A stretch of DNA of 64,000 nucleotides from Dillenia suffruticosa (lineage: Eukaryota > Streptophyta > Magnoliopsida > Dilleniales > Dilleniaceae). Below, one piece after another: positions 1-64,000 of the stretch. A program made the position numbers and the translations under genes. The number at the start of each line of letters is the position of its first letter. The stretch's first letter is position 1. The notes below the pieces were generated by a model. The model saw only the letters and a list, made by a program, of their open reading frames with translations, did not search any database and was not told the origin of the DNA. Location of the stretch: NCBI GenBank assembly GCA_033439265.1, contig JAVTVX010000027.1, positions 14,957,001-15,021,000 on the forward strand, in the 5' to 3' direction.

Positions 1-655
1 GTTACCCCAGGTAGTTATTGTGGGTGTGTGAGGAGAACCAAATATCGGAAACGGATGCCTAGGGGCAGGATTGTCACGGCTAGGCTGAGTGTCAGGAGCA
101 CGAGGGTGAGTATCAAGAGCTCCTTACTATTAAATTTGAAATGCAGTTTATCTTCAAATTTATCTTCTTTGACAACAAATTCAGTCTTGTTTCCATCGTT
201 AAACTGTATCTCTCGGCACTTCATTTTCTTCAAGAATAATCAGTTTCCCTACAAAATTAATCGATCGAGAGAGGCGGGTGAGCAAAAAAATGTTAGCTCT
301 ATTTACTTGTATAATAATTCAATCAAATATCAGTGCACTAAACACATTTAAATGGACATTTTGGGATAGGTCAAAGTGTTTCATGTGCTCTCAATTTATC
401 AGTATACTGACATTTTTACAAAGGGTCCAATCTAAATGTCCGACCTCCTCCCGTTTTGACTGTGGGGATATGATAGAATATTTGACCTTTACATCAAATC
501 TAATATTCTACCTTATATTTTGTCTAATGATCAATCAAGTATTTAGTCATATATTAAGTATATGTATACTTTTGTAATTTTCTATATATAGTGGAATGTA
601 ATTGTTTAAAGGTAAGGCATAATTTATTTTCTCAATAAACCCTCTTCTAACGTGG
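1..655 (+). mobile_element. 3' part of non-autonomous Copia-like element, copy 1
   Basis: From about 140 rightward this stretch matches 7930-8470 and 9710-10230. It holds the antisense ORF at 15-233, then a plus-strand remnant of the Copia RNase H end (a TKHI-like motif near 340 and a decayed ADIFTKG-type motif near 407-425), then a partial LTR from about 460 ending in CAATAAA-like sequence near 640. The leftmost 140 bases differ from the other copies: there the antisense frame runs into a hydrophobic stretch (LLILTLVLLTLSLAV) instead of the lysine-rich tail. The element starts outside the window, and its right end stops at 655 against an Athila LTR fragment. Homology between copies is read directly; calling it Copia-derived rests on the RNase H tail. 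Confidence 0.6.
15..233 (-). pseudogene. antisense ORF of the Copia-like repeat, divergent copy
   Basis: A 72-codon frame on the minus strand. Its first ~35 residues (containing NKTEFVVKEDKFEDKLHFK) correspond to the MEDKTEFV.KEEKFE segment in the two other copies (near 8005 and 9770). After the LH.K position it switches to a strongly hydrophobic segment able to span a membrane, where the other copies are lysine-rich. This looks like a rearrangement or a different captured fragment joined at that point. I do not recognise the protein. No promoter or splice context supports expression, and the frame is cut close to the window edge. Confidence 0.3.
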
Positions 656-659
656 CATT

Positions 660-1070
660 GAAACTCGTTAGAAAATCTAGTCTCCCTAATTCAATTAACC
701 CAAACTCAATAGTCATACAATTTTGATTAAATTAGATTGCATTAAGTTCTGAATAAAATCTATAATCTAGGGTTTCCCCTAAATTCCCACACATAAAATT
801 AATTTTTGATCAATCTCATAACTCCAAATGGATTTTATTATATTGGACTAATTTTTTATAATTATATTGGTCATACATGCATTCAATTTAAATTCATACA
901 AAACGTAGGTACCTATACGTTCGAAACATTAAGATCAATTATAAAATCTCATTACATAATAATTATGCCAATAAAATTTAAGGAAAAAAATAAATTCAAA
1001 TCATGCGATTAATTAAATATTTGAATCCATCGAGTGTTAGGAATATGAAAATTAACTAGACACATTATTG
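660..1070 (-). repeat. Athila-type LTR fragment (3' LTR side)
   Basis: About 400 bases align by eye to 5985-6365 and to 45100-45450, in the same orientation. Shared landmarks include TCTAGGGTTTCCC near 765, the run CATACAAAA.GTAGGTAC near 893-912, and CCAATAAAATTTAAGG near 968. In the two longer copies this sequence is inside a >1.3-kb LTR. Here both the outer part and the TATA-containing part are missing. It is best read as a truncated 3' LTR of the minus-strand element whose 5' LTR is at 5657-7013. Confidence 0.6.
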
Positions 1071-2590
1071 TTATCAAATATCTTCATATTTGAATATTTG
1101 TTTGTCGTCAAGCAAGATAAATTTTCTCCAAAGTCAATTCAACTTTTTTAAGATCCTAGCCATGTGTATGATAAATTCAAATCGGAATTGGAATTACGAC
1201 AACCAATATTTCATAGCATTTAGCATTAAAATCCCGACATTATCTTTGAAATAAAAAAACAATACAAAATTCAACCACCCTCATAATGGATTCACTTTAT
1301 AAAATAAAGGAAAATAAGGTTCAATTATTTAATGCACTTAATTTTATTGAAGGGGTTTGTGTATTACTCAAATTAATACAATGAGATGCCATTATCATAA
1401 ATTTGTTAATATATCAAATCTCCACCATTCAAATATATGAAATTTATACACCAATCAAAATGTCATTTATTTGATTATAACAAAGTTAAGATTAAGGGTA
1501 TGATAAATATACACAAATGTTGAGTTAAAAATTCACTAAAAATATTCAATTATCAAGATATAACATTTTTTCACCAAAATAAAGAAAATAGTAATTTCCA
1601 CAATTTTTAATCCCAAAATATATAATAGCACTCCAACTTCAAATATGTAATGTGAGATATCACTCCTCCAAAATAACGAATTTGTAATAGAACATCAACT
1701 ATAAGAATGAATAATATCTAATAATGAAAAACTACTTTTTCTTTATTTTGTTTCTACATTTCTCTCTATTCTTCTTCTTTTTTTTTTTCTTTTACTACTT
1801 TTTTCTTTTTTTACTTCTTTTATTTAATTCTTTTTTTTCTTTTGTTTTATATTTCGTAACTCAATATGATAAATCTCTTCTTTTCTACTGCACTAAGTCA
1901 CAATGTCATTTTACTAGAAAAATAAAAAACTCCAAAATATAAAGATATAATGTCTAAAAATATAATGTCATGCCATCAACTGTAAGTATATTAGTGAATG
2001 AGGTTTCAAAATTAAGAGCTAAAAAAAATAGGTCATGGGGTAAATTATTTGGTTAATTTAAGAAAGAAAGGATCTAAACTCAAAAGGGTTAACTAATGGA
2101 TATAAAATGTTATGGATGATATTTTTTGAAAACAAAAAATGTGTAAATATAGTTACTTTAATCATTTTGGTACATGAAATTCAAAAATGTAATCTTGATA
2201 TGCATGATAAAACAAGTTCTAGAATGACAATTTCACATGTGATATACGCTTGACAAAAAAAAATGAAAGCATGATAAATTATTTTTTAAGACTCGATTCC
2301 TCACTTGAGTAAATTCAGTGTCAAATTTTGCATGCCTATCTTTTAAATCAACCACAAAATGATAGTTAATTATGTATCAGATAATCACTAATACTAATCA
2401 TCTTTCATATAATCCAATTCAGATCAAGTAGCACATAAGAACTAGAAAATTCAAGGAATTTTTGTTAACACTGAAAAAAAATTCAACACAAACTCAAAAT
2501 TTTTTCTTTTTCAAAATTTTTAAGTTTTTTTTTTAATTTTTTTTAAAAAAAATCAAAATAATCCCCCACCCTTAAATAAAATATTATCCA
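1071..2590. other. AT-rich stretch without recognisable gene
   Basis: About 1.5 kb of AT-rich sequence with stops in all frames. The only notable structure is a pyrimidine-rich tract at 1735-1850 (long runs of T with interspersed C), and A/T homopolymers near 2470-2560. It lies where the 3' half of the Athila element (RT, RNase H, integrase) should be. I see no motif from those domains, so the element has either lost that part or decayed beyond reading. Confidence 0.5.
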
Positions 2591-3009
2591 TAATATGCAA
2601 AATGAAATAATAAAATTAAAAGAAAAAAAAACCCCTTGTAAAGTCTATGAACCTATAACTTCCTCTTTAACAATTTCTTATTATCTTGTCTTCGTAGATC
2701 TTCACACTATACCCATTCATGGCACAGTGCCATACTTTTGTCATTTTCTTATAAATTCAAGCATTTTCATATGTCTCATTCCGTCAATCCTCCAGCTTAT
2801 TTAAATGTAATTTCCTTTCTTTACTTGCATCAAACCTCCTTTTTTATTGAAATTCACATAAATTCATACTCAAAACAGCATATGTATCAACATTTTCATT
2901 GTCTAAAAAATCATGATTTATGTGCAACGAATTATCAATGCAATTTTCAATAAAATCATTAAAATAGAAGGCGTTAAAATCATGTTCAACAATCATCTCA
3001 TTCCTATCA

Positions 3010-3600
3010 ATGCAATAAAAATTTTTTTATTATCAAAATTTTTCATAGAATGAAAGATATTAAACTGAATTTTTTCATCATTAATTTACAAAATCAACTT
3101 CTTTTCATAAACATCTATCAAAATTTATGCAATGATAAAGAAATGTTGACATAGAATCAAAGAAGTACCATCTTCATCATCTATATCCAAAACAACAAAA
3201 TCAACATCAAAAATAAATTTATCAACTTTAACCAATATATCATTAATAATATCTTTTGGATACTTTATACTCCTACTAACTAATTGTAAAGAAATATTAG
3301 TAAGTCGACATTCTTGTAATCATAACTTAAAAAATGTAAAATGTGGCATCAAATTAATACCAACACCTAGATTACTTAAAATATCAGAAAAATCAATAGA
3401 ACCAGGGATAGAAAAAGTCTCTGAATTCTTGAGTTTCAATTGCAACTTCTTTTGTAGAAATGTAAAACACTCATTTGTAAGTTTAACCATTGAAACATCA
3501 TTCAGTTTTCTCTTGTAAATGATCACATCTTTGAGGAATTTTTCATAACTCAGCATCTCTTTAATGGCATTCAAAAGAGGGATTTTAACATGCAAATTCT
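3010..3600 (-). pseudogene. Athila-type retroviral aspartic protease remnant
   Basis: The frame at 3320-3595 reads through NIPL..A, YEKFLKD and KLKNSETFSIPGSI to DILSNLGVGINLMP, matching the Athila region where the DLGASINLMP motif surrounds the protease active site. In the family the catalytic triplet is derived from D-L/S-G; here it reads N-L-G, so the catalytic aspartate appears lost. Past a stop at 3318 the match continues to about 3010 with VKVDKFIF and VDFVVLDIDDED, corresponding to the VDFVVLDMEED segment before the conserved ILGRPFL motif (here ILCQHFF). The upstream half at 3571-3825 is a related but degenerate frame. Nonfunctional. Confidence 0.75.
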
Positions 3601-3849
3601 TAAAAAATTTTTAAAATTTTTCGAACTGCTTTTCTGTATTGACTCATAAAAGACGTTTAAGAAAAGGGACAAGGGGTTTATATTTATTGAAATATGAAAT
3701 ACTTCCCTATTTTGAATCCAATGGTTTGGACTTCTCATTTGTAAGTTGTATGTTTTTTTTCTCGATCTCTTGTTTATCCTCTCCAACTTTGAACTAAATT
3801 GGTACCTCTTGTAATTCCTTATCACTTCTCAATGGAATTGTCTTGACCT

Positions 3850-5170
3850 GCTCTCTAGGGTTTTTTTTAGTATCGCTTGGTAGTCTACCTGTTACATGAG
3901 AAAGAAAGGTGTTTGTCAATTGATCGATTTTATTTTTTAGTCAATTGATTATTTTTATTTTAAAACTTTTCAAAATTTTCATTTGTTGCTATTGTCAAGC
4001 TCTCAATCCTTTCACTTGTTACTGTTTCTAAGTTTTCAATTGTCATTTACCATGATGCCTTGTTCTCCATTGGTTGTGGATTTCCTGAGATAAAGCCTGG
4101 GGGATTATTTGGTCTTGGTGGTATTTTTTGACTCCATGAAAAGTTAGGATGGTTTTTCCATCCAGAATAGTACGTGTTAGAGTAAAGGTTATTTTGGGAC
4201 TAGCCAAAGTTTGAAAAAAAAATTGCTTATTGTACCTACAGACACTCAGAAATCATGAGTAAAATTTCCACATGATTCATAAAAATAAAACTGATTAGTC
4301 ATAGCATTGATTTGATTACCTGTCATGGCATTAATTAAGGAGTCAATTTTTGCATTATTATGGTAAAACTATCAATTCCATGCATACCAGCTCTTTATTT
4401 ATGAATTTTATGTCTGATTACAGTCCATATCATCAAGTAATGCAAATATTTCATTATAAGATTTCTCATAAACGTATCCCTAACCGTAGTTTCGATGGTA
4501 ATTTTAACAAAATATAAAAAACCACTATAAAAAATTTACAAAATCAACAAATTAGATATACCATGATATGGGTATCTTCTAATCAAAATTTTAAAACGTT
4601 CTTAAACATTAAACAAAGATTCATCTCTGAAATAATGTAAAACTAGTAATATCATTATATAGTTTAGTCGTCTTATTAGGTGGAGAATATTTAGTTAAAA
4701 ATGTTTGAGATAAATTCTCTCAATTTGTAAAATAATTAGTAGGGAGTGAGTTAAACTACATATTTGCCTTTCCTATAAGAGAGAAAGGAAATAATCGTAA
4801 TCGTATTGTATTAGGGTTAACTCCATTCAATTTGATTGTATCGCAGATCTCCAGAAAATTTTTTAGATGGTTGTTTGGATCTTTATAAGATTCTCTATCA
4901 AGTTGATCTATTTGCATCATGCCAAGGAGACTCGATTTGAGGTCAAAATTGTTTATTTCCATGACAGGTCGTGTAATACTAGTCTGTATGTCCTAAAATC
5001 TAGGCATCGAGAATTTGCTCATAACTCTATTCTCTTATGCCATTGCTTCTTCTTGTTACTTGACTTTCCTAACTTGTTTACGAATGGTTCTCAAATTTTT
5101 TCTATCTCAGGATTAAATTCAGCTAGGTTGAGACTTTTAAATTTCTGCATGCACTGTATTGATACCCAGA
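3850..5170 (-). pseudogene. Athila-type gag remnant, copy 1
   Basis: The best preserved part is the 68-codon frame at 4756-4962, with DPNNHLKNFLEICDTIKLNG followed by IRLRLFPFSLIGKA. This is the hallmark N-terminal core of Athila gag, in which IRLRLFPFSLRDKA is nearly invariant. Downstream (leftward) the frame breaks repeatedly, and only patches corresponding to the second copy at 43276-44112 can be followed (for example the GNLPC-like segment near 3880 and the ALINE-like segment near 4330). The start codon at 4962 follows from the matching MEANNFEFKPSF start in copy 2 at 44112. No intact product. Confidence 0.8.
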
Positions 5171-5632
5171 AATAATACAAAATTAGATCTTTAAAATAAA
5201 TTACAAAAACCATTCTAAAAACTCTAGATCACCTATATAAAGGTAGTAATTACGAAAAAATAGCAAGATAATGCATAAAAATATATCTAAGCAAACAATC
5301 AGAAAACTCTAGTAGTCAAGAAAAAATTAAAAAAATAAAAAAAAACCTATAAAAACAATGAAATTTTGCCAAGATAAGGTGGTACCCAAAGCAAAGCCAT
5401 TGGTTTTGATAGGTAGGCCAAAATCCTTTAGAAAATGTGGTTGTAGAACCCTAGATCTTAAATTGTTTCTTAGATGTCAACAATTCCTGCCAAATTCGAA
5501 CCAATTCCAAACCTTAAACAGCGACTATATAAGATAAAAGATTGTATATTAAGAAATATGAAGAAAAAAGTAACAAGAAATATAAAAAATAGTGTCCAAT
5601 CTCAAACAATATTATTTTGATTGATATACAAC

Positions 5633-5653
5633 GGTATCCTGACAACGGCGTTA
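5633..5653 (-). promoter_or_regulatory. PBS-like site, Athila copy 1 (tRNA-Asp type)
   Basis: On the minus strand the bases next to the LTR read TAACGCCGTTGTCAGGATA. This is a decayed form of TGGCGCCGTTGCCGGGGAT, the tRNA-Asp-complementary primer-binding site typical of Athila elements. The same site, further decayed, is at 44714-44736 in copy 2. It fixes the element's orientation and the inner LTR border. Confidence 0.65.
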
Positions 5654-5656
5654 AAA

Positions 5657-7013
5657 ACTTAATATGCAATTTTGATATCATAATTTTGAGTAAATATACA
5701 CTAGTTGAGTTTTGTGTATAGTGTAAGCAAGTGTTGTTTTTATGAATATATTTTGTATTACCAACTATAAATTATATTATTTTGGACAAATCAAGTCACA
5801 ATTACACAAATATTAAAATTATGAAAATATTAAAAGATTTAAATCAATGGATAAAAAATTCTAAAACATCAATTTCATTTATTTTAATCTTTCATACCCG
5901 AATCTTTTTAAACCCATTAAGTTTACTGACTAAATAATTATTCTGGATGATAACAGATTTCCTAAGATTATATTTCACCTAATAGTTATACAATGAAATC
6001 TCTAATTCAACTAATCAAAATTCAATAGTTATCCAATTTTAATTAAATTGAATTGTATTAAGTTCTGAAGAAAATCTGTAATCTAGGGTTTCCCTTAAAT
6101 TCCTACATATGAAATTAATTTTTGATCGATGTTATAACTCTATGTGAATTTTATTATATTAGATTAATCTCCTGTAATTATATTGGTCGTGCATACATTC
6201 AATCTTAATTCATACAAAATGTAGGTACATATACGTTTGAAATATTAAGATTAACAATAAAATTTCGTCACACAATAATTATACCAATAAAATTTAAGGA
6301 AAATAAATAAATTCAAATCATGTGATTAATTAAAAATAGAATGCATTAAGCCTTATAAACAAGAAATTAGCTAGACAAATTAAACAAAATAAAAGAGTTT
6401 TGTATAGAGAAAGTCGGGTGTGTGTGTTCTCTTTTACCTAGAGGATACCTCCTATTTATAGAACTAAATCCCATATAAACAAATCATGAGTTTTTTGGAA
6501 ATTTGGTTTTTTCCTTTAACTTGGAAATTTATTTTTGTGATGATAGACATTATTTTCTTACTTTTTCAATATTTGGAAACTTTATCTTTATCCTTAATTT
6601 TGAAAACTTCTAGAGTGTTAAGCAACATTTTCCCAATAATTACTCATTAGATAAGTTCAAGTGGTTTCCATTTTCAATAAGGACTTGATTTTCAGCATTA
6701 CAATAATTTCATCCAAATTTTGAAATCTCCTGGTCAAAATTAATCTATGGACTCTTCAAAGATTTGTAAGTTTCAAAATTTAGTTCCAACACAATAAGAA
6801 TAAACTTAATCGGATATTGAAATAGAAACATATGCCTAAAATACTGACTACTGTTTGTCTAATCCTAATTTTTTTAAATAAACTCAATATTGCTTAAATC
6901 AAAACTTACGAATTTAATCCGTTTAATATCACGAAATAAGATTTAGAACAATCCTAAAATTCATAAATAAGAACTAAAATAATATAATTCAAATATATAA
7001 AATTATTATTATT
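5657..7013 (-). repeat. Athila-type 5' LTR, copy 1
   Basis: Matches the LTR at 44738-46247 along most of its length, with landmarks such as the TCTAGGGTTTCCC region, the TATA-box region and the outer end TATAAAATTATT. Read on the minus strand, TCTATAAATAGG at about 6450-6461 is a good TATA box, and the equivalent in copy 2 is near 45672-45690. The outer border at about 7013 is where the two copies stop matching. Length about 1.36 kb, normal for Athila. The left partner is only the fragment at 660-1070. Confidence 0.7.
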
Positions 7014-7602
7014 AGCTCTGTACTTGCTTCTTGTGAGAATCTTGTACATCAAATAGACTCTCGTTGATTTCTTCCGATTCCTCCTCTCTATGTATTCAAT
7101 TCCCAATTATTCTTTAAAAAAAATCTAGTTAATTTCTTATACATCCTGTACTCTCTCTGTATTCAGATCCCAATTGTTCTCCCAAAAAGAAAGTTCAACT
7201 TACCATTAGAATCTTAAACCCACATCTCTGCCATCGTCATTCTAAACTTTTAGTCACCTTCAAAAGAAAATCATTAAAAAAAATCAAAAACATTATAAAA
7301 AAAATCATCAAAAAATCATTAAAAAAAAACCTCACTTTGTTTTTTTTAAGAGGATATAGAGAATTACTATCTTCTCCTTACTTTCTTTCATTCTTTTGCT
7401 AGATCTTTGATTACAAGACAATCTCTCATGGAAAAACCACTCATACAAGATTCTGCGCTTCAAAAAACAATCACTTTGGCTAATCATCATCGTTCTTTTT
7501 AAATGAGGATTTTCGATTGTCGGTCACAGAAATTTGTATTCCTTTATGTTTAGTGAGAATTTTTGTGATGGCTAATGGAATAGATGATGTAATGAATCTT
7601 GA

Positions 7603-7698
7603 TTTGATTGTAACATTTGTTTGGATATTGCTAGAGATCCAATTTTAACCTGTTGTGGACACTAATTTTGTTGGCCTTGCCGCTATCGGTGTTTCTAT
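7603..7698 (+). pseudogene. RMA-type RING-finger fragment, copy A
   Basis: In the frame starting at 7603 the translation is FDCNICLDIARDPILTCCGH, a stop, then FCWPCRYRC. This is the first half of the C3HC4 RING of plant RMA-type membrane-anchored E3 ubiquitin ligases, where FDCNICLD...DPVVT.CGHLFCWPC is diagnostic. The zinc ligands C-x2-C, C-G-H and C-W-P-C are all present. The single stop replaces a leucine codon between H and F. The flanking sequence does not continue as an open frame. A fragment of a cellular gene carried by the repeat is the simplest reading. Confidence 0.7.
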
Positions 7699-7702
7699 CA
7701 AT

Positions 7703-8176
7703 TTACTCTCTCAACAAATAAATAAATAAATAAGACAAATCACTCAATCTCCTATAATTTTTTTCTTGCTTTCTTTCCCTTCCTTCTCTTCCTCTTCTAA
7801 GTCCCTCCTTATGTCTCTTCTTTTCATCTTTATCTTTAGGAATATCTTTTATCAATTTTTTGGTCTTTAGTTGAAGTCCCACATCATTTTTCTCATACTT
7901 TGCTTCCTTGGGCTCTTTATCCTTATTTTTATCTTTGAGATGCAGCTCCTTTTCAAATTTCTCTTCTTTGGCAACAAACTCAGTTTTGTCTTCCATCATT
8001 GAACCATATTTCTCAAAGCTTACAAGCACTTTATTTTCTCCAAGAATAATTAGTTTCCTTGCAAAATCAATTGATCGACAGACAGGCAGATGAGCCAAGA
8101 AAATATCAACACTGTTTAATTGTCTAATAATCCGGTCAAATATCAGCACACTAAACACATTGAGATAAGCATACAT
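7703..8176 (-). CDS. lysine/glutamate-rich antisense ORF in the Copia-like repeat, copy A
   Basis: A 157-codon frame on the minus strand. The part that is conserved between copies begins at the MMEDKTEFVAKEEKFE stretch (about 8005) and runs through a highly charged region with repeated K-D/K-E pairs (KDKNKDKEPKEAKYEK, then KDIPKDKDEKKRHKEG) to about 7760. Copy B at 9533-9841 keeps the same frame with scattered substitutions and no stop. That suggests either recent duplication or an originally coding fragment. The first ~55 residues (8176-8010) overlap the sense-strand Copia RNase H tail and are probably not coding. Composition resembles KED-like lysine-rich proteins, but I cannot name a family. 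Confidence 0.35.
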   Translation of the reverse strand: MYAYLNVFSVLIFDRIIRQLNSVDIFLAHLPVCRSIDFARKLIILGENKVLVSFEKYGSMMEDKTEFVAKEEKFEKELHLKDKNKDKEPKEAKYEKNDVGLQLKTKKLIKDIPKDKDEKKRHKEGLRRGREGRERKQEKNYRRLSDLSYLFIYLLRE

Positions 8177-8272
8177 TTTGGGATAGGTGAAAGCGTTTCA
8201 CTTGCTGTCTACTTATTATTTTGCCGATATCTTTACAAAGGGTCTAGTATGAACGTCCGACCTCCTCCCGTT
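8110..8272 (+). pseudogene. Copia RNase H C-terminal remnant, unit A
   Basis: The sense frame reads SNNPVKYQHTKHIEISIHF, then degrades through a TDIFTKG-like segment (8220-8243, frameshifted). NPV.H.RTKHIEID.HF followed by ADIFTKGL is the conserved end of Copia pol, placed just upstream of the polypurine tract and 3' LTR. That is its position here, which orients the element and marks the LTR start at about 8275. The same remnant is in the other copies near 340 and near 9900-10010. Confidence 0.7.
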
Positions 8273-8274
8273 TC

Positions 8275-8815
8275 AACTACAGGATATGATAAAATATTTG
8301 ACCCTTACATCTAGTCTAATATTCTATCTTATATTTAATCTAATGATCAATTATATATTTAGTCATGTATTGAGTATAAGTACACTCTTGTAGTTTTTTA
8401 TATATAGTGTAATGTAATTGTCCAAAAGTAGAACAAAATTTATTCTCTCAATAAACCTTCTACTAATAGTATTTTTCAAAGGGGCCATTGAATTTTGAGT
8501 AATTACTTAGAAGTGTGTAAGGAGGTGGGCAAGAACATAGGGAAAAATTGTTTAGGCAAACAAATATTTTCATTCAAAATTCTTTTAAAGTTTCAACTAA
8601 CACCATATTGATAAATTTATTTATTTTGGATGCAAACAAAAACGTAAGTTTCCTTTCTATACATCATAATAGAGTCTAGTTGATTTCTTTCGATTCCTCC
8701 TCTCTGTGTATTCAAATCCCAATTATTCTTTAAAAAAAAGGTCTAGTTAATTTCTTCTAGATCCTCCGCTCTCTTTGTATTGAGATCTCAATTGTTCTCC
8801 AAAAAAGAAAGTTCA
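8275..8815 (+). repeat. LTR shared between the two Copia-like units
   Basis: Begins soon after the RNase H tail, in the segment ACAGGATATGATAAAATATTTG, and ends at TTCA just before the PBS-like TTAGTATCAAAGC at 8818-8830. Its left part recurs at 460-650 and 10044-10425, its right part at 7060-7197. Contains a TATATATAGTG motif near 8400 and CTCAATAAA near 8447, plausible TATA and polyadenylation signals. Length about 540 bp. Exact ends are estimates, since no flawless TG...CA pair stands out. Confidence 0.5.
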
Positions 8816-9131
8816 ACTTAGTATCAAAGCCTTAAATCCACATCTCCGCCATTGTCATTCTGAACATTTAGTCACCTTCAAAATAAAAAATAAAAAATAA
8901 AAAATAAAATCATCAAAAAAAGTATTAAAAAATCATTAAAAAAACCTCACTTTGTTTTGTTTTTTTTTTTCTGTTTTTTTTAGAGAATACAAAGAATTAC
9001 TATCTTCCCCTTACTTTCTTTCATTCTTTTGCTAAATATTTGATTACAAGACAATCTCTCATGGGAAAACCACTCATGCAGGAATCTGCCCTCCAGAAAA
9101 TAAACACTTTAGCTAATCATCATCATTTTTT

Positions 9132-9389
9132 TTTTAAACGAGGGTTTTCAATTGTCGATCACAGAAATTTGGGTTCTTTTGTTTTTGGTGAGAATTTTTG
9201 TGATGGCTGATGGTATAGATGATGTAATGAATCTTGATTTGATTGTAACATTTATTTGGAATTTTTAAACGATGGTTTTCGATTGTCGGTCACAGAAATT
9301 TGGGTTCTTTTATGTTTGGTGAAAATTTTTGTGATGGCTGATGGTATAGATGGTGTAATAAATCTTGATTTGATTGTAACATTTATTTA
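9132..9389 (+). repeat. 128-bp tandem duplication inside unit B
   Basis: The block from about 9132 to 9259 (TTTTTAAACGAGGGTTTTCA ... ATTTATTTGGA) is followed directly by a second copy, 9260-9389, with about one difference per ten to fifteen bases. It duplicates the sequence leading into the RING fragment. Unit A has a single copy (about 7497-7625), so the duplication arose in unit B only. Confidence 0.75.
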
Positions 9390-9465
9390 GATATTGCTAG
9401 AGACCCAGTTTTAACTTCTTGTGGACACTAATTTTGTTGGCCTTGCCTTTATCTGTGTTTCTATC
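9369..9465 (+). pseudogene. RMA-type RING-finger fragment, copy B
   Basis: Frame from 9369: FDCNIYLDIARDPVLTSCGH, stop, FCWPCLYLC. Same stop position as copy A, so the lesion predates the duplication. Here the second zinc ligand cysteine is replaced by tyrosine, while the later C-G-H and C-W-P-C ligands remain. A third partial copy (FDCNIYL only) lies at 9238-9258 within the tandem duplication. Confidence 0.65.
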
Positions 9466-9532
9466 ACTTTACTCTCTCTTAAAAAAAATAAAATAAGAAG
9501 GTCAATCGCTCAATCTCCTTTAATTTTTTTTC

Positions 9533-9841
9533 TTACTCTCTTTCCTTTCCTTCGCTTCCTCTTCTAAGTCCCTCCTTATGTCTCTTTTTCTCATCTTTAT
9601 CTTTTGGTATATCTTTCATCACTTTTTTGGTCTTTAGTTGAAGTCCCACCTTGGTTTTCTCATACTTTGCTTCCTTGGACTCTTTATCCTTATTTTTATC
9701 TTTGGAACGCAGCTTTACTTCAAATTTCTCTTCTTTGTCAACAAACTCGGTCTTGTCTTCCATCATTAAACCGTATTTCTCGAAGCTTACAAGCATTTCA
9801 TTTTCTTCAAGAATAATCAGTTTTCCTGTAGAATTGATCAA
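9533..9841 (-). CDS. lysine/glutamate-rich antisense ORF in the Copia-like repeat, copy B
   Basis: A 102-codon frame homologous to 7760-8080. The conserved core runs from EMLVSFEKYGLMMEDKTEFV through KDKNKDKESKEAKYEK and KDIPKDKDEKKRHKEG. The frame stays open across both copies although the sense strand is full of stops, which weakly favours a coding origin on this strand. The protein would be very basic and probably unstructured. No start context, intron or promoter indicates that it is expressed. A captured exon is likelier than a working gene. Confidence 0.35.
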   Translation of the reverse strand: MINSTGKLIILEENEMLVSFEKYGLMMEDKTEFVDKEEKFEVKLRSKDKNKDKESKEAKYEKTKVGLQLKTKKVMKDIPKDKDEKKRHKEGLRRGSEGKERE

Positions 9842-10425
9842 TCGAGAGAGAGGCGGATGAGCCGAGAAAATATTAGCGCTGTTCAGTTATCTAATAATCC
9901 GATTAAACAATAACACACTAAACATATTAAGATAGACATATATTTTGGGATAGATCAAAGTGTTTCATGTGCTCTCTACTTATTATTTTACCGACATCTT
10001 CACAAAGGGTCCAGTCTCAACGTCCGACCTCCTCCAATTTAGACTGTGGGGTATAGTAGAATATTTGACCCTTACATCTAGTCGAATATTCTACCTTATA
10101 TTTAATCTAATGATCAATCATATATTTAATCATATGTTGAATATATGTTAACTTTTGTAGTTTTTTATATAGAGTGTAATGCAATTGTTTAAAAGCAGAA
10201 CAAAATCTACTCTCTTAATAAACCCTCTTCTAATAGTATTTTTTAAAGGGGTCATTGAATTTTGAGTTATTACTTAGAAGTGTGTGAGGAGGTGCGCAAA
10301 AACTTAGGGAAAAATTGCTTAGGCTAACAAATATTTTCATCGGAAATTCTTTTAAAGTTTCAACTAACACACTATTGATAAATCTATTTATTTTGGATGC
10401 AAACAAAAACATAATTTTCCTTTTT

Positions 10426-10747
10426 GTATGAAACTTTTATTACTTAGTTAACAAATTCTACCTTTTAAATAATATACAAATTAGAAATAATGTGCTTTGA
10501 AGAAAGCTTTTGCAATTACATGTAAACATAAATGTTGATTTGATTCTTCATTATATATTTTTAGTAGAAGAATCAAAATATGGATATAAATAATATAGTA
10601 AAAGAGTCATAGTGTGTAAATAAATTTCACTATCATCAAGAAACCAACTACTGTAGTTTCCTTGTGTTTAGTGGACAATAATGAAAATTAGCGTGCTCTA
10701 GTGGATAAACAATAGTGCCGTTAATTTATTATTAAAATATTTAAAAC
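10426..10747. other. AT-rich spacer, nothing recognised
   Basis: About 320 bases of AT-rich sequence between the truncated Copia-like LTR and the LTR-like sequence beginning TGTTGG near 10753. No ORF or repeat that I can identify. Confidence 0.4.
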
Positions 10748-11560
10748 ATTTTTGTTGGAAAATGGGGGGTTGGGTAGCCCATGTAGGTTTGACCCAACCC
10801 AAACCCTATTACTAATGTTCAAATAAAAAAACTGAAGGGGGAGTAGTTTTCTCCCAACTCCCCCTTGGTTATTTGAATTTTAAAATGCAAAGGGAAGTTA
10901 TCCATTTTTTATTGTGACAACACCAAAAACTAGGACGTAGGAAAACTTCGATGCATAATCATCTTCTCCATTTTTTGTGCAAAACCTAAAAGAGAGGGAA
11001 GAACACAAATAAAAGAAAAAACTCCATAGTTCAAGGTTTGAAGGTGATCATTCATATATTTTATTCAAGAGCATTTGGATCGTGGAAAACAAAAGCAAAC
11101 CACACGTGATTGCTTTTCGACCGCACATCAAAAGGGTTAGTGATTCAATCCAAAATCTTAGATTTTCGATTTTTTTAAAGCATGAAAATCATGCACTGAT
11201 TGTATGAAAAAGCTTTCATTAGTATCAAAATATGCAATGATTGTTTCCTATTTTTTTATGCATGAAAAATATAGGTTATATATTAAAATTTACATATTGG
11301 AACACAATTTTTTTTTTAAATGTTGTCAATAGTAACTTGTATGATTATCAATGAAAATGTCTAAAATTTTAATATATGAATACTCATATGATAAGGAATT
11401 TCTCTGCAAAAAAATGAAGCTTGCACATCTAGTAGTTTTGGAGAAAAATGAAACTCTAGCCGAAAATGAAAATGCTTATATCTCTTTGTTTGATAGGTTT
11501 TGTGTTTTGAAATTTGTATGATTAGATTCTTCATTAAAAACCCTTTCCAATCATTTAAAG
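10748..11560 (+). repeat. possible LTR or leader of the downstream Copia element
   Basis: Begins near TGTTGGAAAATGGGG. It contains a transcription-unit-like segment (GGCTAGCCCATG-like hinge, GA-rich leader near 10990, and the run CACATCAAAAGGGTTAGTG at 11126-11144) of the kind found in or just after Copia LTRs. I could not find a matching copy to the right of 17126, nor a PBS. The LTR call is therefore tentative; it may be a solo or half-deleted terminus. Confidence 0.25.
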
Positions 11561-11689
11561 AATATACAAAACGGTTAAGAAATAAAGGAGATATGGCTCA
11601 GAAAATTAGTGTCGAAGTGCATAAAAAATTCTACATGAGCAAGACGATGAATAGTAACAAAAGACAAATCCCACTCTCGACCTTCCTTG

Positions 11690-11905
11690 TGTGAGACCCA
11701 AACGCCTTGTTCTAGACCTCTGATCAGAAAACTAAGACCACCACTGGAATCACAACATCCAAAAATGTGGGGTAGCTGGAATTTGGGGAGGAGCAACTAC
11801 CGGGAAGGCGGAGCGTGGAGGCCACGCGCTCGGACATCCTGGTGGCGCGTGAAGGTGCGTGAGATGCGCCTTCCAGCGGCAATTTCCACCGGAATCATTT
11901 TCAGA
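11690..11905. other. GC-rich island in AT-rich surroundings
   Basis: About 200 bases (CCGGGAAGGCGGAGCGTGGA... GGTGGCGCGTGAAGGTGCG) with much higher GC and CpG than the flanks. Short open frames exist on both strands, but none looks like a protein. It may be a piece of a GC-rich LTR or of another captured sequence. The sharp change at about 11905 to AT-rich sequence suggests a junction. Confidence 0.4.
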
Positions 11906-12079
11906 ATATTTTTTATTTTTCTGTAATTTTTAATCATTTTTCTAATATGAAAAATATTTTTTTATTTTAAATTGAAAAATCCTTTAATAATTATAGAAAA
12001 ATTATTTTTTTAGTTTCAAAAAATTCTAAAAATTTTTTCATGTGTTAATAAAATTATTTAATTATTTTTTGCTACCTTA

Positions 12080-12640
12080 ATGATTATAAATGGTATTTTA
12101 AAATTTAATGATTGGTTTCGTGACCAATCTGTTGCTTACCTTATTTTTTTAGGATATGGTGAGGACCAGGTGAACTCTTTTTGTTCTCCGGGGAGACACA
12201 AAGTTGACAGTACTCCCGAACAATTAGCAAAATTAACTGAAATGTTGAATTATAAAATGAATCCAATTCATATTTTACCACAGCACTTGAGAGTGATGAG
12301 CTGAAAACTGTTTGAATTTCTGCATTTAGGTCATTGGTTTGGGGGACATAGAGCCGAGATCAATATAATCAGGAACTCTCTCCCTGGTAATCTAGCTAGA
12401 ATGGCTCATGAGATAATAGAAGAGAATGTACTGATGATTCTCAAGAACTTCAAACTTAAATTACTTAAAATGTGGCAAACTAAGCAGATAGAGATCAAAA
12501 TGAGGAAATCACTATCTCTGAGGATAAATGGCCACCACAAACTATTAGAAGATTTGTTTCCACTGATAGAATTTAAGTAGAAATGATTAAAATGGTTACT
12601 CGAATGTATATGGAAGAAAAGAAAGAGAAAGAATAGAAAA
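12080..12640 (+). pseudogene. unidentified ORF remnant upstream of Copia gag
   Basis: A 74-codon frame (12080-12304) ends in HILPQHLRVMS. After a break the coding character resumes in another frame near 12332 with GHWFGGHRAEINIIRNSLPG and LARMAHEIIEENVLMILKNF, then charged sequence to about 12640. The polypyrimidine run and TAG at about 12141-12153 look like a splice acceptor just before GYGEDQV. Both halves read like one protein broken by a frameshift. I do not recognise the family. It sits between an LTR-like region and Copia gag, so it could belong to the element or be a captured exon. Confidence 0.35.
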
Positions 12641-13103
12641 AATGAAATATTGTATCTCTCTTTCTTTCTTTGTTATATAGTTATGTACTATGATCATGTA
12701 TAGTATGGATCTATTAACATGCATTGTAGACCAACTTTTTTTATATATGTATTTAGAATGCCTTTGGAATTTTGAAAGGAATGCATATATATGTGAGCAT
12801 GCAAGTATATGAAAATAATTTGTTCTTATTTCGCATGATTCTAAATACGTAAAGTACTTTAGTGTGAGGTTTTAGATTAGAAGAATTTAAGTAATTCTCA
12901 CCTAAAATCTGATGAATTTTGTTGTTTTGAAAATAAATTTATGATAATAAAAAATTTGGATCATGAATAATGATTGGGAGCTTAGTGAACTTTCGAATCT
13001 ATATTTTTTGTTCGTTAATCATAAATGTTAGTTTTAAACACAAAATTGAAAGTATTATATGAGCATGAAAACTCACATTTACCTCTCTTTGAAAACCCAG
13101 ACC

Positions 13104-13965
13104 ATGGCATCAAAATCGTTAATAGCTGACCTTAATAAGAGTGATAAGTTCAATAGCAACAATTATGACATTTTGCGCCATAAGATATGGTATGTGTTAG
13201 AAGAGCAGAATGCCTTAGAGGGTATCAACCATATCATATAAAACCCTAGAGTTGGAAATACTGCTTAATAGATAAGAGATCAAGAAGTTTACCAGGCATA
13301 GAAAAAGAAAGATTCAACTGATCGTGGCATCCTGGTTAGTTCTATGGTAGATGATCTCATTCACAAATGTGAACAATTTCCTACTGTTCATGACATATTA
13401 GTGCACCTCAAAGAGAAGTGTGGGGGTACTAATGTTACCCGCTTGAGGAGTTGACGATCAAGTTTGACACGTATAAAAAGAAATCTAATCACATATCAAA
13501 CTATACCGAGAACCATATCAAAAACGATAAGAGAATTGAAGTCAGCAGGTCATGTTTTATCTGATGAGCAACAAGTTCAGGCTTTAATCCGATCCCTTTT
13601 AGATCAGTGGGAGCACTTGAAAGTCAATTTGACTCATAATAATAACATTAAGACTTTCGCTAATGTTGCTCACCACGTAGAACTGAAGATAAGCGGCTTG
13701 GTGCTGCAAGATCGATTTCTAATGTCTTTGTAGCTGAGTCAAGTTCCCAAAAAGTTTCAGGTTTTAAGCGCAAGGGAAACAAGAACAAGGGCAAGAAATG
13801 GAAGGAAATTGCGGAAGGGTCTAAGAAGAACAATTCCAACCGTAAGAACAAACGTAAGCGGTTTTGGAAGAAGAAGGACAATAGCAAATTGAAGTGCTAC
13901 AATTGCAAATCTCTTAATCATTTCGCTCGAGAAAACCCCGAGCCGAAAAATGTAGCACCCTGTAA
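13104..13965 (+). pseudogene. Copia gag polyprotein remnant
   Basis: Start chosen at 13104 (ACC ATG GCA, with MASKSLIADLNKSDKFNSNN), because Copia gag begins with this segment before a W-x-L-x-x binding-fold motif. The UBN2-type core continues through VDDLIHKCEQFPTVHDI and IRELKSAGHVLSDEQQVQAL to LTHNNNIKTFANVA. A lysine-rich stretch (13760-13880) leads to the zinc knuckle at 13892-13936, CYNCKSLNHFAREN. It keeps C-x2-C-x4-H, but the final cysteine is replaced. Stops at about 13240, 13302 and 13454, and frameshifts, break the frame. Confidence 0.8.
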
Positions 13966-13989
13966 CGCTTCTCTAAGTGTTATATATGT

Positions 13990-15290
13990 ATCTAGTACTA
14001 TTTTACTTTCTAAATCTTATCTTGTATGGATTATAGATTCAGAAGCAACAGACCATGTGACGAGAGATCGAGAAGCTTTAGTGGACTTTCGTCGAGTTCC
14101 TCCTGGTGCAAGATGGATATACGTAGGGAATAATACGATGGTGGAAGTCAAAGGGATTGGCACTTGCAAACTAGAGTTACAAAGTAACCAAACCTTGATC
14201 TTACATGATATTCTCTATGCACCGAAAATTCGATGAAATTTAATCTCTGTTGTTGTTCTTCTTAGATTAGGTTATGACTTGAAATTTTCTCGTCATAAGA
14301 TTTGTATCTATAACAATAGTGTGGTTTATAGTACTAGATATCTATTAAATTAATTTTTTACTTTAGATTATAATAGACAAATGTTTAACTATTATTTTGA
14401 TCGTTACATTTCGTTAAATGTTTATTCTTTTAGTAATGCTAATATCGATGACATAGTATGACATGTTAGACTTGGTCACATTTGGTAGAACATAATGAAT
14501 CGATTTCTGAAAGCAGGACTATTGGGTTCGTTTACTAAAGTTGATTTAACGAATTGTAAATATTGTCTTGCTGGGAAGATGACCCAAAAACCATTTAGAA
14601 ATACCATAAGGGCCAAATTCCCATTGCAATTGGTTCACTCTGATATTTGTGGTCTAATGAATGTGAAATCTCGACATGGAACATCATATTTCATTACATT
14701 CATAGATGATTTCACGTGATTTAGTTATGTCTATTTGATTTCTTAAAAATCTGAAGCACTCGAATGTTTTAAACGTTATATGAATGAAGTGAAAAATCAA
14801 ATAGACAGAACAATTAAAACTTTGAGAATAGATCGAGAATGTGAATATCTATCAGATCAATTCAAGGATCTATATAGTGAAAAGGGAATCACTAGATAAT
14901 TGACTATTTCTCATACACCTCAATAGAATGGTATTTCTGAGAAAAGGAATAGAACATTGCTAAATATGACAAGGTCCATGATGGTGCAAGCTAACTTGCC
15001 TATTTTCTTTTGAAGAGATGCATTGTTAATTGAGACCTATATTTTGAATAGGGTGTGTTCAAAATCAGTACCAACTACGCCTTATGAACTATGGACCGGT
15101 AGAACACCGTGTTTGAATGGACTTAGACCTTAGGGTTCGGGAGTCTATATTCATGATTCTTCCAATAAGTTTGGAAAACTAGATTTCCGAGAAAAAAAGT
15201 GTATCTTTATAACATATTCTGACCAGTCAAAAGGTTATGTATTCATCGGTGAGCACAAAAATGGTACTGTAACCAAAATTGAATCACAAA
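13990..15290 (+). pseudogene. Copia protease / integrase remnant
   Basis: WIIDSEATDHVTRDREALVD at 14026-14085 corresponds to the Copia protease motif W..DSGA..H; here DSG has become DSE, which would abolish catalysis. The pre-integrase segment (NLISV, HVRLGH) follows, then CKYCLAGKMTQKPF and LVHSDICGLMNV, ending in TFIDDFT near 14719: the zinc-binding and first catalytic Asp region of integrase. Later integrase motifs (PQQNGISEKRNRTLLNM near 14920-14965) are present with a TAG in place of a glutamine codon. Many stops; nonfunctional. Confidence 0.8.
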
Positions 15291-17126
15291 ATATGACATT
15301 TTTGGAAAATGACTTTCCTAACAAAGATGATATAACGAAAGGAAAGCCTTTGTTTGAATTAAATAATTCAAATGATGGATATGTGCTGGATGGATCAAGG
15401 AAACCACAAGAAGTTGAATCCCTAGATGATCCCAGTGGGAGGGATTCAAATTCTAACCATTCAACCGATTCATTGATTCGGAAAAGTGTTAAGAAAGGTG
15501 TGCCCAAATATCATTACGAAATTGAAAGGCAGACTTTTATCATTTCTCCACAGGACGAGGATGAGCCAAAGAATGTAAACAAGGCTTTATCTGGTCCTGC
15601 CAAGGAAGAGTGGGTAAAAGCAATGGAGGAAGAAATGGAGTCGATGGATTCCAATCGTGTTTGGGAACTAGTTGATCTTCCACCTGGGCACAAACCTATT
15701 GGGAACAAGTGGGTTCTCAAGGTAAAACGTAAAACTAATGGAACAATTGAGAGATACAAAACTCGATTGGTGGCCAAAGGTTATACCCAACAAGAAGGTA
15801 TTGATTATGAAGAAACATTTTCTCCAGTAGTGAGATTTGGCTCTATTCGTCTATTGTTGGATATTATAGTCAATTTAGATTTAAAATTATATCAAATAGA
15901 TGTGAAAACTATATTTCTCAACAAATAACTTAAAGAAGAAATCTACATAGAATAGTTAGTAGGTTTCATAGTTAAAGACCAAAAAAACAAAGTTTACAAA
16001 TTGAATAGATCAATTTATGGTCTCAAACAGTTTTCAAGACAATAGTATTTGAGATTTCACATAACTGTAATCTTTTACGACTTCGTAATGATAGATGAAA
16101 ATCATTGTGTTTACATAAAAAAGTTCGATGATAAGTATGTATTTCTAAATCTGTATATCGATGATATATTGTTAACCAAAAATGATATGAAATATATCCT
16201 GAATATCAAAAGTTGGTTAGTATCAAATTTTGAGATGCAGAACATGGGTGAGACAGAGTACATATTGGGTCTTAAGATTCATAGAGATCGTTCCAAAAGA
16301 TTGTTAACCTTATCTCAAGAATCTTACATGAAAAATATTCTGGAACGATTTAAGATGGATAGCTATAAACCCATTGATACTCCTATGGTTAAAGGCAAAT
16401 GTTTAAGCTTGGCGATGTGCCCAAAAACTATTGAAAAAAAACACGAGATGTCAAAAGTACCATATTCCAGCGCTGTTGGGAGTTTGATGTACGCTATGAT
16501 GTATATTCGCCCTGACATCTGCTATGCTATGGGTTTGGTTAGCAGGTATCAATCCAATCCAGATCGGAATCACTAGACAGCTATAAATAGGATTTTGAGA
16601 TACCTAAAAGGAACTACAGAGTATTCCCTTTGTTATCAAGAAAATGATTTGTATTAAATGGATACACAGATACTGATTGGGTTGGGGATTAGATGAACAT
16701 AAATCCATCTCAGATTATATTTTCTTGCTAAATAATGGCACCATCTCTTGGAGAAGTAAAAAACAAACATGTATATCACTTTTCACAATGGAAGCAGAAT
16801 TTGTGGTTTGTGTTTTTACAGTTCAGGAATGTATTTGATTAATAAGGTTTTTATAACATTTGATAATTGTAACCGATTCAGTGGGAGTTGTGACAATTTA
16901 TTGTGATAGTCAATTAGCTATCGCTTATACGAAAGATCCCAAATATCATGGGAGAACAAAACACATAGATATAATATACAATTTCATTCGAGATATTATT
17001 AAGAAAGGGGAGGTGACGTTGAAGTATATGTCTACGCATATGATGGTGGCTGATCCGTTAACAAAACCTATATCTAGGGATGTATTTTTAAAGTATGTAA
17101 AGTTTTTGGAATTGTATAGAATGTAA
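15290..17126 (+). pseudogene. Copia reverse transcriptase / RNase H remnant
   Basis: The 211-codon frame at 15293-15928 carries EEWVKAMEEEMESMDSN, WVLKVKRKTNGTIERYKTRL and QEGIDYEETFSPVVRF, the conserved entry of Copia RT. YIDDILLT at 16158-16180 is the catalytic box (YVDD in most). The continuing frame to 16576 has EYILGLKIHRDRSKRLL and the PYSSAVGSLMYAM motif. RNase H ends at 16860-17126 with CDSQLAIAYTKDPKYHGRTK and MVADPLTKPIS. Stops at 15928, 15954 and 16576 among others break it. Confidence 0.85.
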
Positions 17127-18175
17127 TTGTATTTGTGTAAACAAAAATATATCGGATAAGTTTTTGAGATTGGCTTTTTCACACGAGTAATCACCTCTAA
17201 TGTCTATATGATATGTAGATATGAGACAATATTAATTTGTGGTTAATTAACATATATATATCGTTTTAGTACACAATTAAGATGAGATTATCGTTTATAT
17301 ATTTTCTTGATAATCGAAATAAATTTTTCACAATCCATTACATTTGTCTATGAGTCAAGTGTGATTTTCTCTTAAAATTGTGATGATTGTAGAGAACTTA
17401 TAAGAAAAGAAAATCAGATCAAGTGTTATAGTATACCTGAACTAAGTTCACCTGTAAGTGATATTTTGCCTTACTGTGTTTCTAGCTTGAGATACATTTA
17501 ATCAAACCTCCAGAAAATATTTAGTTGTTCTGATCCTTGTGTACGTTTCTCTATTATTGTCCCGTAACAATGGCCTTATTTATTTGTATTATTGGGTTGC
17601 ATTTAGCGAGAGTCGGGACAGGTGTGCGGATCCACCACATAATTTGTTTCAAGCCACACAAGAAATGAAAGAGGGATGTCCAAAATGGACACTAGAGTTT
17701 ATCCACAGTCCAACTTTGTGTAGCCCACCAGAACAAGGAACCCAAAATTGGGCCTCCCCCAGCAAGACTTAGTGGATCCATCCGAAACTTTAGTAGCCAA
17801 CCCAGCCCAGTGGCTTTTTTTGCTTACAAATAACCAAAAGTAATTATCAAATATCAAAACGTTATGATTCCATTCTGCATTTTCAACTTATTTTATTTTA
17901 TTTATAATATTTTTAATTAAAATAATTTTATCTATATTTTAAAATATAAAGTTTTACTAGTAAAAGTAAAATTTTTCTATAAAAAAAGTAAAATTATTAT
18001 TATATCAATAACTTCTAATTTTATCTTGTCTCAACTATTTTAATCACGACTATCTAAATAAAAACCAAAATATTATACATCAAATGGATACATGAAATTT
18101 ACAATTTTTTTTTTCTTTTGCTAAGTCAAAGTTACAAGAATTCATGTTATGCTATTAGCAATTTCATCTTACCAT
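17127..18175. other. intergenic region, no gene recognised
   Basis: About 1 kb between the Copia RNase H end and the SINE-like unit. A moderately GC-rich segment at 17590-17800 has a 77-codon open frame (17539-17772) without recognisable features. The part from 17860 on is very AT-rich. If the Copia element has a 3' LTR it would start here, but I found no counterpart on the 5' side. Confidence 0.4.
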
Positions 18176-18268
18176 CAATAAATTATAATTTAACTGATAT
18201 TGTTTCATTTCTTTTTATAATAATCTTGAGTTCAAACCTTACGATGTTAAAAAAAAAAAAAAAAAAAG
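18160..18268 (+). mobile_element. SINE-like retroposon 1
   Basis: Contains a B-box-like GAGTTCAAACCTT at 18228-18240 and ends in 20 A residues (18249-18268). Its body matches 19195-19275 by eye (CAATAAA..T.TAATT.A..TGATATT...TTCTT..TTATAATA..CT.GAGTTCAA). Two dispersed copies with an RNA polymerase III-type box and an A tail are what a tRNA-derived SINE leaves. A-box weak; target duplication not established. Confidence 0.45.
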
Positions 18269-18403
18269 CGCAATTTCGCCTGACCTGAATGCATTTATCA
18301 TAATGATTATGTATATATATTATAATATAACAGTAAGTACCATTATTCCTAGGGTACACCATCAGAGAGCTCTACAGATGAACAAACAATATGCATTATA
18401 ATT

Positions 18404-18424
18404 AGAGAGAGAGAGAGAGAGAGA
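18404..18424. repeat. (GA)n microsatellite in MATE 3' flank
   Basis: About ten GA units, lying 136 bases beyond the MATE stop codon on the minus strand, probably in the 3' UTR, where it reads as (CT)n. Confidence 0.9.
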
Positions 18425-18559
18425 TGGATATGATATTTTTTCTTCATAATCAATAATCTCTGGAATTTCGTGCCAATGAAGAGTAGTATAAATTTTATCG
18501 GCAGGTGACAATTGCGTAGACTCTGCATTTTGTAAGCTAACCGTGCCACAAATGAAGAA

Positions 18560-21142
18560 TCACTCTCCAACACGACTATTTCCTTCCCATTTTGTAAGAT
18601 GAAACCTAGCTTTCTCCGCCTGCAAAATTTACAAAAAAAAAATATATACATACATATATAGAGAAAAAATCTATTTAAATAGACATGTACAAAATAATTA
18701 AGAATTAATACCTCTTTGTCCCAGTCGGATCGGATGGTAATTATGCCCAATATCAAAGTTTGTACTGCTGTTCCTCCAAAAATCATTCCAGCCCATATGC
18801 CCTAAAAGTTCAATTTCAAATTCTCAACATTAGTCGAAAGGAAAAGGAGTTGTGAGTAATTCGAAAGTACATCTACACATATGACCGACCATATGAGTAG
18901 CATTTTCTTTTTCTTAGAAAAACAAGAAAATATGAGTAGCATTTCCAAAAGAAAGAAAACATGATGTTCAATCCCGGTAGATGCCCTAGATTATTACTAG
19001 GTGCCTTTCAACCTTAGGTACCATCCCTCACCTCGACTCGACATAGCTTAATCCTGAACACAATAAGACATGAAGATGTTGAACCCTATGGTTGGCAGCA
19101 TGAAAGCCATAGTCACTATGGTGTCAACGTCGATGTCTTATCACTTATATTGACCTTTGAGAATGAGAATCATTGTGATTATTGTTGGTAGGCTGTCAAT
19201 AAACTTTAATTCAAGTGATATTAATATTTCTTCTTTTATAATAGACTCGAGTTCAAGTTTCACTGTCAATCAAGAAAAAAATTGTCGGCAGGCTGAAATA
19301 ACCTCTGCTAAGAAAGCAGGGATTCTCCTCTTTCGCATTCCAATAATTGAGTCCTTTTCTTCTTATATGGGTCAGAATTAATTGAGAGGAAAAAGATGTT
19401 TGTGGTTTTAGTGTAATTTACAAACTAATTGGTAAACTGAAGAGAAACTTTATTCTTTTGTTTTTATTCTTCATGCAAAGGTAATATCTATTTAAACTAT
19501 TAAAGCTATAAAGATATCAAGTTAATGAGTCAATATTATTTTAAATTTTTGGAGAAAAATAATAGAATTCGGGTTAAGAAGAGAATCATTTTGATTTTAT
19601 ACTAGGTAGGTCAATCATGGAAGTTATCAACTTAATTAGATGGTTAGTGACTCAGGGTATGTTTTCATTAATGTGGAGAAGGCAGATGATAAGAATACCT
19701 AGAGAAGTAACAATGTGACTACAGCTAGATAGAAAATAAGTATTCCTGACTTATATCAACCTAATTAAGGAAATGTACCTTAAAATCGTTACTAGTGTTA
19801 GAATAGAAGATGATGAGAGCAAAGAATTTCCGATCACCATGAAAGTGCCCACCAAGTTTCAACACTTAGTGTGTTAAAACTAGACTACAGACCCTATGAA
19901 ATTCAATTCATCCCTATTTGATATTTCACATAAAGGAACCTTTTCTAAATTGAATTTTTGGGTTTGATGATTTATAACAATAAGATATAAAGAAAATTAA
20001 CTCACCATGACACCTTGGTGGAAGACCCATCCCATTAGAAATCCAAGAGGGAGTCCAATCAAGTAATAGCATCCTAAATTGATGTATGCCACACATGCTT
20101 GCCACCCTGATCCTACTGCAACACCTGCATAGGCAAATATCAAATTTACGTAAGTTTCAACCTCGCTCTTTCTTCGGGACCAATACTAAAATTAAATTAC
20201 GTACATTGAAATATGGGACTGGAAGATTAATCTTACCAGAGAGAACTGGTTGAACACTGTTGAGAAGAACAGTGAAAGCTAAGAGCATGGAAAGCTTGTT
20301 CACAGCTTCCACCACTTCTTCACTAGAAGAGAAGATGAAGGCAAGATGATTGTGAAGGAGAAGTATTAGGCACCAGAAGAAGAGGCCTATCACTACCGAT
20401 GTCACCACTGCAACTTGTGTTGCAAATTTTGCACCCCTTCCATTTCCTGCTCCAAGCTCATTTGCAACTCTTACTCTATAGTCCAAAGCACCGCGGGTTT
20501 AACAAATTTTCTCATTAGTAGGATCAACTTATTCTCCATATTATTTTGAAAGTAAAAAATTAAAAGAAAAGAAAGAAAATATATATCTAAAAGATTTAAC
20601 GGAATTTAAATTTAATGTCGTAATTAATTATTTTTAATTTAGCTTAAATTAAAATCTTGATATTTTCTTTGCTGAACATACTATCTTTCTAATACATATC
20701 GTACGAAGTGGTCATCATCAAACAGGGATTAAAAGTTAGAAATCGTAAACCATTAATACTTATTGAGATCATAGCAAACCGCGAAAGAAAAGATAAAGAC
20801 TGATTGAACATGACCTCACTTTTTACTGCTTTCCTATTTTTGTATTTATTGATTTGTCCCATATAGGGGCCCGCCTAGGAAAATTATGAAATAGAGAAGA
20901 AAGAAAGCAACGCAGGCACGATTCTGTACCATAGGACTACAAATTTTTAATGCTTATCCCTCCATTTTCTGACAGAAAAAGAAACAAATGTGGTGACGAA
21001 TGTGGTGATGGTATATCACTTTATTATTTTTTTTTAAAATATTCCGTCGGAGTGTTGACCACAAGAATATTTAAAACTATTCATTTTTAAACAATTGGGT
21101 ATTTGCCGAAACACATTAATATAAAATATTTTTTAAGAATAC

Positions 21143-21188
<46 letters not shown>

Positions 21189-21942
21189 TGCCCGCGCGCC
21201 CGCTCAATGCTTGTAATATTTCCACCTTTAATTTTTTTTTAAAATTTTGAACCTCATCTCTTGCTTTCTGGTTAGCATTTTTGGTGGAAACCGGTTTTTC
21301 TTTGTTGCCACGGCGAGCCGATGACATATCACATCACATCACATTACAATTAAATTCAAGAAAAATAAAAGGAAAAAATTAGAAAAGAAATAAAGTTCGA
21401 TTTCGCCTTATATTGTCCAACTCATTAAGCACGTCACGACAAACCCACCCTCGATTATTGTCCTCTGCGTGACTTCACATGCATCTCTGACTGCTTAAAA
21501 AATTTTGACTCAGTTCAATTTGATTTATATTACAATAATTTGGCTCTAATCAAACATCATTTAATCAAGAGTTCAACCGTTCAAGGAAGACGAATGCTTT
21601 TGTGGTCCACAAATTCCAAATTCAGACAAAAAGATATATATAGGAAAGGGAGAAAGAAGCCAATGAGCATGTGTGGCTTACCCGGTTCCTGCAAAAAATG
21701 CTAGAGGAATCATCATTTCCCAACCATTGATTGTCATGCTGTGCCAAAACGTTTGCAAACAAAAATGAGTCAAGACATACAAATCGGCCACACAAAATAA
21801 TTATTATTATAACAAAAATGATAATAAAAAGTGATAGACAATGCTTATCCACAAATGATAGCCCAGCCATTAATTGCCATCACTACAAATATATTAATCC
21901 CCAAGAGTCCAATTTTGTTACTAGAACCTGAAGGTTGACAAC

Positions 21943-21990
<48 letters not shown>

Positions 21991-23447
21991 ATACGGATAA
22001 AATGACCGAGGAGTTAAAGGATTCATACCATATAGACAAAGCATCGACTGCAATCTCTGCATTCTTTAGATTTCCGGTCATTACTATTAATATTTTGTAA
22101 TACCAATTCTCCAAGCTGTCCACAATAAAACAAATTTCAAAATTAATCACTATGTAACATCAAATTAATTAAACAAGCAGCCAATAAGGAGCCAATGAAT
22201 TTAATACATGAACCAAAGATGAAATTGACTGAATTTGATATCACATGAGTAGGGGCGGAGCCAAAAAAATTCTTCTTGAGGAGTCATAAAACAATAATTA
22301 ATTAAATTATAAAATAAAAATATATTAAAAAATTGCATAATTTCAATTAAAAATACAAAAAATATCAAACAAATTAAATAATTTGTGAAAATTATACTAT
22401 ATGCTTCTTTATTGATTCAAATTATTTATAATCGATTCTGAATGAAAAATATTAATAATTTCTTTTTCATTATAAATAACTAAATTATTTATAAGATATT
22501 CATCTTCCATTTTATTCCGCAACCTTATTTTCAAAATTTCAGTGCAGAAAAAACACTATATTTTATTAAATTAGGATTATACTTTTATTAAAAAAGTGTC
22601 ACTATATATAGATTTTTAATCTTAACACTAATGATAGACAATATTTTATGACCGTTGGGTTTACCAAAAATAGAGAATATCACAATTAGCTAATATAATT
22701 GATATAATATTTGACACACCTAAATCGACAAAATGTTTACACTCTAATATTGTACAAAAAGAACATTAATCATATATAAAATACAGTAACAGAATTATAG
22801 AAAGAATATTAACTAAATTATGAGACAATTAAATATTATACAATAGATAATGATTTCGATAATAATATGTGGAAATTGTAAAAATATAATATATAATAGG
22901 TAAAATTTTGGAAAGAATTGTCGGTTACTCAAAATGTCAACATGAAAAAAGGAAAAAAAAAATTGTAAAAGAATATAATGATATAGATTTTCAAAAAACA
23001 TTTTAAAAATATTTGTTTGCTCTTGTTAACTATTATTAGTTGTATTATTATGGCAGCTAATATTTTTTCCCTTCTTAGGGATAATTGATGGAAAGACACA
23101 GAAAATAGAAATATCACATTTCTAGAAAGGTAAAAAAATAATATATTTTTAAAAATTGTTTATCATATATATATCTACACACATATATTTTAAAGTTTAG
23201 AATATCCCGACTAGACCTCACAAAGTGTAAATGTCAAATAAATATTATTTTAAACTTTTAAAATATAAAAATTTTATTATTATTTTAAATAGTTCGAGAA
23301 GTCACAACTTTTCTTTGGGCACAAAGGTTAAAATTTAAATTTTTTTTTAAAAATTAAAAGTCTGCATATAAGATAAATAAGAAATAGATTTTTTTTTCAA
23401 AATTTGTTGATATTCAATTTCCAATAATTGTATATCAAATTTGTGTG

Positions 23448-23509
<62 letters not shown>

Positions 23510-24369
23510 CAAAGCATAACTCCAGAGGAAGCTGAGAGTTTGACAAATTCCCAAAGACCAGAAATTGCCTCAATTGAGAAACCATTCCAAGTTAAAGGAC
23601 ACCCACCACAAGCAACATACCCAAACATACCGAAAACCAAAACCCACCAAGAAACATTCAAAGTAGTAGCGACACCAATCATACCCAATTGAAATTTATA
23701 CACAAACAACCAACTCACAACGGCGTGCACCACAAAGGCCGCCAGTGATACCCAAGCAACTGCATGCGTTTTTAGCTGGCTTTGCAAGAACCTTTGCAAT
23801 GGAAATGCAAAAGCAAAGCTAAAGTGAATTGGTATCATCCAAATAGCTACAGCCCCAGATAGCTCAGAAACATTTTCAGTCTGTCCCATCAACTTCAATA
23901 AAGGTGAAGCAAACAGATACAAAGGCAATAAAAGAATGCAACACATGAGTAGCACTATCCATGAACGTTGCATGTAAACCCCTAACATGTAGTACTTTTT
24001 GGCTCCATAAGCTTGACCACATAATGTCTCCAATGCACTTGCCATCCCTAGCTATTTAAGAAGTAAAACCAAAAAGCATAGTCATTTCAAATTTATATTT
24101 ATAACTGAATCGGTTGATATATACAGGGGGTTCTAGTATTGTCTAGTTTCAATATGAATTATTTAAAATATTTTTTATAAGATACAAGAATAAAATAAAT
24201 AGTTGTTAGACGATGATGATTCAAAGATAGCAACCATATGAATATTAATACTAATAAAAATCATTGAAAAAAATTCCAATGAACTGATTCTTGGATTTGC
24301 AATAAGAAGGTAACTTTGAAAAGTTTGCCACATTTAGCAGGTTCAAAAATTTGCAGAAGGATCAAATTA

Positions 24370-24409
<40 letters not shown>

Positions 24410-24734
24410 AGAGAGGGAGAGAGAGAGAGAGAGAGATTACGAGGAGGCCAAAATCGAGGCCAACGATGACATTGTTGGATATGGAGATGGCGGCAAGCTC
24501 AGTGTTGCCAAGATGACCGGCAAAGGCTTGGGTGATAACAAGCATAGAGTAGGAGGCAATACGGCTGAAAATTGAAGGACCAACTATGTGCCATAGCTTT
24601 TTCGATTCGGCCCAAAACCTCTTTTTCAAATTTCCCCCATCTTGTTTTTCCTCTTCTAATGGTCCTACGGGTGTTGATGGCGAATCTTTCAACAGGGGCA
24701 CTTCTGACTCCCCTACATCTCCCTTGTACTTCAT
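18560..24734 (-). CDS. MATE family efflux transporter (DTX27-like), eight exons
   Basis: Exons on the minus strand: 24441-24734, 23510-24051, 22029-22115, 21682-21738, 20237-20475, 20006-20124, 18712-18801, 18560-18619. All introns are GT-AG and all phases join, giving 1,488 bases and 495 residues, normal for plant DTX proteins. The 87-bp and 57-bp mini-exons are typical of the family. The start at 24734 gives a ~45-residue acidic/basic cytosolic N-terminus before the first membrane segment ([20 protein letters not shown]). Two MatE halves follow, with the conserved [11 protein letters not shown] (about residues 109-119) and [11 protein letters not shown] (about 329-339). MATE proteins exchange H+ or Na+ for organic cations or metabolites at the plasma or vacuolar membrane; the substrate cannot be read. 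Introns 1 and 2 open with CT repeats a few bases after the donor. Only intact gene seen. Confidence 0.93.
19180..19285 (+). mobile_element. SINE-like retroposon 2 in MATE intron 7
   Basis: Homologous to the unit at 18160-18268: shared TTATAATAGACTCGAGTTCAAG-type stretch with the B-box-like GAGTTCAAG at about 19250. The A tail is reduced to AAAAAAA near 19275. It lies in the intron between exons 6 and 7 of the MATE gene (18802-20005), in antisense to the gene. Confidence 0.4.
21141..21188. repeat. (AT)n microsatellite in MATE intron 4
   Basis: About 20 TA units followed by a short GC-rich GCCCGCGCGCCCGC. It lies in the 1.2-kb intron between exons 4 and 5 and has no other feature around it that I recognise. 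Confidence 0.9.
21853..21888 (-). pseudogene. decayed duplicate of the 57-bp MATE mini-exon
   Basis: On the minus strand, TTTGTAG is followed by TGATGGCAATTAATGGCTGG, translating as MAINGWAII. The real exon 4 (21682-21738) reads AG, then CATGACAATCAATGGTTGGG (MTINGWEMM). About 20 of 26 aligned bases agree, and the splice-acceptor-like TAG is at the same place. It lies in the intron just upstream of exon 4. The downstream half of the exon and the donor are not conserved. Confidence 0.45.
21945..21987. repeat. (GA)n microsatellite in MATE intron 3
   Basis: About 20 GA units, reading as (CT)n on the gene's strand. It lies 42 bases from the donor of exon 3 (22029), so the sequence between donor and repeat is short. 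Confidence 0.9.
22116..23449. other. MATE intron 2 body, AT-rich
   Basis: Most of the 1.39-kb intron. The sequence GTAGGGGCGGAGCCAA at about 22251-22266 is a motif I associate with dispersed plant repeats; the following AT-rich ~900 bases may be the body of such an element, but I could not find its other end. No coding exon is visible. Confidence 0.4.
23450..23506. repeat. (GA)n microsatellite at the exon 2 splice donor of the MATE gene
   Basis: About 28 GA units. On the gene's strand the donor reads TTTG|GTACTCTCTC, so the repeat begins within the first few intron bases and forms the intron's 5' end. Confidence 0.95.
24373..24436. repeat. (GA)n microsatellite at the exon 1 splice donor of the MATE gene
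   Basis: A GA repeat of about 64 bases with two GGGA interruptions. On the gene's strand the donor is CTC|GTAATCTCTCTC, so the repeat starts five bases into intron 1. Read in frame it would extend exon 1 with SLSLS residues if the donor were missed. Confidence 0.95.
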
Positions 24735-24761
24735 ATTTGGTACTCCCTTGTTTCTCCTGTC

Positions 24762-24766
<5 letters not shown>

Positions 24767-24803
<37 letters not shown>

Positions 24804-24837
24804 AGAAGAAGAAGAAGAAGAAGAAGAAGAAGAAGAA
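24767..24837 (-). promoter_or_regulatory. (GAA)n/(GA)n tract upstream of the MATE start
   Basis: On the gene's strand, a CTT run (24799-24837) then a CT run (24767-24800) lie 33-103 bases before the ATG, followed by TGTGACAG, which could be a splice acceptor of a 5'-UTR intron. CT/GA-rich tracts near plant transcription starts can bind GAGA-type (BBR/BPC) factors and act as Y-patch-like promoter elements. Regulatory role is inference from position only. Confidence 0.45.
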
Positions 24838-24849
24838 AAAGGTTAAAAT

Positions 24850-25815
24850 GAATTGGGTAGAATTTGTTCATTAAATACTTAAAACATATGTATCGGCCCA
24901 TGGATGTAGTCTGGAGGGTTCGTGCGTGTTCTCCTCCGCTGGATATGTACTAAAATTTCTGGCACAAAGCCAACAAGCCGTATCGTGGCCCATACATGCG
25001 CACATCAATTATTACCAAATTGATCCATAAATTGATCCTTTTTTTTTTTTTTTACCAACATCCTCTCCTAAAATTTCAATTTTGTAAAAAATTATAATTG
25101 TATTGAGTTTTCGGCGAGTGTATTGTTACAAACTTAACCAAAAACAAAAAACAAAAATAATCCATAGGCAAATCTTATAAAATTTTTACAGTAAACTATC
25201 TTGAATTTCGAACTAATGTAAAGTTGACCCCTTTATTTTTATTTTGTAATTATAAAAATATTGGAGTTGAATGCGTTTGTCTTGTGATTATTTATTTATT
25301 AATAGGTACAAAATCCTTTTTAAAATGATCTTTTTTGTTTTAATTTAATAATTAGAAGGAGAATGATTAGAAGTTAATATTTAAATTAGAGATTTAACGT
25401 TTTTAGGGAAGAATGATAGTTCTAGAATTGTTGAAGAAGAAGGGGGAAGGACGAAAAAAGAAAGGTTGGGGGTTAGCCATGGCAGAAGTTGCCATCCATA
25501 ATGGTTTTGAGGAAAAATGGTTTTATTACGTATCAACAAAACTCCTTGCAACTAAAAAGAGACAAATGTGCTCTAGCACATAACTTTATTGTTGCTCAAT
25601 TCAATTATGGGGCTTGGATATGAAACCATCTCGACAACAACTTACTATTTAAAATCACCTAATACTTGCTAGGAGGGTTCGTGGTGGAACATTATCCAAT
25701 CTCATTGTACTTTGATTATTTAAAATACTCTTTCAATTAGTTGAGTTTAATTGTTTAAATTAAAATTACCCTTTTCAACAAGTAGGTGTTATAGAGGTTC
25801 AAATGGGACAAAAGT
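24850..25815. other. MATE upstream region, no second gene
   Basis: About 950 bases upstream of the MATE gene's CT tract, presumably containing its promoter. A poly-T run at 25038-25054 and AT-rich stretches are present. I see no clear TATA element at a credible distance and no ORF of interest. Confidence 0.4.
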
Positions 25816-25819
25816 ACGG

Positions 25820-26351
25820 TGTCACGGATCCAAATATTAGACTCAAGTTTAATTGGAGAGTTCAACCCAAAAGATCGACCTGTTGGATAAAAGAGTCTGT
25901 TGGATTTAAATACTATTTTATGATTTATTGGAAATCAGATGTGGCATTCGTAACATTACCCTCCTCTTGAAAAGTCGGACGTTCACGGACGGCTCTCAAT
26001 CTGGACAGCTCGCACTCTGGACGGCTTTCACTCTGGCGGGTAGCCCTTTTCCTCTTCGGACGGCTCTCACTCCGATACCAGATAACCCTTTTCTATTTTG
26101 AACAGCTCTCACTTTGGTACCAGATAGACTTTTTTTCAGGTAGCCCTATTCTAGGTAGCCCTCTTCCAGGTATCCCTTTTTTATGTTAAACCGGAGGTTC
26201 TGATACCAATTGTCACGGATCCAAGTATTGGACTCAAATCCAATAAGAGAGTTCAGTCCAAAAGATCGATTAATTGAGTGAGAAAGTCTGTTAGATATGA
26301 ATATAAACATGAATATAAAAAATAAATGAATATAATTGTGGTATCATGTTA
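25820..26351 (-). mobile_element. TRIM-like miniature LTR retrotransposon
   Basis: A 136-bp direct repeat at 25820-25955 (TGTCACGGATCC ... GTAACA) recurs at 26211 to about 26351 (TGTCACGGATCC ... ), separated by about 255 bases. Read on the minus strand, TTGGTATCAGAACC (26196-26209) directly abuts the right repeat and is a tRNA-Met primer-binding site; AGAGGAGGGTAA at 25955-25967 directly precedes the left repeat and is a polypurine tract. Short LTRs, a ~250-bp internal region, PBS and PPT without coding are the definition of a TRIM. The internal region has several GGACGGCTCTCACTC-like repeats. The right LTR's far end is degenerate, and no target duplication was recognised. Confidence 0.75.
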
Positions 26352-27554
26352 GAGATAAAGAGTAAGATAATAATATAAAACTTAATATTCAATTGTCTCA
26401 TATTATAATAATTTGTATTTATATAGAAAATCTATTATTAGAAATATAGGAATAATTATTAGAAATATATAAATATGAAAATATGAAAGGTTAAATATGT
26501 ATCAAAATTAAATATATTATTGATTTGATTTTAATATAAAATACATGGTATAGAGGCAAATCTGTGAATACAAGGAGAACTTATAAATTCATTTATTATA
26601 TTAATGATAACTATCAGATCATGATACGCTGTCTGTGATAGCTTTCATCCAAACACGTTACAAAAAAATAAAAATAAAAAAATTATTAGTTGCAATTAGT
26701 TTGCCTGATGAAAACGTTTAAGATATTATTAAAAGAAAATCTTAATATCAAATTCAATTAATAACAAAATTGAAGCATATAAATAAGAAGAGAAATAACC
26801 GATTGTAGTAAATAATATAGTAAAATATATATATTAAACATTAATTCTCATAGCAGTGAGAACAGTCTTAGAAACGTAAATAATGTGTTATCGTACAAAT
26901 AGATATAATTTGATGGTTAATTCACCGGATATTGATTATATTCGAAAAATAAAATATTAGGAGATATTTGAAGAGAATTTTTCTTGATTGTATAAACCTT
27001 AAGCCTCTTATTAAATAAATAAATAAAAATCACATGCATTAAATTCTCCCAATTCAAATTTCTTTTATGGGGAATGGCCGAAGCTCCGCTGGACAACGTT
27101 GTACGTAGTCTGACCATAAAAGGTGTCATGGCCAAAAGTGGCCATGCCGATTTGCATTATTCACATGATGATGGGTTGGGTTATGTTAACGGTGATAATG
27201 ACCTAACATTAGCTTTGTGTCATTTTCTTTTCCTTTTTAACTAAATTGGGAAGAAATTACGATAATAAGTGAGTAGAGGATTGAGCAAAAAGGGAATTTG
27301 AGTAATCAATTTGGGGAGGGCACGCCATCAGTCATAAGCCTAATAAGGTGAGCACATGTGACCGTATGAAGAAGTTGGTGTCCAATCCAAATAGAAGTCT
27401 TAACAACACTCATTTGGTAGTTAGGATTCGCATTCAAGAGTGTTTAGAAGTGGAATTAATGGGGAGAAAGATGGATGGACTCCCACCACATGGTTGGTTA
27501 GGATGTTCTGATTATCCTACACTTTTAACTCCTTTACAAGTCGGTTTTAAGAAA
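26352..27554. other. AT-rich spacer without recognisable gene
   Basis: AT-rich, with short frames only. The minus-strand frame at 26917-27135 and the plus-strand frame at 27348-27707 show no family features; the latter overlaps the MATE exon remnant in antisense. (CT)n at 27946-27980 further right is again near MATE-derived sequence. Confidence 0.4.
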
Positions 27555-27668
27555 TCAATCTTCAGGATTGAAACCAACTACAATTTTCTGTATTTTTATG
27601 TAATGGCCGTATTGCTCGCCTTGAACAGTTTCTTCCCACCTTTTAACGTGCCTCCTTGCTTTCTTTGC
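27555..27668 (-). pseudogene. terminal exon of a third MATE gene copy
   Basis: Minus strand: the acceptor TCTTGCAG at 27669-27676, then AKKARRHVKRWEETV, matching the last exon of the intact MATE gene ([13 protein letters not shown]) and of the pseudogene (AEKASKHVQKWAN) in position and phase. The frame runs 37 codons to TGA at 27555, longer than the 19 of the others. No exon 2-7 remnants are visible between here and the exon 1-like fragment at 28362-28430. Confidence 0.7.
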
Positions 27669-27947
27669 CTGCAAGATCAACACAAAAATGATATCAAAAT
27701 AGTATAGCATCAGGGTTGGGGAGGGATTTGTAATGATTGAATTATCACTCATTTCATTATTTTTTTAAAAAGAAAGGAAAAGTTACTAATTCCACTATAA
27801 TTCATTCCCATTTTATTATTTTGTTTTCTGAAAAATGATGAGTATTAAATGATAAATTTCACAACTACAAAATCCATGAGCAATGATGCCCATAATAATT
27901 ATAAAAAGAATCTCGTAAGATATGACGTACTTTACCCTTGTTCTCGT

Positions 27948-27979
<32 letters not shown>

Positions 27980-28204
27980 ATTATCCCTATTCTTCTAAGA
28001 AAATAGCTGACCACCGGAAGTTGCGGGTAGACAACAAGGGAGAGCTAAGTCGCTCCCAATAAAGGCCGGAGATCAGCAACATCACCTTTTGGCCCAAAGT
28101 TTTAAACAGAGTCTCAACTTAAAATATTTAAATCAGAGTAGAATTCTAAACCTTGGAAAACTGGCTCTATATTAAAGGTAAGACTGAGCATTTTAAAAAA
28201 ATAA

Positions 28205-28291
28205 ATCGGTGATCATAATCCCTTTCCCTCAATTCTGAAATTCAAGATTTAAATTTTTATATAACTAAAAAGAAAAAAAAAAAAAAAAAAA
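28205..28291 (+). mobile_element. SINE-like retroposon 3
   Basis: CGGTGATCATAATCC...TTCTGAAATTCAAGATTT...TATATAACTAAAAA then a 20-base A run (28269-28289). The same arrangement, including ATATAACTAAAAA before the A tail, is at 51955-52060. B-box-like segment at about 28240. Located within MATE-derived sequence, between the third copy's exon remnants. Confidence 0.4.
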
Positions 28292-28361
28292 AGTTAAGAC
28301 CGAGCATGATCATTGGCCCTGCCTGGCTATGCTTCGGTCTAAAGAGAGTTATAAGGTTAGC

Positions 28362-28430
28362 AGCGGAGGCTTGCCTAACAACAAACATGCCAGAGTATGC
28401 TAGACCAGAAAAGATTGTGGGACCCACTAT
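28362..28430 (-). pseudogene. MATE exon 1 fragment of the third copy
   Basis: Minus-strand frame reads IVGPTIFSGLAYSGMFVVRQ, comparable to [20 protein letters not shown] of the intact gene's first membrane segment, then ASA where the gene has AFAG, after which similarity ends. It is in the right order and orientation relative to the terminal exon at 27555-27668, so together they mark a MATE copy that has lost its middle. Confidence 0.5.
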
Positions 28431-28449
28431 GCCTGGGGTTGGCAACCTA

Positions 28450-29811
28450 GTTTACTGAACTGGGCTTTACAAAGCTCATCCTCAATCTGTTTAAAATTTT
28501 ATGGCTTCAAGAGCCCGATTCGATAAAACTTAAACAATCGAGATTTAAGTTCGACCTGAAAATGTAAAAGTTCTTCGGATCCATTTCGGGTCAAATTTGA
28601 ATTTGAATCCAAAATTTTATTTTCATATTTTTAACCTATTTTATAAAATAATATCAAATAAAAACATATTAATTATCCAAAATAAAATACAAAACTATTA
28701 AAAAAATTATTATCAAATTCTAATATTTTAATGATAACGAAATTTTACATTCGTTACTAATCAATCTACTATCTTAAAGATAAACTTTTATTAAATTAAG
28801 ATTAATTTCTATGATTAAAGAATAAAGACACTTCTATGATTAAAGAATAAAGACACTTGTTTTATAAAGATTATCTTGGATTAGAAGTAAAACAAAAATT
28901 AACTGTGTGAGCAAAGATTAAGTAATTTAAACACAAGCACATAAACTGTTAGCAAGCATCATGTCTCTATAAAAGATGTCGTGATATTATCCAGAAACTA
29001 CAGAATCTTGATAGTTTTGAAACAAATGTGTTTTTATCTCAAATCAAGACCCAATTCAATAAATTAAATGCAAATTGGATGCTGCACTTAGTCTAAAAAC
29101 ATGCCTAAATACAGGTTTGAATATTTAAATTCAAATTATTCACTGCAATAGAAACAAGTTCCATGAACAACAAGCTGATTTTTAGAGAATGTTTTGTCAT
29201 CTATTACTTTTCCAACAACCCACCATTTTCAAATTTGAGAATGTCATATTAAAGAGAGATTATTGATATTTAAATTCAAATATTTATAGAGATAAAAATC
29301 AAAGAATTAGGTGAAGAAAATCGAACATGAAATCAACAACTTATCCAGATTTTTACAGTAATAAAAGTTTTGCAAAGCCATCGTTACACCATTAAAACTT
29401 CACGTTGGTGACCCGTTTTGATAGAACTCTTCTTGAGATTTAAATTTCAATATATAAAGAATACTTAACATCTTTTACAAAGTCATTTTTATATTTTGGG
29501 AGTGAGATATTAGTTTTGAAAGTTAGCTGCTTAAACAATCTGAATTGTTTGTGTACTACGAGTTTGAGACTGTTTTGTGTTTGTTAAGTACTATTAAACT
29601 TCTAAAAGTTTGGGGAGAATACGAGGAACATTTTGTTAGGTAAATAGACAAATTAAGTGAGAGTTAAGGTAGAGTAGTTGTTGGACCAAGTTATCCTTAT
29701 GATTGGAGGAGCAAAGTGTCAACAATAGTGGATGTACTCAATCTTGCAACTCTTATTGATAGTGGAAATTAATAGTTTCTGGACCCCAACTAGCTAAGAT
29801 GGAAGAGTGAA
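28450..29811. other. AT-rich spacer with a 25-bp tandem duplication
   Basis: No gene recognised. At 28811-28860 the sequence TCTATGATTAAAGAATAAAG plus ACACT occurs twice in direct succession. The stretch ends at the target-site duplication CATAG (29812-29816) of the SIRE-type element. Confidence 0.45.
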
Positions 29812-29816
29812 CATAG

Positions 29817-31264
29817 TGTTGGTCCCAAAGACAACCAAGAAGGGAGAGTTGAATTGGTTGTCTAAAATTTAGCTTTTCAAATTTTTATCTAAACCCACTT
29901 AAATCTAATTAAACCCATGATCAATCTATATAACATATAGCAAAAAATAAAATGAAAAGTAAGGAGATAAATTTAGTTTATAATAGTTCGGTCTTGTGGC
30001 TACATACACTCTTCCAGCCAAGTAAGTCGGGATCTAGCAATCTGCTAGTTTCCACTATGATCCAGAGCACTAATGTATATCCATTTGTCGACTTCTGATT
30101 TTCACACCATGAAAATTGTTTCATTCAACAATGGAAGACAATTCACACAAATATTCAATCAAAAGATTACAGAATAAAATGAAAAATGACAAATGACAGT
30201 AGGATCTTGATTTTTTTGGTGTTGTGAAGTCTCAGAGAGATTGTTGTATTTCGGCTACAGTTGTTCACTCACTTCCATGAACCTGCTGAATTACTACATT
30301 GTTTTATTCTAGAGAAGATCACCAAACTGCAGTAAAAAAATCCCCAAATTCACTGCAACAATTTCAGCAATTATTCTGGAAAATAGGTTTCAAATTCTCA
30401 TGAAATTTGATATTTACCAATGGTAAATAATTTTCTTTTGAAATTTAAATATCCCTCTATTATATTCAAAAACCATTTTTATTATATCAAAATGATTGTT
30501 TTTCCAGAAAATTCAAAATTCACCCCAGAAGTTCAGTCACAATTCTGAATTTTTCATAACAGTTAGCTGACTTTGTCTATTTATTTATTCACCAAAATTT
30601 TGAAATAATTGTATCACGAATTATCATATCACTGTTCAACTATAGTATTATAATGTAAAATAATTAAATTTACAAGTTCAAAACTAGTAGTGAAGATATC
30701 GAAGGTCAAATACCCCTTAAGAACCATTTTTTGACAAATAATTCTGATATGTAAAATAAGTAATCAACCAACTTTCAGCTGATTTTTCTCCAACATATCC
30801 GCAAGATATTTGTACTGTAAATACTTGAAATTAAAGTTCCACACATCTTCTTTGAAACATAATTTTCAGTTTTAGAAATATTTCAACACATAAGAAAATA
30901 TGACAATCCAAATATATTCAAATGATCACATTTTAATACTTAGAAAATTTTCTAAATAGTGGAATATGAATCGTTCTCATATTGTGAGATCTTTTATGTA
31001 TATTTAGGGTCAATTATAGATTAAGTGTAGTACCCAATTTACACTTATCTTACTACATGGGTTTTCAATAAATATAAAAAAAATCTTACTTCAATGACCA
31101 AATAAGTTTTATTTCTATGATTGATTCTATGACTAATTCTATGACTTTGCTTTTAAAAAAACATATTTATTGAATAAAAAAATTTACACACTAAATAAAT
31201 TGGTTAGAATAACATGAGAGATTTTGTTATCATCAAAACTAATGGGACAATAATTTCTTTAACA
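29817..31264 (-). repeat. 3' LTR of the SIRE-type element
   Basis: 1,448 bases, starting TGTTGGTCCCAAAG and ending TTAACA on the plus strand. Aligns throughout with 38181-39624 (for example CTACATAC..TCTTC.AGCCAAG near 30000 and 38360). Contains TTCACTCACTTCCATGAACC at 30266 and 38627 in both. Confidence 0.93.
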
Positions 31265-31278
31265 TTCTACCCATTTTT
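31265..31278 (-). promoter_or_regulatory. polypurine tract of the SIRE-type element
   Basis: Minus strand AAAAATGGGTAGAA immediately followed by the LTR start TGTT; upstream TTGTCATC matches the usual context of SIRE-type elements. It would prime plus-strand DNA synthesis. Confidence 0.8.
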
Positions 31279-31716
31279 GATGACAATAAAACCTTAAAAA
31301 AATAAGTGCAGTTAAAATGATTCAATAAAGCATATTCTGATTCAATAGAGCACATTTGAGCACATTCTGATTCAATAGAGCACAAGCACATTCTCAAAGA
31401 ACAAAACCTATACTTGTTTTATTTAAAATATGTTGCATATTATTCTTCCCCTCAATGTGTGCAATTTCCTTCTTATTTGTCTTCGAAATGCAGTCATTTG
31501 TTTGTCTTCTATTATGTGTATTTTAACTTTATTCTCTCCCGTTTTGTTGTCAAAAATAATTCACAATAGGATAAAGAAGAAAATATCAAATATTATTAAA
31601 GTTTGACATAGAAATACGGTAGGAGAAATACAGTATTGAAACACAAACTTGTCAGAACATAATAGGTAAATTACAGAAAACAGAAGCCTAAGATACAGAA
31701 CAGGGAATGTTGAAGC

Positions 31717-33045
31717 CTAAGAAGCATTTTTGGATAGTAAATTCAGAATTTCAGTGAGTTTTGATTGAGTATCTTTTTGTTGTTCTAGACACTCATCAAG
31801 TTTCTTTTCTATTCTTACCTTCCAGTCATCTTCACCAGACTTAGCCTGTTTTTTCTGACTTAGCCTGTTTTTTCTTCTTTTTTGAAGATTCACCATAGAC
31901 AAAGGTGGATCTTAGAGGCTCATCGTTGGTTCTTTTTGCAAATAGACATTCTATCCTATTTTTGCCTTGAAATTTTTCTGTCCAGGAACTGTCTTTACCT
32001 CTCCAGACATTTTGATCAGAAATGCTTATTCCCATGTGAGAAACCATCAATTCACTTAACATAGATGGCTCTAGAACAAGATCCTTTAGAGCTGAGAAAT
32101 CAAACCCCTTAAATTCAAACAACCTCATGAGAATATTGCCATACAATTTGCTGCTCGTATTCTTATGGATGTAACTAATAAATATATTGACCATATCAAT
32201 GTGTTTTTCTAGCAGCAAAGCAACCAATATTCAACCATCCTCGACAATCACAATGGTAGAACTTCTATACCTTGGAATGAGACATATCAAAACTACTTTG
32301 TGCAGAATTCTAGCAAGAAGAGGAAAATCTTTTTCATACAAATATCCTATTCCAGAATCAGAATTTGCATGAAGCAGTCGATAGACATCCTTTTTCTTTA
32401 GGTTTTCTAGTGACTTATTTTCTGTATGTGTAAATCCTAAATATTAAACAATATCATTTTTGCTAATCTCAATTCTAAACCTCGATATTCTTGATTTCAA
32501 AATATCAGTTTGTTCAACATCCAAATTCTTATAGAAATAAAAAATTACCTTCCTAATGCAGTTTCTATTCGTGTCTCATAAACTGACACCTCAATCCTTT
32601 CAAGAACAGTTCGCATCTCCAAAACTATTTACTTAACATAATTAAAGTCAACGAACCTACAAGAACCAATTTTAAACATTGTTGGTCATAACCGAGTATA
32701 GGGAATTTGGATTCAAATGAGTTGAAGCATCTATTCTTCCGAGAAGTTTTGATGGGCTTCTTGAGTTTAGAAATGAGTTTGATTTTGAGTCGATTGAGAA
32801 TCAGAATCATGAATGGACACTGAATTTGATCTTGAGTTCTGAGGATGTGCATCATGACTGAGATGAGAACTTGAAGAATTGGAACTCGAAGAGTCCAAAT
32901 CAAAGATGTTTTTGTGAGAAGAAGATGGATTTTTTGATGTTTTCTGTATGATTCTTGAAGATTTGCGTGAAACCATGATGAATTTGTGTTTAGGGTTCTC
33001 TGTTAGGACTTTCGAAGAGAGTGAAACAGTTTTAATATAAAGCAT
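31717..33045 (-). pseudogene. extra ORF downstream of pol (env-like position) in the SIRE-type element
   Basis: Between RNase H (ending about 33434) and the 3' LTR there are about 1.3 kb of coding-like sequence in pieces. The likely start is near 32976 (MVSRKSSRIIQKTSKN), followed by a serine-rich stretch (SSSSNSSSSHLSH), then FNSFESKFPILGYDQQCLKL near 32720. After a gap come FDFSALKDLVLEPSMLSELM (about 32100) and a lysine-rich C-terminus (SSKKKKKQAKSEK), ending at 31717 with KLDECLEQQKDTQSKL, which looks like a coiled coil. SIRE/Maximus elements often carry a third ORF here, sometimes called env-like. I see no clear signal peptide or membrane segment, so an envelope role is not supported. 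Confidence 0.55.
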
Positions 33046-33433
33046 CTAGGTGTTCTGCTAACTTAAGGCTCTAAGATTCGAAATTTTTTTTAATATAATA
33101 AAATCTTAAAATGGAAAGCACACTTCTATTTCATTTCTAATATTTTCAAATATTTCTCTATTTAAAGGTTTCGTAAAAATATCAATAAATTGATTTTTTA
33201 TCTGGACATATTCCAAAATTAAATCACCATTTAAGACATGATATCTAATAAAATGGTATCTAATCTCTATATGTTTTTTATCTTAAATGATTTATGGGAT
33301 TTTTTATCAGACAAATGACACTTGTATTGTCACATTTTATGATAATATTTTTATAATCTGACCCATAATTTTTAAGTTATTGTTTTAGTCACAAAATTTG
33401 AGCATAATAATTTTCTATTGAGATATATTCTGA

Positions 33434-34700
33434 TTATGCTATTGATAATGCAACTAAATTTTGTTTCTTAAATATCCAACTTATAATTCTATCACCTAAA
33501 AATTGATAAGTATCTGAGATAATTGTTTGGTCAATTTTATAACTGGTATAGTCGGCATCCGAATAACCAATTAATTCAAAATTTGAATTCTTTGGATACC
33601 ATATTTCTAAATTTTTGGTACCGATTATATATTTTAAAATTCTTTTGGTGGCTCTAAAATGAGATTTTTTAGATTTGCTTTGAAATCTTGCACACAAACA
33701 TACACTAAATAAATATCGGGTCTAGAAACGGTCAAATATAATAATGATTCTATCATATTTTTATAGAGTTTTTAATTTACATCTTTTTCTTTTTCATATA
33801 GGTCTAATGTAATAGAGGTAGATATATGGATACTAACATATTTTGAATTTTTCATACCAAACTTTTTGATTAATTCTTTTACATACTTTTCTTGACTTTA
33901 CCACGAGGAGATTGTTTAATTTGCAATCCAAGAAATAAATTTAATTCACCCATCATTGACATTTCAAATTCTCTTCATGATGTTGCTAAAATCATGACAC
34001 AAATGTTATTTGTATATCTAAACACAATATCGTCAACATATATTTGAATAATAAGAATATCATCATCAATATGCTTGATAAATAAAGTAGTGTCTACATT
34101 TCCCTTTTTGAAATTATTTTTCACAAGATATTCACTTAATCTATCATACCATGCACTTGGTATTTGTTTTAGATCATACAATACTTTTTACAATTTATAG
34201 ACATAATTTTCCTTATTATATTCTTCAAAACCGGGTGGTTGACTAACATATATTTCTTCTTTTATGTAGCCGTTTAAAAATACACTTTTAACATTCATTT
34301 GATATAATTTAAAATTTTTGAAACTTGCAAAAGGCAAAAGTAGTCTAATAGCTTCTAATTTAGCAACGAGTATAAAAGTTTTATCATAGTTAATTCCTTC
34401 CTCTTGTGAATATTCTTTTACAACTCATCTAGTTCGGTTTCTTATAATATTTCTATTTTCATCCAATTTATTTTGAAAAACCCATTTAATTCAAATTATT
34501 GATTTATCTTTAGGTTTCAGTTCTAGAATCCAAACATTGTTTCTTTTAAATTGATTTAATTTTTCTTACATAACCTCTATTCAACTTTCATCTTATATGG
34601 GTTTTTCTATGGTTTTCGGTTCTATCGTAGACATTAATGAGAAATGATTTTCAATATTTCTATAATTTGATATAATTCTTATTCTTTCACTTACATCTCT
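33434..34700 (-). pseudogene. SIRE-type reverse transcriptase / RNase H remnant
   Basis: RNase H frame 33434-33697: KSHFRATKRILKYIIGTKNL, YSDADYTSYKIDQ and SWIFKKQNLVALS, the conserved Copia series; its conserved catalytic context DADYAG is altered. The RT piece 33975-34181 has MYDLKQIPSAWYDRLSEYLV and IYVDDIVF, so the YVDD catalytic box is intact at about 34020-34045. Regions between are out of frame. Pieces of upstream RT (W-V..KL-type segments) lie to about 34700. Confidence 0.8.
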
Positions 34701-36060
34701 CATTACATCATTTGGTGAATGACTAGATAAGAATTTTTAACTTCTAACTATTTTCTCTCTTTATTCATTTTGATTTATTTTATTTTGATCATCTTGATTT
34801 GCATTTTGTTTTTCAAGGGGGATTTCTAATTGTAAGTATGATCATCTTCCATTTCTACTTTTTAAAATTCATTTTCATGAAATTTAACTTTATTATTTTT
34901 CCCACAATTTTAAACTCTTTATTAAAAACTCTATAAATCTTACTATTTAAAGAATAATCTAGAAATATTTATTCAATGACTTTTTTATCAAATTTATCTC
35001 TAATATTTATACTATTTTTCAGAATAAAATATGTGTATCCAATTATATGAAAATATGAAATATTTGATTTTTTTTTCTTTAAAAATTTCATAGGGGGTCT
35101 TATTTGTCATACATTTTGTGTAGACTCTATTTATTATATAACATGTTGTATACGCGATTTCGGTTCAAAAATATTTTCCTATACCACTATCATTTAATAT
35201 AGTTCTAGTCTTTTTTTGAATGATTCTATTTTTAAGTTCAACTACCCCATTTTGTTGTGGTGTGTAAGGTGCTGAAAAATTTTAATTTATTTACTTTTTA
35301 TCACAATACTTTATAAATTATAAATTATTATATTCTTTTCCATGGTCGTTTTTAAACTAATTATTTTTAAATTTTTTTCATTTTGAATTTTCTTTGCAAA
35401 AATTTTAAAGATTGCAAAAGTTTCACTTTTGTAGACTAAAAATAAAATTCAAGTGAATTTAGAAAAATTATTTACAATAATTAGTCTATATTTGTTTCCT
35501 CCAAGATTTAGATTTCTAACTGATCCAAATAAATCCATATGCAACATTTCTAGTGGTTTAGATGTGGAAATATGATTTTTGCTTTTAAAAGATATTTTTA
35601 CTTATTTGTTCAAGGAGCATGCACTATATGTTATAGGTTCTTTCAATGAAAGTTTCGAAATTCCTCAAACTAGATTTTCTTTGGACAATTTTTCAAATTG
35701 CTTGAAATTTATGTGATCTAGTTTTTTATGCCACGTAAAAATATCATCATTAAAGGATATTAAACAATTTTCTTTTAAATTATTTAAAATTGTAAAGTCT
35801 ACTATATAAATATTACCTAATTTTATTCTTTCAAAAATTTGTTCATGAGACTCACTATCAAATATTATGAATTTTTCCTTTTTAAATAACACATTATAAC
35901 CTAAATCACATAATTGGATTACACTCAATAAATTATATATCAATTTATCAACAAAAGACACATTTTTATAAAGGTAGAATTTATACTTACAGTGTCTTTT
36001 CCAATTATTTTTTCTTTTTGATTGTCTCCAAAAGTCACCACTCCATGGTTTTGTCTTTTG
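34700..36060 (-). pseudogene. SIRE-type integrase remnant
   Basis: 35665-35961 holds the pre-integrase segment LIYNLLSVIQLCDLGYNVLF and FTWHKKLDHINFKQFEKLSK (the zinc-binding H..H part). Further left, decayed catalytic-core segments are legible in broken frames around 35540-35130, including an HNFS-APYTPQQNG-like region near 35240-35290 read on the minus strand. Several stops and frameshifts. Confidence 0.7.
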
Positions 36061-36088
36061 AGCTTCTTGAACAATGAGGTATCACCCG

Positions 36089-38130
36089 TCATATGTCTCG
36101 AGTATTCGCTATCAACATACTATTTTGTTTTGATTTTTGCCTTTTGTTCCTACACATAAAGAAAAACCATAATTTGTTCTTAGGAATCCAAACATATTTG
36201 GATTCTTTTGAAGACAAGCTTGTATATAAATTAAATTTGCCTTGATGTGCACTAAGTTTGTTCAAAAAATAACTTTTGGCAAAATGACCAATTTTATGAT
36301 ATATGTAGCATGAACCAATATTATTTTTATTTTTTGTATAATTAGTTTTATAAGTAAAATAATTCTGCACATTGTCAAATTTATTATATCCAAATCCAGC
36401 ATAAATTTTTTTGTTAAAATTTGAATTCTTCCTAGAACCTCTATGGGTAGTTCTGTAAGTGCTTCTATATGAATTTCTGTTTGACACTTTGTGATATCTT
36501 TCTACAGTTCGTGAAAAATTTTTGTGCATATTTTGTGCAGACTGTGAAGAAGTTTTATGCTTTTTTTGTACAGTTTGTTGGACAATTTTTGAAACAAAAT
36601 TTTGATTTTTCTGTACAGACTTTTGTATAATTCTGTGAATTTTTCTATAGGCTGAAATGTGATTATATCTTCTGTCTTTGCAGTTTTAACAAAACCACTA
36701 TTATTATAGCCTGAAAGTATCTCATGATCATTAATATCGCCTAAACCTCTTTTGGAAAAGTTCATTTTTTGTATGGAAAGTAATTTAGTTAATTTCTCAT
36801 TACTCTCATGAAACTTTTGGAATGTATTCTCTATTGATTTTGATAATTTAGCTATTCTATTTTTCAGAATATATATTTTATTTTTCAGTCCACGGTTTTC
36901 AGTTTTTAGAATCTCATTTTCAATTCTAATTGTTTCATTTTCAAAGTTCAACAAGTATTTGGTTTGCCTAAATAATTCCTTCTTATTTTCTAATATGATA
37001 ACTTTATTTTTTAGTTATGAAATTATACTTAACAAGTTGTCAGATTCAGCAATATCAAATGAATTTTTAGAGGTCATCTCATCTTTTGCCATAAGACAAA
37101 GATTAATTTTATCTGATATATCTGAACTTTCATCTTCTGAATCTCCATATTCTGAATCACTCCATGTGACCATCATTGCTTTGCTTTTTTTTTTTTTTTT
37201 GAATGCTTCAATATTTTTCAGTAGCACTAGATACTTATATTTTATGTGTTCCTTCTTTTTGCACTCGTAATAGATTTTTTCATTTTTTTGTTCTATTTTT
37301 TTGCTGTTTTTTTCTGCACTAAATTTAAAACTTTTGTAAATTTTGTAAATTTTTAAATTTAAAGCCCGTTGTACCATTTTTTTGAAGACACGAGAAAACT
37401 TTTTGGCTAGCAGATTGATATCTTGATCATTGTTGTCGTCTTCTACAGAATCTTCATTCTCTTCAACAGCGAATGTAATTGACTTCTTCTTGTTTTCAGA
37501 TTCAGTAGTATGAAATATCTCAATTTCATAGGATGTCAACTTCCCTCTTAATTCATTAAGAGACAGTTTGTTCAAATTTTAGACTTTTTCAATAGCAGTT
37601 TTCTTGGCATCCCATGTTTTAGACAATACTCGAAAAACTTTTCTCATTTGATCAGAATATGAAATCTTTTTTCTAAGAGAATCAAGTTCATTAGTTATAA
37701 TAGAAAATCTATTGAATATATCATTTACACTTTCTCCTTACTGAAAACAAAAGAGCTCATATTCCTACATCAACAAATTAATTCAAGTCTTTTTCACAGT
37801 GCTGGTTCCTTCATGTGTAATACACAACATATTCCAGATTTCTTTTACTGTTGCTCATGAAGAAACTAAGTTAAACTTAGTTGGTGAGATTGCACATAAA
37901 AGTAAATGTTTGGCACGAGAGTTAATAGACCTTTTTCTCTGGTCATCCTCTGTGATAATAGGCAATTTAAGTTCTACATTTCCAAAAGTAATCACTTTCT
38001 AAGCCTCATAATCAGTGACTTGAATGAATGTCTACATCTTATATTTTCAATGGAAAAAGTTTACACCATCGAAATATGGTGTTCTGTTCACCACCTGACC
38101 ATAGTTATTGGGAAAAGCAATGGATTAAAT
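36089..38130 (-). pseudogene. SIRE-type gag remnant
   Basis: N-terminal part near 38110-37750 reads NRTPYFDGVNFFH, stop (in place of W), KYKMWTFIQ, the usual Copia gag entry, then KEIWNML and TSTVKKT. The frame 37015-37575 continues with LNELRGKLTSYEIEIFHTTE, an acidic stretch and a degenerate knuckle (YYECKKKEHIKYKY, which has lost two cysteines), then AMMVTWSDSE and NLCLMA. 36502-36954 is a coiled-coil segment (ENEILKTENRGLKNKIYILK). 36089-36529 has a second knuckle, CYIYHKIGHFAKSY, and KYVWIPK. Nonfunctional, but the order is complete. Confidence 0.8.
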
Positions 38131-38166
38131 ACTCTAAAGAGATCTCTTTAATAGAGTAGAGAATCA

Positions 38167-38179
38167 GCTCTGATACCAA
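38167..38179 (-). promoter_or_regulatory. primer-binding site of the SIRE-type element (tRNA-Met)
   Basis: Minus strand: LTR end ...ACCAACA, then ATTGGTATCAGAGCTG. TGGTATCAGAGC is the exact complement of the 3' end of plant initiator-Met tRNA, one to two bases from the LTR. Confidence 0.92.
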
Positions 38180-38180
38180 T

Positions 38181-39624
38181 TGTTGGTCCCAAAGACAACT
38201 AAGAAAATGGTTGAATTGGTCGTCTAAAATTTAGGTTTTTAAATTTTTATCTAACTTCACTTAAATTTAATTAAACCTATGATCAATCTATATAACATAT
38301 AACAAAAAATGAAAGGAAAAGTAAGGAGATAAATCAGGTTTATAGTATTTCGGTCTTGTGCCTACATCCCCTCTTCTAGCCAAGCGAGCCGGGATCTAGC
38401 AACCTATTAGTCTCCACTATGATCCAGAGTAACAATGTACATTCACTTGTCGACTTCTGATCTTCACACCATGAAAATTGCTTTGTCTAACAATGGAAGA
38501 CAATTTACATAAATATTCAATCAAAAGATTATAAAATAAAATGAAAAATGAAAAATGACAACAGGATCTTGATTTTTGGGAGTTGTGAAGTCTCAGAGAG
38601 ATTGTTGTGTTTCGGCCACAGTTGTTCACTCACTTCCATGAACCTGCTGAATTACTACATTGCTTTATTCCAGAGAAGGTCACCAAATTGCAGTAAAAAA
38701 AATCTCTAAACTTACTGCAACAATTTCAGCAACTATCCCAAAAAATAAGATTCAAATTCTCATGAAATTTGATATTTACCAATGGTAAATAATTTTCTTT
38801 TAAAGTTTAAACATTCCTCTATTACATTCAAAAACCATTTTGATTATATCCAAATGATTGCTCTTTCAAAAAATTCAAAATTCGCTCCAGAAGTTCAGTA
38901 CCAGTTCTAAATTTTTCATAATAGTTAGCTGACTTTATCTATTTATTTCTCCACCAAAATTTTAAAATAATTGTGTCATAAATCATCATATCTGCTATTC
39001 AATTATAGTATTATAATGTAGAATAATTAAATTCACAAGTTCAAAACCAGTAATGAAGATATCGAAGGCTAAATACCCATTGAGAATCATTTTCTGACAA
39101 ATAATTCTGTTATGTAAAATAGGTAATCAACCAACTTTTAGTTGATTTTTCTTCAACATATCTGTAAGATATTTGTACTGTAAATGCTTAAAATTAAAGT
39201 TCCACATAACTTCTTTGAAATATAATTTTCGGTTTTAGAAATATTTCAACACATAAGAAAATATGACTATCCAAATATATCCAAATGATCATAGTTCAAC
39301 ACTTAGGAAAATTTTGAAGTAGTGGAATATGAATTGTCCTTATATTGTGAGATCTTTTATATATATCTAGGGTTAACTATAAACTAAGTGTAATACCCAA
39401 TCTATACTTATCTTGCTGGCTGGATATTCAACAAATATAAAAAAATCTTGCTTTTATGACTAAATAAGCCTTACTTCTATGATCGATTTTATGATTTGTT
39501 CTATGATTTTGTTTTAACAAAAGCTATCTATTGAATAAAAAATCTACACATTAAATAAATTGATTAGAATAATATGAGAGATTTTGTTATTATTAAAACT
39601 AATGAGATAACAATTTCTTGAACA
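38181..39624 (-). repeat. 5' LTR of the SIRE-type element
   Basis: 1,444 bases, direct repeat of 29817-31264. Would carry the element's promoter on the minus strand; the AT-rich segment near 39350-39370 (TTTTATATATATCT) is a TATA candidate. Adjacent on the right is the target duplication CATAG (39625-39629). Confidence 0.93.
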
Positions 39625-39899
39625 CATAGGTATAAGACTAAACCACTATAAAAATTGACTTGGTTTCTCTATCCCTTGCTTTTGTTGCATACTTACTTCC
39701 ATTTGCATATAGTTTGACCTGAGAATTATTTTGATTTTAAGTGGGAAAATTTTAAAATTGGAGTCGTCAATTCAATCTCTCTTATTGATTACTTTAGGGA
39801 CCAACAAAAATCAATACCACTATACCAAATTAAGAATTATACACTATTATAAAAATTAACAATAATAATGTCATGAAATATTAAATAATTATATCAAAA

Positions 39900-41127
39900 G
39901 TAATACTTAAATAGGCGGGTAAAAGTTTGGGACAGGGTGGATTGATTCATTACTCGAGATAGGTAATGGGATGTATCGTGACTAGCAGGGGTGCTTCCCA
40001 CTGAAGTAGTGGAGGTTCGCATAGTTCAAATTCCCTGTGATTTAACAATCACTGATTCGGTATGTTGGGCTAGAGAGTCTTCTAGCAATTTTACAACCAG
40101 ATCTGCATACGAATTATTTCGAAATCTTGTCATTCACGAGGCTGTAGAGAGTAAGGATTATCTTTGGATGTGGTGGCTAAGGTGCTAGGAAAGAGTAAAA
40201 TTTCTTTTTTGGCTGATAGTGAAGGGGACATTGATGACTAATGCCACATGGACCCATCGAGAATTCACTTCATATTCATTATGTCCTTTATGTGGCGAAG
40301 TCCTGAAATCCTTGACCCACCTTTGTAGGACTATAGGAAGGTTTGAGGAGTTTGGATGTCTATTCTCATAACATCTTTGGCTTTTACGAAATTGAAAATC
40401 GTATGCCTTACATAGGGGTATGCCTTGGTCTTTGCCTTTTGTGTATACACTGTAGACAATTGGGAAAGTGAGATGCAAGTTGGTCTTTGAAAATGTTCCC
40501 TTCTCTTCTGAGGTAGTTGGAGCCATAGCCTTCTCTTACGCTAGTGAGGGATGGTATGCGGCTGTTGGGACATCGAAAACTCCTCCATCAGCAAGTATTT
40601 GGATAAAATGGTGCCCTCCATCGGTGGGGGTTATAAGTTTAATACGAATGGGTCAACAAGTTTAGAATCTTGGGTAGTTGGAGCAGAAGGTCTTATTCGG
40701 GATGAACTTCGCCTTTGGATGGGGGCTTTATAACGAATTTGAGAGTGGCCGATATGTTTATGGCAGAATGTGGGGTGCCCAAGAAGGATTATACTTCTTG
40801 GTTAGAATGAAGTAATTTCTGATGGTTTTGGAGCTAGACTCAGAATGTTTAGCTGCTACATTGTCTTCTACTATTGACCATCATGGTTATATTTTGAAAG
40901 AATGTCAGGAGTTATGCGAAAAACTTTGTACAAAAAGTTTTGTTTGTCCCTGGGGAGGGTAACAAATGTGCGGATATTTTGACAAAACTAGAGCCTTCAG
41001 ATCCCCTGGGGTTCAGGATTATGGTGCTCCTCCGAGTGAGGTATACTATTGTCTTTTTAGTGATATTCGAGTTCTAGCTTTGTTTCAAGATTAGTCTTCA
41101 CGCTCCCTTGTAGCCCAAAAAAAAAAA
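39900..41127 (+). mobile_element. 3' end of a LINE (non-LTR retrotransposon)
   Basis: Plus strand. The frame at 39991-40188 reads DSVCWARESSSNFTTRSAYE and LWMWWLR, then past a stop ERVKFLFWL, followed by CPLCGEVLKSLTHLC: the zinc-binding zf-RVT domain that ends plant LINE reverse transcriptases. An RNase H domain follows near 40620 (GYKFNTNGSTSLESW, GLIRDELRLWMGA) and further broken frames to about 41090. A stretch of 11 A residues at 41117-41127 is the likely tail. No RT catalytic region to the left: the element is 5'-truncated, as usual for LINEs. Multiple stops. Confidence 0.75.
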
Positions 41128-41129
41128 GT

Positions 41130-41985
41130 TAAGGAATACCGATTCTCCCTCTCCCATTCCCCCTTTTATCTCTTATTCATTTTATTTATTATCATTTTTA
41201 TGCAAACCCTTTAAATAAAATGAAGAAACTGGTTCAACCAAAATTTAACAAAAATTCAAAAAAAAAAAATTGTCATGGATCTTGATACTATTTGAGCAAC
41301 GTTTCCCACACAAAAAGGAAAAAAATAGTAGTAATTGAGGGATTGAGATGAATAGTTTAAGAGCATATTTGACCTATTTTTTCTTTCATTAAAAGTTCTT
41401 ATTTTTGACTTATAATTTAATTTGAAAATGCACGAGCTTCTGTTGCTTATCACTTTCTTTACCTGCACTCACTCGTAAACCACATTCACGATCACATTCA
41501 CTAAACCCTAATTCATCTCTTTCTTCAATTCCTAAATGATTGAATGCATGGAGACTCATCAGAGTCATCAAAGAAGAAATTGAACTGACCTCTTCTCTGA
41601 ACGTAATTGATTCACCTCAAACCCTATTTCTACTCATCAATCAACCGACTTACCAAGAAGTTCAAGAACTTGTGGTTAATGGCTTCACGAACTCTAAAGC
41701 CGATGAGAAAACCCTAAGTTCATAAACGATGAGAGTTATGATGAAGAAGAAGAAGAATGAAGATGAGGAGAGTTCAACAATAGATTCAAGCTTCGTAATG
41801 GAAAAGAAGTTTGTATTACTTCTTCTGATTCTCAATTTGAATGAACGCGTAAATAAGATGTGACTAGATTTTGGGCCATTTGAAGAAGGGGGAAAATAGT
41901 TTTTGAAGAAGGATCTAGGGTTTTCTCTTGAAACAACGTCGTTCTAGGGAAAAAATAAAATCATTATTAAAGTCGTTTTAAGGCA
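41130..41985. other. unassigned region with a short ORF
   Basis: AT-rich, with a less AT-rich patch at 41460-41850. A 61-codon plus-strand frame at 41540-41725 (MNAWRLIRVIKEEIELTSSL) has no recognised features; the patch resembles a 5' gene end (TAAACCCTAATTC... before the ATG), and may be internal sequence of the adjacent CACTA-like element. GAAGAAGAAGAAGA at 41740-41755. Confidence 0.3.
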
Positions 41986-41989
41986 GACA

Positions 41990-43272
41990 GTTTGCAAATC
42001 TTAGTGACTCGTGGCCATTGCAGTTTTGCGACGAATTTGTATTTTTGTCGCTAACTTAGCATCGAAAATGTATCTTTGTTGCAAAACTTACCGACGAATC
42101 TACTATTCGTTACTAATTTAATGACGAAAACACATATTAGTCCCAAAATTTAGCGACAAATTTAATATTCGTCGCTAAAATTAGCAATAGAAAGCTGGTT
42201 CATCACTAAAATTAGTGATGGACAAATCTTTCGTCGCTAATTTTAATAGCAAAACCATTTCTTCTGTTGCTATTTAGCAACGAAAGTGATTATTCGTTAC
42301 TAATTTGAGACAAATTTTATAACGAAATTTACTTTTATACACTTCTTGCAATGAATTTAACAACAAATTAGCTGTTTGTAATAAAATTAATAACGAAATA
42401 ATTGTTCTCAGAAATTTTAAAGACGAAAAAATATTCGCCCTATAGTTCATTGGTAAAAAGAACTTTGTTTTCATACTGTCTTAATGACTTGATTAGTTAA
42501 ACAAATTTATAACTTTTTTTTTTTTAAGTTTGTGATTGATAAAAAATTGTAACATTTCTAAAATTGTTCAATTCCTAATCTCAAATGCTTATATAAGTAA
42601 AATAATAATATTTCGTTAAAAATTATTTATATTATTTATTATTAAAAATGGTTAATTTGGTAAGAATTGTAATATTTATTATAAATTTTACCCAACTCCG
42701 TTACTCAGAAATGGTTAAAAAGAGAGATACAATTGAAAATATTTCATAAGTGAGTATAGAAGAGATTTAGCCACAAATTCCAAGGTACCATTGCTAATTA
42801 TCGATAAATTTAGTCATGAATTATTTGTGTGGTTAATTATTGGCAAATTTAGCCACGACCCGAAGAATTCGTTGCTAAATTTTGCCACAAAAAATATTTT
42901 TCTGGCTAATTAACGACGAATCAGAGGAATTCATTGCTAATTAACAACAAATTTAGCAATGAATAAACTTTCGTGACTAACTTTGTGACAAATACTTTTT
43001 CATAGCTAATTAGTCATGAATTTAGTGACGAATAATTTTCATGGCTAATTAGCCACGAATTTAGAGACGAAAATTTTTTGTTCGCTAATTAGCCATGAAT
43101 TTAGTCATGAAAACTCTATTTGTTGCTAATTTAGCCACGAGCGATATTTCGTCACTAATTTTATCATAAAATAGCAATGAAAATTATTTTCATCCCTAAT
43201 TTCATCGCAAAGTAACGATGAATTTATTTTATTGTTAAATTTTATCGCTAAAACCATGTTTTTTTTGTGGTG
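41990..43272. mobile_element. CACTA (En/Spm)-like transposon terminus with subterminal repeats
   Basis: The right end reads CCATGTTTTTTTTGTGGTG (43254-43272), which on the minus strand is CACCACAAAAAAAACATGG, one base off the typical CACTACAAAAAAA end. Inward for about 1.25 kb, a motif like TTAGCGACGAA occurs more than twenty times in both orientations, with variants such as GTCGCTAA, TTAGCCACGAA and TTAGTGACGAA. CACTA elements have such subterminal transposase-binding repeats. TTA follows the end, a possible 3-bp target duplication, but no left terminus was found. The insertion cuts the Athila copy at 43273. Confidence 0.6.
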
Positions 43273-43275
43273 TTA

Positions 43276-44737
43276 GAATCGGTGTCTTAACCTCCTTATT
43301 TGTAGACTTTTGGAGCTCTTGTTTTTCATATTTTTTATTCTCTTCTTCCTTGGACAAATTTGGTACCTCCTGCAATTCTTTACTACTCTTCAATGAAATT
43401 GCGTTAACCTACTCTCTAGGATTTTTCTCAATGTCATTAGGCAATCTACCTTGCATAGCATTAATTAATGAATCAGGTTTTGCATTAAGCATGTCAATAT
43501 TATCGACCTTATGCACACCAATTTTTTGTCTCAGAATTTCTCGTTCACTAGACTAATCATACTAGTTAGAGACCATATCATCTAATAATACACATCCTTC
43601 ATTATATGACTTGCTGATAAAAGCACTCCCAACCGTAGTATCAATGGTAATTTTAATAGAATTTAGAAGATCTCCATAAAATGTTTGCATGATTAACCAA
43701 TCAGGTATACTATGATATGAGTATCTCTTAATTAGAGGCTTAAAATGTTCGCATATGTTATATAATGACTCACCATTGAATTATCTAAAACTAATAATAT
43801 CATTATATATTTTAACTGTCTTATCAGGTGAAAAATATTTAAGTAAAAATGTTTAAGATAAATTTTCTCAATTTTTAAAATAATTAACATGGAAGGAGTT
43901 AAGTATATGTTCATCTTTCCCCTAAGAGAGAGAAGAAACAAACGTAAATTTATTATATCAGAGCTTATTCCGTTTACCTTGATTGTATCACAAATTTCCA
44001 AAAAAATCTTTAAATGGCTATTTAGATTTTCAAAAGTTTCTCCGCCACTAAACTGATATGCCTGCATCGTGCCAATAAAACTAGGTTTAAACTCAAAGTT
44101 ATTTGCTTCCATGGGAGGCTTTACAATGCTAGTTTATATGTCTTGAATTTTAGATATTGAATACTCTCTCATGACTTTATTATCATAGGCCATTATTTCA
44201 TCACAAATACAAAAATAATATAATTAGATTTCTGTATAAATACAAAAATAATACAAAATTAGATTTATAAAATAAATTGTAAGAATTACTCAAATAAATC
44301 CAGATTACCTATATAAAAATAAAAATCATAAGAATATGATAAACGAATGCACAAAAGATATCTAAACAATCAATCGAAAAACTAAAATTTCACGAGAAGA
44401 TTAAAGAAAAATAGAAAAATTTATGAAAACAATGGAATTTGGCCAAAACAAGGTAGTGCCCATGGCAAATGCATGGGTTTTGATCAATACGCCGAAATCC
44501 TTTGGAAACAGTGGTCTTCTAACCCTAAATCGTAAGTTGATTTTCAAACAGTCACAAAAACCCTAAAACCCTAATTCTGTATGGATAGGAGCAAGAAATA
44601 TATGAAAGAAAAAACCTAAAAACTATAAAACCTATTAACCAAGAACAATAAAGAAATAAGAAATAAAAAAATAATATCCAATCTCAAACATGATTAACTA
44701 TGGTTAATATATAAAGATATTCTCAACAACGGTACAA
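43276..44737 (-). pseudogene. Athila-type gag region, copy 2
   Basis: Minus strand. The frame at 43732-44112 begins MEANNFEFKPSFIGTMQAYQ and continues NSHLKIFLEICDTIKVNGIS, then IINLRLFLLSLRGKMN, equivalent to copy 1 at 4756-4962. It is open for 126 codons but diverges after about residue 75. The left part, to 43276, matches 3770-4500 of copy 1. The right end at 44714-44736 is a decayed PBS (GTACCGTTGTTGAGAATATC). Protease and everything beyond are cut off by the CACTA-like insertion. Confidence 0.75.
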
Positions 44738-46247
44738 AAAACTTGATACGTGATTTTCAAATTACAAATTCGGACAGATATATCCTAGTCAATTGTTATG
44801 TATAGAGATGATATCAAGTATCGTTTCTATGAGAATATTTTGTATTAACAAGAATGAATTAATCTAATCTAAGTTGAATAAATCAAATCAAATTTATAAA
44901 AATATTAGAAATTACAAAAATAAAATCTATAAATAGAAAAACTCTAATTTGATAAAACTCCTAAAATATCAATTTTATTTGTTTTTAACCTTTTATATAA
45001 TCAAATCTTTCAAAACACTTAAGTTTATTGGCTAATGAATTATTGGTGATTATGACAGATTTCCTCTAAATTATATTCACTCAATGGTCATGTAATGAAA
45101 CCTTAATTCGACTAACCAAAATCCAATAATCATGCAATTTTGATTAAATCGAGCTATATTAAATTTTATGAAAAATCTATATTTTGGGGGTTTCTCTTAA
45201 ATTTCTACATATGAAATTAATCCAATGGTGATGTTCATAATGTTATATGGATTTTATTGTTATGAATTAATATCCTGTAATTATATTAGTTATGCATGCA
45301 TTCAATCTCAAATTATACAAACGTAGGGTTTTATATATTTGAAATATTAATATCAACAATAAAATTTTATCAAACAATAATCATGCTAATAAATCTTAAA
45401 AGAAGAAATAAATCAAACCATGTAATTAATTAAAATATAAAATCAATCGAGTTCTAAAAATAAGAAAATTAGCTAAACATTATAAGATAAGAAAAGACAA
45501 GAAAAGAAAAGAAAATATTACAACCCTTTTTTGTACAAGACGAAGATGAAAATTACGTTTCCTAATAGTAGCTGCTACGATTTCGCCTCTTTCTCTCTTT
45601 CTCTGCCTCTCTCCATATTTTCTAATGCTTATTTATTTATTTATTTATTTTTGTCTCCCACATCCTTGAGAAAGAGGTTTTATTTATAGGATCAAAACCC
45701 TAGTCAAAATGTCAACTGCATATAATTTTTTAGAAACTTTCTCTTTTATTCGGTTTTGAAAATTTCCTTTTATTGTAATGGAAGAGATTTTTTGTATTTC
45801 CATGAATTAGCAAACTTTCCTAATGTTGGAATATTTTTTGGAATAATAGTAACTTGTTTCTAAAAATCACTCCATTAACATGTGCATTTAGTTTGCTTTT
45901 TCAACACGAATTTGACCTTCAGCACTGTAGTAATTTCTTCCTAAATTTTGGATATGTTCTGGCTGGAATTGATTTCTAATCTCCTTATCAGATTTATAAG
46001 TCTTGAAATTTAGTTTTTAACCCAACAAGAATCACCTTAATCGTATATTAGAGCAGAAAGATATGCCCAAAATACTAACTACTACACGTCCAATCTGAAA
46101 TTTAGAAAGTAAATCCAACATTTCCTAAATTATTTCCCACGAAATTAATTAGTGAAATCTCACAAGATAAGGTTTAAAACAATGCTAAAATTCATAAATA
46201 CATATTGAAATAATATAGTTCAAGTATATAAAATTATTGTTACCAAG
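44738..46247 (-). repeat. Athila-type 5' LTR, copy 2
   Basis: Homologous to 5657-7013; about 1.5 kb. Read on the minus strand it begins TGGTAACAATAATTTTATAT (46228-46247). It has a TATA-like CCTATAAATAAAAC at about 45677-45690 and ends next to the PBS at 44736. Extra sequence relative to copy 1 includes (TTTA)n at 45631-45651. Confidence 0.75.
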
Positions 46248-46249
46248 AC

Positions 46250-46610
46250 CTATCTTGGGATGAACCCCATTGACTTTAAAGTAGTAATATGGTCGAAGTC
46301 ATCAACCTCAACAAAATCGACAACATCAAAGAACCTCTTGGACCTCTTTTCCAACATGAATGGCCTTTGGATTTGTGTCTCCTCATCCAATAGAAAATTG
46401 GCTAATTTGAACATTTCATTCTCGACCAAGGCCTCCACCTACACCATCCTACTTGATGCCCTACAAAAACTGCCGACAGATTTAACAAAACCAAAATGTC
46501 AGGAAGACACAGGTGCCCTCAACCCAAAGAAGGGCTCTATGTTAGGCATTGGAAATGATGGCATCAAATCTCCATTTACAAACTCTACAAAAAAGAATTT
46601 GCTTCTCTAA
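46250..46610. other. open frames of unknown nature on both strands
   Basis: Overlapping frames: plus 46260-46610 (116 codons) and minus 46250-46438 (62 codons, MEALVENEMFKLANFLLDEE...). Base composition here is less AT-rich than the flanks. I do not recognise either protein, and one is necessarily a shadow of the other. The region begins right at the outer border of the Athila LTR, so it may be the original genomic sequence there, perhaps a gene fragment. Confidence 0.25.
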
Positions 46611-48847
46611 GATTTGTCAAGGGTCTCTTTATAAAAAAACTTCCACTTTGACTATTGTTGAGTTTGAATACATTACCATCTTTCTATGGGACCCACCACA
46701 CCATATTTTCTCAAACAAAAAATAGAAAACAAAATTTCAAAATCAAATCTTAATTAAAAAAAACTCAACAAACTATCCATCGCCACTACTAAGCACTACA
46801 CACTTAGAATCAGTAGGGTTGGTGGTACATTTCAACCCCTTAAAACAGCAGACAAAGATCCCAAATAGGATACCCGCAATCCATACCTAATGTGTTCTCT
46901 TTACATGAGAATACTACTCTCCGACGTTTGGTTTGCCTTTTGCACACCTCAAGGCAACCTTGGCTAAAAATCATTGCCCAGATTCATGTATTTTAACATA
47001 GATTTTAACTCCTCTATTATTATGCTTTTAATTTTGACAATCTTATGATGTTTATGTGAATCAGAACCCTCAACCATGACTACTTTTCTCACAATTTTAC
47101 AAACCCTAAAAATCGTTCGGTTTCTCTCTTCTCTCTCATGAGCGATCGTTTAGAACAAAACACACCAACCAATTGCGGAACAAGAAAAAAAGAGGCATAT
47201 TAAAGAAGATTCACAAAAAATGAAAAGACATGACCCTCATTAAATGCTCTACTTTTGTGCATATCCCACTTAATGAAAGAACTCTTTGTTTTCATACCCC
47301 ATCGATTCTTAAGTCTACTCTTAAACGTAGTTTCTGCTAAACACCAATTAGGAGCGGGAGACAAATGATGTTACATGGATAGACGACCCACTATCGTGAG
47401 AACAAAATTGTCCGTGTACACCAAGCCCAGAAGCAAGTGAATACGCCATCGACCCTCTCAGCTTCTCAATTAAGTACTCTTTTTGCCGAGTACTAAACCC
47501 TACTCTCGGGGAAGTCTCTCCCATAAAGGAAATGAATCACGACAGTTGCCTCCAATAAGGCATGAAACCTCCATAACAATTTAAGTTTTTCTTAATTAAA
47601 AGAATTTTAACCTTCTTAATTTTTCTTAGTCTTTGACTTCAATCCCGATGATCTCAGAAGATCCTCATCAATCTCCCTCCAATGAAATTAAGGTTTTTAT
47701 ACCTTAAAGGCATACAAAATCCACGGACATGATATATATAAAGCATAGGGTAATCCACCAGGTATTGTGGAGTTTGTACCCACCTCCAACAATAAGTTTT
47801 CAAGGTCTCTCCCAATTTTTAGCTTATTTTTAAAATATATTTCTATATTTTTATTACCATTAATTACCTCTAGAGGTTTTACAAATAGCTTTTAGTTTGT
47901 CTTAATAATCGATGAAATTCTAAATTTTAGTTTTTATGTTCTTTGCCCAATTATAATTTTTGGGAGGTATGGATCCCTCTCGTGTGATAGCCCGAAAAAA
48001 AAAAAAGGAAGAGACGATTTGATTTCATAGTTATGTATTTAAGTTGAAAGTTGTAATATCTTACGTTTCATCTTCTAAATCGATATAAAGAAGAGTTTTA
48101 TTGTATAATAATTAAAATCTCGAATAATCTTTAAAATCTTGGACACATATGGGCTGAGATATTCAACCCATTCCACATTTTTAGAATTTCAAGTGTGAAA
48201 CTTAAAACAACCCTGTTTCAGAAAATAATTCTATTTTTAGAATTTCCAAGTTCCTAATTTTATTTCTTTCTCTCAAGACTTTCAATCTACAGGATAAATT
48301 TTATTCCTCTATTGTTTGTTTTAGCAAAAACGAGCACAAAAGGCAAAAGTTTTCCCTCATTTTCTCTTCATTCACGCCGACCATTTTAATTCTTTAATTC
48401 TCTTTTAGACTTCATTTCATAATGAATTAAAAATTTAATTTTTTTTCCTTCAAATTGCGAGATATTGTCAACTTTTTTGTTTGAATTCCCTTATCACATC
48501 ATACATCATTTTTACATTTGATTACGTTTTTTCTTATTTTCTTTTCACTAAAGGGCTGAAAAACTCACATACCCACAATACAAGAATTACTTATAATGTA
48601 AAATGAGAATTTACAAATGATTAAGTAGTAGAAAAATAGCATACTGATGGGAAGAAAGATGAGAAAAGTAAAGAAGGAAAAGAAAGTGCAGAGAAGCAAG
48701 AGGATTAATGGACATGGATGACCAAAAGAAAGAAATTGGAAACCCCAATTTGGCCATCCTGCACCCGATTCTTCGCACCCAATACAAAAGATACTCTAAA
48801 AAAAAGGCACTGGAGGCACCAACGTTGAAGAGCTGTTGTGGTCACCA
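46611..48847. other. unassigned intergenic sequence
   Basis: About 2.2 kb, mostly AT-rich, without a frame of interest. TAGCCCGAAAAAAAAAAAA at 47991-48007 resembles a LINE or SINE tail, but I see no element body before it. The segment 47080-47550 is more balanced in composition and includes many short CT-rich patches. Confidence 0.35.
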
Positions 48848-48895
48848 CCCCCCCCCCCCCCGGCCGCGGCGGCCCCCCCAAAAAAAAAAAAAAAA
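48848..48895. repeat. poly-C / GGCCGCGGCGGCC / poly-A low-complexity block
   Basis: Fourteen C (48848-48861), then GGCCGCGGCGGCC (48862-48874), then a C run to 48879 and sixteen A (48880-48895). GGCCGCGGCGGCC has the form of an SfiI site (GGCC-N5-GGCC) and contains EagI- and SacII-type palindromes. On the minus strand the two G runs could form a quadruplex. Nothing else in this AT-rich window looks like it. Confidence 0.9.
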
Positions 48896-49208
48896 GAATT
48901 TCTTTGATGGACAACCTAATATTTCAGCCCCGGAATAAAAGGAATAATGAAAACCAGTAGTGTCACAACACTTTAAAAATAACCAACGAATTGGAAAAGC
49001 ATGGTATATTTACTTGTGTACAAGCTTTGATTCAAAGATTTTACTCATTGAATTGTGCTTAAGATCAGGCTCTCACACATTAATTTCTAACATATTGTTT
49101 TATTTTTTTTCCCTCTCCTCTAAAGTTTGGCAATCGCCTTGCCACGCCTAGCACAACAATTGCGCTATTTTCAAAATCAGTTCATATAGAGGCAATTTGC
49201 ATTTCCTT

Positions 49209-49262
49209 AGATCTAGCTTCATGATAAGAGAGAGAGAGATATATATATATATATATATATAT
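49209..49262. repeat. (GA)n(AT)n microsatellite next to the MATE pseudogene stop
   Basis: A short GA repeat (49228-49238) continues into about 12 AT units ending just before the TGA of the pseudogene's last exon (49262-49264 on the minus strand). Confidence 0.9.
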
Positions 49263-49353
49263 CAGTCTCCTTGATTGGTGTTGTTAGCCCACTTTTGGAC
49301 GTGCTTGCTGGCTTTTTCTGCCTGCATAGCTCAATTCAAAAAACGTATTACTC

Positions 49354-49356
<3 letters not shown>

Positions 49357-49423
<67 letters not shown>
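49357..49423. repeat. (GA)n microsatellite in the MATE pseudogene, after the exon 7 donor
   Basis: About 33 GA units. On the gene's strand the donor is GAG|GTATAATCTCTCTC, so the CT repeat begins within the first ten intron bases; the intron 7 remnant is only about 108 bases long and mostly this repeat. Confidence 0.95.
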
Positions 49424-49427
<4 letters not shown>

Positions 49428-50279
49428 ACCTCTTTGTCGCAGTTGCATCGAATGGTAGTAATAGCCGGTATCACATAATCCTGATTAATTCGGTCTTATC
49501 AGACGAATCTTATTTATGTATTAATGATCTTATACATATCTTTATATTCCAGGGATAGTTCATATCAAAAGTGTTACATATTTAAATACCCATTTTACCC
49601 TTTTACTCTTTTTATCAAAAGAATAATATTTTAATATTTCAGGATATTTTGGTCCAGAAATCCTAAAGCAAATGAATTACCATAAGGGCCCCCTACCCAT
49701 ATTTATAGTTGCGGATACAAAATTTCCCTTATTACATAAAAGACTTGGACAGTCTTATATGTCACAGCTAAGATTTCGCCGGTTGGTATCACTTCTTTAA
49801 AATAATATTAAGAGTAATAGAACGGTAAAATTCAAAGCAGTGACAAATAGCATTATTCTAGAAACTAAAATTCTCAAACTGATATGATAATAAACATACC
49901 TTGCCAACCAATCAAAAATCCAAAAGGGATTCCAACCAAAGAATAGCAACCAAGGTTAATGTATGCAGCAAAAGATTGCCACCCGGAGTCCAACAGCTAC
50001 CCGACATATGGAGAGTTGCACAACTCACTAAATTGTTAAGACATTCGTAAATTTGACTTTTCCAGAATTCTTATGAATTTATAAATGTTAAGTTATTACT
50101 ATTTAACCATCGGTGTTCATTTTATTTTTTTCTTATAAAAAATAGTGATCATTGGATTATGTTCCAATGATCACTAACCCCGAAGCTAATGGTACGTAGG
50201 AGTTATAAAACGACCCTAAGTCAATAGTACGGAAAACGAGGACGACTCTCACTAGGCCTAGTAATCGAGTTTTGTGAGT

Positions 50280-50284
50280 CGACT

Positions 50285-50325
<41 letters not shown>

Positions 50326-51130
50326 TGTGTGTATGTTGTGTGTTGCGGTCTGCTTATTTTGTTGTCGCCCGATAAATATTGGGTTGCTTCCGATGTTCAG
50401 GAAAACAAAAGGCCAGAGAGAGAGAGACGAATCACACTTTCTGCGGCTGAATCATCCTCTCCATCGCCGTTTAACACAAGTTGCCTGCTTCATAGCCTCT
50501 GTTAATTGTCTTCGTTCATCACCGTTCGTCTTTCCAATCGTCGGTTCTTCACTGCCCTTCAGAGTTCACCGTCGATTCAATTCCACAACCGCTTCGATTT
50601 CTCCGCTGCCTTCTTTCAAATCGCCTATGTTGGACTTCGATTGCTCATCACCGCCTGTTGATTTGTTCAGACATCTCCGCCTTCCAACGACTCACTCTTC
50701 CCACAATCGTCTGCCATGATCGATTTACTCTTTCACAATCCGTTGCCTTTGATTCACTCTTCGGCTTGCAAGCAGCAACCATGATCCGCCGTCCGATCAT
50801 CTTCCCACAATCATCTGCCATCATCAACTGGATGAGGGAGAGAGAGAGGATTTAAGAGCCACAAAAGAGGGAGAGAGATGGGTAGAAGATGAAAAAGCAG
50901 ATTCGGGAATTAGATAAAATATTAAAACAATAGTTAGAGAGAGAGAGAGAGACGAACCTTCTGGAAGCAAGTGGGTTCATTTAAACGGGCTGGGCTTTTA
51001 ATGGGCCGAGCACACTAGTGTCCAAACTCGGCCCGTAATTAAAACGGGCCTAAAACTGGGTCTAAACTCGGCCCGACACTAAAATGAGCCGAGCTTGGCC
51101 TTTCAAAACGGGCCGACCAGGCCCAATTGA
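50280..51130 (+). other. GC-richer insert in the MATE pseudogene intron
   Basis: About 850 bases with balanced composition. A plus-strand frame at 50327-50719 (130 codons) is serine/proline-rich towards its end (SPLPSFKSPMLDFD) and resembles 5'-UTR/transit-peptide-like sequence, but no family is evident. 50980-51125 has many GGGCC/GGCCC motifs (AACGGGCCTAAAACTGGG, CTCGGCCCG), a style found in dispersed plant repeats. The intact gene's equivalent intron is 112 bases, so this is an insertion. Origin unknown. Confidence 0.35.
50287..50333. repeat. (GA)n(GT)n microsatellite
   Basis: GA units to 50323, then GTGTGTGTGT. It begins the less AT-rich insert in the pseudogene's intron 5. Confidence 0.9.
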
Positions 51131-51335
51131 CTGTCCTAGCTCTCACATGACAAAATTGGTTGAACACGGTTGAGAAGAACAGTGAAAGCTAAGAGAAGAT
51201 AGAACTTCTTGACGGCTTTGATGATGGGCTCGCTTGAGGAGAAGTAAGCGAGTTGATCATGGACGAGCATTATGTGGCACCAAAAGTCGGCCAATCACTA
51301 CTGATGTCAATACTGCCACCGTTGCTGCAAGCTTT

Positions 51336-51551
51336 CCATTTTTTTTTTTTTTTTTGGTATCATCGATATTCAGGATTTCGCCTCGACTAATCCAGATCGA
51401 CCACTCAGTGACTTTTTTTTCAGAGGAGGGTCTCCCAACAGGAAATGTTCCATATATATGAGAGTCCAATACTCTCGATAGGAGTCAAATTTCAGTCATA
51501 TTTAAGGAAAGTCATGTCGATATCTAGTTGAACCAATCCACATTAGTACGA
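51336..51551 (-). mobile_element. SINE-like insertion splitting exon 5 of the MATE pseudogene
   Basis: 216 bases flanked by a 7-bp duplication AAGCTTT (51329-51335 and 51552-51558), with a 17-base T run (51339-51355) at the left, that is, a poly-A tail on the minus strand. Removing it rejoins the coding frame around GNGKGAK and ATVAVLTS. The minus strand carries GGATTAGTCGAGGC and ...GATACCAAAAAA, wording common at the 3' end of plant tRNA-derived SINEs, and TGGTTCAACT near the 5' end as a possible B box. Strong case for a retroposon; exact family unknown. Confidence 0.7.
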
Positions 51552-51954
51552 AAGCTTTGCTCCTTTTCCATTCCCGGCTCCTGAGCTCATTTGTTACCTT
51601 TACTCTGTTCAACAAGCATACTTCGAGGGTTTTTTCATTTTTTTTTTCATTTTTTGTTCATTCATATTCTTCATTTTTAAACAGGAAAGATTTTAAGTTT
51701 ATTAGACCGGGTAGCGTAGGGTTGTGCCAGGTCTATCAGAAATACGGGTATGGATATACTATTCCCCTTTTACCATTCCAGTTTGGATCCAGGCTTAGCC
51801 CGGTAAACTTCGGGTCCTGATCAAAGATCAGTTTATGAGCTCAGTGCCAACCCAATTCAATGACTACTGGTCTAGGCCTTGAGTTGGGCCTTAAGGTTCA
51901 TGACTAGGAAAGACCTAGCCAAATCTCAGCAAGCACGCCTAAGTATTAGGCCCG

Positions 51955-52062
51955 GGTTGTCCAAGGGAATAATCTAGTGGTTACAATTCTCATATTCCAA
52001 TTTGATAATTCTGGATTCAAATCTTGATATAACTAAAAAACAAAAAAAAAAAAAACAAAAAC
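51955..52062 (+). mobile_element. SINE-like retroposon 4
   Basis: TCTAGTGGTTACAATTC (A-box-like TAGTGGTTACA) at 51972-51988, then GGATTCAAATCTTGA (B-box-like) at about 52013-52027, TATAACTAAAAA and an A-rich tail to 52062. Spacing of the two boxes (about 35 bases) is right for a tRNA-derived promoter. Related to the unit at 28205-28291. Located in an intron of the MATE pseudogene. Confidence 0.55.
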
Positions 52063-53335
52063 AAAAATAGGCTCGGGTTGGGGTGGCCCAGCATACCTTC
52101 CATCACTGGCCCGAATTCTTAAGTTAATGAATTCAAATTGGACATGAAACGTTTGCCTATTTTTAAGAATATAAGAACTTTTTTTTTTCCTTTTATTTGC
52201 TTTTCAAGTTGAGAATATAAAGCACTTGAGATCACAGAGAAATGTTTACGCGGTTCCTGCAAAGAATGCCAGAGGAATCATGAATTCCAAGCCATTAATG
52301 GTCATGCTGCCAACACAGAGAAGCAAAAATAAATTAAACTCAAACAAAAGACACTAATATTTTTTTTGGGTGTATTTGAGAGTGTTCAAGTGTAGATAAC
52401 AGACGAGATGGATAAAGCATCCATAGCAACCTTCGCATTCTTTAGGTTGCCGGTCATTAGTATCAATATTTTGTAGTACCATACCTCCAAGCTGTTCAAC
52501 ATTAAAACAAATCAAATATAATATAGTTCAGAGTTTTCAGATTGATTTATAAAATTCGGTGTTTATGTATCCACCGAGCTTAAGTTTATACACAAACAAC
52601 CAACTCACAAACACAGGCGCTACTAAAGCCACAAAAGAAACCCAAGCAACTACAAGTGTTTTTAGTTGACTCTGAAAGAACTTCTGCGATGCATACACAA
52701 AGGCAAAGCTGAAGTGAAGTGGCACCATCCCAAGTGCCACAGCACCAGATAGCTCAGCCACATTTTTGGGTTGTCCCACTAACTTCAAGATCGGTGAAGC
52801 CAAGAGATGTATTGGCAATAGAAGAACCGAACATATGAAGAGAACTATCCATGAACGCTGCATGCACACGCCTAGCATATAATACTTTTTGGCTCCATAA
52901 GCTTTGTCCACATAACGTCTCCAAAGCAGTTGCAGTTCCTAACTATCAGAAAACAAAGAAAAAAAATATTAACTCTTTAGAGTAGACAAGTGTTTAATTT
53001 AACATATTAAACCTCAAATTTTACATAAATAATGTAAAGGAATAGGATATATCTTAGACTACATTTTAACCTTGACATATGTATGCATAGTTAGGCATAG
53101 TTCACTCTTATCTTTGAGTAGTTGTACATATAACTTACTCATGTATAAGATTTTTTTTTGATTTCTGTGCGAGTATATCGTTTTTCCGATGTAGAAAGGA
53201 ATTGATAGTTACCAAGAGGCCAACATCAAAGCCAAAGGTTAGATTGTTAGCAATAGCTATTGCGGCTAATTCAGTATCACCAAGATGACCAACAAAAATT
53301 TGAGTAACAACATGCAGAGTTGAGTAAGACCCTAA

Positions 53336-55384
53336 ACCTGTTAGGAATTTTTTAAAAATTCAAATTCCATAAATTAATACATTCATAATTGAGTTAATGA
53401 GAAAAATATAATTGAAAAAAAGATTCAATATGATAAAAATGAAGAGAATTTGAATTGAATTACATTTGGTCGGATTTTGATAGTCTTTTCAAACCTCCTC
53501 ACAATTAATTATTGTTTTTCCTTTTTGAATATTTAATTATATTTTCATAATATCCAACAATAATTTAGGATAACAATTATAGAATTTTAATAATTTTTTG
53601 ATAGTCGAGAGTCTATATAAAATCCCTCCCAATGTATTGGATCCTTAAATCTAAATTTTGTGACTTTACACCATCTATTGATTGAAATTGAGAGTTTAGA
53701 ATACTTGTGCATGTCCCAAGGTTGGAGGTATTACAGCCGTCGAAACTTGTAGGAATCGCGAATGGTAAGAGATACATTTAATCCCCTCTCTCAAATTATT
53801 CTAATTTGTGCTCATATCTTTATCCTCTGACTTTAAAGATTATAGCAAATTTTAAGATTTTTTAAAAATTAGAGTTTTCGGATTTTTAAGTAATTGACCC
53901 AAAATCTTAATTGTTTTCCAAAAAATTGAGTTCCAAATTGAAATTTTTGTATTATTAGAATCAAAATCATGTTTTCAAAAATCATTTCGGAGTATTTTTG
54001 CATTTTATAACGAAGCTCCAATTGCCAGAGATCCGTCGGATCCGGGTCAAAACCCTCGGCCTTTTCCGGGTAAAGAAAACAGTGTTTTAAGTGAACAGTG
54101 CACAAATATAAAACATGGTCTGGTTTAAAGCATTGGGCCTTAGTCAGCATGTTTTTGGTGAACCAAAAGTAGGATCCAAACATTAGCAACCAAATGGTAC
54201 GAATAATTTAAAAAAAAAATGGTCCAAGCATTGGTCCTTTGGACTTAAAAAAGAAAAAAATGCATAAATTTTATATGAATTATTTTAAGGCATAATTTAA
54301 AAAAGAAAAAAAATGCATAAATTTTATACCAATTATTTTAAGGCATAAAACTTTTTTGTTTTTATTTTGTACATAAAGACAAGTAAAAAATAAGTATTTT
54401 TTTTGTACTGATTAGTAATTTTTTTTTTGAAAATTTTGAAATAAACTTTTGTTGATTAAGGGAGCATACAAAATTATTAAAAAATTTTTTTGGCCAAAAA
54501 ATTTTCGTAGAATATTTCAAAAATTCTCAAAATTTTCAAATATCTTCTAAGCACAAATTTTGAAAATTCGTTTATAAAATTAATTTTGGATATAATTTGT
54601 ATATAAAGAGACGTACAAAATTAATAAAATATATTAGATAATTTATTTGCATTTTTATATTAAAATTTTATACACTTTGGTATGACAAAATTAAGTAACA
54701 TTATTATCCTGATAATCAATATAATTTCTAAAATTAATTAGGGTCTACAACAACAACCATAATTAAGTAGAAAATTATATATAAAGGTATAATCACATTA
54801 GAAAAATGACAATTTATTATAAAAATTATTTTTATGTAACGAATTCTATTTCACAATAATTTTTGTTACATAAAATAATTAAAATTGAAAATAAAAAATC
54901 AAAATAACTGTTTTCAATAATACTCTTGTTGGTTGAAATCTCTTTTCTATATAATATTATAAATACGATTGATCTAGTGTATATTTAAACATGATTTAAA
55001 AAAAAGGCGAAAATAAGTTTAAGATTGGTTTATTTTTAAGTAGTCCCTTGTACTCACCCTCTATCTAGAAATCTATTTGGTGCACTAAAAAGTCATTTTA
55101 TAGGATTAAATAGAAAAGAATAAAGTGATGAAAGATAGACTAACTATTGGTAATTTCCTAATTAACGCACAAGTATTGGGGAATGAGCTGTTTTTAGTAA
55201 ATTTTATCATAAAATCAAATAAATTTAATAGAATTTGAAATTTAGTCCATAAACAATTTCTATGTCATACATTTGTTTTCATATGTTCACATTGGTAAAC
55301 ATATATTAAATATTTTATATATAGTTAGTAAGTATGTTTATTTATTTTATAATATTCCAAATTATAAATTTGAAATCTAATTTT
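53336..55384. other. AT-rich spacer with a ~53-bp tandem duplication
   Basis: No gene recognised. At 54245-54350 a unit like TAAAAAAGAAAAAAATGCAT...TTATTTTAAGGCATAA occurs twice in tandem. Beyond exon 1 of the MATE pseudogene, no MATE sequence continues, so its 5' end was lost here. The minus-strand frame at 53869-54189 has no family features. Confidence 0.4.
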
Positions 55385-56752
55385 CTTGATCAAAATGAAG
55401 AGAATTATAATAAATGGAGAGAAATTGTATTTCTTCATTTGGACTGTTTGGATATTGATTATACTATTAGAAAGGACGAACGTGACCGATACCAATTCTG
55501 AGACTGATAAGATTTTTTATGAACATTGAGAGTGATCTAATAGTTTGAATACTATATTCAAAAAAAGTAAAATCTCAACTGATATTCGTGGTACGATCAA
55601 CCAACATATCAATATTCGTACTTTTCTTAACACTATAGATAAACAATTTACAATATCGAAAACGTTTTTGACTAGTACGCTTATTATGCAATTCTCCTTC
55701 ATGACGCTCACTACGATCTACATTGTGAGCGAACACATCATATGGATATGGGATATAGCGGTTCAGTTAAAAACCCTAGAGGTTGAGATGTTTGGATCAT
55801 TTTTTATACTCTTTATTCTGAACTCTCTCCTTTATCCCTATGATCCTTTTAAAATCTTCTATAACATACATAAGGAGAAATGGTCCATCAATACGTTGAT
55901 GGTCATTTGTGTACAAGAGTAAAGAATGCAGTTGATGAAGATGAAGTAGGATTCTGCAAGTGCACATGTGGCGGTGTAAGTAAAAAAGAAGAGCAAGGCC
56001 AATCCAAAACAAAATGGCACAAAACTCATTAATTTGTTATGAATCTTGTATGACTAGGATTTCTTATAACACACGGTGAATTGATTCGGGTCATAGTATT
56101 CATATTACGAATGTGTTGCAGAGGTTATAAAATCTATGAAAGTCAATGGATCATGAGTAATTCATCTATTCAGCCAACAAAATGTTCACGGGTAAATGAT
56201 ATTGGCGATTACGAGCTCATTCTGGTTAGCGAACATTTCTTTAAATTGGAAAGTGTGTTTTATGCATCTAAGTTTCATAGAAAATTAATTTTCGTTTCAA
56301 AACTTATACAACTCGATTACTCTTTCCAATTTAATAATAAAATGACATTTTTTTTGTTTCAAATATTGTTGGTTATGCTCCATTTTTGAATGGATTGTAC
56401 AATATTACTATTTTACAAAATAATGTTTGCATGAATATAATACATACAAGGGTTAAAAAAGTATCATTGAGGAAAACTTTTTCATATTGTGACACTGGAA
56501 ATTAGGACACATCTCCGTAAAGAAGATAGTAAAGTTGGTAAAATATGAAATACTTGATATCCTAAATTTTAGTAAATTTGACATTTGTGTAAACTGTATT
56601 AAGGGAAAGTAAACCAACAATACTTAAAAAGGTACTACAAAGAGTTCAGAATTGTTTGAAATTATACATACGGACATTTGTATTCTAGGTACAGATTTGT
56701 ATGATTATAGTTATTTCATTGTATTTATAGATGACTACTTACAATATATGTA
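55385..56752 (+). mobile_element. Copia retrotransposon fragment cut by the Tekay element
   Basis: Plus strand. Gag region: LDCLDIDYTI near 55440, then the frame 55545-55922 with STDIRGTINQHINIRTFLNT, AVQLKTLEVEMFGSFFILFI and NSLLYPYDPFKIFYNIHKEK, a common Copia gag of the MRDIAAQLKTLEV type. After stops, pre-integrase segments are readable (HWKLGHISVKKI near 56495) and the integrase entry CVNCIKGK...LFEIIHTDIC...FIVFIDDYLQYMYV ends at 56752, exactly where the Tekay LTR begins. The catalytic RT and RNase H part would be on the far side, outside the window. Many stops. Confidence 0.8.
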
Positions 56753-57000
56753 TGTAACACCGACACTGCGGTGTCCATACTAATGTATTGGTTTCGAAAT
56801 AAATAAATAAATAAATAAATATATATATAGAAATTTTATTTAATTATATTGGTGTTTGATTTTGGAGGTTTTTAAATTTTATTTTTTGGTATATTCTTAA
56901 ATTGCTGGGTTCGTGATCCAAATAAACCTCATTTGCATGAAATTCACATTCTAGTGAAAAATGAATACGAAATATATGTATATGTGTTAAAAAAAATGGA

Positions 57001-57072
57001 GACGCAGCGTTTTGGGGCAAAACGCTGCGTCCCCAAATTTGATTTGGGGATTAGGGTTGGAAACCCTAATCC
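57001..57072. repeat. three consecutive perfect inverted repeats
   Basis: Hairpin 1, 57001-57031: GACGCAGCGTTTTG, loop GGG, CAAAACGCTGCGTC (14-bp stem). Hairpin 2, 57031-57049: CCCCAAAT, loop TTG, ATTTGGGG (8-bp stem). Hairpin 3, 57048-57072: GGATTAGGGTT, loop GGA, AACCCTAATCC (11-bp stem). They touch or overlap by one or two bases, with three-base loops each. Confidence 0.95.
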
Positions 57073-58460
57073 CTCTCTCTCTCTCTCTCCCCGACTCTTC
57101 GTTTCTCTCCCCACCGTGGCGCCGCTCCTCCTTTGCCGCGAGCTCCGCTGCCAACAGCCCACCACCACCATCATCATCATCATCATTATCTTCTTCTTCT
57201 TCTTCTTCTTCTTCTTTCCCTCTCGATTTCTCTCTCATAGTTTCTCTCCCTCTCACGATTTCTCGCGATCGCTCTCCCTTCCCAATCACACACTGCCGTG
57301 AGCTCCACCACTAGCGCGCCACCGTGCGATCTCCCCCGCGCACCACATGCCACCGCGCGCGACTGCTGCGGCCTCCCGCGGCCTCCCACAAGCATGCGCC
57401 TCGGAGCGCAATGACCGTCTCCTCCCATGAGCCTCCGCGAGCGTAACCCAGCGCTTGCAGGCGATCGAGCCACAGCACGTCTTTTCGCCAGCATGCTATA
57501 GCGCAAGCGCGAGTGCACGATCGAGCGAGCACACCACAACTTGAGCACGCCACAACGCGCCTGCGTACGAGCGCTCGCCTGCGCTCGAGCGCGCGCCACC
57601 TCGTGAGTGCTCACGGCCCTCAATCCAATACGGCTCGCGAGCCACTGCAGGCCCGTAGGCCCATCAGCCGTAGGCCCGCCAGCCCGTAGGCCCATCAGCT
57701 CGCATGCTTGTCGGCCCGCTAGCACACTGGCGCGCTAGCCCGCTGACCCGTGAGTCCACTAGCTGAAGCCCACGGCCTGTGAATCTTTGCACAGGTAACT
57801 AACTTAGGGTTTTGCTTCCGATCTAAGTGTTTGAACCTAACTAATAAACCCTGTCTTGATAGGTAGTATTTTAGATCTTGGAATGATCGAGGAGACATTC
57901 GGACAAAGGTCTGCGATTCGAGAAAACCCTAGGTGAGGGATTTTGGACCCATTCGAGTTATTTATCGAATTTAGGGTAAAAATTTAGGATAATAAGTGTT
58001 GTATATGCATGAAAAGAGTCGGAATTGGAGATTTGAGTTTAGAAATTTTCAAAGAATTTCTACTTGTATAAGACAAACGATTTTAAGTGGAAATTGATAA
58101 TTCATTGCTTTAGGATAACATATTCGGGTTCAAAGAGGGAAGTTGAATTCGGATTGGTTTGGAATTGGGAGTGCACACCCTCCCTGAACAGTGAGTGGGA
58201 TTTTGACATTTTCTATTGATTGACAAATCATGTTTTACCGATTTTCAAACGACATGATTTCTATACGTGTGAAAACTAATTTTTTAGATTTTGATAGACA
58301 TATTTTTGTGACCATTGGAGTGTCCCAACTATTGATTTTATTGATCTGTATCCATGAATTTGATAACCGGATATTGTGTCATTCTTTTTAACATATTGAC
58401 ATATTTTAATACTTTTACTGTATTGACACGTAATTTTAAATGTATTTACATGTACTATTT

Positions 58461-58556
58461 GGGCTATACATCCGGCCGACGTTATGTTATGATGCATAGG
58501 GCTATATGCCCAGCCGACATGATGATGTGATGCATGGGGCTATGTGCCCGGCCGAC
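58461..58556 (+). repeat. 38-bp tandem repeat in the Tekay LTR
   Basis: GGGCTATACATCCGGCCGAC at 58461, GGGCTATATGCCCAGCCGAC at 58499, GGGCTATGTGCCCGGCCGAC at 58537: three copies spaced exactly 38 bases. Followed by three GGTGATAT units at about 58559-58581. Confidence 0.85.
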
Positions 58557-59044
58557 TTGGTGATATGGTGATATGGTGATATGCTTCCTATAGCATTCCG
58601 TAACTACGAAGGACATTTGGTAGAGGCACCCCTTATGCCCGGATACGTTTTGGCCGGAGGTATCCACCAAATCGTCATGTGTATGGATGTTCCAGATTGA
58701 CTCTCATCGGGGAGGACGTGAGTTTGCCTCTGTTTAACACTGGGTGGGACACCATACACGGCCGACTATATATATGTATTATTATTATCATTTACAGGTT
58801 AGTTGGAGTAGTCTGTGGTAAATATTGGGGTAAAGAGCCATTATTTGATATATGCATAGTAAAAACCCCCAATGCGCCCGTCCTTGATCTAGGTAGACTA
58901 TTGTCGAGAGTGTTTGTTCGGCCGGCTCTACATATATGACTTGATACATGGATGGATGCATATATTATTTTCTGATGTGTGCCTTGAGATATGTTTTACT
59001 CTGAAATAGTACGTTATTTTCGCACACTCGATATTATGTTACAG

Positions 59045-59059
59045 CTTGGGGACATTTGA

Positions 59060-59091
<32 letters not shown>

Positions 59092-59112
59092 GGCCCTTGC
59101 GCAAGGATGACA
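59045..59112 (+). pseudogene. U6 snRNA-derived segment at the LTR / PBS junction
   Basis: From GGGGACAT at 59048 to GGATGACA at 59112, the sequence follows plant U6 snRNA, with only three differences over 65 aligned bases, all C in U6 to T here. It includes the whole ACAGAGA box (GATACAGAGAAG, 59072-59083), the AGC triad (TTAGCATGGCCC) and the start of the internal stem-loop region (TGCGCAAGGATGACA). The first ~7 bases of U6 are altered (CTT-GGGG for CTTCGGGG) and the last ~27 (after GATGACA) are absent, replaced by GTTCGGT and the PBS. Same strand as the retrotransposon. It lacks an upstream U6 promoter (no USE plus TATA at the expected spacing) and a T-run terminator, so it is not a U6 gene. 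Confidence 0.85.
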
Positions 59113-59119
59113 GTTCGGT

Positions 59120-59131
59120 TGGTATCAGAGC
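59120..59131 (+). promoter_or_regulatory. primer-binding site of the Tekay-type element (tRNA-Met)
   Basis: TGGTATCAGAGC, complementary to the 3' end of plant initiator-Met tRNA, located seven bases after the U6-like GATGACA. Intact. Confidence 0.93.
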
Positions 59132-59354
59132 GCCTTAGGTTGGGCAAAGGGTAGTAAGAAAAGTATTCCCAAGTATATAGAAAAGTTTTCAATATATTAG
59201 AGAGTTTCATACAGTCATTTAAAATCCCCTATATGGTCGTAGACCAATAATTTCATTCATTTTAGGGGGTTAGTTACTATGTAACTAACCCTAATTCTTC
59301 AATCATGCCAAACTCTAGAGTTATATCTAATGAAAGTTCTCTCATTGTAGAATT

Positions 59355-60545
59355 ATGCTGCCTAGACGTGGTAGACCAACGGGACGCGGAGCTAGACTCG
59401 CGCTACCTGAGACTCCTCAAGTGCCTGACCCTTCGAGGGGACCTGTGACCCTTGGAGTGCCTGAGGCTGCTTCCTCTTCATGGGCGCGCTCTACAGTGCC
59501 TCCTCAGTCGGCTGCTCCAGCCGAGGTTCCACCACCGTCCCTTGAGGCGTTTAGACAGGTGTATGAGTGGTACACCTCCCACGGGGTTCAGATGCCACCC
59601 CCACCACCGCCAACGGTAGTACCGACTCCTATGGTCGTACCACCTTCAGTTGTACCATATCAGCCCCTAGTATTGGTCCTTCCTCAATTTCAGGACTTAG
59701 TGACACTACCTCCTTTACCTTGAGGCATATTCACAAACTCACCCAGTTGGTGAAGGAGGCGAGGCAGTTAGGCTGCTCGGAGTTTGCAAGAATAGGTGAT
59801 TCTACAGCAGCGAAGCACTGGATCAACCGCACCCGTAGAATTTTGACTGATATAGGTTTGAGCGAGGACTATTGGCTTCGGATAGCAGAGAGACTCTTAG
59901 ATGGTGACGCTCTCACTTGGTGGGAGGCGATTTGTGACGATGCTACCGAGCCACTGCGGTGGGAGGACTTCCTGCGAGAGTTCGATCACAGGTACTTCTT
60001 TGAGTTCTAGCAGGACTACAAGAGGGCAGCGTTTTTGTACTTGCGGTAAGGAACCAAGACAGTGACAAAGTATGAGACAGAGATGAGACGACTAGCTGCT
60101 TTCGTTCCAGACTTGACGACGCCGAAATAGTTAAGGTTCAAGTTTGAGAATGGCCTCAACTTGAACATCAGGAGGTATATGACAGTGACTTCTAGTCTCT
60201 CCTTTGCGGAGATCGTGGACTCAGCACTTAGGGTGGAGGAGATCGTCCGTGTTAAGGGCAGACAGCGGGAGTACAGAAAGCAAAGGAAGAAGAGATCTAG
60301 GGCTTCTTCGAACCAGGGTGCGAAGAAGGGCAGGACTTCAGGATATCAGGGAGGCTTTTCTCAGCCAAGACAGGCACATACTGGGCAGGATTCACGCAGC
60401 CCCTAGTGTCACTACTCAGACTTCAAATCAGCGGCACCCCTTTTGCCACCGATGTGATAGATACCATCCTTTTAGAGAGTGTAGGGTGCCTCTTACATGC
60501 TTCCGGTATGGGAAGCTAGGGCACATTAGGAGCACCTGCCCCTAG
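59355..60545 (+). pseudogene. Tekay-type gag remnant
   Basis: The first frame, 59355-59723, starts MLPRRGRPTGRGARLALPET and is proline-rich, as in the lineage. The capsid core is in another frame (59720-60010): AKHWINRTRRILTDIGLSED, LLDGDALTWWEAICDDATEP and WEDFLREFDHRYF, the Retrotrans_gag core. After a TAG at 60008 the match continues (FLYLR, YETEMRRLAAFVPDL, ALRVEEIVRVKGRQ). The zinc knuckle near 60501 is CFRYGKLGHIRSTC, with the second cysteine changed to tyrosine. At least one frameshift and three stops. Confidence 0.85.
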
Positions 60546-60955
60546 TTGGGATTGGGAGGTCAGATAGCTGCAGGACACTTGAGTGTTCCCCGAGGAGGAC
60601 AGCAGGAAACGCCTGCGCACTCGAGTCACACCGCTTCACGGATTACAGTCGAGAGCAACACGGTGCCAGAACCATCCCGACAACAGCAGAGGATACAGGC
60701 CCGTATATACGCAATAATGCAGGAGGACACTCAGGCGAGTCCTGACGTGATTATTGGTGCTCCTCCCACTGATCCTCATGTTTAGAGATGTTCATGTACT
60801 TTCTTTTGAGAACCATCACTAGTTAAAGCTGTAGAGGCTTAACTATGTTGGTTTGTACATACATTTTGATATTTATATATATATGTGTGGGTGTGTGTGT
60901 GAGCATATATTTTCTTCCATATTTATCAACTAATCTTTTATTTTCTCACATTAAG
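60546..60955 (+). other. gag-pol spacer
   Basis: A 79-codon frame (60546-60785) low in recognisable features covers the linker between gag and protease, then about 170 AT-rich bases with a TG repeat near 60885-60903. In intact Tekay elements this linker is continuous; here the AT-rich stretch looks like a small insertion or decayed sequence. Confidence 0.45.
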
Positions 60956-60959
60956 AGTT

Positions 60960-61346
60960 ATGAAAATATGGGAAGTCGATAGTTGTGTCCTATTTGATAC
61001 CGAGTCGAACCATTCGTATGTGAGAGTGTCTTTTGTCTATAGGTTGGGTAAGCTTTTGTCGCCACTTGATGATGAGATATTAGTCATCACTCCTCTCGGT
61101 GAGCAGATACTTAGAGATTCCGTCTACAAAGGGAGTAAGGTCATGGTCAGAGATACGATACTCGAGACAGACTTGATTCCACTTGAGATGATAGATTTTG
61201 ATGCCATCCTAGGGATGGATTGGCTAAGCATGCATAGGGTCTCAGTAGATTGCTTCACCAAAGAAGTGGAGTTTCAGAGACTCCAGGGGCCATTGTTAAG
61301 GTTCCTGGTGAGAGACGAGTATTATCTCGCTGTGTTGTTTTGGTGA
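60960..61346 (+). pseudogene. Tekay-type protease remnant
   Basis: 128-codon frame. VLFDTESNHSYVRVSFVYRL holds the retropepsin active-site position; the family motif is DTGATHSF, here DTESNHSY, so the essential glycine is replaced. FDAILGMDWLSMHRVSVDC at about 61200-61255 is the conserved region connecting protease to RT. Frame ends at TGA 61346. Confidence 0.8.
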
Positions 61347-61392
61347 TGAAGGCTAGGAGATTGATACGCCGAGGGTGAACGGCATACCTGAC

Positions 61393-62765
61393 TCATGTTA
61401 TTGACACCACTATGGAGGAGCTGAGACTTGAGGAAGTCCCAGTGGTGCAGGAGTTCCTAGATATATTTTCTGAGGAGCTACCCGGACTACCACCGGTTCG
61501 GAAGTTTGATTTCGAAATTGACCTAACTCCAGGGACCACTCCCATATCTATTTCGCCATACAGAATGGCGCCAACTGAGCTTAAAGAGCTCAAGGTCCAA
61601 TTGTAGGAGTTGCTGGACAAGGGTTTTATCCATCCGAACACTTCGCCTTGGGGTGCTCCGGTGTTATTCGTGAAAAAGAAGAACGGGACTTTAAGATTGT
61701 GTATAAACTATAGGCAGCTAAACAAGGTTTCCATCAAGAATCGGTACCCTCTACCGCGTATTGATGACTTATTTGATCAGCTCCAGGGTACGTGAGTTTT
61801 CTCAAAGATCGATCTTCGATCTGGATATCATCAGTTGCGGATTAGGGATGAGGATGTGCCCAAGACCGCATTCCACACCCAATATGGACACTCTGAGTTC
61901 GTGGTCATGCCGTTTGGGCTGACCAACACACCACCAGTCTTTATGGACCTGATGAATCGGGTTTTCCATGATTATTTGGATCGGTTCGTCATTGTGTTCA
62001 TCGACGATATTCTCGTATATTCGCAGAGCAATGAGGAGCATGCGTAGCACCTTAAGGTGGTGTTGTAGATTCTCCGTGAATGGCAATTGTATGCCAAATC
62101 CATCAAGTGTGAATTTTGGCTTAGACAGATTAGATTTCTTGACCATATTGTTTCTGCGAAGGGTATTTATGTTGACTCGCAGAAGGTGGAGGTCATATTA
62201 AGGTGGGAGCAGCCACAAACAGTGACCGAAGTGCGGAGTTTCCTTGGTCTTGTGGGGTATTATCGGCGGTTTGTAGAAAGATTCTCCCAGATCGTTGCTC
62301 CACTTTCTAGACTGACACGAAAGGACGTCAAGTTCATTTAGGACGATCGTTGTGAAGTGAGCTTTCATGAGCTCAAACAACGACTGATGTCGGCACCAGT
62401 TTTAGCTCTCCCCACTAACAGCCAAGAGTATGTTGTGTATAGTGATGCCAACAAGCAAGGATTAGGCTGCGTTTTGAAGCAGGATAGTCGGGTGATTGCT
62501 TATGCTTCGTGACAGTTGAAAAAGCATGAGCTGAATTATCCGACGCATGATTTAGAGTTAGCAGCCGTAGTCTTTGCATTAAAGATATGACGGCATTATC
62601 TTTATAGAGTGACTTGCAGAGTTTTCACTGACCATCAGAGTCTGAAGTATTTGTTCACTCAGAGGGAGCTAAACCTCAGACAGAGACGATGGTTAGAGTT
62701 GCTGAAAGATTATGATTTGATTATAGATTATCATCCGGGCATGGCGAATGTTGTGGCACGATGCT
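61393..62765 (+). pseudogene. Tekay-type reverse transcriptase / RNase H remnant
   Basis: [20 protein letters not shown] leads in at 61470. [62 protein letters not shown] and [11 protein letters not shown], so the catalytic IDD is intact. Then [19 protein letters not shown]. RNase H: VVYSDANKQGLGCVL, LNYPTHDLELAAVVFALKI and [20 protein letters not shown]. Stops at 61605, 61796, 62047, 62067, 62339, 62511 and 62588 each match a single C-to-T or G-to-A change from the expected codon (Q, R or W). RNase H runs to the sequence PGMANVVA near 62757. Confidence 0.88.
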
Positions 62766-63485
62766 TAGTGTACCAGTAGGTGAAGGTAGAGTATCAGCGT
62801 CCAGCGGGTACGCTACAGTCTCTTTCCATTCCTGAGTGGAAATGGAAGCATATTACTATGGACTTCATGATGGAGTTGCCACGGACTTCTACGCGGCATG
62901 ATGCGATTTGGGTGATTGTCGATCGACTCACCAAATCTGCACATTTTATCCCTACCCACGGTGATTATTCCTTGAAGGCGTTGGCACATCTCTATATTGA
63001 TACCATAGTTCGGATTCACGGTGCCTATGTCTATTGTTTTAGATAGGGATCCCAGATTCACATCTAAATTTTAGCCCAGGTTGCAGGAGACAGCACTAGA
63101 CTAAACTTTAGTACGGCATATCATCCTCAGACAGACGGCCAGTCAAAGAGGATGATTCATACACTTGAGGATATGTTTCGGGCATGTGTCATTGATTTTC
63201 ATGGTTGCTGAGATCGATACCTTCCATTGGTTGAGTTTGCATACAATAACAGTTACCAGGCGAGTATCGGAATGTATCGGAATGCTTCCATATGAGGCAT
63301 TGTAAGGGAGGCGATGCCGCACACCTCTGTATTGGGATGAGGTTGGTGAGAGGCGCATCAGCAGCATAGAGCTTGTTGAGGAGACGAAAGAGAAGGTGGG
63401 GATCATCCGCGATAAGATAAAAGCTCTCAGGATCAGCAGAAGACGAATGCGGATCGGAGGCGAAGACCTTTTGAGTTCGAGGTTG
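62760..63485 (+). pseudogene. Tekay-type integrase with the N-terminal domain deleted
   Basis: Directly after the RNase H end the sequence reads CLVYQ, stop, VKVEYQRPAG, which in intact elements is the segment after the HHCC zinc-binding domain; about 180 residues are missing. The core follows: WKHITMDFMMELPRTSTRHD (first catalytic Asp), VIVDRLTKSAHFIPT, then, past stops, [20 protein letters not shown] and VEFAYNNSYQ. After about 63290 only fragments are readable until FEVGDMVLLR. Confidence 0.8.
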
Positions 63486-63490
63486 GAGAC

Positions 63491-63871
63491 ATGGTACTTT
63501 TACGGATCTTGCCTTGGAAAGGGATGATTCGGTTTAGACAACGGGGCAAGTCAAACCCCAGGTATGTTGGACCCTTCCGTATTCTTGAGAAGATCGGAAG
63601 TGTAGTATATAGATTGGAGTTGCCAGAGGAGTTGTCACGTATCCACGATATATTCCATGTCTCCGTACTTAAGAAGTATATGACGGATCCATCACATATG
63701 TTAGAGCCTCCGCCAGTTGAGTTACGGGAGGATTTGAGTTTACCTATACAGCCCGTGGTCATCCTTGATAGACAGATCAGGAAACAGCGAAACAAGAAAG
63801 TCCTGTTAGTTCGTGTTTTGTGGCAAGCGACCAAGTCGAGGAGGAGACTTGGGAGCCAGAGCATATTATGA
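63491..63871 (+). pseudogene. integrase C-terminus and chromodomain of the Tekay-type element
   Basis: An open 126-codon frame: RYVGPFRILEKIGSVVYRLE, LPEELSRIHDIFHVSVLKKY, then PVELREDLSLPIQPVVILDR and RNKKVLLVRVLW, a chromodomain of the Tekay/Del type that would direct insertion into heterochromatin by binding modified histone tails. The final part should continue as W..EEATWE..; the frame instead passes into KSRRRLGSQSIL, a one-base shift (SRGGDLGARAY in the other frame). The best preserved part of the element. Confidence 0.85.
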
Positions 63872-63952
63872 GGGGACAGTACCCCCATTTATTCTTTGAG
63901 TAGTTTTCTATCCCCGTACAACTTCCTTTTCATTTCGAGAACGAAATTTGTT

Positions 63953-63969
63953 TTTAGGGGATTAGAAAA
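63953..63969 (+). promoter_or_regulatory. polypurine tract of the Tekay-type element
   Basis: TTAGGGGATTAGAAAA before TATAACG; the preceding CATTTCGAGAACGAAATTTG is the conserved pre-PPT context (TTTCGAGGACGAAATTT) of Tekay elements. Confidence 0.8.
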
Positions 63970-64000
63970 TATAACGTCGACACTGCGGTGTCCGTACTAA
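63970..64000 (+). repeat. start of the Tekay-type 3' LTR
   Basis: TATAACGTCGACACTGCGGT matches the 5' LTR start at 56753 with TG changed to TA. The remainder, including whether the U6-like segment recurs, is beyond the window. Confidence 0.85.

Follow-up and report, generated by a model that had tools for sequence, protein, structure and literature searches.

How does a piece of spliceosomal RNA come to lie at the boundary between a long terminal repeat (LTR) and the primer-binding site (PBS) of a retrotransposon? The question is raised by a 64,000-nucleotide stretch of the Dillenia suffruticosa genome (contig JAVTVX010000027.1, positions 14,957,001 to 15,021,000; referred to as the window), in which a sequence-only reading had described about 68 bases of U6 snRNA in the last part of the 5′ LTR of a Tekay element. 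Our answer, which we hold to be probable while leaving appreciable room for others, is that a single repair event left the segment as a scar in the 5′ LTR of an old copy of Tekay type, a gap having been filled by U6 RNA or by DNA copied from it. Table 1 collects the features of the locus.

Table 1. Features of the host element and of the U6-derived segment (positions in the window unless stated otherwise)
Feature	Position	Strand	Remarks
Left target-site duplication ATGTA	56748..56752	.	Right ATGTA copy at 66882-66886 (extended coordinates, outside the window)
5′ LTR	56753..59112	+	2360 bp, TGTAAC...TGACA; compared with the 2912-bp 3′ LTR
Native LTR sequence GTTACAGCTT up to the left junction	59038..59047	+	Relatives continue into TTTGACACTCC or close variants
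U6 snRNA-derived patch	59048..59112	+	U6 nt 9-73, 62/65; last 5 bases TGACA common to the native LTR end
Spacer GTTCGGT, LTR end to PBS	59113..59119	+	Identical in 8/12 other right flanks, 1 base off in 4
PBS TGGTATCAGAGC	59120..59131	+	Presumed tRNA-iMet type
Decayed gag-pol region	59358..63903	+	Pfam RVP_2, RVT_1, RT_RNaseH, SH3_Tf2-1; terminal TWE chromodomain motif
3′ LTR start	63970..64000	+	Continues to 66881 past the window; full native U5, without U6

The segment matches plant U6 snRNA from nucleotide 9 through 73, with 62 of 65 positions identical; the reference was the canonical sequence, which was also read in published tea U6 (PMC4929424). A search of published text located the canonical U6 start in 12 papers and the TTTG variant present in the window in no paper. 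The Rfam U6 family (RF00026) matched 59038-59142 with 73.7 bits (cut-off 44, E = 9e-17), the only match of any Rfam family in the 64-kb window at the gathering threshold. These results bear out the earlier identification as U6, its sense orientation relative to the host element, and its place at the 5′ LTR/PBS junction, where seven bases separate the end of the segment (59112) from the start of the PBS (59120); the length of about 68 bases shrank to 65. Also upheld was the claim that all three differences from canonical U6 are C to T and reflect decay after capture: they lie at 59056 (CHG context), 59057 (CG), and 59097 (CHG).

The segment is truncated at both ends and lies wholly within the bounds of the U6 transcript. 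No U6 promoter was recognizable upstream of it, the best match to what we take to be the USE motif having 5 mismatches, compared with 0 to 2 in 17 of the 18 intact U6 genes of the same genome and 5 in the remaining one. RNA folding of 59030-59160 was unremarkable (z = −0.58), and a U6 28-mer found no match among the viral contigs searched.

The host element has LTR ends of the TG...CA type, with a TGTAAC start, a TGACA end, and a 5-bp duplication (ATGTA/ATGTA); the 3′ LTR begins with TA instead of TG, a single change. Its PBS, which presumably matches tRNA-iMet, begins after a gap of 7 nt from the 5′ LTR. The same 12-mer is given as a PBS in PMC7215508, and gaps of up to 3 nt between LTR and PBS are described for sugar-beet chromoviruses (PMC3605345). 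Internally, 4 of 10 reading-frame pieces gave Pfam calls above the curated cut-off (RVP_2, RVT_1, RT_RNaseH, and SH3_Tf2-1, in separate pieces), and there was no Pfam call for an integrase core in the piece tried or for a chromodomain in the element. The piece at 63820-63900 contains EEETWEPE, which fits the Tekay motif EEXTWEXE, and the second Tekay motif given in the same source, (K/R)-X-(L/T)-R-X-(k/r), here reads RKQRNK, with Q replacing L/T (PMC3350952). The element is a likely, though unproven, Tekay-lineage chromovirus. Its internal region is decayed, with many frame breaks (17 stops per 1376 codons of hand-picked frame pieces). Searches of viral contigs with the reverse transcriptase piece returned 4 pattern stretches and no relatives, and those with a PBS 15-mer returned 45 stretches, all in unrelated context by eye, as were the 3 stretches found in genome contigs with a 19-mer spanning spacer and PBS.

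Several other features of the window were noted in passing. By eye, the region linking RNase H to the integrase core, where the integrase zinc finger normally lies, appears to be missing from pol at 62740-62810. The LTR contains a perfect 13-bp inverted repeat (GACGCAGCGTTTT / AAAACGCTGCGTC) flanking GGGGC at 57001-57031 and a 38-bp unit repeated 2.8 times at 58461-58567. Outside the element, a 131-bp tandem duplication occupies 9131-9388 (copies 93% alike), remains of a Copia-type retrotransposon were recognized by eye from open frames at 13664-16576, and related fragments on the minus strand at 23347-24842 and 52537-52938, the second apparently broken, resemble pieces of a transporter that we take to be of the MATE type.

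Whether U6 belongs to the LTR can be read from the partner LTR. In extended coordinates the 3′ LTR (locus L079) spans 63970-66881, is 2912 bp long with a full native U5, ends in GGGGCGTGACA, and contains no U6. ATGTA comes directly after it, matching the five bases ahead of the 5′ LTR; this is therefore a single integration, with U6 in the 5′ LTR only. Native positions 66205-66876, amounting to 672 nt of U5, have no counterpart in the 5′ LTR, where 60 nt of U6 plus the common TGACA stand in their place. Put differently, 677 nt of native LTR follow the counterpart of base 59047, and the 5′ LTR represents them only by the 65-nt segment. The U6 segment is thus a replacement of U5 and not a simple insertion: as in a deletion with filler, native sequence was lost and foreign sequence took its place, in one LTR of one copy. 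We rejected a layout that puts the LTR end at GTTACA (59043) and U6 in the spacer ahead of the PBS, as both the relatives and the 3′ LTR show native LTR continuing for those 677 nt after the counterpart of 59047.

The two junctions differ. At the right, U6 nucleotide 73 is joined to GTTCGGTTGG, and TGACA (5 nt) is common to U6 and the native LTR terminus. At the left, GCTT abuts GGGG with no common base at the joint, and U6 itself reads CTTCGGGG at this position; as aligned, the left junction appears to be without clear homology, and an overlap of 3 nt (CTT), one base being skipped, may nevertheless be present. Of the micro-homology earlier suggested for both flanks, that at the 3′ side held, as TGACA of the native LTR terminus rather than GACA, and the GGGGAC at the 5′ side proved to be U6 only, since relatives carry CTTTGACACTCC or close variants there. 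No target duplication above chance surrounds the segment (longest near repeat, 5 nt). The flank repeat ACAGCTTGG/ACAGTTCGG was considered as a target duplication and rejected, with 662 of 1000 shuffles scoring as well.

To place the element among its relatives, we searched the host genome (596 Mb, 37 contigs) with 58900-59250, scored 40 of 2562 candidate copies, and fetched 30 loci, the element's own included. The 39 other scored matches form two groups, ending at 59041-59047 or starting at 59107-59108, with one (L063) reported from 59089. BLAST detected U6 at the element's own locus only and in 0 of the 29 other fetched loci. Left flanks were represented by 27 matches, and all 26 outside the 5′ LTR itself, one of them being its own 3′ LTR (L054), pass, after GTTACA or a sequence close to it, into native U5, in most cases TTTGACACTCC. 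Among 13 right-flank matches, each of the 12 others has the spacer preceded by the native end of the LTR, GTGACA or something close to it. In nine other loci both flanks matched, with 664 to 685 nt between the BLAST matches, and the intervening stretches that were read, in four of the nine, are native U5. One of the 12 right-flank matches belongs to L056 (G000:C15:9145379-9145520), where inspection by eye showed the CCCATAGGCCCATCAG region joined directly to the final 16 nt of the LTR, without U6; judged in this way, it is a second family copy with a deletion ending near the LTR terminus. The earlier reading had asked for comparison with the 3′ LTR and relatives, and the absence of the segment from the copies examined points to a one-off event, yet, with 672 nt lost, not to a simple insertion.

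U6 has left other copies in this genome. In a genome search with RF00026, 48 of 71341 candidates were scored and all 48, including the window's own match, exceeded the cut-off. Counting as genes those that are full length and at least 98% identical, the 47 other scored loci comprise 18 genes and 29 diverged copies. Flanking repeats of at least 8 nt accompany 9 of the 29 diverged copies, compared with none of the 18 genes and 3.8% of 2000 random placements; 7 of these 9 repeats, which are 8 to 16 nt long, lie within 7 nt of both U6 ends. Eleven of the 29 end at nucleotides 87-91. Nearest in extent to the patch is L107, with U6 nucleotides 3-71 and a 16-nt flanking repeat. These sequence features indicate that reverse-transcribed U6 RNA has probably entered the host genome repeatedly; not all 29 diverged copies need be retrocopies, because 20 of them lack a flanking repeat of at least 8 nt. 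Repeated reverse transcription of U6 into the genome is known from mammals (PMC4476161). The 29 diverged copies (loci L098-L126) appear to provide a set of 3′-truncated U6 retrocopies with a preferred end point (nucleotides 87-91) in a plant genome.

The age of the patch can be set against that of the insertion. The LTR pair differs by 185 transitions and 42 transversions over 2195 aligned positions (K2P 0.114), which gives an insertion age of about 4.4 My at 1.3e-8 substitutions per site per year and about 8.1 My at 7e-9. With approximate site counts, transitions per C/G site per lineage came to 0.085 in the LTR next to the patch (57800-59047) and ranged from 0.069 to 0.099 across four LTR segments; the patch, with 3 changes at 32 C/G sites, stands at 0.094. 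The Poisson probability of at least three changes is 0.51 at the insertion age, 0.16 at half that age, and 0.03 at a quarter, and that of exactly three is 0.221 at full and 0.108 at half age. Three changes are few and only say that the patch appears old, dating to near the insertion, because its decay about equals the LTR divergence.

The repair reading would run as follows. The 5′ LTR would have broken after integration, probably soon after, 672 nt of U5 being lost. On the PBS side, the 3′ end of the minus strand, finishing in the complement of TGACA, may then have annealed to nucleotides 69-73 of U6 RNA or of a DNA copy; a polymerase would have copied U6 back to nucleotide 9, and the new end would have been joined to GTTACAGCTT without clear homology. 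We favor this course because the element is one integration with a perfect ATGTA duplication and a native, U6-free 3′ LTR, and because U6 is absent from relatives, whose left (26/26) and right (12/12) flanks are native. It is further supported by TGACA being common at the right junction with no clear homology at the left, by a segment that lies inside the transcript with no recognizable U6 promoter element upstream, by the 29 diverged U6 matches, which suggest that this genome made U6 retrocopies repeatedly, and by the family copy L056, in which, too, sequence is missing almost to the LTR end. In yeast and plants, organelle DNA is described as being captured at breaks as filler, through 1 to 7 bp of micro-homology or by blunt joining (PMC7037861). 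Two points tell against a break and patch. The timing best fits capture at insertion, which would be at least as compatible with a reverse-transcription event, and for random breakage a right junction exactly at the LTR terminus is somewhat coincidental, given that U6 contains 70 of the 673 5-mers of the native sequence that was lost.

The polymerase in such a repair may tentatively be named, as a special case that is contained in the repair reading and claims only part of its probability: a LINE-type reverse transcriptase, primed from an existing break or nick, could have copied U6 RNA directly. Having made no endonuclease cut of its own, it would therefore leave no target duplication, and a deletion besides. 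Mammalian L1 is described as making snRNA copies that are truncated at the 3′ end and show complementarity at that junction (PMC4476161), and L107 shows that a U6 copy flanked by a 16-nt repeat can be close in extent to nucleotides 9-73. Against the involvement of LINE machinery stand the missing target duplication (the best flank repeat being no better than most shuffles), the 5′ end at U6 nucleotide 9, and the 672 nt lost.

The most serious competitor, unlikely as it is, places the event late in reverse transcription, after the second strand transfer. As minus-strand synthesis brought the left LTR to completion, the enzyme would have left the element at TGACA for U6 RNA packaged in the same particle, copied U6 to nucleotide 9, and returned to U5 with a skip of 672 nt, and the copy would have integrated with unequal LTRs. 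Patch decay (3/32) indeed resembles that of the LTR (0.085 per C/G site per lineage), and the switch point lies at most 12 nt from the PBS, where synthesis of the left LTR starts. Particles of MLV and RSV hold U6 at about one per virion, and the patching of host RNA into retroviral products via micro-homology has been described (PMC4997597). Two jumps and a large skip are required, however, in one LTR only, with a normal 3′ LTR, and packaging of U6 by Tekay particles would be an assumption made by analogy with retroviruses. Such a course of events is expected to be far rarer than an ordinary deletion or filler in an old LTR. We prefer a break followed by patching because only one LTR is affected and because deletions are common in old elements; that the element's own reverse transcriptase switched onto co-packaged U6 RNA in the last stage of left-LTR synthesis, giving a copy whose LTRs were unequal from the start, we rate a shade lower still than a late jump in general.

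An earlier point in the same cycle was also considered, namely, capture during minus-strand strong-stop synthesis. Both LTRs derive their U5 from one strong-stop DNA, so capture at that step would place U6 in both; this course is rejected because the 3′ LTR is without U6. Sabot and Schulman describe the reverse-transcription process as yielding an identical pair of LTRs (PMC1950507).

A U6-bearing subfamily, in which U6 belongs to the LTR and has spread with the element, is highly improbable. It would be suited by the location of U6 where the LTR ends and by a terminal CA like the native one; against it stand the U6-free 3′ LTR of the element and the 29 other fetched loci without U6, and the PBS-like 11-mer TGGTATCAGAG occurs within 400 nt, on either side and either strand, of 0 of the 47 other scored U6 loci. 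U6 as a feature of the family's LTR, as first proposed, is accordingly rejected, and is refuted for the examined copies (40 of 2562 element copies and 48 of 71341 U6 candidates scored); the corollary that element RNA carries U6 in U5 finds no support as a family trait. An assembly error that joined U6 to the element can scarcely be credited either: the U6-LTR join is indeed a single occurrence in one assembly, but the segment has three C to T changes, a level of decay close to that of the LTR around it, and a misjoin to any of the 15 (of 47) other U6 loci that contain the exact canonical 65-nt segment would be unchanged, an argument that applies to these 15 and not to the remaining loci.

Several known systems offer a comparison with the patch. 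Filler DNA at junctions formed in double-strand-break repair (PMC7037861; for numts, PMC2567098) likewise consists of a foreign segment with one-sided micro-homology. The experimental filler captures cited in PMC2567098 involved deletions in most cases, comparable to the 672 nt lost here, whereas the numt captures described there often occurred without deletion. What differs from filler DNA is the donor, a spliceosomal RNA sequence, and the site, the LTR/PBS boundary. The 3′-truncated snRNA retropseudogenes made by LINE machinery (PMC4476161) share with the patch a 3′-shortened U6 and complementarity at the junction; the patch, unlike them, has no target duplication, an incomplete 5′ end, and a loss of 672 nt of target. 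In U6/LINE-1 chimeras, U6 also lies in sense to the retrotransposon and template choice is likewise presumed (PMC13174262, PMC4476161), but these chimeras, as described, carry full-length U6 at the LINE 5′ end, and in the present case part of an LTR has given way to a fragment of U6.

Among LTR elements, Cassandra TRIMs contain 5S RNA in their LTRs, and thus also place the sequence of a Pol III transcript close to a PBS reading TGGTATCAGAGC (PMC7215508). In the account given there 5S is universal and its promoter boxes are kept, whereas the U6 segment occurs in one LTR of a single copy, with no promoter found. Foreign sequence likewise entered the plant LTR elements Veju-L and BARE-2, which are described as altered through abnormal template switching (PMC1950507, PMC13317346); those became families or subgroups, but the U6 patch is a single scar among the copies examined. 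Titles and abstract openings among the literature matches listed contained no report of U6 at an LTR/PBS junction, which does not establish its absence from print.

The U6 patch is a curiosity in one old copy, not a new kind of element. It shows that striking fusions in a 5′ LTR need comparison with the 3′ LTR before they are read as a family trait, and it provides a dated, well-bounded case of a spliceosomal RNA sequence serving as a patch in plant DNA. If a late template jump were the true explanation, the segment would be fossil evidence that U6 RNA was present in plant chromovirus particles and was used there as a patch template.
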